Source: Deltaproteobacteria bacterium (GTDB lineage: Bacteria; Desulfobacterota; Desulfobulbia; Desulfobulbales; VMSU01). From it: DNA of 38,265 bases. The DNA lies in the NCBI GenBank assembly GCA_024275235.1, contig JAJRZN010000076.1:1-38265 (forward strand), read 5' to 3'. How positions within the stretch are numbered: position 1 is the first letter of the stretch; each line of letters begins with the position of its first letter. The position numbers and the translations under genes are program-made. Below the pieces are notes generated by a model that was given only the letters and a program-made list of their open reading frames with translations, did not search any database and had not been told where the DNA came from. Below are positions 1 to 38,265 of the stretch, piece after piece.

Positions 1-1
1 C

Positions 2-1369
2 GGTAAGGTTCATTCTCACACCCAGGAGCAGATTAATGAGATGATTGTTGAGCGGGCCTTGAGCGGCAAAATAGTGGTGCGGCTTAAGGGCGGCGACCCC
101 TTTATTTTTGGCCGGGGCGGTGAGGAGTTAGAGAAAATTGCTCAGGCTGGAGTTCCATTTGAGGCCGTGCCGGGGGTAACAGCGGCCAGCGCCGCGGCCA
201 CCTATGCCGGAATTCCAATAACCCATCGCAAATATACCGCCACCGTGGCCTTTGTTACCGGTCATGAGGATCCAACCAAGAAGACCAGTAATATAGCCTG
301 GGATAAACTGGCCACCGGGGTAGGCACCCTGGTGTTTTATATGGGGATCAAAAATCTTTCGGTGATTATGGAGCGTCTTATCCGTTATGGCCGTGATCCC
401 AAAACGCCGGTTGCGGTAATTCGCTGGGCCTCAACCCCGAGTCATCACACCATAACCGGAACCCTGGAGACCATGGCGGAAATAGCGGCCCGGGAAAAGA
501 TCACCCCCCCGGCGGTAATCGTGGTGGGTGAGGTGGTGCGCTTGCGGCAGACCATGAACTGGTTTGAGCATAAACCGCTCCTTGGTCAAAGAATCATGGT
601 CACCAGAACCAGGGAACAGGCCAGTGATTTAGTGGAGTTATTGGAGGAACAGGGGGCAGACTGCCTTGAATTTGCCACCATCGCTCTTCAGCCCCCTGAT
701 TCCTGGCAATTACTTGATGAGGCCATTGCGGGGTTAACCGGCTTTGACTGGCTGCTCTTTACCAGTATTAACGCCATTAAATTTTTCTGCGGCCGTCTCT
801 TTGAGCTTGGTCTTGATGTCCGAGCCCTGGGAGGAGTAAAGATAGCGGCGGTGGGTAAGGCCACTGACGAGTATTTACGCTCCTATGGTTTGCGGGCCGA
901 TCTGGTGCCAACGGGTGATTTTACCGGTCAGGGGCTGGCGGCTGAATTGTTGGATCAGGGCCAGGGGAAAAAGAAATTCCTTTTGCCGCGGGCCGCAAAG
1001 GCCGGTGATGATCTGCCGAATATTCTGCGGCAGGCAGGGGCGGAGATTGAGATAGTTCCGGTATATAAAAATGTCAGGCCCAAGGGCCGGGAGGAAGAAT
1101 TGCAACGTTTAATTGCCGGAAAAGAGGTTGATATGGTAACCTTTACGAGTTCGTCAACGGTGCAGAACTTTCTTTATATGCTGAATTGTCCCGCTGCTGA
1201 TCTCTCCGAGCGCCTGGCCGGTATCAAAACTGCTGCCATAGGCCCGCTGACCACGGCGACAGCGCTCAAAAATGGGATTGATATTGATATTCAACCCTCA
1301 AATTATACTATCCCGGATATGGTACAGGCTATTGTTGATGCGGCAAAGAGGAGTAAAAAGCGGATCTAA
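2..1369 (+). CDS. cobA-hemD: Uroporphyrinogen-III C-methyltransferase / uroporphyrinogen-III synthase fusion (5' partial)
   Basis: The reading frame is open to the left edge, so the N-terminus lies outside the window; the internal ATG at 41 is not the start. The first part is a SAM-dependent tetrapyrrole methylase (SUMT): VVRLKGGDPFIFGRGGEE is the family signature, followed by PGVTAASAAATYAGIPITHR. It makes precorrin-2 from uroporphyrinogen III. From about residue 183 (counted from the ATG at 41) the protein changes to a HemD-type uroporphyrinogen-III synthase (QRIMVTRTREQA, and late TFTSSSTVQNF), which closes hydroxymethylbilane. CobA-HemD fusions are common in anaerobic Gram-negatives and Firmicutes and feed siroheme, haem and cobalamin. 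The stop overlaps the stop of convergent nadC by 4 bp. The assignment is secure; only the missing N-terminus is uncertain. Confidence 0.95.
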   Translation, partial: GKVHSHTQEQINEMIVERALSGKIVVRLKGGDPFIFGRGGEELEKIAQAGVPFEAVPGVTAASAAATYAGIPITHRKYTATVAFVTGHEDPTKKTSNIAWDKLATGVGTLVFYMGIKNLSVIMERLIRYGRDPKTPVAVIRWASTPSHHTITGTLETMAEIAAREKITPPAVIVVGEVVRLRQTMNWFEHKPLLGQRIMVTRTREQASDLVELLEEQGADCLEFATIALQPPDSWQLLDEAIAGLTGFDWLLFTSINAIKFFCGRLFELGLDVRALGGVKIAAVGKATDEYLRSYGLRADLVPTGDFTGQGLAAELLDQGQGKKKFLLPRAAKAGDDLPNILRQAGAEIEIVPVYKNVRPKGREEELQRLIAGKEVDMVTFTSSSTVQNFLYMLNCPAADLSERLAGIKTAAIGPLTTATALKNGIDIDIQPSNYTIPDMVQAIVDAAKRSKKRI

Positions 1370-2196
1370 CGCATTCTCATGCTTATATCGCTGGCCGGGG
1401 CGGAGTGGGTGAGGGCGCCTATGGAAATGATATCCACCCCAGTTTCAGCCGTCTCCCGGAGATTCTGAAGATTAATACCACCCGAGGCCTCTGATATAGC
1501 AGAGCCTTTGACAATATTTACCGCTTTCTTCAGCATGGAGACTGGCATATTGTCCAGCAGGATAATATCAACTCCGCAGTCAACAGCCTCCTGTACCTGG
1601 GGCAGATTTTCGGCCTCTACCTCAATTTTGAGGGTATGAGGAGCAAAGGACTTTACTCTTTTTACGGCCTGCTGGATGGAACCTGCCGCCGCGATGTGGT
1701 TGTCTTTGATGAGAATACCGTCTCCAAGGCTGAAACGGTGATTGTGCCCGCCTCCAACTCGAACGGCGTATTTTTCGAGATGGCGCAGGCCGGGGGTGGT
1801 CTTTCTTGTATCAACAATTTTTACCGGTAAGTCAGCAACCTTTTTGACGTAAGATGATGTTAGGGTTGCTATGCCGCATAACCTTTGACAGAGATTTAAG
1901 GCCACCCTCTCAGCTTTTAGTAAGTCAAGTACCGGGCCGCTGACCTCTAACAGGTTATCACCAACGCCCATTTGCCGGCCATCGACAGCAAACGGGCGGC
2001 AATTTATGGCCGGGTTCAGGGTTTTAAATACCTGAACCGCTACCTCAACTCCAGCGCACACCAAGGGAGATTTAGCGACAAAGACAGCCTCGCCAATATC
2101 GGCGGGTTGAAAGATTGCGTCGCTGGTTATATCCCCCTGACTCAGATCCTCCTTCAGAAAAGAACTTATCGCCTCACGGAGAAAGAGGGCGTTCAT
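1366..2196 (-). CDS. nadC: Nicotinate-nucleotide pyrophosphorylase (carboxylating)
   Basis: Quinolinate phosphoribosyltransferase of de novo NAD synthesis: quinolinate plus PRPP gives nicotinate mononucleotide, CO2 and PPi, in the cytoplasm. The 276-aa length is normal. Family signatures are visible: EDLSQGDITSD near the N-terminus, the substrate-binding stretch DTRKTTPGLRHLEKYAV, then GGGHNHRFSLGDGILIKDNH, and the barrel strand IILLDNM followed by EASGGI. The ATG directly follows the TAG stop of the upstream lipoprotein gene with no gap, so translation is probably coupled. The upstream partners (lipoprotein, response regulator) are not NAD genes, so the grouping looks accidental. nadA and nadB are not in the window. 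Confidence 0.95.
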   Translation of the reverse strand: MNALFLREAISSFLKEDLSQGDITSDAIFQPADIGEAVFVAKSPLVCAGVEVAVQVFKTLNPAINCRPFAVDGRQMGVGDNLLEVSGPVLDLLKAERVALNLCQRLCGIATLTSSYVKKVADLPVKIVDTRKTTPGLRHLEKYAVRVGGGHNHRFSLGDGILIKDNHIAAAGSIQQAVKRVKSFAPHTLKIEVEAENLPQVQEAVDCGVDIILLDNMPVSMLKKAVNIVKGSAISEASGGINLQNLRETAETGVDIISIGALTHSAPASDISMRMR

Positions 2197-2631
2197 CTAT
2201 TGAATTACCCAGCGTCCGTTTTCACGGCAGGCCGTGGCTGTGGTTTTTTCCGCCTTGCCGTCAATGGTGGTAAGAATCTGAGCTTCCCGGCAGTATTGAC
2301 CGCTGTTATTCTTATAGGCCGGCTCCGGAGTAACCTGATATCGATTACCTGAATCGGGATTGCGCCAGGTCGTGGTTTGATTTGAAGGACTGGTCTCATA
2401 AACTTCATTGAGTCTGACCTTATCGGCCTTGTCCATCTCGTTACCGACCATATAGCCCAGAAGACTGACAACCGCGGCTCCGATCAGGGTGCCGCCGGTA
2501 TTATGACCGATAGCCTGGCCGATAATTGCGCCGCCTGCCGCACCGCCTATGGCTCCGGTTTGGGCCCGGTCGGTGACGCAGCCGGCGGAAAGAACTAAAA
2601 CCAGAGCTGATAATAATAGGGTCTTTTTCAT
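2197..2631 (-). CDS. Glycine-zipper outer-membrane lipoprotein (17 kDa surface antigen-like)
   Basis: I start this 144-aa protein at the ATG at 2631 because it begins MKKTLLLSALVLVLSAGC, a signal peptide ending in a lipobox (LSAGC); the cysteine would be lipidated. After it comes a glycine-zipper stretch with small-residue spacing (GAIGGAAGGAIIGQAIGHN, then GGTLIGAA), a motif for packing membrane helices, then a polar C-terminal domain with two cysteines (YCREAQ, ATACRE). This is the layout of the rickettsial 17-kDa antigen and SlyB-type proteins, which sit in the outer membrane. A longer frame extends upstream but would bury the signal peptide. It lies 22 bp after the response regulator gene and abuts nadC, so the three may be co-transcribed. 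Confidence 0.8.
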   Translation of the reverse strand: MKKTLLLSALVLVLSAGCVTDRAQTGAIGGAAGGAIIGQAIGHNTGGTLIGAAVVSLLGYMVGNEMDKADKVRLNEVYETSPSNQTTTWRNPDSGNRYQVTPEPAYKNNSGQYCREAQILTTIDGKAEKTTATACRENGRWVIQ

Positions 2632-2653
2632 ATTTTGCCTCGCTGTTTTAGAG

Positions 2654-3577
2654 TTAAGCGTTGGCCTTTTCCTGAAAAGTCGCATCTAAGGCCAGGATAA
2701 AGGCCCGCAGGTTTTTCTTCTTATGATTCAAGCCCATTTTTTTTCGTAAATTATCACGATGGAATTCCACTGTACTCTTGGTGACGTTCATCTGCAAGGC
2801 CGATTCTTTATTGGACAGGCCGATGCGAATAAGGTCGGCTACTTGAATTTCCTTAGGACTCAAGCCATAATTCATCTGTGATAATTTTTTAGAAAAGGTT
2901 GAGGTTACCCGGTTTAGATTGAGCATTATGTTTTCAATATAGGAACGTTCGGAGGGGCTGGAGAGAATGGCCTCCAACTGTTCCTTGTTGGGCAGCACCA
3001 GCTCCTTCAGATTGGGGAGGTTGGCGGTTCGCTCTTCATTTTGAGCGTCACTCAACTGTTTGATGAGAATTCTCAGGGACATATTGGCACTATTAAGGGT
3101 CTTGCTCTTCTCCTTAAGCTCCTTCATCTGCTCTTTTATTTTAGCGGTTTTCTCGGCGACCAGAGCCTCAAGATTGTCGCGGTGCCGGGCTAATTCGCGT
3201 TCAATATTCTTTTTGTCAACACAGCTTTTTGCCAGACTGCATATCTCCGTCATGCTCAAGGGCTTGCGTAAAAAATTGGCGGCCCCAAGCTTATAACATT
3301 TTTGAATATCCTTGTCTTCGCCATGAGCGGTTATAATGACAATGGAGTAAGGGTCGTCATGCCGGGGACTAACCTTTTTCAGAAAGGCTGTTCCATCCAT
3401 AACCGGCATCTTTAAATCCAGGAAAACCAGAATTGGCTTTTCTGCTTCCAGTAGCTCTATCCCCTGTTGCCCGTTTTCCGCAAATATAATTTTGTAGCCC
3501 TCATTCTTCAAGGCCTTGCTAATGGCATTTCGTACAGTAGCCTCATCGTCAATTATTAATACCTTTGGCATACTCAT
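2654..3577 (-). CDS. Response regulator with receiver, coiled coil and LuxR-type HTH
   Basis: The receiver domain (residues about 5-120) has the acidic pair in VLIIDDE, phospho-acceptor Asp54 in FLDLKMP, and a conserved Lys in FLRKPLS. A charged helical linker follows (about 125-170, rich in Lys/Glu, coiled-coil-like). The C-terminus (about 240-300) is a LuxR/GerE helix-turn-helix: LSPKEIQVADLIRIGLSNKE, then STVEFHRDNLRKKMGL. This domain type is common in Desulfobacterota regulators, where it often follows PAS domains. No cognate kinase is adjacent. The start ATG at 3577 has AGAGG 9 bases upstream; a second ATG two codons later is possible. The target genes are unknown. Confidence 0.85.
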   Translation of the reverse strand: MSMPKVLIIDDEATVRNAISKALKNEGYKIIFAENGQQGIELLEAEKPILVFLDLKMPVMDGTAFLKKVSPRHDDPYSIVIITAHGEDKDIQKCYKLGAANFLRKPLSMTEICSLAKSCVDKKNIERELARHRDNLEALVAEKTAKIKEQMKELKEKSKTLNSANMSLRILIKQLSDAQNEERTANLPNLKELVLPNKEQLEAILSSPSERSYIENIMLNLNRVTSTFSKKLSQMNYGLSPKEIQVADLIRIGLSNKESALQMNVTKSTVEFHRDNLRKKMGLNHKKKNLRAFILALDATFQEKANA

Positions 3578-3823
3578 GATAATAACCTCTTAAATTATTT
3601 AAAACTTAATTGTTCCCCCTGATAATATCACCTGAAGTTTTTAATATAAACCTTTTAACTAAAAAACTAAATCAAAAAATACCAGCTACTGATATTTTTT
3701 TTAAAGTAGTTGTATAAACAATAAGTTAAAGGTAATGCTCCGTTGGTGATTGTTGATTGATACCAGGTTATTCTCCTGATTGCTGTGGACAGCAGACTGC
3801 CCGGACAGACGAAGAATAACAGT
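3578..3823. other. AT-rich intergenic region
   Basis: This 246-bp gap between the BI-1 gene and the response regulator is visibly AT-rich and has no credible gene. It must hold the promoter of the response regulator (minus strand), but no site clearly matches the sigma-70 consensus. An 8-bp inverted repeat (GTTATTCT at 3767-3774, AGAATAAC at 3813-3820) lies just past the stop of the BI-1 gene. It lacks a T-tract, so I do not call it a terminator. Confidence 0.4.
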
Positions 3824-4546
3824 TTATCGGCGATTACCAGTGAACTGTAACAGACTTATAAAGAGGTTGATGAAATCAAGGTACAAGGCCAGTGCTCCAA
3901 TGATTGCCGTTTTACGGATAGCGGCCTCGCCCTGTTCCATAATACCTGAGGCCCCTATCCGGGTGACTTTCTGGACATCATAGGCGGTCAGACCGGTGAA
4001 AACGATTACTCCTATGGCTGAAATGACCCATGACATCATGGAACTGGCCAGGAAAATATTAATTACAGAGGCGATGATCATACCGATCAGCCCCATGAAT
4101 AAAAAAGATCCCATACTGGTAAGATCCTTCTTGGTAACGAAGCCATAGACGGACATGGTTCCGAACATCCCGGCGGTGATAAAAAAGGTAGCTGCCACTG
4201 AAGTTGTGGTATAGATCAGCAGAATAGCAGACAACGTAATTCCGTTCAGAATTGAATAGGCAAGAAACAAACCGGTGGCGGCCTGAGCGGACATCTTCTG
4301 GATTCTGGCTGAGAGATAAAAAACCATCCCAAGCTCGGCAAACATCAGGCCATAAAATATCAGCCTGTTACCAAATATAACCCGCAGCAGGGTGGGCGAA
4401 TTAACAGTGATAAAGGCAGTAAATCCCGTGAGAGCCAGGCCAATTGCCATCCAGTTGAAGACCTTGGCCAGAAAAATTGTTGAGGCCTGCGAGTTGGCCT
4501 GGGTGATGCTTGATATCGGGGGTGGGCTTACTCTCTCGTTATACAT
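3824..4546 (-). CDS. Bax inhibitor-1 / YccA family membrane protein
   Basis: This 240-aa hydrophobic protein has about seven membrane segments and the BI-1 family pattern: F(L)AKVFNWMAIGLALTGFTA near the N-terminus, and the signature GLTAYDVQKV in the penultimate segment, whose Asp is part of the pH-sensing di-aspartyl latch in characterised BsYetJ. The family forms inner-membrane proteins with calcium-leak activity in some members; E. coli YccA instead modulates FtsH. Which applies here cannot be read from the sequence. A strong ribosome site (AGGAGAG) precedes the ATG. No close operon partner. Confidence 0.92.
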   Translation of the reverse strand: MYNERVSPPPISSITQANSQASTIFLAKVFNWMAIGLALTGFTAFITVNSPTLLRVIFGNRLIFYGLMFAELGMVFYLSARIQKMSAQAATGLFLAYSILNGITLSAILLIYTTTSVAATFFITAGMFGTMSVYGFVTKKDLTSMGSFLFMGLIGMIIASVINIFLASSMMSWVISAIGVIVFTGLTAYDVQKVTRIGASGIMEQGEAAIRKTAIIGALALYLDFINLFISLLQFTGNRR

Positions 4547-4704
4547 TTTCTCTCCTATGGTTTGTTTGTTGGTTAAGCTGCCCAGGCAGACAGATCCTCT
4601 AACTTCGAGAAAAGGGCCTGGTCTGGGATTATATCTTGTTTACATTGTGTGGATTCAGTTTATTGGCATAAACAGTAAGCATTTTTTATAAAAAAGCAAT
4701 TTAG

Positions 4705-5226
4705 TCAGGCGAAGCACAGCCCGCAATCCGGGCAGGTTAGGCTTGAGGTGGCAAAGGCCGTGCCGCAGGCCGGGCAGATATGTTCATCATCCTCAGGATT
4801 AAAACCTGAATCAGCCGGGATTGTATGTTCATGCAGAGCCGTGGTTCGGGCCAGGTCTTCCTCTATGATGGCCAGAGCCTCGGCGGCTTCTTCCGGCCTT
4901 ACCCGCAGCTCAATATCACCACCGCAGCACCCCTGGCCGCAGGTTTTATCACCAATGAGTATAGAACCGATGCGCACCTTGGTTAAGAGCTGCTGGATTC
5001 TTTTTACCTCGTGAATTCCAGCCTTCATTATCGTAACGATTTCTTCACCTGGTTCGATGTCACCTTTTCTGGTCAGGAGCTTACTCTGGCGCTTCGCTTG
5101 CCGGGCCTGCATTTCCGCGCCGCTGACCAGGGTTGTGCCGCAGGCGGCGCAGGTGGTTATCTCCGGCCGGTATTCATCATGACAAGTGAGACAATAACGC
5201 ATATCGGAATCTATCTGGTATTTCAT
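4705..5226 (-). CDS. Double zinc-ribbon protein with DUF2007-like middle
   Basis: This 173-aa soluble protein has a zinc ribbon at each end: CLTCHDEYRPEITTCAACG near the N-terminus and CPACGTAFATSSLTCPDCG at the C-terminus (paired CxxC knuckles). The middle (about residues 60-130) reads like a small alpha/beta domain: IVTIMKAGIHEVKRIQQLL, then ELRVRPEEAAEALAIIEED. That is the shape of DUF2007-type signal-transducing domains, with an inserted Cys pair (CGQGCCGG). I do not recognise a characterised homologue and assign no function. No clear ribosome site is seen; a second Met at residue 9 could be the start. It is transcribed divergently from pilC. Confidence 0.7.
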   Translation of the reverse strand: MKYQIDSDMRYCLTCHDEYRPEITTCAACGTTLVSGAEMQARQAKRQSKLLTRKGDIEPGEEIVTIMKAGIHEVKRIQQLLTKVRIGSILIGDKTCGQGCCGGDIELRVRPEEAAEALAIIEEDLARTTALHEHTIPADSGFNPEDDEHICPACGTAFATSSLTCPDCGLCFA

Positions 5227-5340
5227 AGTTTCGTTAGTCCAGCAAAAAAATGATTAGAAAATAAATCTCTTACCATATTTTATAATAAAAAAACACTAGC
5301 CTATTGTTTTTAATAAACAAGTCATATAAAATTATTTGAG

Positions 5341-5357
5341 CGGCTGAATATCAGCCG
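5341..5357. promoter_or_regulatory. Perfect 7-bp hairpin upstream of pilC
   Basis: CGGCTGA-ATA-TCAGCCG is a perfect stem with a 3-base loop about 40 bp before the pilC start, in the 171-bp AT-rich gap between divergent genes. It could be an mRNA leader hairpin or an operator. Its role is inferred from position only. Confidence 0.35.
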
Positions 5358-5397
5358 GATTTGAGACAAAAAACTGTCGGTTAATCAGGAGACACAT

Positions 5398-6606
5398 ATG
5401 CCTATTTATATATACAAGGGCGTTAACTCGTATGGAGAAAAGCGTAAGGGTAAATTAGAGGCACCTTCTGAGGCCGCGGCCGGGTCTCAACTGAAGAAAA
5501 TGCGGATTACCCCCTCTCTGCTCAAGGAGGCGCCCAAGGATATTTTTGCCGATATATCCTTTTTTCAGCCCAAAGTGACCGGTAAAGACGTGGTTATATT
5601 TACCCGTCAATTATCAACTATGATTGACGCTGGACTGCCCCTGGTGCAGAGCCTTGAAATTCTGGCCAATCAGCAGGAAAACCCGACTTTCAAAAAGATA
5701 TTAAAACAATGTCAGAACGATGTCGAGACCGGCAGTACCATTGCCGAGGCCATGAAGAAATATCCTAATGTTTTTGATAATCTTTATTGTAACATGATTG
5801 ATGCCGGTGAGGTTGGTGGTATTCTTGATACCATCCTCTCCCGTCTTGCCGCCTATATGGAAAAAAATATGGCTTTGATTAAAAAAGTCAAGGGCGCTAT
5901 GACCTATCCGGTAATATGTCTGTGTATTTCTTTTATGGTTATGGCGGTTATGCTTATCTTTGTTGTTCCGGTATTCCAGAAGATGTTTGCCGATTTCAAC
6001 TCCGCCCTGCCGGCCCCCACTCAGATGGTTATTGATATGAGTAATTTTGCCAAGCATAATTTTCTGCTCATCGGCGGCATTATCTGGGTCCTTTTTATTG
6101 CCTTTAAAAAATATTACAAAACTGAAAAAGGGCGGCTTAATGTTGATAAGATGATGCTGAAATTCCCCATTATCGGCCCTCTGCTCAGGCGGGTAGCTGT
6201 GGCGAAATTCACCCGCACCCTGGGAACCATGCTTTCCAGCGGGGTTCCTATTTTAGACTCTTTAAACGTGGTTGGTAAAACCGCCGGTAATAAGGTGATC
6301 GAGATTGCCGTATACCGGGTCACGGATGCCATCAGCGAAGGACGCGCCATTGCGGAACCCCTTGAGGAAACGGGAGTTTTTCCCAGCATGGTGGTACAGA
6401 TGATTAATGTCGGTGAATCCACCGGAGCGCTGGATGTCATGCTGGAGAAGATTGCCGATTTTTATGATGAAGAGGTGGATCAGGCGGTGGAAAACTTGAC
6501 CGCGGCCATTGAACCTTTAATGATGGTCTTCCTGGGCGGTATGATTGGTGGCCTGGTTATTGCCATGTATCTGCCTATATTCTCAATGGCGGGTGCCATT
6601 AAATGA
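5398..6606 (+). CDS. pilC: Type IV pilus / type II secretion inner-membrane platform protein
   Basis: This 402-aa PilC/GspF protein anchors the pilus assembly ATPases and prepilins in the inner membrane. It shows the two repeated T2SSF cytoplasmic domains: FTRQLSTMIDAGLPLVQSLE (about residues 65-85) and FTRTLGTMLSSGVPILDSL (about 270-290). Membrane segments lie near 170-195, 220-240 and 375-395. The end GLVIAMYLPIFSMAGAI is typical. The start is supported by AGGAGA just upstream. It stands alone: no pilB, pilT or pilin gene is adjacent, so it either works with machinery encoded elsewhere or belongs to a dispersed pilus gene set. PilC is preferred over GspF because GspF normally lies inside a gsp operon. 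Confidence 0.9.
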   Translation: MPIYIYKGVNSYGEKRKGKLEAPSEAAAGSQLKKMRITPSLLKEAPKDIFADISFFQPKVTGKDVVIFTRQLSTMIDAGLPLVQSLEILANQQENPTFKKILKQCQNDVETGSTIAEAMKKYPNVFDNLYCNMIDAGEVGGILDTILSRLAAYMEKNMALIKKVKGAMTYPVICLCISFMVMAVMLIFVVPVFQKMFADFNSALPAPTQMVIDMSNFAKHNFLLIGGIIWVLFIAFKKYYKTEKGRLNVDKMMLKFPIIGPLLRRVAVAKFTRTLGTMLSSGVPILDSLNVVGKTAGNKVIEIAVYRVTDAISEGRAIAEPLEETGVFPSMVVQMINVGESTGALDVMLEKIADFYDEEVDQAVENLTAAIEPLMMVFLGGMIGGLVIAMYLPIFSMAGAIK

Positions 6607-6630
6607 TTTTGTATTTTCGTATATATCAAG

Positions 6631-6659
6631 TTGCTCTTATTGTTTAAATTTATTATAAG
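6631..6659 (+). promoter_or_regulatory. Candidate sigma-70 promoter for the IHF-family gene
   Basis: TTGCTC (6631-6636), a 17-bp spacer and TATAAG (6654-6659). This would start transcription near 6666 and leave a leader of about 60 nt. It is a consensus match only. Confidence 0.45.
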
Positions 6660-6728
6660 TTGCTGATATGACTTTGAGTTAAAAGCTGGCACTGCTGTCC
6701 AGCCAATTTATGGAGGTTATTAACTGAC

Positions 6729-7013
6729 ATGACTTTGACAAAGGCTGATCTTGTTCAAAAGGTGTATGAGGAGCATGATTTTACCAAATATCAGGCCTCG
6801 GAGGCGGTGGAGACTTTCCTGCGTATATCCAAGCTCTGTCTGGAAAATGGCAATGATTTATTAATAAGTGGTTTTGGTAAATTCAATGTCAAGAAAAAGC
6901 GGGCCAGACGGGGTAGAAACCCGCAGACCGGCAAGGAATTAATGCTTGAGCCCAGGCGGGTAGTAACCTTTAAGCCCTCAGGTATTCTGCGTAACAAAAT
7001 TAATGGCGGCTGA
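6729..7013 (+). CDS. ihfA: Integration host factor / HU family DNA-binding protein
   Basis: A 94-aa DNA-bending protein. MTLTKADLVQKVYEE matches the IHF-alpha N-terminus, GFGKFNVKKKRARRGRNPQTG is the hallmark of the beta-arm, and RRVVTFKPS closes the core. The arm-tip RNPQTGKE keeps the intercalating proline. IHF and HU bend DNA for recombination, replication and sigma-54 promoters. The alpha assignment rests on the N-terminus and on the ARRGRNPQTG arm; HU cannot be excluded without alignment. It is transcribed alone, followed by a strong terminator. Confidence 0.88.
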   Translation: MTLTKADLVQKVYEEHDFTKYQASEAVETFLRISKLCLENGNDLLISGFGKFNVKKKRARRGRNPQTGKELMLEPRRVVTFKPSGILRNKINGG

Positions 7014-7086
7014 TTTTTATTGATTCCATTATCCGCTGAACGCGGTTTTTAAGGCCGCTGTTTACGATTTGATATTTGAAGTTAAA

Positions 7087-7129
7087 AGCGGGTAAATCTC
7101 TCATGAGAGATTTACCCGCTTTTTTTTTA
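7087..7129 (+). terminator. Rho-independent terminator after ihfA
   Basis: A perfect 17-bp inverted repeat with no spacer (5' arm 7087-7103, AGCGGGTAAATCTCTCA; 3' arm 7104-7120) is followed by a run of T to 7129. It ends the IHF transcript 74 bp after the stop. Confidence 0.92.
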
Positions 7130-7169
7130 TTCTAAGGGCGGCTAAAGTATGTTACAAAAGCAAAGTATT

Positions 7170-7245
7170 GATGGCGTAGTAGTTAACATGCCTGTCATGA
7201 AACGAAAAGTCTGATATCCGGTGTTGTGGTAGTGTCTGCGCTTAC
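7170..7245. repeat. Dispersed intergenic repeat, family A copy 1
   Basis: Bases 7170-7229 match 28168-28227 at 54 of 60 positions in the same orientation. The end of the element, GTCTGCGCTTAC (7234-7245), is the core motif shared with other gaps in this window. The copy sits between the ihfA terminator and lpxD, so it lies in the lpxD promoter region. It has no coding potential. Confidence 0.75.
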
Positions 7246-7284
7246 ACTTTAAAAAATTGCTTCGGATCACTGAGAGCAAGGGTA

Positions 7285-8343
7285 ATGGCCATGTCGATAA
7301 AATTAATAGAACTCGCTGAACTGGTTGACGGTACCTTAGTCGGCCCGGGAGATATCGCTGTCAGCAGGCTTATGGATCTGGAATCGGCCGTTGAGGGGGA
7401 TATAACCTTTCTTACTAATGATGACCCAGTCCGCCTTGCCGCCACTAAGGCCTCAGCTGTCATCGTGCCGGAAGGCGTTACCGGAGCAGGACGGCCGGTT
7501 ATCCAGACATCTGATCCGAATTTAACCGCGGCCCTTATCCATCAGCAACTTCTGAAAAGGCCCTTTACTGCCGCCGGCATTAATGCCAGAGCCCATATCG
7601 GCCGGGATTGCCGCCTGGCGGCGGAGATTTCAATTTCCCCCCTTGTCGTCATTGGCGACCGGGTTCGTGTCGGCCGCCGTACTGTTATCCATCCCGGGGT
7701 GGTTATTGGTGATGAGGCTCGGATTGGTGATGATGTAGTGCTGCACGCCAATGTCAATATCGGTGCCGGTTGTCTCCTTGGCAACCGGGTTATAATTCAT
7801 GCTGGTTCGGTTATTGGCGCTGACGGCTTTGGTTATGCGACTGATGCCGAGGGGCATCATTTTAAACGGCCTCAAGTTGGTATTGTTCAGATTGACGATG
7901 AGGTGGAAATAGGAGCTAATGCCTGTCTTGATCGGGCGACCTTTGGCCGAACCTGGATAAAACGGGGTACTAAAATTGACAATCTGGTGCAGATCGCCCA
8001 CAACGTGGTAATTGGCGAAGACTCATTAATCGTTTCGCAAGCCGGAGTGGCAGGCAGCTCCTCTCTGGGGCGTGGGGTTGTTCTTGGCGGTCAGGTTGGT
8101 GTTTCCGGTCATGTTAAACTCGGCAACCGGGTTATGGTGGGGGCCAAATCAGGAATTCATAATGATATCGAAGATAATGAGGTGGTCTCTGGTTATCCGG
8201 CCATCTCTCACCGGCTCTGGCTGAGGGTATGCGCCATTTTGCCCCGTCTGCCGGAGCTGGTACGCGAAGTAAGAGCCTTGAAACGGCTGCAGTCAGCAAA
8301 AAATGAGCCATCGGGCAAAACAGGAGAAAAACATGCAAGATAA
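7285..8343 (+). CDS. lpxD: UDP-3-O-acylglucosamine N-acyltransferase
   Basis: The third lipid A step: transfer of a 3-hydroxyacyl chain from acyl-ACP to the 2-amino group of UDP-3-O-acyl-glucosamine. An N-terminal uridine-binding domain (about residues 1-105, ending near IHQQLLKRP) is followed by a left-handed beta-helix of hexapeptide repeats (IGDRVRVGRRTVIHPGVVIG). The catalytic histidine is in NLVQIAHNVVIGE. The C-terminal helix begins at LPRLPELVREVRAL. The 352-aa length is normal. A second Met lies two codons in. It heads the tight run lpxD-fabZ-lpxA-lpxI and overlaps fabZ by 11 bp. Confidence 0.96.
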   Translation: MAMSIKLIELAELVDGTLVGPGDIAVSRLMDLESAVEGDITFLTNDDPVRLAATKASAVIVPEGVTGAGRPVIQTSDPNLTAALIHQQLLKRPFTAAGINARAHIGRDCRLAAEISISPLVVIGDRVRVGRRTVIHPGVVIGDEARIGDDVVLHANVNIGAGCLLGNRVIIHAGSVIGADGFGYATDAEGHHFKRPQVGIVQIDDEVEIGANACLDRATFGRTWIKRGTKIDNLVQIAHNVVIGEDSLIVSQAGVAGSSSLGRGVVLGGQVGVSGHVKLGNRVMVGAKSGIHNDIEDNEVVSGYPAISHRLWLRVCAILPRLPELVREVRALKRLQSAKNEPSGKTGEKHAR

Positions 8344-8779
8344 TTTTGAACCACTTAATATTGGCGGGATACTCGATATTCTCCCGCACCGTTACCCATT
8401 TATCCTGGTTGACCGGGTGACAGGGATGGAGAAGGGTGAATTTATCCGCGGCCTTAAGAATGTGACCATGAACGAAAATTTTTTTCAGGGGCATTTCCCG
8501 GCTCAACCGGTGATGCCTGGAGTCTTAATTGTTGAGGCTCTGGCTCAGTTGGGCGCTATTATGGCCTATCTCGCTATTGGTGATTCCGCCAGAGATAAGC
8601 TGGTTTATTTCGCCGGGATTGATAAGGTAAAATTTCGCCGCAAGGTGGAGCCGGGTGATCAACTTATCCTGGAGGTCAGAACAATTAAACGAAAGTTGGG
8701 GATGTGGAGTCTGGCGGCCAGGGCTGAGGTTGACGGTCAATTGGCCGTGGAAGCAAATTTAATGGCAACGATAAGATAA
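8333..8779 (+). CDS. fabZ: 3-hydroxyacyl-[acyl-carrier-protein] dehydratase
   Basis: Hot-dog-fold dehydratase of fatty acid elongation; it competes with LpxA and LpxD for 3-hydroxyacyl-ACP, which explains its place inside the lipid A cluster. DILPHRYPFILVDRV and GHFPAQPVMPGVLIVEALAQ carry the catalytic His and Glu of the family. I choose the ATG at 8333 (148 aa) because AGGAG lies 6 bases upstream and the protein then begins just before the conserved ILPHRYPF; the in-frame ATG at 8303 would add ten residues unlike the family. It overlaps the lpxD stop. Confidence 0.95.
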   Translation: MQDNFEPLNIGGILDILPHRYPFILVDRVTGMEKGEFIRGLKNVTMNENFFQGHFPAQPVMPGVLIVEALAQLGAIMAYLAIGDSARDKLVYFAGIDKVKFRRKVEPGDQLILEVRTIKRKLGMWSLAARAEVDGQLAVEANLMATIR

Positions 8780-8796
8780 AGGCCCACAAGAAAAAT

Positions 8797-9600
8797 ATGA
8801 AAATTCATCATACCGCAGTTATTGATTCTAATGCTGAGCTCGACGACTCTGTGTCCATAGGGGCCTATGTTGTTATTGAAAAGGGAGTGACAATCGGGGC
8901 TGATACCGAAATCAGCCCCCATACCATTATTGCCGCCAGAACGAGTATCGGGCAGCGAAATATAATAAGTTCATTTACCACCATTGGGACGCCGCCCCAG
9001 GATTTAACCTACAAAGGTGAGCCGACCATGGTCAGTATCGGCGATGATAACCAGATTCGGGAATATGTCTCAATTCATCGTGGAACTGCTCACGGCTGCA
9101 AGGTTACCACTATCGGTAATAACAATATGATTATGGCCTATTGTCATATCGCCCATGACTGCCGGGTGGGTAATCATGTCATAATGGCCAACTGTGCTAC
9201 CCTCGGGGGGCATGTGGTCATAGATGATTATGCCAATCTCGGCGGTATGATCGCCATTCATCAATTCTCCAGGGTGGGGTGCCACAGCTATATCGGCGGG
9301 ATGTCCGGTATTGGCAAGGATGTTCCGCCCTATGTCATAGTTTCGGGGGTACGCAATAAGTTAAGAGTCTCCGGAATCAATCGGGTCGGCCTGAAGCGCT
9401 GCGGTTATGATAACGATACTATCCGCAAGGTGACTGTTGCCTTTGGTTATATATTCCGAACCCCTGAACTTTTGTTGAGCGAGGCCCTTGACAAGGCGGC
9501 GGCGGAATTTAATGATTGTGAACCGGTGATGACCATGATTGATTTTTTCAAGGCTTCCAGCCGGATGGGCGTTGTCCGCAAGTTAAATGGCGACGAGTAG
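8797..9600 (+). CDS. lpxA: Acyl-ACP--UDP-N-acetylglucosamine O-acyltransferase
   Basis: The first lipid A step, 3-O-acylation of UDP-GlcNAc. This 267-aa left-handed beta-helix protein shows MKIHHTAVIDSNAELDDSV at the start, TIGTPPQDLTYKGEPT, and the catalytic-site stretch YCHIAHDCRVGNHVIMANC (catalytic His in IAHD), then GGMSGIGKDVPPYVIVSG. The C-terminal helical domain follows NRVGLKRCG. It lies 17 bp after fabZ and overlaps the start of lpxI by 14 bp, which suggests translational coupling. Confidence 0.96.
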   Translation: MKIHHTAVIDSNAELDDSVSIGAYVVIEKGVTIGADTEISPHTIIAARTSIGQRNIISSFTTIGTPPQDLTYKGEPTMVSIGDDNQIREYVSIHRGTAHGCKVTTIGNNNMIMAYCHIAHDCRVGNHVIMANCATLGGHVVIDDYANLGGMIAIHQFSRVGCHSYIGGMSGIGKDVPPYVIVSGVRNKLRVSGINRVGLKRCGYDNDTIRKVTVAFGYIFRTPELLLSEALDKAAAEFNDCEPVMTMIDFFKASSRMGVVRKLNGDE

Positions 9601-10426
9601 GATAGGGGTAATAGCCGGAGGCGGGCAGTTTCCTCTTCTTTTTACTGAGGCGGCCAAGGCCCGCGGGGTACAGGTGGTGGCGGTGGGGCATCAGGGTGAG
9701 ACCGACCCTGATCTTGAAAGAGAAGCCGACTGCTTTTGCTGGGTAAAACTCGGGCAGCTGGGGCGGATTATAAAATTTTTCAAGCGGCATGAAATCAGCC
9801 GTATTGTCTTTCTGGGAACCATTACCAAGACCCGAATTTTCCGGGATGTCAGGCCCGATATAAAAGGTTTGAGTCTGTGGAATAAAATTGACATTAAACA
9901 TGACGATTCTATTCTGAGAGCCATTGCCGCCGCTCTGGAAAAAGAGGGGATTGAAGTGGTTGAATCAACCATATACCTGCAGGAATTACTGTTCCCCAAG
10001 GGAATTATAACCCGTAAGAAACCAAACCAGGAGCAGATTGCCGATATTAAATTCGGCTGGCGTATTGCCCGGGAGATGGGTCGCCTTGATATTGGCCAAT
10101 GCGTCGTGGTTCGGCAGCGAACCGTGCTGGCCGTGGAGGCCATTGAAGGCACGGATGCCGCTATCCGCCGGGGCGGCAGTCTGGGCGGCGGACAGGCCGT
10201 GGTGGTGAAAATCAAAAAACCTGGGCAGGATTTTCGTTTTGATCTGCCGGCCATCGGTACGGAGACAATTAATACCATGCGTGAGGTCAAGGCCGTGGTG
10301 TTGGCCGTGGAGGCTGGTCAGGCCCTGCTCTTTGATCGTCAGGAAACCGTTCGGCAGGCAAAAAAAGCGGGGATCGTCATGGTTGGTATCAGCGGCAGCC
10401 CGGATAATTTTTCTTTTACGGTATGA
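9587..10426 (+). CDS. lpxI: UDP-2,3-diacylglucosamine pyrophosphatase, LpxI type
   Basis: LpxI (formerly DUF1009) hydrolyses UDP-2,3-diacylglucosamine to lipid X, replacing LpxH in many alpha- and deltaproteobacteria. The N-terminus reads IGVIAGGGQFPLLFTEAAKA, followed by the family stretch IVFLGTITKTRIFRDVRPD. The C-terminal domain has GQCVVVRQRTVLAVEAIEGT and the metal-site-like GTETINTMREVKAVVLAVEA. The 279-aa length is normal. The ATG sits inside the end of lpxA (14 bp overlap), and the stop overlaps the next start by 4 bp (ATGA). No lpxH-like gene is in the window. Confidence 0.94.
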   Translation: MATSRIGVIAGGGQFPLLFTEAAKARGVQVVAVGHQGETDPDLEREADCFCWVKLGQLGRIIKFFKRHEISRIVFLGTITKTRIFRDVRPDIKGLSLWNKIDIKHDDSILRAIAAALEKEGIEVVESTIYLQELLFPKGIITRKKPNQEQIADIKFGWRIAREMGRLDIGQCVVVRQRTVLAVEAIEGTDAAIRRGGSLGGGQAVVVKIKKPGQDFRFDLPAIGTETINTMREVKAVVLAVEAGQALLFDRQETVRQAKKAGIVMVGISGSPDNFSFTV

Positions 10427-11319
10427 AAACGGCCATGATTCTGGCCGCCGGCCAGGGCACAAGGCTCCGCCCCTATTCCATATACCGTCCCAAACCTCTT
10501 TTTCCTGTCCTTGGCCGTCCCCTTATTATCCATACTGTTGAGCTGCTGCGCCGGGCTGGATTTCAGCGGATTATTGTCAATGCCCGTTATCTGGCCCGGC
10601 AGATAATCGACCTTCTGAATTCAGAACCGGATATTATTATTCAGGAAGAGAAAATTGAGCTTGGTACCGGCGGTGCTCTGCGGTTGGCCATGGATAGTTT
10701 TGGCCCCGGCCCCGTTCTTATCACCAATGGTGATATATACCATCATATTGATTATGGTGCCGTCTATGACGCTCATGTCGTCAGCGGCCGTGACCTTACC
10801 ATGCTCATGCACGATTATCCTCGATTCAACTCGGTTCTGGTGGATAATGGGGAACTCAAATTCTTGAGGGCTGAACATCATCCGCCTGGTGGTACCTTAC
10901 TGGCTTATACCGGTATTCAGGTGTTAACGCCGGCCATTCTAACTGATATCAAGCCGGGAATTTTTGTAGATATTGTTGATTATTATCAACAATATATAGA
11001 TAATGATGGTTTTATACGGGCCGCGCTTACTAATGATTTCTGGCATGATATGGGTACGGTGGCTGATTATCTTGCTCTGCACGCCAGGCTCCTGCCCGCC
11101 TGGAATCCGCCAGGCGGCTGGCGGCGGCTGAATAAGGCTGGATTTTATGTGGCAGCGGGCGTTAAGCTGGGTAAAAGGGTCAGTCTGCATGATTGGGGGA
11201 TAATTGCTTCAGGGGCGGTTGTGGGCGATGATGTCTGTCTCCGGCGGGTTGTGGTCTGGGATGGAGCGGTGATCCCGGCCGGTAGCGTGCTTAGTGATCA
11301 GATTATCGGCGCGTCCTGA
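10423..11319 (+). CDS. NDP-sugar nucleotidyltransferase, MurU-like
   Basis: A sugar-1-phosphate nucleotidyltransferase: MILAAGQGTRLRPYSIYRPK is the nucleotide-binding signature, ITNGDIYHHID carries the metal Asp, and FWHDMGTVADYLALH is the typical late motif. A short beta-helix-like tail follows (VKLGKRVSLHDWGIIASGAV). Its pairing with an aminoglycoside-phosphotransferase-fold kinase directly downstream matches the MurU-AmgK pair of Pseudomonas, which activates recycled N-acetylmuramate to UDP-MurNAc. The tail makes it longer than MurU (about 223 aa), so the substrate may differ (for example a heptose or other hexose phosphate). ATGA overlap with lpxI. Confidence 0.8.
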   Translation: MKTAMILAAGQGTRLRPYSIYRPKPLFPVLGRPLIIHTVELLRRAGFQRIIVNARYLARQIIDLLNSEPDIIIQEEKIELGTGGALRLAMDSFGPGPVLITNGDIYHHIDYGAVYDAHVVSGRDLTMLMHDYPRFNSVLVDNGELKFLRAEHHPPGGTLLAYTGIQVLTPAILTDIKPGIFVDIVDYYQQYIDNDGFIRAALTNDFWHDMGTVADYLALHARLLPAWNPPGGWRRLNKAGFYVAAGVKLGKRVSLHDWGIIASGAVVGDDVCLRRVVVWDGAVIPAGSVLSDQIIGAS

Positions 11320-11325
11320 AGACGG

Positions 11326-12474
11326 GTGCTCGCAGATGATCGTAGTCGTAGCGCTACGTTCCGAGAAGCTATAAAGTCAACGAATAGTTACTTCAAAACT
11401 GATTGCGGCTGTGGAGAGCTTTTTATCAAAAAAATCAAAAAAAATAAGAAAATTAAGAAGATACTCCAGCGGGTGGGGCTGCTGGCTGAAGGGGATGAAT
11501 TTGCCTGTCAATCTTTTGGCGGTGACGGCTCCGACCGCCGTTTTTTCCGCTGCCGGGCGGGGCAGAGGAGCCTAATCGTCATCCTGCCGTCCCTAACCCT
11601 TAATCAGGCTGGGGCAGAGGCCAGAGCCAGCTTCTTTATCGGCCGTCATCTCTACGACCGGGGGGTGGCGGTTCCCCGTCCTTACGCCTATGATGAGGAA
11701 AGTGCCGGGGTGGTTTTTGAGGATCTTGGTACAGTACTGCTTTATGACGAGGCAAACCGGCCCGCTGCTGAACCAGTCGTAATTAAAAAATATTACGCTC
11801 AGGCTCTAACTGCTCTGGCCGCCTTTCAGATTCGGGGTCGAGAAGAATTTAATCTTGATTTCTGCTGGGACACCCAGCATTATGACCGCAGTCTGATGCT
11901 GGAGCGGGAGTGCCATTATTTCAGTCGGGAGTTCTGCCGGGGGTATACGGCCGTTTCTCCTCCTGCCGGGTTGGAGGATGATTTCAACCATCTTGTCAAG
12001 CTGGTTGACCGGGTGCCGGCTGATTATCTCCTGCATCGTGACTTTCAGTCCCGTAATCTTATGATTTGCCAGGAGGAGATCAAAATTATAGATTTTCAGG
12101 GCTCTCGTCTGGGGCCGCTGGCTTATGATCTCGCTTCATTATTGAATGATCCTTATGTAAATATGCCGCATAGCTGGAGGCGGGAGCTGTTATCTAAGTA
12201 TCTGGGGGAAGTAACAAAATATACGGCGGTGAGTGAATTGGAGTTTATGGACTCGTATTATCATATTGCCCTGCTCCGTAATCTGCAGGTTTTGGGGGCC
12301 TACTCTTTTTTAAGCCGAATAAAGGGCAAATTGTTTTTTAAACAATTCATTACCCCAGCCTTCAGTGATCTTCAGATTTTACTTAGAGGAGAGTTAAAGG
12401 GGGCCTATCCCCATCTGCAACGATTCGTGACAGGGTTTCCGCCTCAGAAATTACAGATCCTTAGCGGCAATTAA
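11326..12474 (+). CDS. Phosphotransferase (APH fold), AmgK-like sugar kinase; start uncertain
   Basis: An aminoglycoside-phosphotransferase-fold kinase: GGDGSDRRFFR (nucleotide loop), GVVFEDLGTVLLYD, the catalytic loop LLHRDFQSRNLMI and the metal motif IIDFQGSRLGPLAYDLASLL. With the MurU-like neighbour it is a candidate N-acetylmuramate/GlcNAc anomeric kinase for cell-wall recycling (known of AmgK; inferred here). The start is a problem. The only canonical start before the conserved domain is GTG 11326, and translation from there runs through a family-B repeat (11356-11383). A good GGAGAG (11413-11418) is followed 6 bases later by ATC 11425, not ATG; GTG 11473 would trim conserved sequence. 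The end overlaps a convergent gene by 24 bp. Confidence 0.8.
   Translation: MLADDRSRSATFREAIKSTNSYFKTDCGCGELFIKKIKKNKKIKKILQRVGLLAEGDEFACQSFGGDGSDRRFFRCRAGQRSLIVILPSLTLNQAGAEARASFFIGRHLYDRGVAVPRPYAYDEESAGVVFEDLGTVLLYDEANRPAAEPVVIKKYYAQALTALAAFQIRGREEFNLDFCWDTQHYDRSLMLERECHYFSREFCRGYTAVSPPAGLEDDFNHLVKLVDRVPADYLLHRDFQSRNLMICQEEIKIIDFQGSRLGPLAYDLASLLNDPYVNMPHSWRRELLSKYLGEVTKYTAVSELEFMDSYYHIALLRNLQVLGAYSFLSRIKGKLFFKQFITPAFSDLQILLRGELKGAYPHLQRFVTGFPPQKLQILSGN
11356..11391 (-). repeat. Dispersed repeat, family B copy 3 (inverted)
   Basis: Bases 11356-11383 resemble the reverse complement of the 16.35/16.5-kb repeats: ACGTTCCGAGAAGCTATAAA here against ACGTTTCGAGAGGTTATAAA there, then GTCAA. It runs into GAATAGTTAC (11382-11391), which also recurs near 16331 and 22247. 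It lies in the coding frame as drawn of the kinase gene, which is why that gene's true start is doubtful. Confidence 0.6.
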
Positions 12475-13191
12475 TTCGGCCTTGGCAAAGATTGTTTTTA
12501 ATCCGTTTTTGACCGCGGGTGGAATGATGATAAATGTAAATCCCGCCCTGATTCTCAGAGGAGTAAAATCGGGGTTACGTTCAATAATCTTGAGGCTGGA
12601 TAATACCGCGTATATTCCTTTCAGGCTGGCAATTTTCTCAACGCCGGTAAAATTAATGGTAATCATCACCGGGTCGCAAACCTGAAAAATATTATTGGTG
12701 CTGAATTCACATAACAGGCCGCCGGAACTTATATTCAGGACATCGGTTTGCAGTTCTCTGTCACGTTGAGCGATTATCGCTTCGGTCTCCGGAATAGAGT
12801 AGCGGGGAGTCTGGCGCATGGCCATTGGATTACAAATTTTGTTAATTAAGCTGCCAAGCTCTGAACTGGGAGAGGTCAGGGGCAGTATGTGCTGAAGACC
12901 ATGGTGCAGACCGGCATGGCCGGCTCCCTGCTCATCCACTAAAATAATACATGGTGTATGATTATCAGACCCCGGTCTGGAAATGTCACGGCAGAAATCA
13001 AGGCCGCCATCGTCTTCTTTCGTTAGAACATAGAGCAGCAGATGTACAATGTTATTGGTCAGGGCCTCTCTCGCCTGGCTAATCTTATGTACTTCTGAAA
13101 TTAATATATCATCATACATGCTGAGCAGGTTTGCCTCGAGCTTACGGCGTTTTTCACTGGAGCAACCGGTTATCAATATATGTCTGGCCAT
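12451..13191 (-). CDS. PilZ-domain protein with degenerate receiver-like N-terminus
   Basis: In this 246-aa protein residues 1-120 look like a receiver-fold domain (HILITGCSSEKRRKLE, then VHLLLYVL, TPCIILVDEQG) but lack the normal acidic pocket and clear phospho-acceptor, so it is probably a pseudo-receiver. The C-terminal half is a PilZ domain with both c-di-GMP-binding motifs: RQTPR (Arg126 and Arg130, RxxxR) and NISSGG (153-158, [D/N]xSxxG). It is therefore a likely c-di-GMP effector. It converges on the kinase gene (24 bp overlap) and lies in a neighbourhood with another PilZ-like gene at 14.4 kb. The output is unknown. Confidence 0.82.
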   Translation of the reverse strand: MARHILITGCSSEKRRKLEANLLSMYDDILISEVHKISQAREALTNNIVHLLLYVLTKEDDGGLDFCRDISRPGSDNHTPCIILVDEQGAGHAGLHHGLQHILPLTSPSSELGSLINKICNPMAMRQTPRYSIPETEAIIAQRDRELQTDVLNISSGGLLCEFSTNNIFQVCDPVMITINFTGVEKIASLKGIYAVLSSLKIIERNPDFTPLRIRAGFTFIIIPPAVKNGLKTIFAKAELIAAKDL

Positions 13192-13286
13192 AACTTTATA
13201 CTTGAGAAGAGGTAGTTGGGAGGTTGTGGTTCAGAAAATTCATAGTCACTGAGAAAATTATAATTATTTTGGTATGTAATCGCAAT

Positions 13287-14057
13287 CTATTGGATGTCAG
13301 CGCTTACCTTTACGGCCAGGGCCTTTAAGGCGAGAAGGGCATGCCATGATGAATCCAGGAACGGGGCGGCTTTGCCGGTTCTGGCAAAGCCGCCGGCGGC
13401 CGTCTGGCATGAAACAATATATTCTCTGGCGGTTTTTATATTCTCCGGACGAGCGCCGAGGAGCGCAAGAGAGGCCAGGCAATAATGACTGTTTTCTATG
13501 TATGAGGTGGTGGCGGGGAAGAATCCAAAACCGCCGTCACCGTTCTGGCAGGCCCGCAGCCAGGCGGCAATGATATCGAGCTTCCCAAAAGCGTCGGCCT
13601 TTAATAAAAGGCCGAAGTACAATTCCCGGCAAAACTTCCAGCTCTGCCGGTTTAATTGCCCGTTATCGGGTAATGGTGCTGATGATATCCGGCGCAAAAA
13701 ATAGAGATTCTCATAGCTTTCGTCTGCAGATGGCTGGGGGAAACTGAAGCTGATTTCTTCTCCGGCAAAGGCGGCTATTCTGGTAAGATAATACAGCAGA
13801 CGAGGGGGAAGCGAATCGCTTTCATCTCCCTGGTATCTTTTTATTAATTTCCGGAGGCCTGTTTTGTTTACAGCGGCAGACGCTTGAGTCGTTGAATACA
13901 GATCAAGCAGTGCCAATTGTTCCAAGGCCTGGAAGGTATCCTGGATAGTGGCCGGCAGGCTGGGAACGGCTGCGAAACCACCCTCGTCTTTCTGGCGGTT
14001 TAGAATAAAATCCCTCAGTTTTGTTATCTCAATTCCTGTAAATGGATTCATAATCAT
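13287..14057 (-). CDS. Alpha/alpha-toroid (prenyltransferase/squalene-cyclase-like repeat) protein
   Basis: A 256-aa soluble protein with three QxxxGGF-type repeats: FILNRQKDEGGFAA (about residue 20), LRACQNGDGGFGFFP (about 170) and VSCQTAAGGFARTG (about 220). Each is followed by a helix pair (YCLASLALLGA, HALLALKAL). This is the QW-like repeat of prenyltransferase beta subunits and terpene cyclases. The protein is short and I see neither a DxDD cyclase motif nor an obvious Asp/Cys/His zinc site of prenyltransferases, so activity is doubtful; it may be a binding scaffold. The last codons (VKVSADIQ) lie over the short intergenic core motif at 13296-13307. Divergent from the PilZ-RHH-ParA run. 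Confidence 0.72.
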   Translation of the reverse strand: MIMNPFTGIEITKLRDFILNRQKDEGGFAAVPSLPATIQDTFQALEQLALLDLYSTTQASAAVNKTGLRKLIKRYQGDESDSLPPRLLYYLTRIAAFAGEEISFSFPQPSADESYENLYFLRRISSAPLPDNGQLNRQSWKFCRELYFGLLLKADAFGKLDIIAAWLRACQNGDGGFGFFPATTSYIENSHYCLASLALLGARPENIKTAREYIVSCQTAAGGFARTGKAAPFLDSSWHALLALKALAVKVSADIQ

Positions 14058-14088
14058 CTTTCCCCCCGTTTGTTAATGATTTAACCAA

Positions 14089-14245
14089 GGCGGCGTCGTA
14101 AAAAAAATCTGCTCTCTGGTGTTGTGGTGGTTCAGTATATCACATGTACGGCCGAGGTTCTGTCGAGCCCCCACGCCTCAAGGTCTGCGCTTAGCTGACT
14201 TAGCCATCGTAAGTATGTGATGGTCATCAAACTAAGGGTCTGTAA
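14089..14245. repeat. Dispersed intergenic repeat, family A copy 3
   Basis: The gap 14058-14371 (314 bp) between divergent genes holds this element. GGCGTCGTAAAAAA (from 14091) and GGTGTTGTGGTGGTTCAG (from 14118) match the ends of family A. Bases 14183-14223 match 28237-28277 at 36 of 41 positions in the same orientation. It lies upstream of the promoter at 14279-14307. Confidence 0.7.
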
Positions 14246-14278
14246 AAAAATATAATTATACCGTATTATAAATTATAT

Positions 14279-14307
14279 TTGACTTATTTTTATTTAATTT
14301 ATTTAAT
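14279..14307 (+). promoter_or_regulatory. Candidate sigma-70 promoter for the PilZ-RHH-ParA run
   Basis: TTGACT (14279-14284), a 17-bp spacer and TTTAAT (14302-14307), in a very AT-rich stretch that could act as an UP element. The start point would be near 14314, with a leader of about 58 nt before the ATG at 14372. Confidence 0.5.
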
Positions 14308-14371
14308 AAGATAGGTGGTTGGTGCTTGCCTGCCTTTGACATTTTACAAAGAATCCCCTGAAGGAGGGCGT

Positions 14372-14764
14372 ATGGTAATTCATGATGGAGATGGTCTCGA
14401 ATTTGAGGCTGATGACGAAGCTGAATTACAGGAAATCGTCCGGGATGGTTTCCGGGCTCCGGTTGTCGACAGCGACAGTATATCACTGCTGGTGGGCGAT
14501 AAACAATATAAAGTCTTTAATATTGCGGCCCGCGGAGTGGGGATTTTTCTTGATGTCTATGATGAATTAATTCCCGAACAGCTTTTAGCCGACATGCTGA
14601 TTAGTTTTAACGGCCGGGAGTTCAGGGTTTCGGGCAGGGTTGTGCATGTTTCCATGGATGAGGCTCATGTCTTGTGCGGGATTGCCTTAACCTGCCTTGA
14701 TGAGGTTTGTGAGCAGGAACTGGACGGTTATTTACAGCAGTGTAAACGCGCCCTTTTTTCTTAA
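14372..14764 (+). CDS. PilZ-like domain protein
   Basis: This 130-aa protein starts at ATG 14372, preceded by AAGGAGGG with 4-5 base spacing; a longer frame upstream has no ribosome site. It resembles a lone PilZ domain: RDGFR (Arg24, Arg28; RxxxR), then NIAARG (50-55), where the usual Ser of [D/N]xSxxG is Ala. Beta strands follow (ISFNGREFRVSGRVVHVS) and the late strand ends CGIALTCLD. c-di-GMP binding may be weakened by the Ala. It lies 5 bp upstream of the ribbon-helix-helix gene and probably shares a transcript with ParA, so it may feed a signal into that locus (inference). Confidence 0.7.
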   Translation: MVIHDGDGLEFEADDEAELQEIVRDGFRAPVVDSDSISLLVGDKQYKVFNIAARGVGIFLDVYDELIPEQLLADMLISFNGREFRVSGRVVHVSMDEAHVLCGIALTCLDEVCEQELDGYLQQCKRALFS

Positions 14765-14769
14765 ATCTC

Positions 14770-15219
14770 ATGCCAAATTTAACGCCTATGAATGAAATAC
14801 CACCTGTGAAGAAGAAGGATATTCTGGCTGATATTCTGAATGCCAGGCATGATGGTAAAATAAGAGGCTTGGATGAACTAACCGCCTTGATTCATGCGGT
14901 TCCTGAGGTCGACGCCCGAACTGAAAAGGCGGGAATATTCTCTAAACCAGCCGTTAAGAGAAAGGCCGGGCCCGCTAAGAAAAAGGTCAAGCATAAGACC
15001 ACTCATTATTTAACTGAAGATGTGTTTAGTGAACTTGGGGAGGCCAAAGAGACAATCAAAAACTTTTTGCCCGCAGGCCGTAAATCAAAGGCGACTAAAT
15101 CGGGAATTGTTGAGAGTGCCGTTAAGGTTTTGCTTGAAGAGTTTGAGCTGAAAGGTGAGAAAAGTTATTTGGTGCAGGAGCTGTTGAAGAAAAATAGTCC
15201 TTCTAATGCTGAACAGTAA
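14770..15219 (+). CDS. Ribbon-helix-helix-like protein, probable ParA partner
   Basis: A 149-aa basic protein. The first half is low-complexity and Lys-rich (KRKAGPAKKKVKHK). The second half has the pattern of a ribbon-helix-helix DNA-binding domain: a short strand TTHYLTEDVFSELGEAK, then helices SKATKSGIVESAVKVLLEEF. A small basic RHH protein directly upstream of a ParA ATPase is the arrangement of partition adaptors and of ParA-based positioning systems. It has no ParB (Spo0J) motif. There is no clear ribosome site; translation may be coupled to the PilZ-like gene ending 5 bp before. ATG 14788 is an alternative start. The function is inferred from fold and context. Confidence 0.65.
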   Translation: MPNLTPMNEIPPVKKKDILADILNARHDGKIRGLDELTALIHAVPEVDARTEKAGIFSKPAVKRKAGPAKKKVKHKTTHYLTEDVFSELGEAKETIKNFLPAGRKSKATKSGIVESAVKVLLEEFELKGEKSYLVQELLKKNSPSNAEQ

Positions 15220-15275
15220 TTAGAAAAATCAGAGATATAGGTCTAAAGGCCATAATTATAATTATGGAGTAACTA

Positions 15276-16199
15276 ATGGTAATTATCTGCCCTAATTGCA
15301 AAAAAAAACATAATATTGATGAACGGATGATTCCGGCCAATGTTACCAGGGCAAAATGTAAATTTTGCGGTAATCATTTTTCTTTGCCCAAAGCCGGCGA
15401 AACTCTGGTAATCGATAATATGGTTCGTGATGAGAAAAATTCACCACGTAAAATAAGCGTCTCTTTAAGTAAGGGCGGGGTGGGTAAGACAACTACTGCC
15501 GTTAATCTGGCCACAGGTCTTGCTCTTGCCGGTTTCAAGGTGCTGTTGGTAGATACCGATACCCAGGGGCAGGCCGGTTATATGCTCGGAGTAAATCCCA
15601 AGGCCGGTTTAACTGAATTGGTAATGGGTGAACTGGAGCCTGAAGTAACCATGGTTCAGGCAAGAGAGCGCTTATGGCTGCTGGCGGGTGGTAAATCTCT
15701 TGCCGGGGTAAAAAGGCTTATCGGCCGGAAGGATTTTGGCGGTGAGTTAACCCTGTCTGAGGCTCTGGGCGGCATAGATAAGCAGTTTGATTATGTGATA
15801 GTGGACACCTCGCCGGGCTGGGATCCATTAACGGTTAATATTCTCTTTTATGTTAGCGAGGTGTTGGTGCCTGTTTCTCTCGAAGTTATGTCTATTCAGG
15901 GACTCATTGAATTTCTGAAGAGTATTGCCTCTATTCAGAAATATCGACCGGAGGTATCATTGAAATATATTCTGCCTACTTTTTTAGATAAAAGGGTGGG
16001 AAAATCACTGAGTATTTTGGGGAAATTACAGGGCTTGTATGGGAATAATGTCTGTGAGCCAATAAGATATAATGTCAGACTGTCTGAGGCACCGGCCTAT
16101 GGTCAGACTATATATGAGTTTTCCCCCGGTTCCAATGGGGCCAATGATTATCGGGAGTTGGTTCGTAAGGTGGCAAATGATAATAAACTGTTTCGCTAA
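15276..16199 (+). CDS. ParA/MinD-family ATPase with N-terminal MJ0042-type zinc ribbon
   Basis: This 307-aa protein starts at ATG 15276 after TGGAG. Residues 1-36 form a zinc ribbon with Cys pairs C5/C8 and C28/C31 (VIICPNCKKK, AKCKFCGNHFSL), the MJ0042/FrzS-type ribbon. From residue 58 it is a ParA ATPase: deviant Walker A SKGGVGKTTT (Lys66, Lys71), switch motif LLVDTDTQGQAG, Walker B VIVDTSPG, and late RYNVRLSEAPAYGQTI, a ParA signature. Such ATPases form ATP-dependent dimers on DNA and move cargo over the nucleoid. It forms a run with an RHH protein and a PilZ-like protein and lacks parB and parS next to it, so it is more likely a cargo- or protein-positioning ParA than a chromosome-partition gene. 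Confidence 0.88.
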   Translation: MVIICPNCKKKHNIDERMIPANVTRAKCKFCGNHFSLPKAGETLVIDNMVRDEKNSPRKISVSLSKGGVGKTTTAVNLATGLALAGFKVLLVDTDTQGQAGYMLGVNPKAGLTELVMGELEPEVTMVQARERLWLLAGGKSLAGVKRLIGRKDFGGELTLSEALGGIDKQFDYVIVDTSPGWDPLTVNILFYVSEVLVPVSLEVMSIQGLIEFLKSIASIQKYRPEVSLKYILPTFLDKRVGKSLSILGKLQGLYGNNVCEPIRYNVRLSEAPAYGQTIYEFSPGSNGANDYRELVRKVANDNKLFR

Positions 16200-16346
16200 T
16201 TTCCCTTTATTCCCGGCGCAGGATCCCGAAATATCCCTTATCACGGTCTCTATCAAGTCAGCCCCAACCTTAACCGTAATGTAACTGTCCTGGTAAGCGC
16301 AGACTTCGAGACAAAGATGGGATGCAGCTGAATAGTTACTTTTTGT

Positions 16347-16392
16347 GTAAGCTCTTAACAAACCACACTCTTGACTTTATAACCTCTCGAAA
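16347..16392 (+). repeat. Dispersed repeat, family B copy 1
   Basis: This block, beginning GTAAGCTCTTAACAAACCAC and ending ATAACCTCTCGAAA, is repeated at 16492-16538 with few changes. It reads on into an inverted-repeat-like TGTAAACGTTT. Confidence 0.75.
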
Positions 16393-16491
16393 TGTAAACG
16401 TTTCAGGGTGTTCATGGAGCGCTTACCTTTTTGTCGTTATATTCTCTTCCAGGCCCTCAATGATTTTTCCCTTTTAAAGCGGCTTCCTTAT

Positions 16492-16538
16492 GTAAGCGCT
16501 CAACAAGCCACACTCTTGACTTTTATAACCTCTCGAAA
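16492..16538 (+). repeat. Dispersed repeat, family B copy 2
   Basis: The second direct copy, 145 bp after the first, begins GTAAGCGCTCAACAAGCCAC. It ends just before the small zinc-ribbon gene at 16557, so it forms that gene's upstream region. An inverted relative lies at 11356-11383. Confidence 0.75.
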
Positions 16539-16556
16539 CGTTTACTTCCTTAATTT

Positions 16557-16751
16557 ATGCGATGTCTACGCTGTAGAACGGAAAATAAGGCCCTGGCCAC
16601 TCACTGTGTAAAATGCGGTGCCCCCTTGCGTCTGCGCCGCAGTGGGGATCGTTATGGTAAGCGAAAGATATTCATAATCCTAACTATTCTCCTGGGCTGG
16701 GCGGCTGGTCTGTCTTACCTTTCACAAGGTGATATTTCCAGCCGGCATTGA
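16557..16751 (+). CDS. Small zinc-ribbon plus membrane-anchor protein, likely N-terminal part of the next gene
   Basis: In 64 aa this has a zinc ribbon (CLRC at residues 3-6 and CVKCG near 17-21), a basic stretch (RLRRSGDRYGKRK) and one membrane segment (IFIILTILLGWAAGLSYL), oriented with the ribbon in the cytoplasm. It ends SQGDISSRH and stops inside the start region of the 16729 gene, which is in the next frame. The next gene alone lacks any export signal although it looks extracytoplasmic, so the pair probably make one zinc-ribbon/TM/retropepsin protein split by a frameshift, or two coupled proteins. The ATG is preceded by a repeat and no clear ribosome site. Confidence 0.6.
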   Translation: MRCLRCRTENKALATHCVKCGAPLRLRRSGDRYGKRKIFIILTILLGWAAGLSYLSQGDISSRH

Positions 16752-18483
16752 TAACAAACAGGTGCTTTCCAATTCAGCGGGAAAAAAGATTAACGCTGAA
16801 AAGAGGCTTAAAAGGCTGGAGTTAGAGCGTGACCGGCGGGCCGCCCTGAAGCATCAAAAAAAGGCAGCGGCTGTAAAAGAGGCCTCTCCCGTTATCGTAA
16901 AAAAGACTGCTGCCACTGATCAGGCGGTAATTACCGGTTGGTTGTCAGTAGTTGATCCATGGGGGCATCAGGTCTCTAAGATACGCGGCGCTATAACCGG
17001 CACGGGGTGGCTGGCCTTACCAGGCCGCGCCTGTATCGGGGGTAAAAAATGGCTGTTTACTACTGGTTCAGGGGGGCAATATATTGTCAATTCCGGGCTG
17101 TGGAGAGCCGGGGATGCTGTCGGGCTGTGGCATGTTGATTTAAAGACCCCTTATTCCGGCCCCGTCTTGCGGGCCTGGAACAGTAGTCTGCCGGTTGACT
17201 GGTTTCGGTTGACTGGTTCTGGGGTAAAGAGGAATATTAAATTAAGTCCCGGTAAGCCATCGGGGAATTTTGTGGTTTGTTCATTTGTTAATAAGCGGAA
17301 GTCTGAGGCGGGTATTTTCGTCCAAAACGGCTATATTGTCGGCTGGAGTTTTGGCCCCTGGCTCAACAACACCTATATGTGGGCGGGCGGGACGGGTAAG
17401 TCTCTAAGCAATAACAGTACCGTTGATGATTTTTATAATCAGACCTTTGCCGGCGGTCGGGAAGAACAATTCGCAAAGGCTTATGCTCAGCAGGAAAATT
17501 CAACTCTAACACAATTAGCGGCTCTCGCTGCCGCCTGGCAGACAGCACCAAAATTAAGACTGGCCGATACGCCTGATTATTTGCGGCCCGCGGAGATTAC
17601 AAAACTTATGCGGCGCTTAAGCCGCCGGGCGATAAAGGCTGGGCATGGTGCTGAAGTTGTACGGATATTAAACGCCGACACCTTGCGCCGGGCGGCAGAC
17701 ATAAATCTCCTCATGGATATTGTCCCGGCAGTGACCGCAGCGAGCGGCTTTGAGGCCGCGACCTCTCTTATTGAGAATACCGGTCGTGATATTGTGCAGG
17801 CCGGAGGACATAATGTTCCGGCCCTTAATGTCATGCATGCCGGGTTATATAGAGAATGGCTGCAATCACTGGTAGCGGTGCGGGCCGTTAAGGAGGGGAT
17901 AACTGTCTGGCGCAAAGCCAGTGAATTTTATCCAAAAGATCCGTCTCTGCATCTTCTCGGCGTAGAACTGTTGCTGGCGGCTGGTAACTGGCAGGAGGCG
18001 GAGACTCTGCTTTACAACCGTGAATATCCCGCCGCTTTACAGGATAAAGTTGATCTTTTGGGTCGTCGTATCTCTGACATGAAGGGGGAGGCTGGTAAGA
18101 TTGTTATCCATTTTCAGCCCGGCTCCAGTACTATTCCGGTTACGGCTCTGCTAAACGCCGGAATGAGTCAGAAGTTTATGGTGGATACCGGTGCCTCCAT
18201 GGTTACAATTCCCTCCGATACGGCCGATGCCCTGGGGCTTAAAATCATCTCTGATTATCATGGCAGCAGTCAGGACGTTTTCACTGCCGGCGGGATGATA
18301 TCCGCCACTCGGGTGATGATTGATACCCTGGAGATAGACGGCTGGGTAGAGCATGATGTCCCGGCTCTGGTGATGGATATTCCCGGCCAGCCGGGAATGG
18401 GGTTGCTGGGGTTGAATTATCTTAAACGTTTTAAGATGAATTTGAATAACGACCAAGGCTCTCTGCTGTTAACTCCGAGATAA
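16729..18483 (+). CDS. Retropepsin-like aspartic protease domain protein
   Basis: A 584-aa frame from GTG 16729. The N-terminal 50 residues are a charged helix. Residues about 60-240 form a beta-rich region (GTGWLALPGRACIGGKKWLF) loosely like a degenerate trypsin-fold domain. About 260-450 is helical and TPR-like (NWQEAETLLYNREYPAAL). The C-terminal 120 residues are a single-chain retropepsin domain: catalytic FMVDTGASMVTIPSDTADAL and late GLLGLNYLKRF. Retropepsin domains act as dimers. The 5' end overlaps the zinc-ribbon/TM gene by 23 bp in another frame, and frame 1 upstream is open back to 16684, so one indel would join them. It converges on the YcaO gene with 15 bp overlap. The substrate is unknown. 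Confidence 0.72.
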   Translation: MIFPAGIDNKQVLSNSAGKKINAEKRLKRLELERDRRAALKHQKKAAAVKEASPVIVKKTAATDQAVITGWLSVVDPWGHQVSKIRGAITGTGWLALPGRACIGGKKWLFTTGSGGQYIVNSGLWRAGDAVGLWHVDLKTPYSGPVLRAWNSSLPVDWFRLTGSGVKRNIKLSPGKPSGNFVVCSFVNKRKSEAGIFVQNGYIVGWSFGPWLNNTYMWAGGTGKSLSNNSTVDDFYNQTFAGGREEQFAKAYAQQENSTLTQLAALAAAWQTAPKLRLADTPDYLRPAEITKLMRRLSRRAIKAGHGAEVVRILNADTLRRAADINLLMDIVPAVTAASGFEAATSLIENTGRDIVQAGGHNVPALNVMHAGLYREWLQSLVAVRAVKEGITVWRKASEFYPKDPSLHLLGVELLLAAGNWQEAETLLYNREYPAALQDKVDLLGRRISDMKGEAGKIVIHFQPGSSTIPVTALLNAGMSQKFMVDTGASMVTIPSDTADALGLKIISDYHGSSQDVFTAGGMISATRVMIDTLEIDGWVEHDVPALVMDIPGQPGMGLLGLNYLKRFKMNLNNDQGSLLLTPR

Positions 18484-20217
18484 TATTTGCGTCAGCTCTT
18501 CACGGGCAAAGTCGATGTCCGGATCCATGGACAGGGCCAGTTCAAAATATTTTACGGCCTGCTCCACATTATTTATTTTCCGGTAGTTAATCCCCAGATT
18601 GGCATAATCCATGGCCGAGGCCGGATTTAGCTCCACCGCCCGGTGGAAGTGTTTTATCGCCTGTTTGAAATCATCTTTTTTATAGCAGCAGACCCCCAAA
18701 AGATTGTGGATGTCTGGCCTTTCTTCATCGTGATGCAAACCTTTATGCAGAACATCGGCCGCCTCATCGAATCTCTCCTGATCTTTATAACAGCTTCCCA
18801 TGTATGAATAGATATAGGGAATATCCTCAGCTTGAGGCTCCAGCTCCAGAGCCTTGTTCAGATGTTCCATGGCTTCATTATGACGGCCCATGTCGTGCAG
18901 ATTGCGGCCGAGATAGAATTCCAGATAATAGGCCTGGGGCAGAAATTCCCGCATTTTAGAGAGTTGCTCATTGGCCGCTTCGGGAGATGAGGCTTGTTCA
19001 GCTACCAGTTTGGCGGCAAAAAGACCAGCATCATTTACCATTGATCTCTCCCGGAAATGCGCCCCTGGAATGATGGTATAAATAGCGGGAATCTGCAGGC
19101 GCTCATGCATGGTATTTATAATAAAAACTTCCATGTCAAGACTCTGAAGAGAGGCGGTCATGTTCTCCACCTCTGTTCTCATGTTATTGTCGGAAATGTC
19201 CGGCATGTCGTCGAGGTCAATGCTGCTGCCGGGATTGACGATGTAATCCATCTCTGTGAGGCTGCCGGGCTTGGGCAGACCGCTGGCCACATAATTGGCT
19301 CCGGTGTGAAAATCACCAGCGAGCTGCGCTACCTCGGTAAGGGCGCGAATAAGGGCCTTTGCCGGATTGGGGGTGGTTCCGGCGGTATAGACAATCTCGC
19401 TGGTTTTGGGGAATGTCCCCTGGTCGATGGCCATTGCTCCAATGGTGGGAATACCGGTATCAAGCGTAAAATCATTTAGATATACACTGATACCGTTGCG
19501 GGTGAATTTGGCCAGTAACTGGCTGGCCACCTTGTCTTTGATGGTGTCCATGTTAATGGTCGGAACTTTGAGGTGGTCACGGGTTACCAGAGCACAGACA
19601 TGGCGCTCGACAATTTCACAAATTCCCTGGCTGATGGCCTCCTCGTATGAATTACCAGCTGAAGGGCCGTTAAATTCGTTAATGGCGAAGAACCAGCTGA
19701 AGGGCACCAGGACATCTTTGGTTCTGGTCAGATTGTGAGCCCAGACCCATTGAATTGGGATATTGGTCAGTAATTTACTCAAGGTGCCGACATCCATATG
19801 CTCGTCATGAACGGACTGTAAAAGCCGTTCGAGAGGCATTAAAGGATGGCCGGAGGCCTTGATTTCCTCGTAGGTGGCGGTAATAAAATTGGCCGGATTC
19901 TTGATGAAACTGAAAAAACTGAAACGTTCAGCCAGTTCCATACAGGCGCTGGCCTGTGATTGCTCCGGGGTGCTGCCCTTACCCATCTGCTTTTTGGTGC
20001 CGATTATATCCCGGGCATCATTGCCGCAGACACTGAAGTAGACTGGGATATCAAGGCGGCCGCTGTCGATTCGCTTTACCTCCTTGAGAATATCAAGGTT
20101 AACTTCCTGCAGGCGATCCTTAAAACGTTTAACGGTCTCCACGGGGTTGCAGACCTTGTCCTGGTCAAAGGTATAATGTTTAAGGGAGTCGTGAAGGCGG
20201 ATGGTGTTTTTCTGCAT
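18469..20217 (-). CDS. YcaO-domain protein with C-terminal TPR repeats
   Basis: This 582-aa protein starts at ATG 20217; an in-frame TTG lies four codons upstream. Residues about 60-400 are a YcaO ATP-dependent cyclodehydratase/thioamide-synthase fold. All three nucleotide motifs are visible: SQASACMELAERFSFF, SYEEAISQGICEIVERH and KALIRALTEVAQ. From about 430 there are three to four TPRs (GRHNEAMEHLNKALELEP, DFKQAIKHFHRAVELNPAS, NVEQAVKYFELALSMDPD). YcaO enzymes activate a peptide or protein amide with ATP; partners decide between azoline, amidine and thioamide products. E. coli YcaO also has a C-terminal TPR-like region but differs in its N-terminal part. The upstream gene is a radical SAM enzyme. 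No TfuA, E1-like partner or obvious precursor peptide is present. Confidence 0.88.
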   Translation of the reverse strand: MQKNTIRLHDSLKHYTFDQDKVCNPVETVKRFKDRLQEVNLDILKEVKRIDSGRLDIPVYFSVCGNDARDIIGTKKQMGKGSTPEQSQASACMELAERFSFFSFIKNPANFITATYEEIKASGHPLMPLERLLQSVHDEHMDVGTLSKLLTNIPIQWVWAHNLTRTKDVLVPFSWFFAINEFNGPSAGNSYEEAISQGICEIVERHVCALVTRDHLKVPTINMDTIKDKVASQLLAKFTRNGISVYLNDFTLDTGIPTIGAMAIDQGTFPKTSEIVYTAGTTPNPAKALIRALTEVAQLAGDFHTGANYVASGLPKPGSLTEMDYIVNPGSSIDLDDMPDISDNNMRTEVENMTASLQSLDMEVFIINTMHERLQIPAIYTIIPGAHFRERSMVNDAGLFAAKLVAEQASSPEAANEQLSKMREFLPQAYYLEFYLGRNLHDMGRHNEAMEHLNKALELEPQAEDIPYIYSYMGSCYKDQERFDEAADVLHKGLHHDEERPDIHNLLGVCCYKKDDFKQAIKHFHRAVELNPASAMDYANLGINYRKINNVEQAVKYFELALSMDPDIDFAREELTQILSRS

Positions 20218-20324
20218 AATAATTACCAAGTTGATTGTAGTAAATTAATAAATATCAGGCACTGGCATACTACTTTGTAGTAGTACATATAGCCGTTTAA
20301 CTTGAAAATTGCAAATCTTTCTTC

Positions 20325-21620
20325 TCAGGGGTTTACCGGGGGATTAAAATAACCGAAACCAAGGCCTGGATATCGGATTTTCAGTTCCGCGAGCCATTGT
20401 CTGATGCCCATTGATCTGCTGTCTGTTGGATGTTTAATACCCTCGAGATACCAGTCCGGATCCATATTCAGATTGCGGAGTTGAATGAAATCAGGGCCGC
20501 AGTCATCAATGAAGTGACATAGGGCACTAAACTCCTCCGGGTAGTCGGTAACTCCGGGGAATATAAAATAATTAAGGGATACGAAACGGCCCCGTTTTTT
20601 CATTTCCTTAATGGACCGGCCGACGGAATCAAGATTAAAATCTTTAGGCCGGTAATAACGCTGGTGAACCTCAGGACGGGCGCTGTTCATACTGGCCCGC
20701 ATACTGTCAAGTCCGGCCTCCGCGAGGCGGGCTACGGTCTCGGGGCGGCTGGCATTGGTGTTTAAATTGATGGTGCCGTTTGCTGTCTGCCGGCGGATTA
20801 ATTTGATGGCTTGAGCAATGGTATCCGCCTGGAGCAGCGGCTCACCTTCACAACCCTGGCCAAAACTCACCACTCCTTGCGACTTGACCTTCTGGAGATG
20901 ACTGACCGCTATATCGGCAATCTCTGCCGGGCTGGGAATAAATTTTATCCTTTCCTGAGTTGAGGGGCAGCAGCCGGAGGGCTGGAGAGATATGCAGCCC
21001 AGGCAGCGGGCGTTACAGACCGGTGAACAGGGAAGGGGGGCCTCATCCCGTTCCAGAAAAAAATTCCTGGCGGCCGGGCAGCTGTAAGTCAGGCTGCATT
21101 TGCCAAGATGCTGGATCAGGCGGTTGTCTGGATACCGGCGCAGAGATTTTACTGTCTGTCGTTCAATTTTGTCAGGATCAAAACGGCAGATATCCTGACG
21201 TCTGCTGATATCGCTGCGAAAGGCACTGACCCAGAATCTATCGTCATGCCAGCCCACGGCGCTGTACGCGAAGAGCGGCAGGGGGGGTGGGGAGGTGTTA
21301 TCTTTTTCAAAGGCGGTTATATGGCTGAGGGTGTAAGCCGGCGAGATAAAGGCCGCAACGGCCTGTACCTCACCGGCGGCAAAGGGATTATCTTTTAATT
21401 TAAGGGATTCACCGTTATCCGGGTTAAATCCCACCGGATAACGGTGCGGCAGGACAAACAGTTCGCTGCCCTCCGGCAGGGGAATAAGCTGGTCTAAATG
21501 AGGAGCTTGAAAGCGGTAAGCACTGCGGCCGGCCATTTCGAGTTCCGGGAAATCATATATCTGTCCATTGCTGTCGGCAAAAAGCAGACAGGGCATCGCC
21601 CGGGGATGTTCTCCGCTCAT
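20325..21620 (-). CDS. Radical SAM protein of unknown substrate
   Basis: A 431-aa protein. The radical SAM cluster motif CNARCLGC (Cx3Cx2C) lies near residue 203, unusually late, after an N-terminal domain of about 190 residues (ELFVLPHRYPVGFNPDNGES is typical of it) that I cannot assign. Extra cysteines precede the motif (GKCSLTYSCPAA, PCSPVC) and follow it (GCCPST), so an auxiliary cluster is possible. The barrel continues with VVSFGQGCEGEPLL (GGE-like), TINLNTNAS and FIQLRNLNMDPDWY. It lies 6 bp after the 141-aa gene and 107 bp before the YcaO gene on the same strand. An internal Met (21596) after GGAGAA is an alternative start. No known radical SAM family is matched with certainty. Confidence 0.82.
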   Translation of the reverse strand: MSGEHPRAMPCLLFADSNGQIYDFPELEMAGRSAYRFQAPHLDQLIPLPEGSELFVLPHRYPVGFNPDNGESLKLKDNPFAAGEVQAVAAFISPAYTLSHITAFEKDNTSPPPLPLFAYSAVGWHDDRFWVSAFRSDISRRQDICRFDPDKIERQTVKSLRRYPDNRLIQHLGKCSLTYSCPAARNFFLERDEAPLPCSPVCNARCLGCISLQPSGCCPSTQERIKFIPSPAEIADIAVSHLQKVKSQGVVSFGQGCEGEPLLQADTIAQAIKLIRRQTANGTINLNTNASRPETVARLAEAGLDSMRASMNSARPEVHQRYYRPKDFNLDSVGRSIKEMKKRGRFVSLNYFIFPGVTDYPEEFSALCHFIDDCGPDFIQLRNLNMDPDWYLEGIKHPTDSRSMGIRQWLAELKIRYPGLGFGYFNPPVNP

Positions 21621-21625
21621 CCGGG

Positions 21626-22051
21626 TCAGGCAGACGGCCGAATGCTGTGCATTACGGAATCGATTGTTTTGTATATATCCATATCATCACCAAAAATATC
21701 AAGAATAGCCGGGTTGTTAATTAAATCTTCAATGATATATTGGGTAAGATAAAGACTGATAATGTTAGGATCAGGCACCATGGTACGAATGGGGGCGGTT
21801 TTGAACTGAATGTCAAATTCGTCCATATCGGCCATCCGGCTCAGAATTTTGCTTAATAATTCTCTGATAGTTCGTTCAGAGTTGGTTTCAATAATATGAT
21901 CGTCAAGGAGGTGTTGAACTAATTTCAGTGCCAGGTCATCAGCATGACGGAAACAGGCCTGCAGCATATATTTTCGTTCCCTCTCCCGATCCCGGTCAAT
22001 CGCCTTGGCAGCCCTTTCCGCGGCTCCGTATGGATTATGTGCCCTCGCCAT
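21626..22051 (-). CDS. Uncharacterised 141-aa helical protein
   Basis: The product is not recognised. It has a strong ribosome site (AGGAGATATAA before the ATG). The sequence is predicted mostly helical and acidic after a basic start (ERAAKAIDRDRERERKYML), with the pattern YLTQYIIEDLINNPAILDIF near the end. It has two cysteine-poor halves, no signal peptide and no membrane segment. It heads the minus-strand trio with the radical SAM and YcaO genes, so it may be a partner or a substrate carrier of that pair (inference from order and the 6-bp gap). It is too long and regular to look like a typical RiPP precursor. Confidence 0.7.
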   Translation of the reverse strand: MARAHNPYGAAERAAKAIDRDRERERKYMLQACFRHADDLALKLVQHLLDDHIIETNSERTIRELLSKILSRMADMDEFDIQFKTAPIRTMVPDPNIISLYLTQYIIEDLINNPAILDIFGDDMDIYKTIDSVMHSIRPSA

Positions 22052-22507
22052 TTATATCTCCTTATCTTAGATGAATGCTTAAATGAATGTAACTGTTCAG
22101 CAGCACCCCATATCGGAGTCTACGCTTACCTTGCCCGGTTGGGACTTCTCGAATACCAAAGTATGCTTCGAAGTCCTAAATAAACAAACCTGGAGCACTG
22201 CTGAACAGTTACGCTCCGAGGGGGTCGTCACTTTTAGGCATCACGCTGAATAGTTACAAATGAATTTAATTAGTTGTGTTATGTCTCGTGCTTAGAAACA
22301 GTCTCTAAGACCATTTGAAAGATCTGAAAAACGCAATTTAGTAAAATAATTGATTGTGAGGAAAAATTAAAGTAATATGATCAAATTATCTTAAATAAAT
22401 TGCTGACTGTTAAAGTCAAGGCTTTCCTGAACTATTACTGAACCTCGTTCAGGGCATTTATTCACTTTTGTCTCGCAGTCAGGTAAATTAAATTAGTGGA
22501 AAGGATT
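22052..22507. other. 456-bp gap with an inverted-repeat element and promoter region
   Basis: The left part (22089-22257) is a repeat element described separately. The right part (22260-22507) is AT-rich with no gene. A small hairpin CTGAAC-CTCG-TTCAG (near 22439-22453) lies about 60 bp before the sulfite-reductase-like gene. The gap separates divergent genes, so promoters for both must lie here, but I see no clear consensus match. Confidence 0.4.
22089..22257. repeat. MITE-like element with 15-bp inverted ends
   Basis: GTAACTGTTCAGCAG (22089-22103) and its exact reverse complement (22198-22212) flank a 94-bp centre that contains a second inverted pair (GGACTTC at 22142, GAAGTCC at 22170) and the core motif GTCTACGCTTACC (22118-22130). 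A third, imperfect arm GCTGAATAGTTAC lies at 22245-22257. Similar arms occur near 11382 and 16281-16339. There is no transposase. Confidence 0.7.
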
Positions 22508-23128
22508 ATGAACAAGAAAAAACTCAAAAAAAGTATTACCATTCTGTTGCCGGCCGGGTTACTGCCGGCTGAGTTGTTAACCGTGGTTTACGATCTGGCC
22601 AAGCGCTATAATCTCGGTATTTATTTGTCTACAGCGCAGAATATCCGTCTCTTAGATGTCAAAGATGAAAATGAGGCGGCAATTAAGAAGGCGCTTGTTG
22701 ATGCTGGGGCGGAGTTAAAGGGGCCGGGGAAATTCCCCCTGCCCCGTATCTGTGTCGGCAGTCAGTATTGTCAGCTGGGAATGGTTAACACCCAGGCCTT
22801 CTCAAATCGTATTCTGGAACGTTTTAAGGATCGGGCCAATGTGAAGCCAAAATTTAAAATTGCCGTTTCGGCCTGTCCCGCTTCCTGTTCGAATCCTCTT
22901 ACCACCGATATCGGGGTTCGGGCCGTCAGAAATGGTTTTGAGGTTTACGCCGGTGGTAAAGGAGGCCCGAAGCCAAAGGTCGGCCGCCGTATTGCCGCTG
23001 GGGTTGATGAAGAGGAGGTTCTGAATATAATTGAGTCTCTGGTTGATTTTCATGCCTGTAAAACAGGTAAGAAACAGCGTCTCGTGAAACTTATTGACGA
23101 CCCTGAGTTTCCTTTTGTCGCAGTTTGA
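22508..23128 (+). CDS. Small sirohaem/4Fe-4S nitrite-sulfite-reductase-like protein
   Basis: I use ATG 22508 (206 aa), preceded by GGAAAGG. The N-terminal about 70 residues are a ferredoxin-like half-domain of the sulfite/nitrite reductase family. Next comes the sirohaem-[4Fe-4S] ligand set: ICVGSQYCQLG (C-x5-C) and VSACPASCSNPLTTDIGV (C-x3-C). At half the length of a full assimilatory enzyme it matches the small 'assimilatory-type' sulfite reductase/ferredoxin-domain proteins of sulfate reducers and methanogens, whose physiological reaction is mostly unsettled. It is followed by a thioredoxin-reductase-like flavoprotein, a possible electron donor (inference). Confidence 0.85.
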   Translation: MNKKKLKKSITILLPAGLLPAELLTVVYDLAKRYNLGIYLSTAQNIRLLDVKDENEAAIKKALVDAGAELKGPGKFPLPRICVGSQYCQLGMVNTQAFSNRILERFKDRANVKPKFKIAVSACPASCSNPLTTDIGVRAVRNGFEVYAGGKGGPKPKVGRRIAAGVDEEEVLNIIESLVDFHACKTGKKQRLVKLIDDPEFPFVAV

Positions 23129-23133
23129 TTGTC

Positions 23134-23188
23134 GATGGTGTTGTAAAAAGGCCATCGCACCATAGATCGGATTCTTTACGACACCATC
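23134..23188. repeat. Hairpin made of family A end sequences
   Basis: GATGGTGTTGTAAAAAG (23134-23150) pairs imperfectly with CTTTACGACACCATC (from 23174), with a loop of about 23 nt. The arms resemble GGCGTCGTAAAAA of the family A copies. It lies between the sulfite-reductase-like gene and the flavoprotein gene and could act as an attenuator or mRNA-processing hairpin. No T-tract. Confidence 0.6.
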
Positions 23189-23218
23189 ATTATTACGATT
23201 GAATAACAGGTGAATTTT

Positions 23219-24139
23219 ATGAGTGAAAATATAATTGATGTGCTTATTGTCGGTGCCGGCCCGGCTGGTTTGCAAGCCGCTGTCCATGCCGTTCGTAAAA
23301 AGGCCGGGGTAAAGGTTTTTGGCCGGATTGAGGCCAGCAGTTTATACGAGGCTCATGTTGAAAATTATCTTTGTGTCAGCGGGGTCAGCGCCGGGGCTGA
23401 TCTGCTTGCCGTTGCCAGGGAGCAGGCCCGTAGTTTTGGGGCTGATATAATTAATGAGGATATCCTGAGCCTTGAGCAAAAAGATAATTTATTTTTTGTT
23501 CGTACAGAGAGCGATGAATTCCTAACCCGTTCCGTAATTCTCGCCACCGGCACCTCGCGTAAAAAGCTCCGAGTGGCGGGTGAGAAGGAATTTGCCGGCC
23601 GCGGGGTGAGTTATTGTGTCGATTGTGACGCCAATTTTTTTCGCCAGGCCAGGGTGGCAGTGGTGGGGAATGGCAGCGCGGCGGCTGATGGAGCTTTAAC
23701 CCTGCTTAATTATGCCTCTGAAGTTTTTCTGCTTGCCGATAAACTTGATCTGGCTCCCGACTTGGCCACCAAGCTCGCCGCGAGCGCCGTGCAGGTGAAG
23801 GAGACCACGGTAAAAGAAATTGTCGGTAAGAATGCCGTCGAATCTCTGCTCCTGACTGATGGCAGTAAGCTGGAGTTGGAAGGGGTCTTCATTGAGCTGG
23901 GGGCCAAGGGCGCCCTGGAGCTGGCGGTAAATATCGGGGTTGGTCTCGATATGGAGACCATGAGCCATATTGAGACCAATAAACAGATGGAAACCAATAT
24001 TCAGGGAATATATGCCGCTGGTGATATCGTCGGCCCCCCCTACCAGATGGCCAAGGCCGTGGGTGACGGCTGTGTGGCGGGCTGGTATGCCGCCAATTAT
24101 GCCAATAAATTAAGGCGTCAAGAGGAGGCGGGTTCCTGA
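23219..24139 (+). CDS. Thioredoxin-reductase-like FAD/NAD(P)H disulfide oxidoreductase
   Basis: I use ATG 23219 (306 aa) because CAGG lies about 10 bases upstream. FAD binding: VLIVGAGPAGLQAAVHA. Redox-active pair: SYCVDCDANFF (CxxC; most thioredoxin reductases have CATC or CAVC). NAD(P)H site: AVVGNGSAAADGALTL, a loosened GxGxxA without the usual GGGDSA. The C-terminal FAD motif is YAAGDIVGPPYQMAKAVGDG. These changes suggest a specialised member rather than the housekeeping TrxB, perhaps reducing the sulfite-reductase-like protein upstream or a dedicated thioredoxin. No thioredoxin gene is adjacent. Confidence 0.85.
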   Translation: MSENIIDVLIVGAGPAGLQAAVHAVRKKAGVKVFGRIEASSLYEAHVENYLCVSGVSAGADLLAVAREQARSFGADIINEDILSLEQKDNLFFVRTESDEFLTRSVILATGTSRKKLRVAGEKEFAGRGVSYCVDCDANFFRQARVAVVGNGSAAADGALTLLNYASEVFLLADKLDLAPDLATKLAASAVQVKETTVKEIVGKNAVESLLLTDGSKLELEGVFIELGAKGALELAVNIGVGLDMETMSHIETNKQMETNIQGIYAAGDIVGPPYQMAKAVGDGCVAGWYAANYANKLRRQEEAGS

Positions 24140-24159
24140 CTGACTCCGCTCTAAATTAT

Positions 24160-24594
24160 ATGCGCCTGGCTTACGGTGAGGCGTTACGAGCCGCAAAACG
24201 CGGTGAGGTACCGGTGGGGGCGGTTCTTAGCGCTGCCGATGGCACGGTGCTGGCTCAGGCCGGAAATTCGGTTATCGGTTTTCATGATCCCAGTGCTCAT
24301 GCCGAAATTTTAGTTCTGCGGCAGGCCGGGCAGCGCTTGAAGAACTATCGACTGCCTGACACAACGATTTATGTTACCCTTGAGCCCTGTATTATGTGTT
24401 TTGGAGCCCTGATTCAGGCCCGCGTCGCCCGCCTGGTTTTCGCGGCTCATGACCCCAGGACCGGAGCAGTAGAGAGCCGCTGTCAAATCGGCCGGGATAA
24501 TTTTCTTAACCATAAAATAAGGGTTGAAACAGGAATAATGGCCGCTGAATGCGGGGCCTTGTTAAAGGATTTTTTTCGTTCACGAAGAAGTTAG
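24160..24594 (+). CDS. tadA: tRNA-specific adenosine deaminase
   Basis: TadA converts A34 to inosine in tRNA-Arg(ACG). GEVPVGAVLSAADG is the typical N-terminus, HAEILVLRQAG carries the zinc His and catalytic Glu, PCIMCFGALIQARV the two zinc Cys, and GAVESRCQIG the GA-rich later motif. From ATG 24160 the protein is 144 aa. However, AGGAGG (24123-24128) lies 32 bases before that ATG and only 7 bases before an in-frame CTG at 24136, which would add eight residues (LTDSALNY) in the place where TadA proteins normally have a short lead-in. The true start may be that CTG. The stop codon shares one base with the tRNA-Ser gene. Confidence 0.93.
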   Translation: MRLAYGEALRAAKRGEVPVGAVLSAADGTVLAQAGNSVIGFHDPSAHAEILVLRQAGQRLKNYRLPDTTIYVTLEPCIMCFGALIQARVARLVFAAHDPRTGAVESRCQIGRDNFLNHKIRVETGIMAAECGALLKDFFRSRRS

Positions 24595-24683
24595 GAGAGG
24601 TGCCAGAGTGGCCGAATGGGCCGCACTCGAAATGCGGTGAACCTTTGCGGGTTCCGTGGGTTCGACTCCCACCCTCTCCGCCA
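24594..24683 (+). tRNA. tRNA-Ser (anticodon CGA)
   Basis: A 90-nt cloverleaf. Acceptor GGAGAGG (24594-24600) pairs with CCTCTCC (24673-24679), followed by discriminator G and encoded CCA (24681-24683). The anticodon stem CCGCA/TGCGG closes the loop CTCGAAA with anticodon CGA (reads UCG). The long variable arm (GAACCTTTGCGGGTTC) is typical of serine tRNAs, and the T-loop GTTCGACTC is normal. The first base coincides with the last base of the tadA stop codon, so the tRNA must be excised from, or transcribed through, tadA. A 6-bp hairpin AGTATC/GATACT (24683-24703) follows. Confidence 0.97.
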
Positions 24684-24728
24684 GTATCAATTCTATAGAT
24701 ACTTTGTTCGGCAGGAGGAAAGTTAAAA

Positions 24729-25466
24729 ATGAGAATTTTAATAGCGGAAGATGATGATAGCCTCCAGGTAATGGCTGGAAGATTTATGAAATGTTGGGGG
24801 TTTGACTATGATTTGGCTTCAAATGGTCAGGAGGCTGTTGCACAAGCCCAAGCACATGAAGGTAAATATGATCTTTGCTTAATGGATATTGATATGCCAA
24901 TAATGAATGGCTTCGAAGCCACAAAAATTATTCGGCGCAAACTGAAATACTTTCCTATTATGGCCTTGACGGGTAATTTAAGAGCCAAAGAAGAATATTG
25001 GGCAATAGGAATGGATGATTTTTTAGAAAAGCCTTATGGCATTGACGAACTTTACAGTAAGATTAATGATTTGACGGTAAAGACGTATAAATTTAAAGTT
25101 CATGGTAACGATATTTTTATAAAAAAGGAGATGCCAATGGATCAGCAGCATGCTCAGGAACTAAGAAAACTAAAAGAACAAAAATTGGTAAAAATGAGGC
25201 TTGATGGCCCAGAGCAACAAGAAGTCATTGCTCATGAAAATACACCTAACAAAATCTCTTATGACTTCAATCAGAAAAAATACATGATGACGGAATTCCT
25301 TAACCGGGATCCAGAACGTCCTACTTTATGTGACCTCTACAGAGGATCAAAAAATTGTATTGTAGAAACCTTTCTTGATGAAGATGATTACGCCAGGAAA
25401 TTAGCTTTAGAGGATCAGGAGATGGCCAAGCACACACACAAAATTTATAAGGCCGAGGAAGATTGA
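24729..25466 (+). CDS. Response regulator with uncharacterised C-terminal region
   Basis: A 245-aa protein with strong ribosome site GGAGGAAAG. Residues 1-120 are a receiver: ILIAEDDD acidic pocket, phospho-acceptor Asp53 in LCLMDIDMPIMNG, Thr in MALTGNL and Lys in FLEKPYG. The remaining 125 residues (from about 121) show no HTH, GGDEF, EAL or other output domain that I recognise. They are charged, with EMPMDQQHAQELRKLKEQ and a C-terminal LALEDQEMAKHTHKIY helix. Output is probably by protein contact. Possibly co-transcribed with tRNA-Ser, as only 45 bp separate them. A bidirectional terminator follows at 25771. Confidence 0.82.
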   Translation: MRILIAEDDDSLQVMAGRFMKCWGFDYDLASNGQEAVAQAQAHEGKYDLCLMDIDMPIMNGFEATKIIRRKLKYFPIMALTGNLRAKEEYWAIGMDDFLEKPYGIDELYSKINDLTVKTYKFKVHGNDIFIKKEMPMDQQHAQELRKLKEQKLVKMRLDGPEQQEVIAHENTPNKISYDFNQKKYMMTEFLNRDPERPTLCDLYRGSKNCIVETFLDEDDYARKLALEDQEMAKHTHKIYKAEED

Positions 25467-25770
25467 ATTTCCAGCCATGTACTTTGGTAATTTTACAACA
25501 GGATGAAGGAGACATTCTTCAGTAAGTAAATAATTTGCGAGAAAAGATGGCTTTTTTCATAGTCTGCAACAAATTAAACGGCATAAATCGCCGAGAATCG
25601 GGTAGCCGGGAGTTTTTCTCCCCCAGTCCCCACAACACCCCGCATGCGGATCCGCACGGGGCGTTTCATTAAGGTTATCGGGCCGAAGCCGGATAGTGTA
25701 TTTTTACCTACTTATCCTGTCAAAACGCATGAAATCATAGACGTCCCCCTAATGGTTTGTGTGAAAAAAA
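25467..25770. other. Intergenic region with a possible mobile-element scar
   Basis: The 300-bp stretch after the response regulator has no credible gene. Its centre (25595-25680) holds a compact GC-rich block with two hairpins (GGGAG/CTCCC at 25608-25622 and a CCCC...GGGG stem around the palindrome TGCGGATCCGCA at 25645-25656). From memory, blocks of this kind are found next to reverse transcriptase/group II intron genes and some insertion sequences in proteobacteria. No such gene is here, so at most a remnant. Confidence 0.4.
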
Positions 25771-25811
25771 AAAGGGCGGCTGATATCTTTTGATATCGGC
25801 CGCCCCTTTTT
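25771..25811. terminator. Bidirectional terminator between convergent genes
   Basis: AAAGGGCGGCTGATATC (25771-25787) pairs with GATATCGGCCGCCCCTTT (25792-25809) around a 4-base loop, with one bulge. It is preceded by an A-run and followed by a T-run, so it can stop the response regulator transcript (plus) and the PxxKW gene transcript (minus, ending 25828). Confidence 0.9.
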
Positions 25812-25827
25812 TTATTTTTGGGGGTGC

Positions 25828-26073
25828 TTATTTTTTACCCATGGCCCGTTTGGAGGCCTTCAGTGGATTGATCTTTATCTTGGAAGTAGTGATTTCCGGT
25901 TTAACATGGGAGGCAAAATTACAGATTCCCAGCTTCCATTTTGCTTCGGGGTTGATATAGGTCTTACATATTTTCTGGGACTCAACCTCGATAATCCGTT
26001 CGCAGCCTTCGCATTTTTCAATAATGGGATTAAAAATTCCGCTGGTGTATATCTGATTTTCCGCTGTAGCCAT
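25828..26073 (-). CDS. PxxKW-family cysteine-rich protein
   Basis: An 81-aa protein with four cysteines (KCEGCERIIE, KICKTYINP, LGICNFASH) and the name-giving NPEAKWKLGIC (PxxKW). The tail is basic (KASKRAMGKK). I recall this family as small proteins of Desulfobacterota with no known function; the Cys pattern suggests a metal or Fe-S site. Strong ribosome site AGGAGAG and its own promoter (26138-26166), with a hairpin at the start of the leader. The shared terminator isolates it, so it is a monocistronic, probably well-expressed gene. Confidence 0.8.
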   Translation of the reverse strand: MATAENQIYTSGIFNPIIEKCEGCERIIEVESQKICKTYINPEAKWKLGICNFASHVKPEITTSKIKINPLKASKRAMGKK

Positions 26074-26100
26074 GCCAACTCTCCTAATAAACTTTTATAG

Positions 26101-26137
26101 TTGCTGTTTAAGCAATGATTGTTAATTGAAACAGCAA
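26101..26137 (-). promoter_or_regulatory. Leader hairpin of the PxxKW gene
   Basis: Perfect 9-bp inverted repeat TTGCTGTTT (26101-26109) / AAACAGCAA (26129-26137). It begins near the predicted transcription start of the PxxKW mRNA, so the message would begin with a stem-loop, which usually protects mRNA from 5' decay or serves as an operator. Confidence 0.5.
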
Positions 26138-26166
26138 TAAATAAAGAAAATCTGCCATAATGTCAA
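26138..26166 (-). promoter_or_regulatory. Sigma-70 promoter of the PxxKW gene
   Basis: On the minus strand: TTGACA (26166-26161), a 17-bp spacer, TATTTA (26143-26138). Perfect -35 and optimal spacing; predicted start near 26131, leader about 57 nt. Confidence 0.7.
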
Positions 26167-26214
26167 TATAAAAAAACAATTTGGGCGTAAAACCAGACCA
26201 TCTTACCAGAGCGC

Positions 26215-27609
26215 TTAGAGGATGAAACGGCTGAGGTCTTCATCCGAGGCGATGTTATCTAACTGCTCTCTCACGTATGAGGCAGTTACCTTGAATTCAC
26301 TTTCTTTCATGTCCGGGGCGTTAAAGGACAGATCCTCTAAAAGGCGCTCCAGCATGGTATGCAGGCGCCTGGCTCCGATGTTATCGGTCTTCTGGTTGAC
26401 TTTTGCCCCGATTTTGGCAATTTCATGGATGGATTCATCGTCAAAAATTAATTTTATACCCTCGGTGGCCATAAGGGCAATGTATTGTTTAATCAGGGCA
26501 TTTTCCGGCTCCGTAAGAATACGGTAAAACTCCTTTTCGCCCAGTGAATCCAACTCCACCCGGATGGGGAAGCGGCCCTGCAGCTCAGGGATCAAATCAG
26601 AAGGCTTGCAGAGATGAAAGGCCCCGCTGGCAATAAAGAGGATATGGTCGGTTTTGACCATACCGAATTTGGTGTTGACATTTGAGCCTTCGACAATGGG
26701 CAGTAAATCACGCTGTACCCCCTCTCGTGAGACCTCGCCGCCCTGGTGAGCCCCGTCATGGCGGGAGGTGATTTTATCAATTTCATCTAAGAAAATTATG
26801 CCGGACTGTTCCGTCCGCCGGATGGCATCCTGGATAACCTTGTCTTCATCAATTAATTTTTCGGCCTCTTCCATGGTCAACAGACGCAGGGCTTCGGATA
26901 CCTGAACCTTTTTTCTCTTGGATTTCTGGGGAAACATCTTGCCGAAAACATCTTTCAAGCCGCTGCCCATGTCCTCCATTCCGGCGTTGGAGAAAACCTC
27001 GACCATGGGCATACTCATGTTCTGGCTGACATCCATTTCCACCTCTTTATGGTCTAATTTGCCGTCTTTTAACATCTGGCGGAACTTCTCTCTCGTACTG
27101 AGGGCCGGCTTTGCCGGTTTCAGCGCTTCAACTGAAGATTCCAGGGCCTTGGTGTCGGCGGACTTCGGCGGGGCGGCAGGCTTGGGCCCTGGTGGTACCA
27201 GGAGATCAAGGATGCGGTCTTCGGCCAGAAAAGCGGCCCTTTTGTCAACCTTGCGCCGCTCCTCGGAGCGTACCATATTTACCGCGAGGTTGGTGAGATC
27301 ACGAACCATGGACTCTACATCACGACCGACATAGCCCACCTCGGTAAATTTTGAGGCCTCAATCTTTAAAAAAGGCGACTGGGCCAGGCGGGCCAGGCGG
27401 CGGGCGATTTCGGTTTTACCGACCCCGGTGGGGCCGATCATGATAATATTTTTGGGAGAAATCTCCTCCTGGAGATGGCCCTCCACCTGCTGCCGCCGCC
27501 AGCGGTTGCGCAAGGCGATGGCGACAAATTTTTTGGCATTATCCTGGCCGATAATATATTTATTTAATTCGGTAACGATCTCTTTGGGAGTGAGGGATTT
27601 TAAGGTCAT
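26215..27609 (-). CDS. hslU: ATP-dependent protease ATPase subunit HslU
   Basis: The AAA+ unfoldase of the HslUV (ClpYQ) protease. The start is ATG 27609, which overlaps the hslV stop as ATGA; the protein then begins [20 protein letters not shown], as in the family, and has 464 aa. A longer frame runs back into hslV but is not used. Walker [17 protein letters not shown], then [18 protein letters not shown] (pore motif GYVG), a long I-domain (about 140-260), Walker [11 protein letters not shown], sensor and the C-terminal tail ending [14 protein letters not shown], which docks into HslV. Third gene of xerC-hslV-hslU. Confidence 0.97.
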
Positions 27610-28136
27610 AATTTTTCCATGGTAATATGATGATTGGTGTATATACAGATGGAGGCCGCGATTTCCATGGCGGCCCGGCATATCTCTTCGGCATTCATTT
27701 CGGTATGCTGGATAAGGGCCTTGGCCGCCGCCTGAGCATAAGGGCCGCCGGAGCCAATGGCCAGTATCCCGTCATCGGCCTCAATGACATCGCCGGTGCC
27801 GCTTAAGAGAAGTGAATGCTCATGATCCGCCGTAACGAGAAAGGCCTCAAGTTTACGTAATAATTTATCGGTGCGCCAGTCCTTGGCCAGGGATACGGCG
27901 CCACGCAGAAGGTTACCGTCGTATTGTTCCAGTTTGGTTTCTAATCTCTCAAAGAGGGTAAAGGCATCAGCCGTGGCTCCGGCAAAGCCGCAAATCACCT
28001 GGCCGTTGTATAATCTTCTGACCTTATGGGCGTTATGCTTCATTATGGTATTACCGAGGGTGACCTGACCGTCACCGGCCAGAACCACCTTTCCCTTATG
28101 GCGGATGGCAAGAATGGTTGTTGAGTTTATCTTCAT
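27606..28136 (-). CDS. hslV: ATP-dependent protease peptidase subunit HslV
   Basis: Threonine peptidase of HslUV. I start at ATG 28136 (176 aa): [20 protein letters not shown], which places the catalytic Thr of TTI after a very short propeptide; a longer frame upstream only reads intergenic repeat. [20 protein letters not shown] and the glycine-rich [15 protein letters not shown] are family signatures. HslV forms a double hexamer and degrades proteins unfolded by HslU. Translationally coupled to hslU by the ATGA overlap. The upstream gap to xerC contains a family-A repeat. Confidence 0.96.
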
Positions 28137-28167
28137 CTGAAATATCCTTTTATTCTTTATTGATACT

Positions 28168-28277
28168 GATGGCGTCGTAGTTAACATGCTTGTCATGAAA
28201 CGAAAAGTCCGATCCCCGGTATTGTGGTGATTCGCAGTCTACGCTTAGCTGACTCAGTCATTGTAAGTGTGTGATGG
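28168..28277. repeat. Dispersed intergenic repeat, family A copy 2
   Basis: Bases 28168-28227 match 7170-7229 at 54 of 60 positions, and 28237-28277 match 14183-14223 at 36 of 41. It therefore links the two other copies and is the fullest member. It fills most of the 244-bp gap between xerC and hslV, so it would be transcribed within a xerC-hslVU message. Confidence 0.78.
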
Positions 28278-28380
28278 TTTTTTTATGAGTCCATCAACGG
28301 TAAGATAATCTAAAATCTACTGTAGTGCTTGGTCTTAATTCGCAAAGAGAGCCGCGCTGCCGCTTATGTGAGGCTGAAAT

Positions 28381-29307
28381 TTACTTCTTCCGAGCCCGGG
28401 GATGGGCCTTGTCGTAGACCTCCATCAAATGGTCAATGGTCAGATGGGTATACTTTTGCGTGGTTGAGAGGCTGGAATGGCCTAATAACTCCTGAACAAG
28501 ACGCAAGTCAGCACCCATTTCCAAAAGGTGAGTGGCAAAGGAATGACGCAATGAATGGGGGGTAACGCGGCTTATTATGCCGGCCTTTGCAGCATAACGG
28601 CTCACTAAACGCTCTATGCTGCGCGGGGTCAGCCTGCCACCTCTGGCATTGACGAAGAGAGACGACGTATCGTTTTGCCGGCCATTTTTAAGCCTGTGGC
28701 GCAGTAATTCTCTTTGAGGTACATAAGCCCGGACTGCCTCTAAAGCCGGGGAACCGACGGGGCAGAGGCGCTCCTTATTCCCTTTGCCCCTTACCTTAAC
28801 CATTTCCGTCTCGAAATCAAGAGCGTTAATGTCGAGATTTGTCAACTCTGAAACCCGCATGCCCGTGGAGTATAATAACTCCAGAATTGCCCGGTCCCGG
28901 GCCGCGAAAGCGTCTTCAGCGTCAGGCGCCTCCATAAGACGGAATGCTTCATCTACTGTGAGAAATATGGGGATATGATGGCCCTGTCTGGGGCGGACAA
29001 TGCCGGTCAGGGGGTTGTCTGAGCGGACTCCGCGGCGGATAAGCAGCGTGAAAAAGGTCTGCAGGGCCGAAAGTTTGCGGGCCACTGACACTGCTTTATG
29101 GCTGGCGCTCAGGGAGTAGATATAGGCCTTTATACTGCCGGGTTCAACCTTGGAAAAGGAAGTGGCATAATTCAGGAAAGAGGCGAATTTTTTTAAATCA
29201 CGACAATAATTATCTACCGTGTGCGGAGAATAGCCCTTTTCCACGGTCAGCCATTTGGCGAATAAGTCGATATAATTTAATATTTCTTTTTTAAATTGCC
29301 CATTCAT
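28381..29307 (-). CDS. xerC: Tyrosine recombinase XerC
   Basis: A 308-aa tyrosine recombinase. I choose ATG 29307 (MNGQFKKEILNYIDLFAKWL), where the SAM-like N-terminal domain starts; a longer frame upstream is unlike the family. The core-binding domain has YSPHTVDNYCRDLKKF. Catalytic residues are visible: Arg in YSTGMRVSEL, then HSLRHSFATHLLEMGAD (His-x-x-Arg), LLGHSSLSTTQKYTHL (His and nucleophile Tyr). It resolves chromosome dimers at dif. The xerC-hslV-hslU order is conserved from Bacillus to proteobacteria, which supports a housekeeping role rather than an integrase. Confidence 0.95.
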   Translation of the reverse strand: MNGQFKKEILNYIDLFAKWLTVEKGYSPHTVDNYCRDLKKFASFLNYATSFSKVEPGSIKAYIYSLSASHKAVSVARKLSALQTFFTLLIRRGVRSDNPLTGIVRPRQGHHIPIFLTVDEAFRLMEAPDAEDAFAARDRAILELLYSTGMRVSELTNLDINALDFETEMVKVRGKGNKERLCPVGSPALEAVRAYVPQRELLRHRLKNGRQNDTSSLFVNARGGRLTPRSIERLVSRYAAKAGIISRVTPHSLRHSFATHLLEMGADLRLVQELLGHSSLSTTQKYTHLTIDHLMEVYDKAHPRARKK

Positions 29308-29418
29308 CGACTTTCTTTTATCATAGAGCGAGTTTTGTCGGCAAGAATTTTTTCTATCTTTTCTACTTATGCCCGGGCAACCGGACATGGATGTTACTTA
29401 TTGATCACTATATAAACT

Positions 29419-29646
29419 ATGGCAAAAAAAAGCTTTGAGAGCAGTCTGAAAACCCTGGAAGAGATCACCCGCGCCCTGGAAAGCGGTGAACTTAGTCTTG
29501 ATGATTCCTTGAAAAAGTTTGATGAAGGCATAAAACTTGCTGAACTCTGCAATAAAAAACTTGACGAAGCCCAGGCAAAGATAGATATTCTGCTTAATAA
29601 AAATGATTCTATAATCGCGGAGCCCTTCAACTCCCAGCATGGCTGA
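29419..29646 (+). CDS. xseB: Exodeoxyribonuclease VII small subunit
   Basis: This 75-aa protein has the XseB helical-hairpin pattern: KSFESSLKTLEEITRALESG, then LSLDDSLKKFDEGIKLAELC and NKKLDEAQAKIDIL. It binds several-fold to XseA, which is not in the window. The stop overlaps the start of ispA by one base (TGATG), the usual xseB-ispA-dxs arrangement. Confidence 0.95.
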   Translation: MAKKSFESSLKTLEEITRALESGELSLDDSLKKFDEGIKLAELCNKKLDEAQAKIDILLNKNDSIIAEPFNSQHG

Positions 29647-30533
29647 TGGATATTAAGAGCTACCTTAGCGCCAAACGTACTCTGGTTGAGGAGGCCCTTA
29701 AATCGATTCTGCCGGAGTCGGACGAACGTCTTAAAACCCATTTCGAGGCCCTTGATTACAGTCTGATGGCCGGTGGCAAGCGGGTAAGGCCCATCCTTTG
29801 CATGGCGGCAGCCGAGGCCCTGGGCGGCGACATTGCACCTCTTATGGACATTCCCTGCGCCCTGGAATGTATCCATACCTATTCCCTCATTCATGATGAC
29901 CTGCCGGCCATGGATGACGATGAGCTGCGGCGCGGCAAGCCCACTAATCATATGGTCTATGGGGAGGCCGAGGCTATACTGGCTGGTGATGGTCTGTTGA
30001 CTATGGCCTTTGAACTCCTGAGCCGGGATAATGCCGCCCTGATAAGTACCGATATCCAGCTCAAGATAATAAATCTTATTGCCCGGGCCGCCGGTTCTAC
30101 AGGAATGGTGGGCGGTCAGGCCCTGGATATCGAGTCTGAGGATAAGGAAATTCCATTTGCAGCTCTGCGCCTGATTCACAGTTGCAAGACCGGAGCCCTG
30201 ATTACGGCCTCGGTGCAGAGCGGGGCGCTGCTGGGCGGGGCCGATGAAGATGAATTTCTGGCCATGACGAGCTATGGCCGCAATATCGGCCTGGCATTTC
30301 AGATTGTTGACGATCTCCTGAATGTTCTTGGTACCACCGAGCAATTAGGCAAGGCCGCCGGTTCCGATGCCAAGCATAATAAGGCTACTTATCCGGCCAT
30401 TTTCGGTCTTGCGGTAACTAAGGAAAAGGCAGGAGAAGCTGTAGCGGCAGCCCTTGAAGCCCTGCGGTATTTTGACTATAAGGCAGATCCCCTTAGAGCT
30501 CTGGCAGAATATATCTATACCCGCAGTAATTAA
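29646..30533 (+). CDS. ispA: Farnesyl/geranyl diphosphate synthase
   Basis: A 295-aa trans-prenyltransferase that condenses IPP with DMAPP and GPP. GGKRVRPILCMAAAEALGG binds diphosphate. The first Asp-rich motif is HDDLPAMDDDELRRGKPT and the second IVDDLLNVLGTTEQLGK, where the last Asp of DDxxD is Asn, a tolerated but uncommon change. GSDAKHNKATYP is the typical C-terminal loop. Ala-Cys residues upstream of the first motif fit short-chain products. Lies between xseB and dxs, so isoprenoid precursor supply and chain elongation are co-expressed. Confidence 0.94.
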   Translation: MDIKSYLSAKRTLVEEALKSILPESDERLKTHFEALDYSLMAGGKRVRPILCMAAAEALGGDIAPLMDIPCALECIHTYSLIHDDLPAMDDDELRRGKPTNHMVYGEAEAILAGDGLLTMAFELLSRDNAALISTDIQLKIINLIARAAGSTGMVGGQALDIESEDKEIPFAALRLIHSCKTGALITASVQSGALLGGADEDEFLAMTSYGRNIGLAFQIVDDLLNVLGTTEQLGKAAGSDAKHNKATYPAIFGLAVTKEKAGEAVAAALEALRYFDYKADPLRALAEYIYTRSN

Positions 30534-30590
30534 ATTTTTTTTTAATTAGATGAATACCAAGCCGGATCGAGGCTCAAACCTGAGACTTTT

Positions 30591-32483
30591 ATGATTAATC
30601 AACCAAAATTATCACGAATAAACTCCCCGCTGGATTTACGGCGGCTGGCTCCCAATGAACTGCCGGGGCTGGCCAGGGAAATCAGGCAGGAGATTATTAA
30701 TACTGTCTCCCAGACCGGCGGTCATCTGGCCCCCAGTCTTGGGGTGGTGGAATTGACCATTGCCATTCATTATGTCTTTAACACCCCGGAAGATAAATTA
30801 ATCTGGGACGTGGGGCATCAATGTTATACCCATAAATTACTATGCGGCCGCCGGGAGCAGTTTTCTACTATCCGGCAGTATAAAGGAATCAGCGGCTTTC
30901 CCAAAAGGGCCGAGAGTCCTTACGATACCTTTGATACCGGTCACAGCAGTACCTCAATTTCCGCGGGACTCGGGGTGAATTGCGCCAAAAGTCTTAAAGC
31001 GGAGAACAGAAAGGTTATTTCCGTAATCGGCGATGGTTCCATGACCGGCGGCATGGCCTTTGAGGCCCTTAATCAGGCCGGCACTCTCGGCCGGAATTTC
31101 ATTGTCATTTTAAATGATAACGAAATGTCAATTTCGCCCAATGTCGGGGCTTTATCGAGCTTTTTGAGCCGCAAAATGACCGGCAGGACAGTAGCTAAAT
31201 TTAAGCGTGATACCGAGAATTTTCTAAAGAGCTTCTCCAATGTCGGGGAGAATATTCTCCAGATCCTCAAAAAGAGTGAGGGGAGTTTTAAGAGTTTCTT
31301 TACCCCTGGTATGCTCTTTGAGGCCCTTAAGTTTGACTATGTAGGCCCCATTCCCGGTCACGACCTGGAGACCCTGATCAGCACCCTGCAAAATGTCAGG
31401 GATTTTGGTTCCGGCCCCATCCTTGTCCATGTTTTGACTACCAAGGGCAAGGGCTATACGCCCGCCGAAGACCGCCCCGATGATTACCATGGCCTTGGCC
31501 CCTTTGAGGTCAAATCCGGCAAACCCCGGCCCGCTAAACCCGGCCCGCCGTCCTATACCTCAGTCTTTGGCAAGGTTATTGAGAAGGAGGCTGAGAAAAA
31601 TGACAAGATTGTAGCCATCTCCGCCGCCATGCCGGCCGGTACCGGCCTGATGAGCTTTTCGCAGCGTTTTCCCAGTCGTTTTTTTGATGTCGGAATCGCT
31701 GAGCAGCATGCCGTAACCTTCGCCGCCGGCCTGGCCACCGAAGGTATACGGCCGGTGGTTGCCATTTACTCCACCTTTTTACAGCGGGCCTTTGATCAGA
31801 TTATCCATGATGTCTGTCTGCCTGACCTGCCGGTTACCTTTATGCTGGACCGGGCCGGTCTGGTGGGAGATGACGGGCCTACTCACCATGGCGTGTTTGA
31901 TCTCTCTTTTTTGCGGATGATTCCCAATATGGTGCTCATGGCACCTAAAGATGAAAATGAGTTATGCCATATGTTTCATACCGCCATTAATCATCCCGGC
32001 CCGGCGGCCATCCGCTATCCACGCGGGGCCGGTGAGGGCGTTGGCTTAGATGATGAACTGCGGGAACTGACCATCGGCAAGGGTGAATTACTCAAGGAGG
32101 GCGGTGATCTGCTGCTTCTGCCGGTGGGTAACCGGGTCTATACCGCCCTTGAAGCGGCTGAGGGGTTGTTTAAACTCGGTATAGAGGCCGCGGTTATCAA
32201 CCCCAGATTTATCAAACCACTTGATGGAGAATTAATCCGCGCCTGGGCCCAAAAGACAGGCCGGGTTATCACCATCGAGGAGAATGTCGTCAGCGGCGGT
32301 TTCGGCAGCGCTATTCTTGAGCTTTTAGCTGCCGGTGAAATTTTGGTTAAGACCAGGAGAATTGCTCTGCCCGATCATTTTGTAGAGCAGGGCCCCCAGG
32401 AAACTTTAAGAAAAATCAGCGGAATTGATGCCCCGGCAATTATCAAGGCTGCTATAGATATAATGGATAGTGAAAATGAATGA
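30591..32483 (+). CDS. dxs: 1-deoxy-D-xylulose-5-phosphate synthase
   Basis: A 630-aa thiamine-diphosphate enzyme, the first step of the MEP isoprenoid pathway (pyruvate plus glyceraldehyde-3-phosphate). [16 protein letters not shown], the ThDP/Mg motif [18 protein letters not shown] with LNDNEMSI, the transketolase pyrimidine domain [15 protein letters not shown], and [18 protein letters not shown] are all intact. The C-terminal domain has [15 protein letters not shown]. It begins 57 bp after ispA and its end overlaps der by 8 bp. Confidence 0.97.
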
Positions 32484-33861
32484 CTGTCTCCTGGTCGCCC
32501 TCATCGGTCGTCCCAATGTGGGGAAATCCTCGCTCTTCAACCGCCTGGCGCGGCAGAACAAGGCTATTATTGACCCAACCCCCGGAGTAACCAGGGACCG
32601 TCATTATGCCAGGGTAACCTGGGATGAGAAGACTTTTCTGCTGGTGGATACCGGCGGTATTGATCTGGACAGGGTTGCCAGGGCGGAAACCGACAATGAA
32701 CGGAGAATGTCGGCCCTCATCAGGGAGCAGAGCTGGCAGGCGGTGCGGGATGCCGATATTCTGGTATTGGTTTTAGACGGCCGCCAGGGGCTTAACCGTG
32801 ATGATTATGAACTCATCAAATTGTTACGCAAGACGGATAAACCCCTGTTTTATGTGATTAATAAAATTGATAATCCCGCCGCTGAGTCCGAGTTTCTGGC
32901 TCCTTTTTATGAGCTTGGCGCTGACGCTCTCTGGCCGATGTCGGCGGCCCACGGCCTGGGAATAAACGATTTTATGGCTGAACTGATTACCAGGCTGCCG
33001 GAGGCAGACCCAGATGTACCAGAGGATGAACACGAGATTGCCCTGGCGGTAATCGGTCGGCCCAATGTCGGTAAATCATCGTTAATTAATCGTCTCTCAG
33101 GCGAAGAGCGTATGGTGGTCTCCAATATTCCCGGCACTACGCGGGATTCCGTTGACACGGTACTGGAAAAGAGGGGGATGAAATACCGTTTTATTGACAC
33201 CGCGGGTATCCGCCGCAAGGGCAAGGTCTATGGCAAGGTTGAAAAGTTCTCGGTCATGCGGGCCTTAAAGGCCATGGAAAGGGCGGCTATGGTGCTGGTG
33301 CTGGTGGATGCGGGAGAGGGAATCACCGAACAGGACACTAAGGTCATCGGTTATGCCATGGAGAGGGGACGGGCCTGCCTGGTTTTGGTCAATAAATGGG
33401 ATCTGATTGAAAATGACCCCAAACGCCAGAAATGGCTTTTGGCTGAAATAGAGCGGGCTACCAATTTTATCGGCTATGCCCCGACCTTGAGGATATCGGC
33501 CTTAAACGGCCTCGGTACAGGTAAAATCTTTCCGGTAATTAATGAGGTCTATAAACAGTTCTGCATGACCTTTAATACCGGCCCCTTGAATCGTATTCTG
33601 CGGGCCGCAGTGGAAGGGCACAGCCCGGCACTGTATCGCGGCCGGCGGCTGAAATTATATTACACCACCCAGGTCAGCACTAAACCACCGACTTTTGTGG
33701 TTTATGCCAATTATCCCAAGGCGGTGCATTTTTCTTATTTCCGTTATCTTGTAAATCAATATCGAACCGGCCTGGGTCTTGATAAGACTTCTTTGAAAAT
33801 AATCCTCCGGGAAAGAAAACGCCGGCAAATGGAAGGGGGCAGGAATATCCAGAGCGGTTGA
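32476..33861 (+). CDS. der: GTPase Der (EngA)
   Basis: Ribosome-assembly GTPase with two tandem G domains: [17 protein letters not shown] then [19 protein letters not shown] and NKID in the first; [41 protein letters not shown] and NKWD in the second. A C-terminal KH-like domain follows ([18 protein letters not shown], then RTGLG). I choose ATG 32476 (461 aa) over GTG 32470. It overlaps dxs by 8 bp. It acts in 50S subunit maturation. Confidence 0.97.
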
Positions 33862-33903
33862 TGGATACCGTATCAGTGCCATAATGAACCATTGGAGGGC
33901 AGC

Positions 33904-35946
33904 GTGGTACAATTGAAATTGGCAGGGAGCGATGAGTATCTCAATATAGAGGCGGCAATCAGGCACACCGCCTTGTTGAGCAGGTTTCCTGTCCTTGATG
34001 TCAGCCCTTTGGCCAGCTTTTTCAGTCGTCATGGGGAAGATGAAAAGCAGGCCGCTCTCTCTGCCTTTGCCCGCCAACTTTGGAAAAATGGGGTGGATTT
34101 TCCCGAATTCTTTCATTTTCTAAAGGAAATCAGACGTAATCTCACTTCGCTTAGAACTCAAATACCGCCCTCCGATACCTTGATAGATGAATTTGAATTC
34201 TGTCTGTTGACGGAGTGGCAGCGTCTTATCGGCCAGGGCTTTCATAAAAAGCTTAGAGAGGCCAACAGCTTTATCCTCCATGAGAAGAGACGGTATTATA
34301 CGGTTTTTAACCGGATGGGGGAGCCCGCTTTTATTATTAATCGACAGTTTCAATTTATTGAAACCAACCGCGCCTTTGACCGCTTCTTCCATATTCGGGG
34401 GAAGAACCATATTGGTAATTCATGCTTTTCCGTTATTAATGATCATCTGGCCTGTCGTGAGGCCATTCAAATGATGATTGTCAATAAGACCTCCTGCTCC
34501 GGGATGGAAACGGTGATTGAGGTTGAGGGAGAAAAACGTAATATAGTGGTTTCCGGGACATTCTTAGGTGAGATTAACCACGAGGTCTCCGGGGCCATGG
34601 TTATCATTCAGGATATCAGCGCTCGGAAAGAGGCGGCCCAGGCCCTGCGGGAGAATGAAGAAAAATACCGTACCCTCATCGAAAACATGCCCGACGTCTC
34701 CTGGCGGGCGGATAAATTCGGCACCCTTTATTTTATAAGCCGTAACGTGGAGCAGATCTGCGGTTATAAACCGGATGATCTGCTTGGTTCCTGGCCCAGG
34801 GGCCGGTTTGCCATGATTCATCCCGATGATCTGGAATATGTCCGTAATGAATTTGGGCTATTCTTTGCCTCTCATCTGCCGGCGGATAATTCCAGCCAGT
34901 CTCCTTCCGGCCGCGATTCCCAGTCCCGCAACTCTGATGTCGCTGCCGTCGGCAAGAACTATGACGTTACCTATCGTTTCCATAAAAAAGACGGCAGCTG
35001 GATATGGCTGCGCAGCCGGGCCAGTAATATTTATGAACAGCAGGGCAAGTGGTTTGCCGATGGGGTGTTTTCCGATGTTACGGAGTTGAAAAAGGCGGAG
35101 GAGGAGCTTGAACGGCACCATTTCCATCTCTCCGAGCTGGTGGATGAACGGACGGCTGAATTGAGACGGGTGAATCAGACCCTGAAGCAGGAGATTAATT
35201 TTCGTAAGCTGGCCGAGGAGAGCTTGCTGCGCCTGACCACCAAGCTGCGGCAGTCCAATGAAGAACTTGAGCAGTTCGCCCATGTTACTTCTCATGATCT
35301 CAAGGAGCCGCTTATGCTTATCGCCAGCTTCAGCAATCGGCTCGAAAAAAAATATACCAAGCTGTTGGATGAACCGGGCAAAAAGTACCTGCATCGCATT
35401 ATCACCGCCGCCGGTCAAATGCAGGACTTAATCAAGGCGCTCCTGGAGTTGTCCAGAGTGGGGGCGAGTAAACGGCCCTTTGAACTTTTTGATCTTAAAG
35501 AGGTAATCAAAGAGGTGGTGGAAAGTCTGGAAGAATCTCTCACCGAATGCCGGGGCCGGGTTAAATGTGATTTTCAGGTAGAATTGCTGGGGGATAAAAT
35601 CCAAATCCGACAACTCTTTCAAAATATAATCGTCAACGCCATAAAATACCGCCGGAAGGACAGGGCACCATTAATCATAATCCGGGGGCAGGGGTTAGAG
35701 AACGGTTTTTATCAGATTATTGTTGAGGATAACGGCATTGGCTTTGATCAGCGCTACGCCAGGAAAATTTTTAAACCCCTTACCCGTCTGCATGGTCGCC
35801 GGGAATATGATGGTACCGGTATAGGACTTGCCACCTGCCGCAAGATTGTCCTCCGGCATGGTGGTGAAATCAGCGCCCGTGGTGTGCCTGGTAAGGGATC
35901 GTCCTTTATTATCAGCCTGCCGTTGCCCCACGGAAAACGGAAATAG
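33904..35946 (+). CDS. PAS-domain sensor histidine kinase
   Basis: I use GTG 33904, 4 bases after GGAGGG (680 aa); TTG 33892 is possible. Residues about 1-130 are an unassigned helical input domain. A PAS domain follows (FNRMGEPAFIINRQFQFIET), then PAS/PAC (RTLIENMPDVSWRADKFG to WIWLRSRASNIYEQQGKWFA) with a Ser-rich insertion near 340 (SSQSPSGRDSQSRNSD), then a coiled coil. HisKA: FAHVTSHDLKEPLMLIASFS with the phospho-His. HATPase: NIIVNAIKYR (N box), VEDNGIGF (G1), GTGIGLATCRKIVLRHGG (G2). No receiver gene is adjacent and no membrane segment is seen, so it senses a cytoplasmic signal. Confidence 0.9.
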   Translation: MVQLKLAGSDEYLNIEAAIRHTALLSRFPVLDVSPLASFFSRHGEDEKQAALSAFARQLWKNGVDFPEFFHFLKEIRRNLTSLRTQIPPSDTLIDEFEFCLLTEWQRLIGQGFHKKLREANSFILHEKRRYYTVFNRMGEPAFIINRQFQFIETNRAFDRFFHIRGKNHIGNSCFSVINDHLACREAIQMMIVNKTSCSGMETVIEVEGEKRNIVVSGTFLGEINHEVSGAMVIIQDISARKEAAQALRENEEKYRTLIENMPDVSWRADKFGTLYFISRNVEQICGYKPDDLLGSWPRGRFAMIHPDDLEYVRNEFGLFFASHLPADNSSQSPSGRDSQSRNSDVAAVGKNYDVTYRFHKKDGSWIWLRSRASNIYEQQGKWFADGVFSDVTELKKAEEELERHHFHLSELVDERTAELRRVNQTLKQEINFRKLAEESLLRLTTKLRQSNEELEQFAHVTSHDLKEPLMLIASFSNRLEKKYTKLLDEPGKKYLHRIITAAGQMQDLIKALLELSRVGASKRPFELFDLKEVIKEVVESLEESLTECRGRVKCDFQVELLGDKIQIRQLFQNIIVNAIKYRRKDRAPLIIIRGQGLENGFYQIIVEDNGIGFDQRYARKIFKPLTRLHGRREYDGTGIGLATCRKIVLRHGGEISARGVPGKGSSFIISLPLPHGKRK

Positions 35947-35958
35947 GGCCGGACGAAA

Positions 35959-35976
35959 ATTGGGGCAGACCCCAAT
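35959..35976. repeat. Palindrome at the left edge of the accessory segment
   Basis: ATTGGGG-CAGA-CCCCAAT is a perfect 7-bp stem just after the histidine kinase stop. On the minus strand it is followed by TTTT, so it could terminate transcripts from the toxin-antitoxin side. A GGGGTCTGCCCC-type palindrome is, from memory, a frequent intergenic repeat in proteobacteria. The decayed gene at 35977 ends exactly here. Confidence 0.5.
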
Positions 35977-36161
35977 AAAATCAATTAGTGTTGAAGGACA
36001 CGCAATTGCACACTCCCAATCGACATGAAAATATGAACGGTGTTCTTTTATGATATTATTCGGATTACCTGAATATTCTTCTACCCAATTTGGCGCCAAC
36101 TCCAAGCGACGAGTTCTCCCTCTTAACTTTTTTATTTTTTATGATGCTTGGATTTACCCAT
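35977..36161 (-). pseudogene. Decayed small gene with a frameshift
   Basis: From ATG 36161 the minus strand reads MGKSKHHKK and then meets TAA in an A-rich tract (two T6 runs at 36128-36140 on the plus strand). Adding one base there continues as KIKKLRGRTRRLELAPNW and VEEYSGNPNNIIKEHRSYF, then HVDWECAIACPSTLIDF, up to 35977, where the palindrome begins. The joined product of about 60 aa looks like a real, basic N-terminus followed by a conserved-looking domain. I believe it is a truncated copy of a small hypothetical protein family, but cannot name it. It follows the antitoxin gene on the same strand. Confidence 0.55.
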
Positions 36162-36188
36162 GAATATATAACCAAATATTAAACGAAA

Positions 36189-36545
36189 TTATTTTAGCCT
36201 GTCACTTGTAATGTTAAGTAATTTTGCTATTTTCTTCCCCATTGCAGGAGAAAGCCTTCTTTTCCCTCTTTCATAGTCACTTATCATATTTTGCCGTACC
36301 TCAAGTTTTTGTGCCAATTGCGCTTGTGTAAGTCCAGCTTTCAAACGGGCACCAGCAAGCAAATTTCCCACCCTGTTTGACTGCATTTCTTGCCAGAAAT
36401 TTGTTTCCTCAATGGCAATACTGTCTTCATTTTCAGGAGTAAGAATATTTACTTCAAATTTTTCTCTAATCCAATCAATGAGTTCTTCGGTATGCTCACC
36501 ATGAATGGACATTTCAATACGGGGCTTTTTCACGAGAGCCAACAT
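36189..36545 (-). CDS. Xre/HigA-type antitoxin with helix-turn-helix
   Basis: A 118-aa protein. The N-terminal 50 residues (MLALVKKPRIEMSIHGEHTE) form the toxin-binding part; the C-terminus is an Xre-type HTH: ARLKAGLTQAQLAQKLEVRQ, then MISDYERGKRRLSPAMGKKI. The linker EETNFWQEMQSNRVGNLL fits the family in which the antitoxin follows a RelE-like toxin. The start overlaps the toxin 3' end by 32 bp in another frame, so the two were translationally coupled. The toxin gene is frameshifted, so this antitoxin may be an orphan that still represses its own promoter or blocks related toxins. Confidence 0.88.
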   Translation of the reverse strand: MLALVKKPRIEMSIHGEHTEELIDWIREKFEVNILTPENEDSIAIEETNFWQEMQSNRVGNLLAGARLKAGLTQAQLAQKLEVRQNMISDYERGKRRLSPAMGKKIAKLLNITSDRLK

Positions 36546-36781
36546 AGTTCACCTCAATCTCAATTTTTCCTTGTTGCCACGACCAACAAGCGACATAACG
36601 ATAGGATAAATGACAATGATACCTATCTCCACCCAATGGTGAGAAATTGTGCCAACTTTTTTTGAATAGGCCCATCAGCTTTTAGGTCCTCGACCAACAG
36701 GAACAAAAGGTGTCGAATATTTTTGGGTAATTTATTCAACCCCCTGTTCACTTTCTTTTTTATCCTAACTTGGTATTCCAT
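36514..36781 (-). pseudogene. RelE/HigB-like toxin gene with a one-base frameshift
   Basis: From ATG 36781: MEYQVRIKKKVNRGLNKLP, then KNIRHLLFLLVEDLKADGP, the start of a RelE/ParE-fold toxin. The frame is lost at a run of seven A (36657-36663 as T on the plus strand) and ends at a stop soon after. Removing one A gives QKSWHNFSPLGGDRYHCHLS, then YRYVACWSWQQGKIEIEVNY and VGSREKAPY, a classical toxin C-terminus (RYHCHL, VNYVG, EKAPY) ending at 36514. The full product would be 88 aa, normal for the family. Either inactivated, or kept alive by slippage at the A-run. An upstream alternative start (36817) adds hydrophobic residues and is unlikely. Confidence 0.82.
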
Positions 36782-36788
36782 AAAATAT

Positions 36789-36817
36789 ACAATATAACCA
36801 TATAAAGTAATAATCAA
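36789..36817 (-). promoter_or_regulatory. Possible promoter of the RelE-like/Xre pair
   Basis: Minus strand: TTGATT (36817-36812), a 17-bp spacer, TATTGT (36794-36789). It would start transcription almost at the ATG, giving a leaderless message. ATATGGTTATAT inside it is a partial palindrome and a possible antitoxin operator. Confidence 0.3.
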
Positions 36818-36830
36818 GGGTTATTTGTTG

Positions 36831-36989
36831 CAAAAAAGGAACTTGTTTGGGGACTGCGAACGTTCGAATTCAGTGGAAAACAGGGGATACGATGGGCTTG
36901 TTTGAAGAAAGATTTTTCTAGGATGGCTAAGAAAATTCGATAAGCCCAACCCCTGATTTTCCACTGCAATGACTGGTTAGCCTTTTTTG
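36831..36989. repeat. Long imperfect inverted repeat between two toxin-antitoxin modules
   Basis: Nested arms: CAAAAAAGG (36831-36839) with CCTTTTTTG (36981-36989); CAGTGGAAAACAGGGG (36871-36886) with CCCCTGATTTTCCACTG (36950-36966, one extra A); GGGCTT (36894-36899) with AAGCCC (36942-36947). The whole 159 bp could fold into one long bulged hairpin. It fills the gap between the RelE-like and PIN modules and has no credible gene. Confidence 0.65.
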
Positions 36990-37014
36990 TATAGGTGGCC
37001 AATTTAAAAGAGAA

Positions 37015-37434
37015 TTACCCCCAGGGATTTAACAAAGAAGCACCACTAATTTCCATATCTGTTATGTTTCTTGTTACCACTGTAAGATCGTATGAAATTC
37101 CTGTAGCTACAATCTGGCCATCTATTGCGGGCATACCTTTGCCTGATAGTTCTGACTGGGCTTGAATTTTTCCCCAAACTGTTGCAGTTTGAAGATCAAA
37201 GTCAATTATTCTGTTCTTGAATCTCTCTTTCAGGTCGTAATTTACCCATTTATGTAGCTTTTCTTTCTTTTTACTCTCGGGTAATTTTTCGATTCCCTTG
37301 TGGATTTCACCGATAGTCAAAACACTAATAAAAAGATGGGCTTCCTCAGTTTTTGAAACCCACTTAACAACTTTTGCACTAGGATTTTTTTTAATCAATT
37401 CCGAGAGAACACAGGTGTCTAATAGATAATTCAT
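37015..37434 (-). CDS. PIN-domain toxin, FitB/VapC-like ribonuclease
   Basis: A 139-aa PIN-domain protein: MNYLLDTCVLSELIKKNP carries the first Asp, SVLTIGEIHKGIEKL the Glu, GMPAIDGQIVATGISYDLTV the third acidic site, and TRNITDMEISG the fourth. The region ending NPW is typical of the FitB subgroup, which has an Ile-Gly-Glu motif and an extended C-terminus. PIN toxins cut RNA with Mg2+. All acidic residues are present, so it should be active. It overlaps the antitoxin stop by 4 bp (ATGA). Confidence 0.93.
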   Translation of the reverse strand: MNYLLDTCVLSELIKKNPSAKVVKWVSKTEEAHLFISVLTIGEIHKGIEKLPESKKKEKLHKWVNYDLKERFKNRIIDFDLQTATVWGKIQAQSELSGKGMPAIDGQIVATGISYDLTVVTRNITDMEISGASLLNPWG

Positions 37435-37685
37435 AGTACGATGTCCCTTGGAATTTCTTTGCTTCTAGTTAGATCCAAGTCTTCTTTTGACAAGGGAGAG
37501 TTTTGAAAAAATTTCACCAAGTTCATTTTTGGCTTTATTAATTTTTTGTATTCATCAATTGATAGAATAACTACTGCATCTTTACCATGTTTCGTTACAA
37601 CCTGTGGGCCATTATGCTGTGCTTTATCAACTAAATTGCTGAATTTGTTCTTTGCATCCTGAAGTTGCCAATGGTTTTCAATCAT
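37431..37685 (-). CDS. Phd/YefM-family antitoxin
   Basis: An 84-aa protein: WQLQDAKNKFSNLVDKAQHN and PQVVTKHGKDAVVILSIDEY form the Phd/YefM DNA-binding N-domain, and KFFQNSPLSKEDLDLTRSKE is the toxin-neutralising tail. Translationally coupled to the PIN toxin, which it should bind and with which it should repress the promoter at 37733-37761. Ribosome site AAGGG about 8 bases before the ATG. Confidence 0.93.
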   Translation of the reverse strand: MIENHWQLQDAKNKFSNLVDKAQHNGPQVVTKHGKDAVVILSIDEYKKLIKPKMNLVKFFQNSPLSKEDLDLTRSKEIPRDIVL

Positions 37686-37732
37686 AGCGACACCCTTATT
37701 GTTATTATTATCTTGATAGCTAGCCTGTCTAG

Positions 37733-37761
37733 AAAATAACCTTTTAGGCGCTTGGTGTCAA
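37733..37761 (-). promoter_or_regulatory. Sigma-70 promoter and probable operator of the Phd/PIN operon
   Basis: Minus strand: TTGACA (37761-37756), a 17-bp spacer, TATTTT (37738-37733). Immediately after the -10 is CTAG-ACAGG-CTAG (about 37721-37733), an inverted pair where an autoregulating Phd-toxin complex could bind. Predicted leader about 40 nt. Confidence 0.7.
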
Positions 37762-38017
37762 TTTTTTTCGGAGGTTAACGACCGAGATAACCTGACCGCC
37801 GCGCAGCTACAGATTAACTATATTAACGGATATTGTTGTCGTTCTTTTTATTTCCCCGGAAATTGGTCACATTAAAATACGGCAGGTAGCGTCATTCGTG
37901 ATCTTCTGTAAATAGGTCAGCGTAGGAAGAAAAAGATGGATATGAAAAGAAAAGGAAAAAGAAGATCTATTTCATTTATAACATCAGAGAGTGGGAAGAA
38001 AATGGGGGGGGTTAACC

Positions 38018-38067
38018 GATGCTTGTGGGGGAGATTTACACTGATGTTTTTGGGGGAGAATTAGATT
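38018..38067 (+). repeat. Two 25-bp imperfect tandem repeats before the TPR gene
   Basis: Units 38018-38042 and 38043-38067 agree at 20 of 25 positions, each with the core TGGGGGAGA. The second core (38051-38059) is the likely ribosome site of the gene starting at 38069, so the first is a duplicated ribosome-site-like block. Confidence 0.6.
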
Positions 38068-38068
38068 G

Positions 38069-38265
38069 GTGTTTCCAAAATGCTGTTTGAAGCCGGCACA
38101 ACCAACTCCAAAGGCAAAACCTACGTATGTGTATACCGACCTGGATGAATTATCAAACCAGGTGCCGAAGTTAATCAGGCAGGGGAAATATGATGCGGCA
38201 GAGAAGATCTGCCAGACACTGCTCAACAAATTTCCTGAACAGATTGATGGATTACACAGGTTTGC
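38069..38265 (+). CDS. TPR-like protein, 3' partial
   Basis: An open frame from GTG 38069 (TTG 38066 possible) to the window edge. GGGGGAGA lies 9 bases upstream. The 65 visible residues read FPKCCLKPAQPTPKAKPTY, then VYTDLDELSNQVPKLIRQGK and YDAAEKICQTLLNKFPEQID. This is a lead-in followed by the first TPR (GKYDAAEKICQTLLNKFPE). The short CCLKP-x-PTPK-like start and TYVYTDLDELSN are, from memory, conserved in small TPR proteins found near SEC-C/YecA-type genes in deltaproteobacteria. The C-terminus is outside the window. The function is unknown. Confidence 0.7.
   Translation, partial: MFPKCCLKPAQPTPKAKPTYVYTDLDELSNQVPKLIRQGKYDAAEKICQTLLNKFPEQIDGLHRF

Follow-up and report, generated by a model that had tools for sequence, protein, structure and literature searches.

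The window analysed is a stretch of 38,265 nucleotides from a genome of the family Desulfurivibrionaceae, order Desulfobulbales (contig JAJRZN010000076.1). Three intact open reading frames are considered here, all on the minus strand: YcaO-TPR (18469..20217), whose product has 582 aa counted from its ATG; a radical SAM enzyme, rSAM (20325..21620, 431 aa, Pfam Radical_SAM); and a 141-aa protein of a family without assignment (21626..22051), which is the order-wide partner of rSAM. The gaps of 107 and 5 bp agree to within one base with those given by the first-pass annotation, which had described the genes as a single directional run. The mechanical open reading frame of YcaO-TPR begins with a TTG at 20229; the start was set at the ATG because homologues begin at MxKxxIRL. 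Among 38 relatives, rSAM and the 141-aa protein are each conserved in 36, and YcaO in 35. All three open reading frames are real, and a plausible Shine-Dalgarno sequence (AAGGAG) lies upstream of that for the 141-aa protein.

YcaO-TPR belongs to the YcaO superfamily (PF02624), with a Pfam YcaO match of E = 1.9e-69 and 235 bits over residues 82-390, and has four TPR_2 stretches. In its 586-aa numbering, the YcaO domain spans approximately residues 82-390 and a helical TPR domain approximately residues 416-586. Residues of the ATP motifs, including E98, E101, R102, E197, Q201, E205, E208 and R209 and those of the stretch SAGNSYEEAISQGICEIVER, are invariant in 44 homologues. The Pfam matches and the invariant motif residues thus bear out the annotated YcaO domain with ATP motifs and TPRs. 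The AlphaFold model has a mean pLDDT of 93.5.

The best curated YcaO model is TIGR03266, for McrA-glycine thioamidation, which yielded 138 bits, under its cut-off of 365. The protein is not a member of NF040716, the E. coli-type YcaO associated with uL16/S12 (54 bits against a cut-off of 700), nor of TIGR03604, the RiPP cyclodehydratases or TOMM (97.5 bits against 219). The best PDB fold is 6pe3, the M. jannaschii YcaO, the nearest folds being 6pe3/6peu, and in the PDB sequence comparison 6pe3 obtained 145 bits and the E. coli structure 4q84 obtained 64. These values indicate YcaO-TPR does not group with the E. coli type. Among the window genes scanned, in a search that was not exhaustive for short open reading frames, neither a precursor peptide nor an E1-like partner was found, and inspection of the neighbours in 108 YcaO-TPR loci, as opposed to a TfuA profile search, brought up no TfuA-like gene that recurs. 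The reading of this gene as a protein-modifying, amide-activating YcaO with client-binding TPRs, lacking a precursor peptide nearby, is very probably correct.

In rSAM, Radical_SAM is the sole Pfam match (E = 3.5e-15, residues 198-363). Alignment confirms the annotated extra cysteines: besides the CX3CX2C motif (C202, C206 and C209), C175, C181 and C257 are invariant. The N-terminal domain is beta-rich and of a family without assignment (model pLDDT of 91.7). No NCBIfam rSAM equivalog, those of the MoaA/SPASM type included, scored above its cut-off, the best being moaA with 33 bits against 284; the best PDB sequence match reached 29.6 bits, and a PDB fold search for the N-domain returned generic rSAM barrels alone. 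The 141-aa protein matches no Pfam or NCBIfam family above cut-off, and its likeness to RegB (E = 0.006, below cut-off) was taken as chance.

The first-pass annotation had proposed that the three genes form one modification system. These genes do adjoin one another in the family of the window genome and in several further families of the order, and rSAM, YcaO and dsrC are consecutive in a genome of a different order (G170). Nonetheless, one three-enzyme system acting on one target is quite improbable: 31 of the 113 genomes with YcaO-TPR lack rSAM, rSAM is found in 64 dsrA-negative genomes of the 296 in the phylum, the 141-aa protein is present in 57 of the 296, and outside the order rSAM lies within 20 kb of YcaO in two genomes only. 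These phylogenetic profiles and distances rule out rSAM and the 141-aa protein as obligatory partners of YcaO-TPR. The two are an independent pair, tight across the order and often, yet not necessarily, beside YcaO-TPR, which lies next to or close to them in roughly half of the order's genomes.

A different partner emerges from the phylum. YcaO-TPR is present in 113 of 296 genomes, and 111 of these carry dsrA (Fisher p = 2e-46, kinship ignored). The two without dsrA (G295 and G305) have DsrC, encoded adjacent to YcaO-TPR in G295, and a DsrC match was obtained in 112 of the 115 genomes carrying YcaO-TPR or a type-2 YcaO; in the source genome, DsrC is cut by a contig edge. Over the 108 YcaO-TPR loci, dsrC is the commonest neighbour and is on the same strand in 20 of 20 cases. 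The 24 YcaO/dsrC pairs within 1.7 kb are likewise all on the same strand, come from 11 families and present both gene orders. Over these pairs and the named loci described below, dsrC precedes YcaO in Desulfarculaceae, and YcaO precedes dsrC in a further family (f51), in Thermodesulfobacteria and in Desulfobacterales. The second YcaO type adjoins dsrC in G123. When named genome contigs were scanned for YcaO-TPR, the best 80 loci were all titled as Deltaproteobacteria-type lineages, Proteobacteria or unplaced bacteria, and dsrC was linked in 18 of them, including Thermodesulfobacteriaceae, Desulfarculaceae and Desulfobacterales. The linked partner is DsrC according to TIGR03342 (115 and 124 bits against a cut-off of 53.5), and the linked sequences keep the two arm cysteines (CKMAGL...GCV). 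The link between YcaO-TPR and DsrC is strong, and our literature search found no paper joining YcaO to DsrC. The ribosomal target suggested in the first-pass annotation is unsupported. DsrC, encoded outside the window, is the better partner.

Some of this evidence counts against DsrC being the client. Many Desulfobacterales and Syntrophobacteria do not have YcaO and dsrC as neighbours, and a single inherited block, fusA-165aa-YcaO-dsrC, conserved in one clade, accounts for some of the linkage. A rather unlikely reading is that YcaO-TPR modifies another cell protein (e.g., DsrAB, AprAB or the ribosome), the tie to DsrC reflecting a gene set shared by sulfate reducers plus one old gene block. 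In favour of this reading, dsrA follows YcaO as closely as dsrC does, and uL16 is modified in E. coli by a YcaO that likewise has a TPR-like domain (PMC13063428). Still, the linkage recurs in both orders, in unrelated contexts and always on the same strand; the second YcaO type in G123 is beside dsrC as well, and by profile score YcaO-TPR stands well apart from the E. coli type.

Residue 89 of DsrC (D. vulgaris numbering) precedes the functional Cys93 by four residues. Glycine occupies this position in all 75 DsrC sequences obtained from genomes with YcaO-TPR, and YcaO-negative genomes present 28 alanines and 11 glycines. When only genomes with dsrA are considered, those with YcaO-TPR have 53 Gly and no Ala, and those without YcaO have 3 Gly and 27 Ala. 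In one family (f49), two genomes with YcaO-TPR (G104 and G130) have Gly89, and two that lost it (G071 and G155) have Ala89, a recent paired loss. On the DsrC tree, however, Gly89 changes only twice; hence, the correlation amounts to one deep split plus the event in f49, and Fisher p-values alone were rejected as proof. So small a number of independent changes also suits a client other than DsrC. Two further observations count against Gly89 as the site: 11 YcaO-negative genomes have Gly89, four of them dsrA-negative genomes of another family (f88), and the native DsrC chains 2v4j, 2xsj, 3or1 and 3or2 present a plain glycine in the sequence listed in the PDB, a comparison limited to the chain listing. 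The Ala89 subtype, without YcaO-TPR, includes A. fulgidus 1sau, Pyrobaculum 1ji8 and dsr-operon DsrC. The loci read for this subtype contain dsrAB, often dsrD, a CobB/dsrN-like gene, dsrC and dsrM/K-like genes, as named by position and sequence inspection; they reject, as a general rule, the idea that Ala-type genomes are sulfur oxidisers with dsrEFH.

DsrC is the sulfur carrier that takes the product of the sulfite reductase DsrAB to the membrane complex DsrMKJOP. We infer DsrC as the substrate of YcaO-TPR, thioamidation as the reaction and Gly89 as the site; the chemistry is suggested because the nearest profile is that of McrA-glycine thioamidation and the nearest folds are 6pe3/6peu. The TPR domain would bind DsrC, the YcaO domain would phosphorylate a backbone amide oxygen with ATP, and free sulfide, plentiful in sulfate-reducer cells, would displace the phosphate to leave a thioamide. 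The likeliest residue would be Gly89, at the base of the mobile C-terminal arm SGPG(89)KGAC(93)KMAGLPKPTGC(104)V, and thioglycine would result, as it does in McrA. YcaO-TPR would require no TfuA, and M. jannaschii forms thioglycine without it (PMC5589413). We consider the prospects of this proposal to be about even.

DsrC might instead be the sulfur donor, its persulfide or trisulfide feeding a YcaO-TPR that thioamidates another protein (Dsr complex, ribosome or other). DsrC is within the TusE/DsrC sulfur-relay family, in which TusE hands sulfur on to MnmA. A donor role would produce the same co-occurrence and linkage, and among the neighbours in the 108 loci no fixed client gene besides dsrC adjoins YcaO-TPR. 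Given that Ala89-type DsrC retains both arm cysteines, it should be an equally good donor, yet its genomes are without YcaO-TPR; furthermore, Na2S, MgCl2 and ATP are all that a stand-alone YcaO requires to thioamidate intact uL16 (PMC13063428), and sulfate reducers make free sulfide in quantity. DsrC as donor is thus unlikely.

Also to be weighed is DVU2210 of Desulfovibrio vulgaris, for which activation of molybdate or another oxyanion with ATP was proposed. In a sat deletion background, losing DVU2210 or changing its ATP motif by S195R makes the cells resistant to molybdate, although introducing DVU2210 into E. coli did not sensitise it (PMC7774982). Such an activity leaves the dsrC linkage and the Gly89 pattern unexplained, and YcaO enzymes are established as catalysts acting on protein amides, which makes oxyanion activation highly improbable for YcaO-TPR. 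The DVU2210 deletion does count against modification of DsrC, since sulfate respiration proceeded at a near wild-type rate (PMC7774982). We tentatively suggest, at somewhat below even prospects, that DsrC of most sulfate-reducing Desulfobacterota, D. vulgaris included, carries an overlooked Gly89 backbone thioamide made by a dedicated YcaO-TPR.

In nearly all dissimilatory sulfate reducers, sulfite reduction is linked to energy conservation through DsrC. If the proposal is true, a single atom exchanged unnoticed in the mobile arm of DsrC would alter the accepted chemistry of this protein and be a counterpart to the thioglycine in methanogen McrA. The proposal would also assign a first substrate to a YcaO family that spans the phylum and is so far known by an unexplained molybdate phenotype alone, and Gly or Ala at position 89 would mark two alternative solutions in the arm.

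In comparison with known systems, the nearest in curated profile and solved fold is the methanogen YcaO (methanogenesis marker 1; MJ1094), which has the ATP motifs in common and, in some species, acts without TfuA, as proposed here. Its thioamidation of a McrA glycine parallels the predicted glycine thioamidation of a core respiratory protein in an anaerobe. YcaO-TPR differs in its score, well under the TIGR03266 cut-off, in its C-terminal TPR domain, in its predicted client (DsrC, not McrA) and in its occurrence in bacterial sulfate reducers. E. coli YcaO, which thioamidates uL16 at Met82 (PMC13063428), resembles YcaO-TPR in being stand-alone, with a C-terminal TPR-like domain, and in acting on a folded cellular protein with ATP and sulfide. 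Apart from the low NF040716 score, however, whole-chain superposition is poor (4q84-4q86, rmsd >10 A over ~615 columns), and E. coli YcaO is strongly acidic (pI 4.4) where uL16 is very basic, whereas YcaO-TPR has a pI of ~5.3. DVU2210 is likewise a YcaO with TPRs in a sulfate reducer, and its ATP motif SAGNTEEESILQGSCELVER matches the YcaO-TPR family in a motif-level comparison, but it is known through molybdate resistance only, and no link to DsrC was drawn (PMC7774982). As for the TusE/DsrC family, the protein linked to YcaO-TPR is a true DsrC that keeps its two arm cysteines, and within DsrC it is the Gly89 subtype, not the Ala89 subtype, that accompanies YcaO-TPR.

The YcaO-TPR gene (18469-20217, 582 aa counted from the ATG), the radical SAM gene (rSAM, 20325-21620) and the gene for the 141-aa protein (21626-22051) are intact and all on the minus strand, confirming the run on one strand that the first-pass annotation had described. 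They are conserved across the order Desulfobulbales, where rSAM and the 141-aa protein are each present in 36 of 38 relatives and YcaO in 35. By coordinates, 24 genomes in the order have less than 500 bp between the 141-aa and rSAM genes, and six more have a spacing of about 2.2 kb, with an arginine decarboxylase gene in between; YcaO is less than 500 bp from rSAM in ten genomes and less than 10 kb in another nine. In the 296-genome sample of the phylum Desulfobacterota, rSAM was found in 154 genomes, YcaO-TPR in 113 and the 141-aa protein in 57 (53 of them dsrA-positive). Given that 31 of the sampled genomes have YcaO-TPR without rSAM, that 64 dsrA-negative genomes have rSAM, and that rSAM-YcaO proximity outside the order is limited to G170 (135 bp) and G071 (3.6 kb, involving a second YcaO type), the three-gene run is real and locally conserved, and it is not obligatory. 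The earlier proposal of one three-gene system was not supported.

The rSAM alignment presents invariant cysteines C202, C206 and C209, as well as C175, C181 and C257, and its N-domain is beta-rich in the structure model; neither sequence nor fold search yielded a close known family. A joint role of rSAM and the 141-aa protein with DsrC modification is possible in Desulfobulbales and unsupported outside the order. Divergent to the three genes, the window encodes a small sulfite-reductase-like protein (22496-23128, 210 aa) and a thioredoxin-reductase-like protein (23210-24139). In many relatives the former neighbors the pair formed by the 141-aa and rSAM genes. A tRNA-Ser(CGA) gene (24594-24683) immediately follows a tadA-type deaminase gene (24160-24594).

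Distant YcaO-TPR homologues have a recurrent neighbor gene of about 106 aa with C-terminal end GPGKGACKMAGLPKPTGCV, which is DsrC (TIGR03342, 115 bits versus a cut-off of 53.5). Considering DsrC positions from a phylum-wide search, 24 YcaO/dsrC pairs lie within 1.7 kb, all on the same strand, in 11 families; we estimate such closeness would occur by chance in well under 1% of 3 Mb genomes. Most pairs are ordered YcaO then dsrC (rSAM-YcaO-dsrC in G170), and the reverse order occurs in family f26 and two named Desulfarculaceae loci (L339, L342). dsrC is the commonest neighbor across 108 loci (same strand in 20/20) and adjoins YcaO in 18 of 80 named loci, including Thermodesulfobacteriaceae, Desulfarculaceae and Desulfobacterales. 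Moreover, 111 of the 113 YcaO-TPR genomes have dsrA. In a Thermodesulfobacteria-like clade (L172, L180, L270-L290), YcaO-dsrC has fusA and a conserved gene encoding about 165 aa (KYEWPTFVKDFNRQN) on its upstream side, and a gene encoding about 550 aa after it.

DsrC sequences from 114 genomes were compared in D. vulgaris numbering (2v4j; arm cysteines C93 and C104). Residue 89 is Gly in 75/75 YcaO-TPR genomes, and 28 Ala and 11 Gly were found in YcaO-negative genomes; among dsrA-positive genomes of the phylum sample, the counts are 53 Gly and 0 Ala with YcaO-TPR, and 3 Gly and 27 Ala without. Ala is also the residue in DsrC from Archaeoglobus (1sau) and Pyrobaculum (1ji8). The p-values (8e-19) overstate this association, since a tree of DsrC with the arm left out requires just two Gly/Ala changes, both of which coincide with YcaO-TPR. 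The recent change, an informative one, is in family f49, where G104 and G130 have Gly and YcaO-TPR, and G071 (a single contig, 99% complete) and G155 have Ala and have lost YcaO-TPR, their DsrC being otherwise similar to the Gly type. The 11 Gly genomes without YcaO are expected to reflect enzyme loss or a different protein, as in f88. The f88 DsrC-like proteins (L215, L229, L236 and L238, in G221, G298, G240 and G260) have Gly89 and PEGC or PDGC tails, with neither dsrA nor YcaO-TPR. Ala89 dsrC sits in a dsrAB-(dsrD)-dsrN-like-dsrC-dsrM/K-like operon (L219, L225, L234, L237, L221), and Gly89 dsrC is often outside it. One DsrC (L371), from G012, which has two YcaO-TPR copies, reads SGPGKGARKMAGLPKPTGCV, with Cys93 replaced by Arg, either a sequencing error or a real variant. 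The window genome has dsrA and dsrD on contig C115; its dsrC (G000:C82:5050-5130) is a 27-residue fragment at a contig edge, with the arm residue unreadable.

These results indicate YcaO-TPR is likely tied to DsrC in function, and slightly favor DsrC as its substrate. The first-pass reading of a modification system is partly right, as regards protein modification, and DsrC is a better-supported partner.

The second YcaO type, of about 485 aa, is too short for a TPR domain and scores 166-176 bits against the McrA-thioamidation model, closer than YcaO-TPR. It occurs at L201:12440-13897 (G123), beside dsrC, at L194:5617-7062 (G071), and in G039, G104, G130, G140 and G155, all seven genomes being dsrA-positive. 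It may likewise act on DsrC or on a Dsr protein.

For the YcaO-TPR catalytic domain, the top-scoring profile is that for McrA-glycine thioamidation, and the structure predicted by AlphaFold (pLDDT 93.5) best fits M. jannaschii YcaO (6pe3/6peu). M. jannaschii and Methanopyrus have thioglycine and lack TfuA (PMC5589413), and Na2S, MgCl2 and ATP suffice for thioamidation of whole uL16 by purified E. coli YcaO (PMC13063428), which makes a TfuA-free enzyme reasonable in sulfate reducers. On the basis of these matches and precedents, we tentatively propose thioGly89 in DsrC as the product, a possibility we rate somewhat below even: ATP would activate the Gly89 amide, sulfide would attack it to form thioglycine in the arm, and the TPRs would dock DsrC. 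The computed pI values of the arm (about 9.4, basic) and the TPR domain (about 5.2, acidic) are compatible with such docking, a weak hint.

In open-licence papers we found none joining DsrC and YcaO, and prior work may exist elsewhere; only a molybdate study (PMC7774982) covers YcaO together with dsrA. There, DVU2210 of D. vulgaris, apparently a YcaO-TPR member judging by its architecture and quoted ATP motif, was discovered via molybdate resistance, and its loss left the sulfate respiration rate similar to wild type. This dispensability in one condition is compatible with DsrC as the client, because McrA thioamidation is likewise non-essential, the mutant being impaired at raised temperature and on substrates of low energy yield (PMC5589413).
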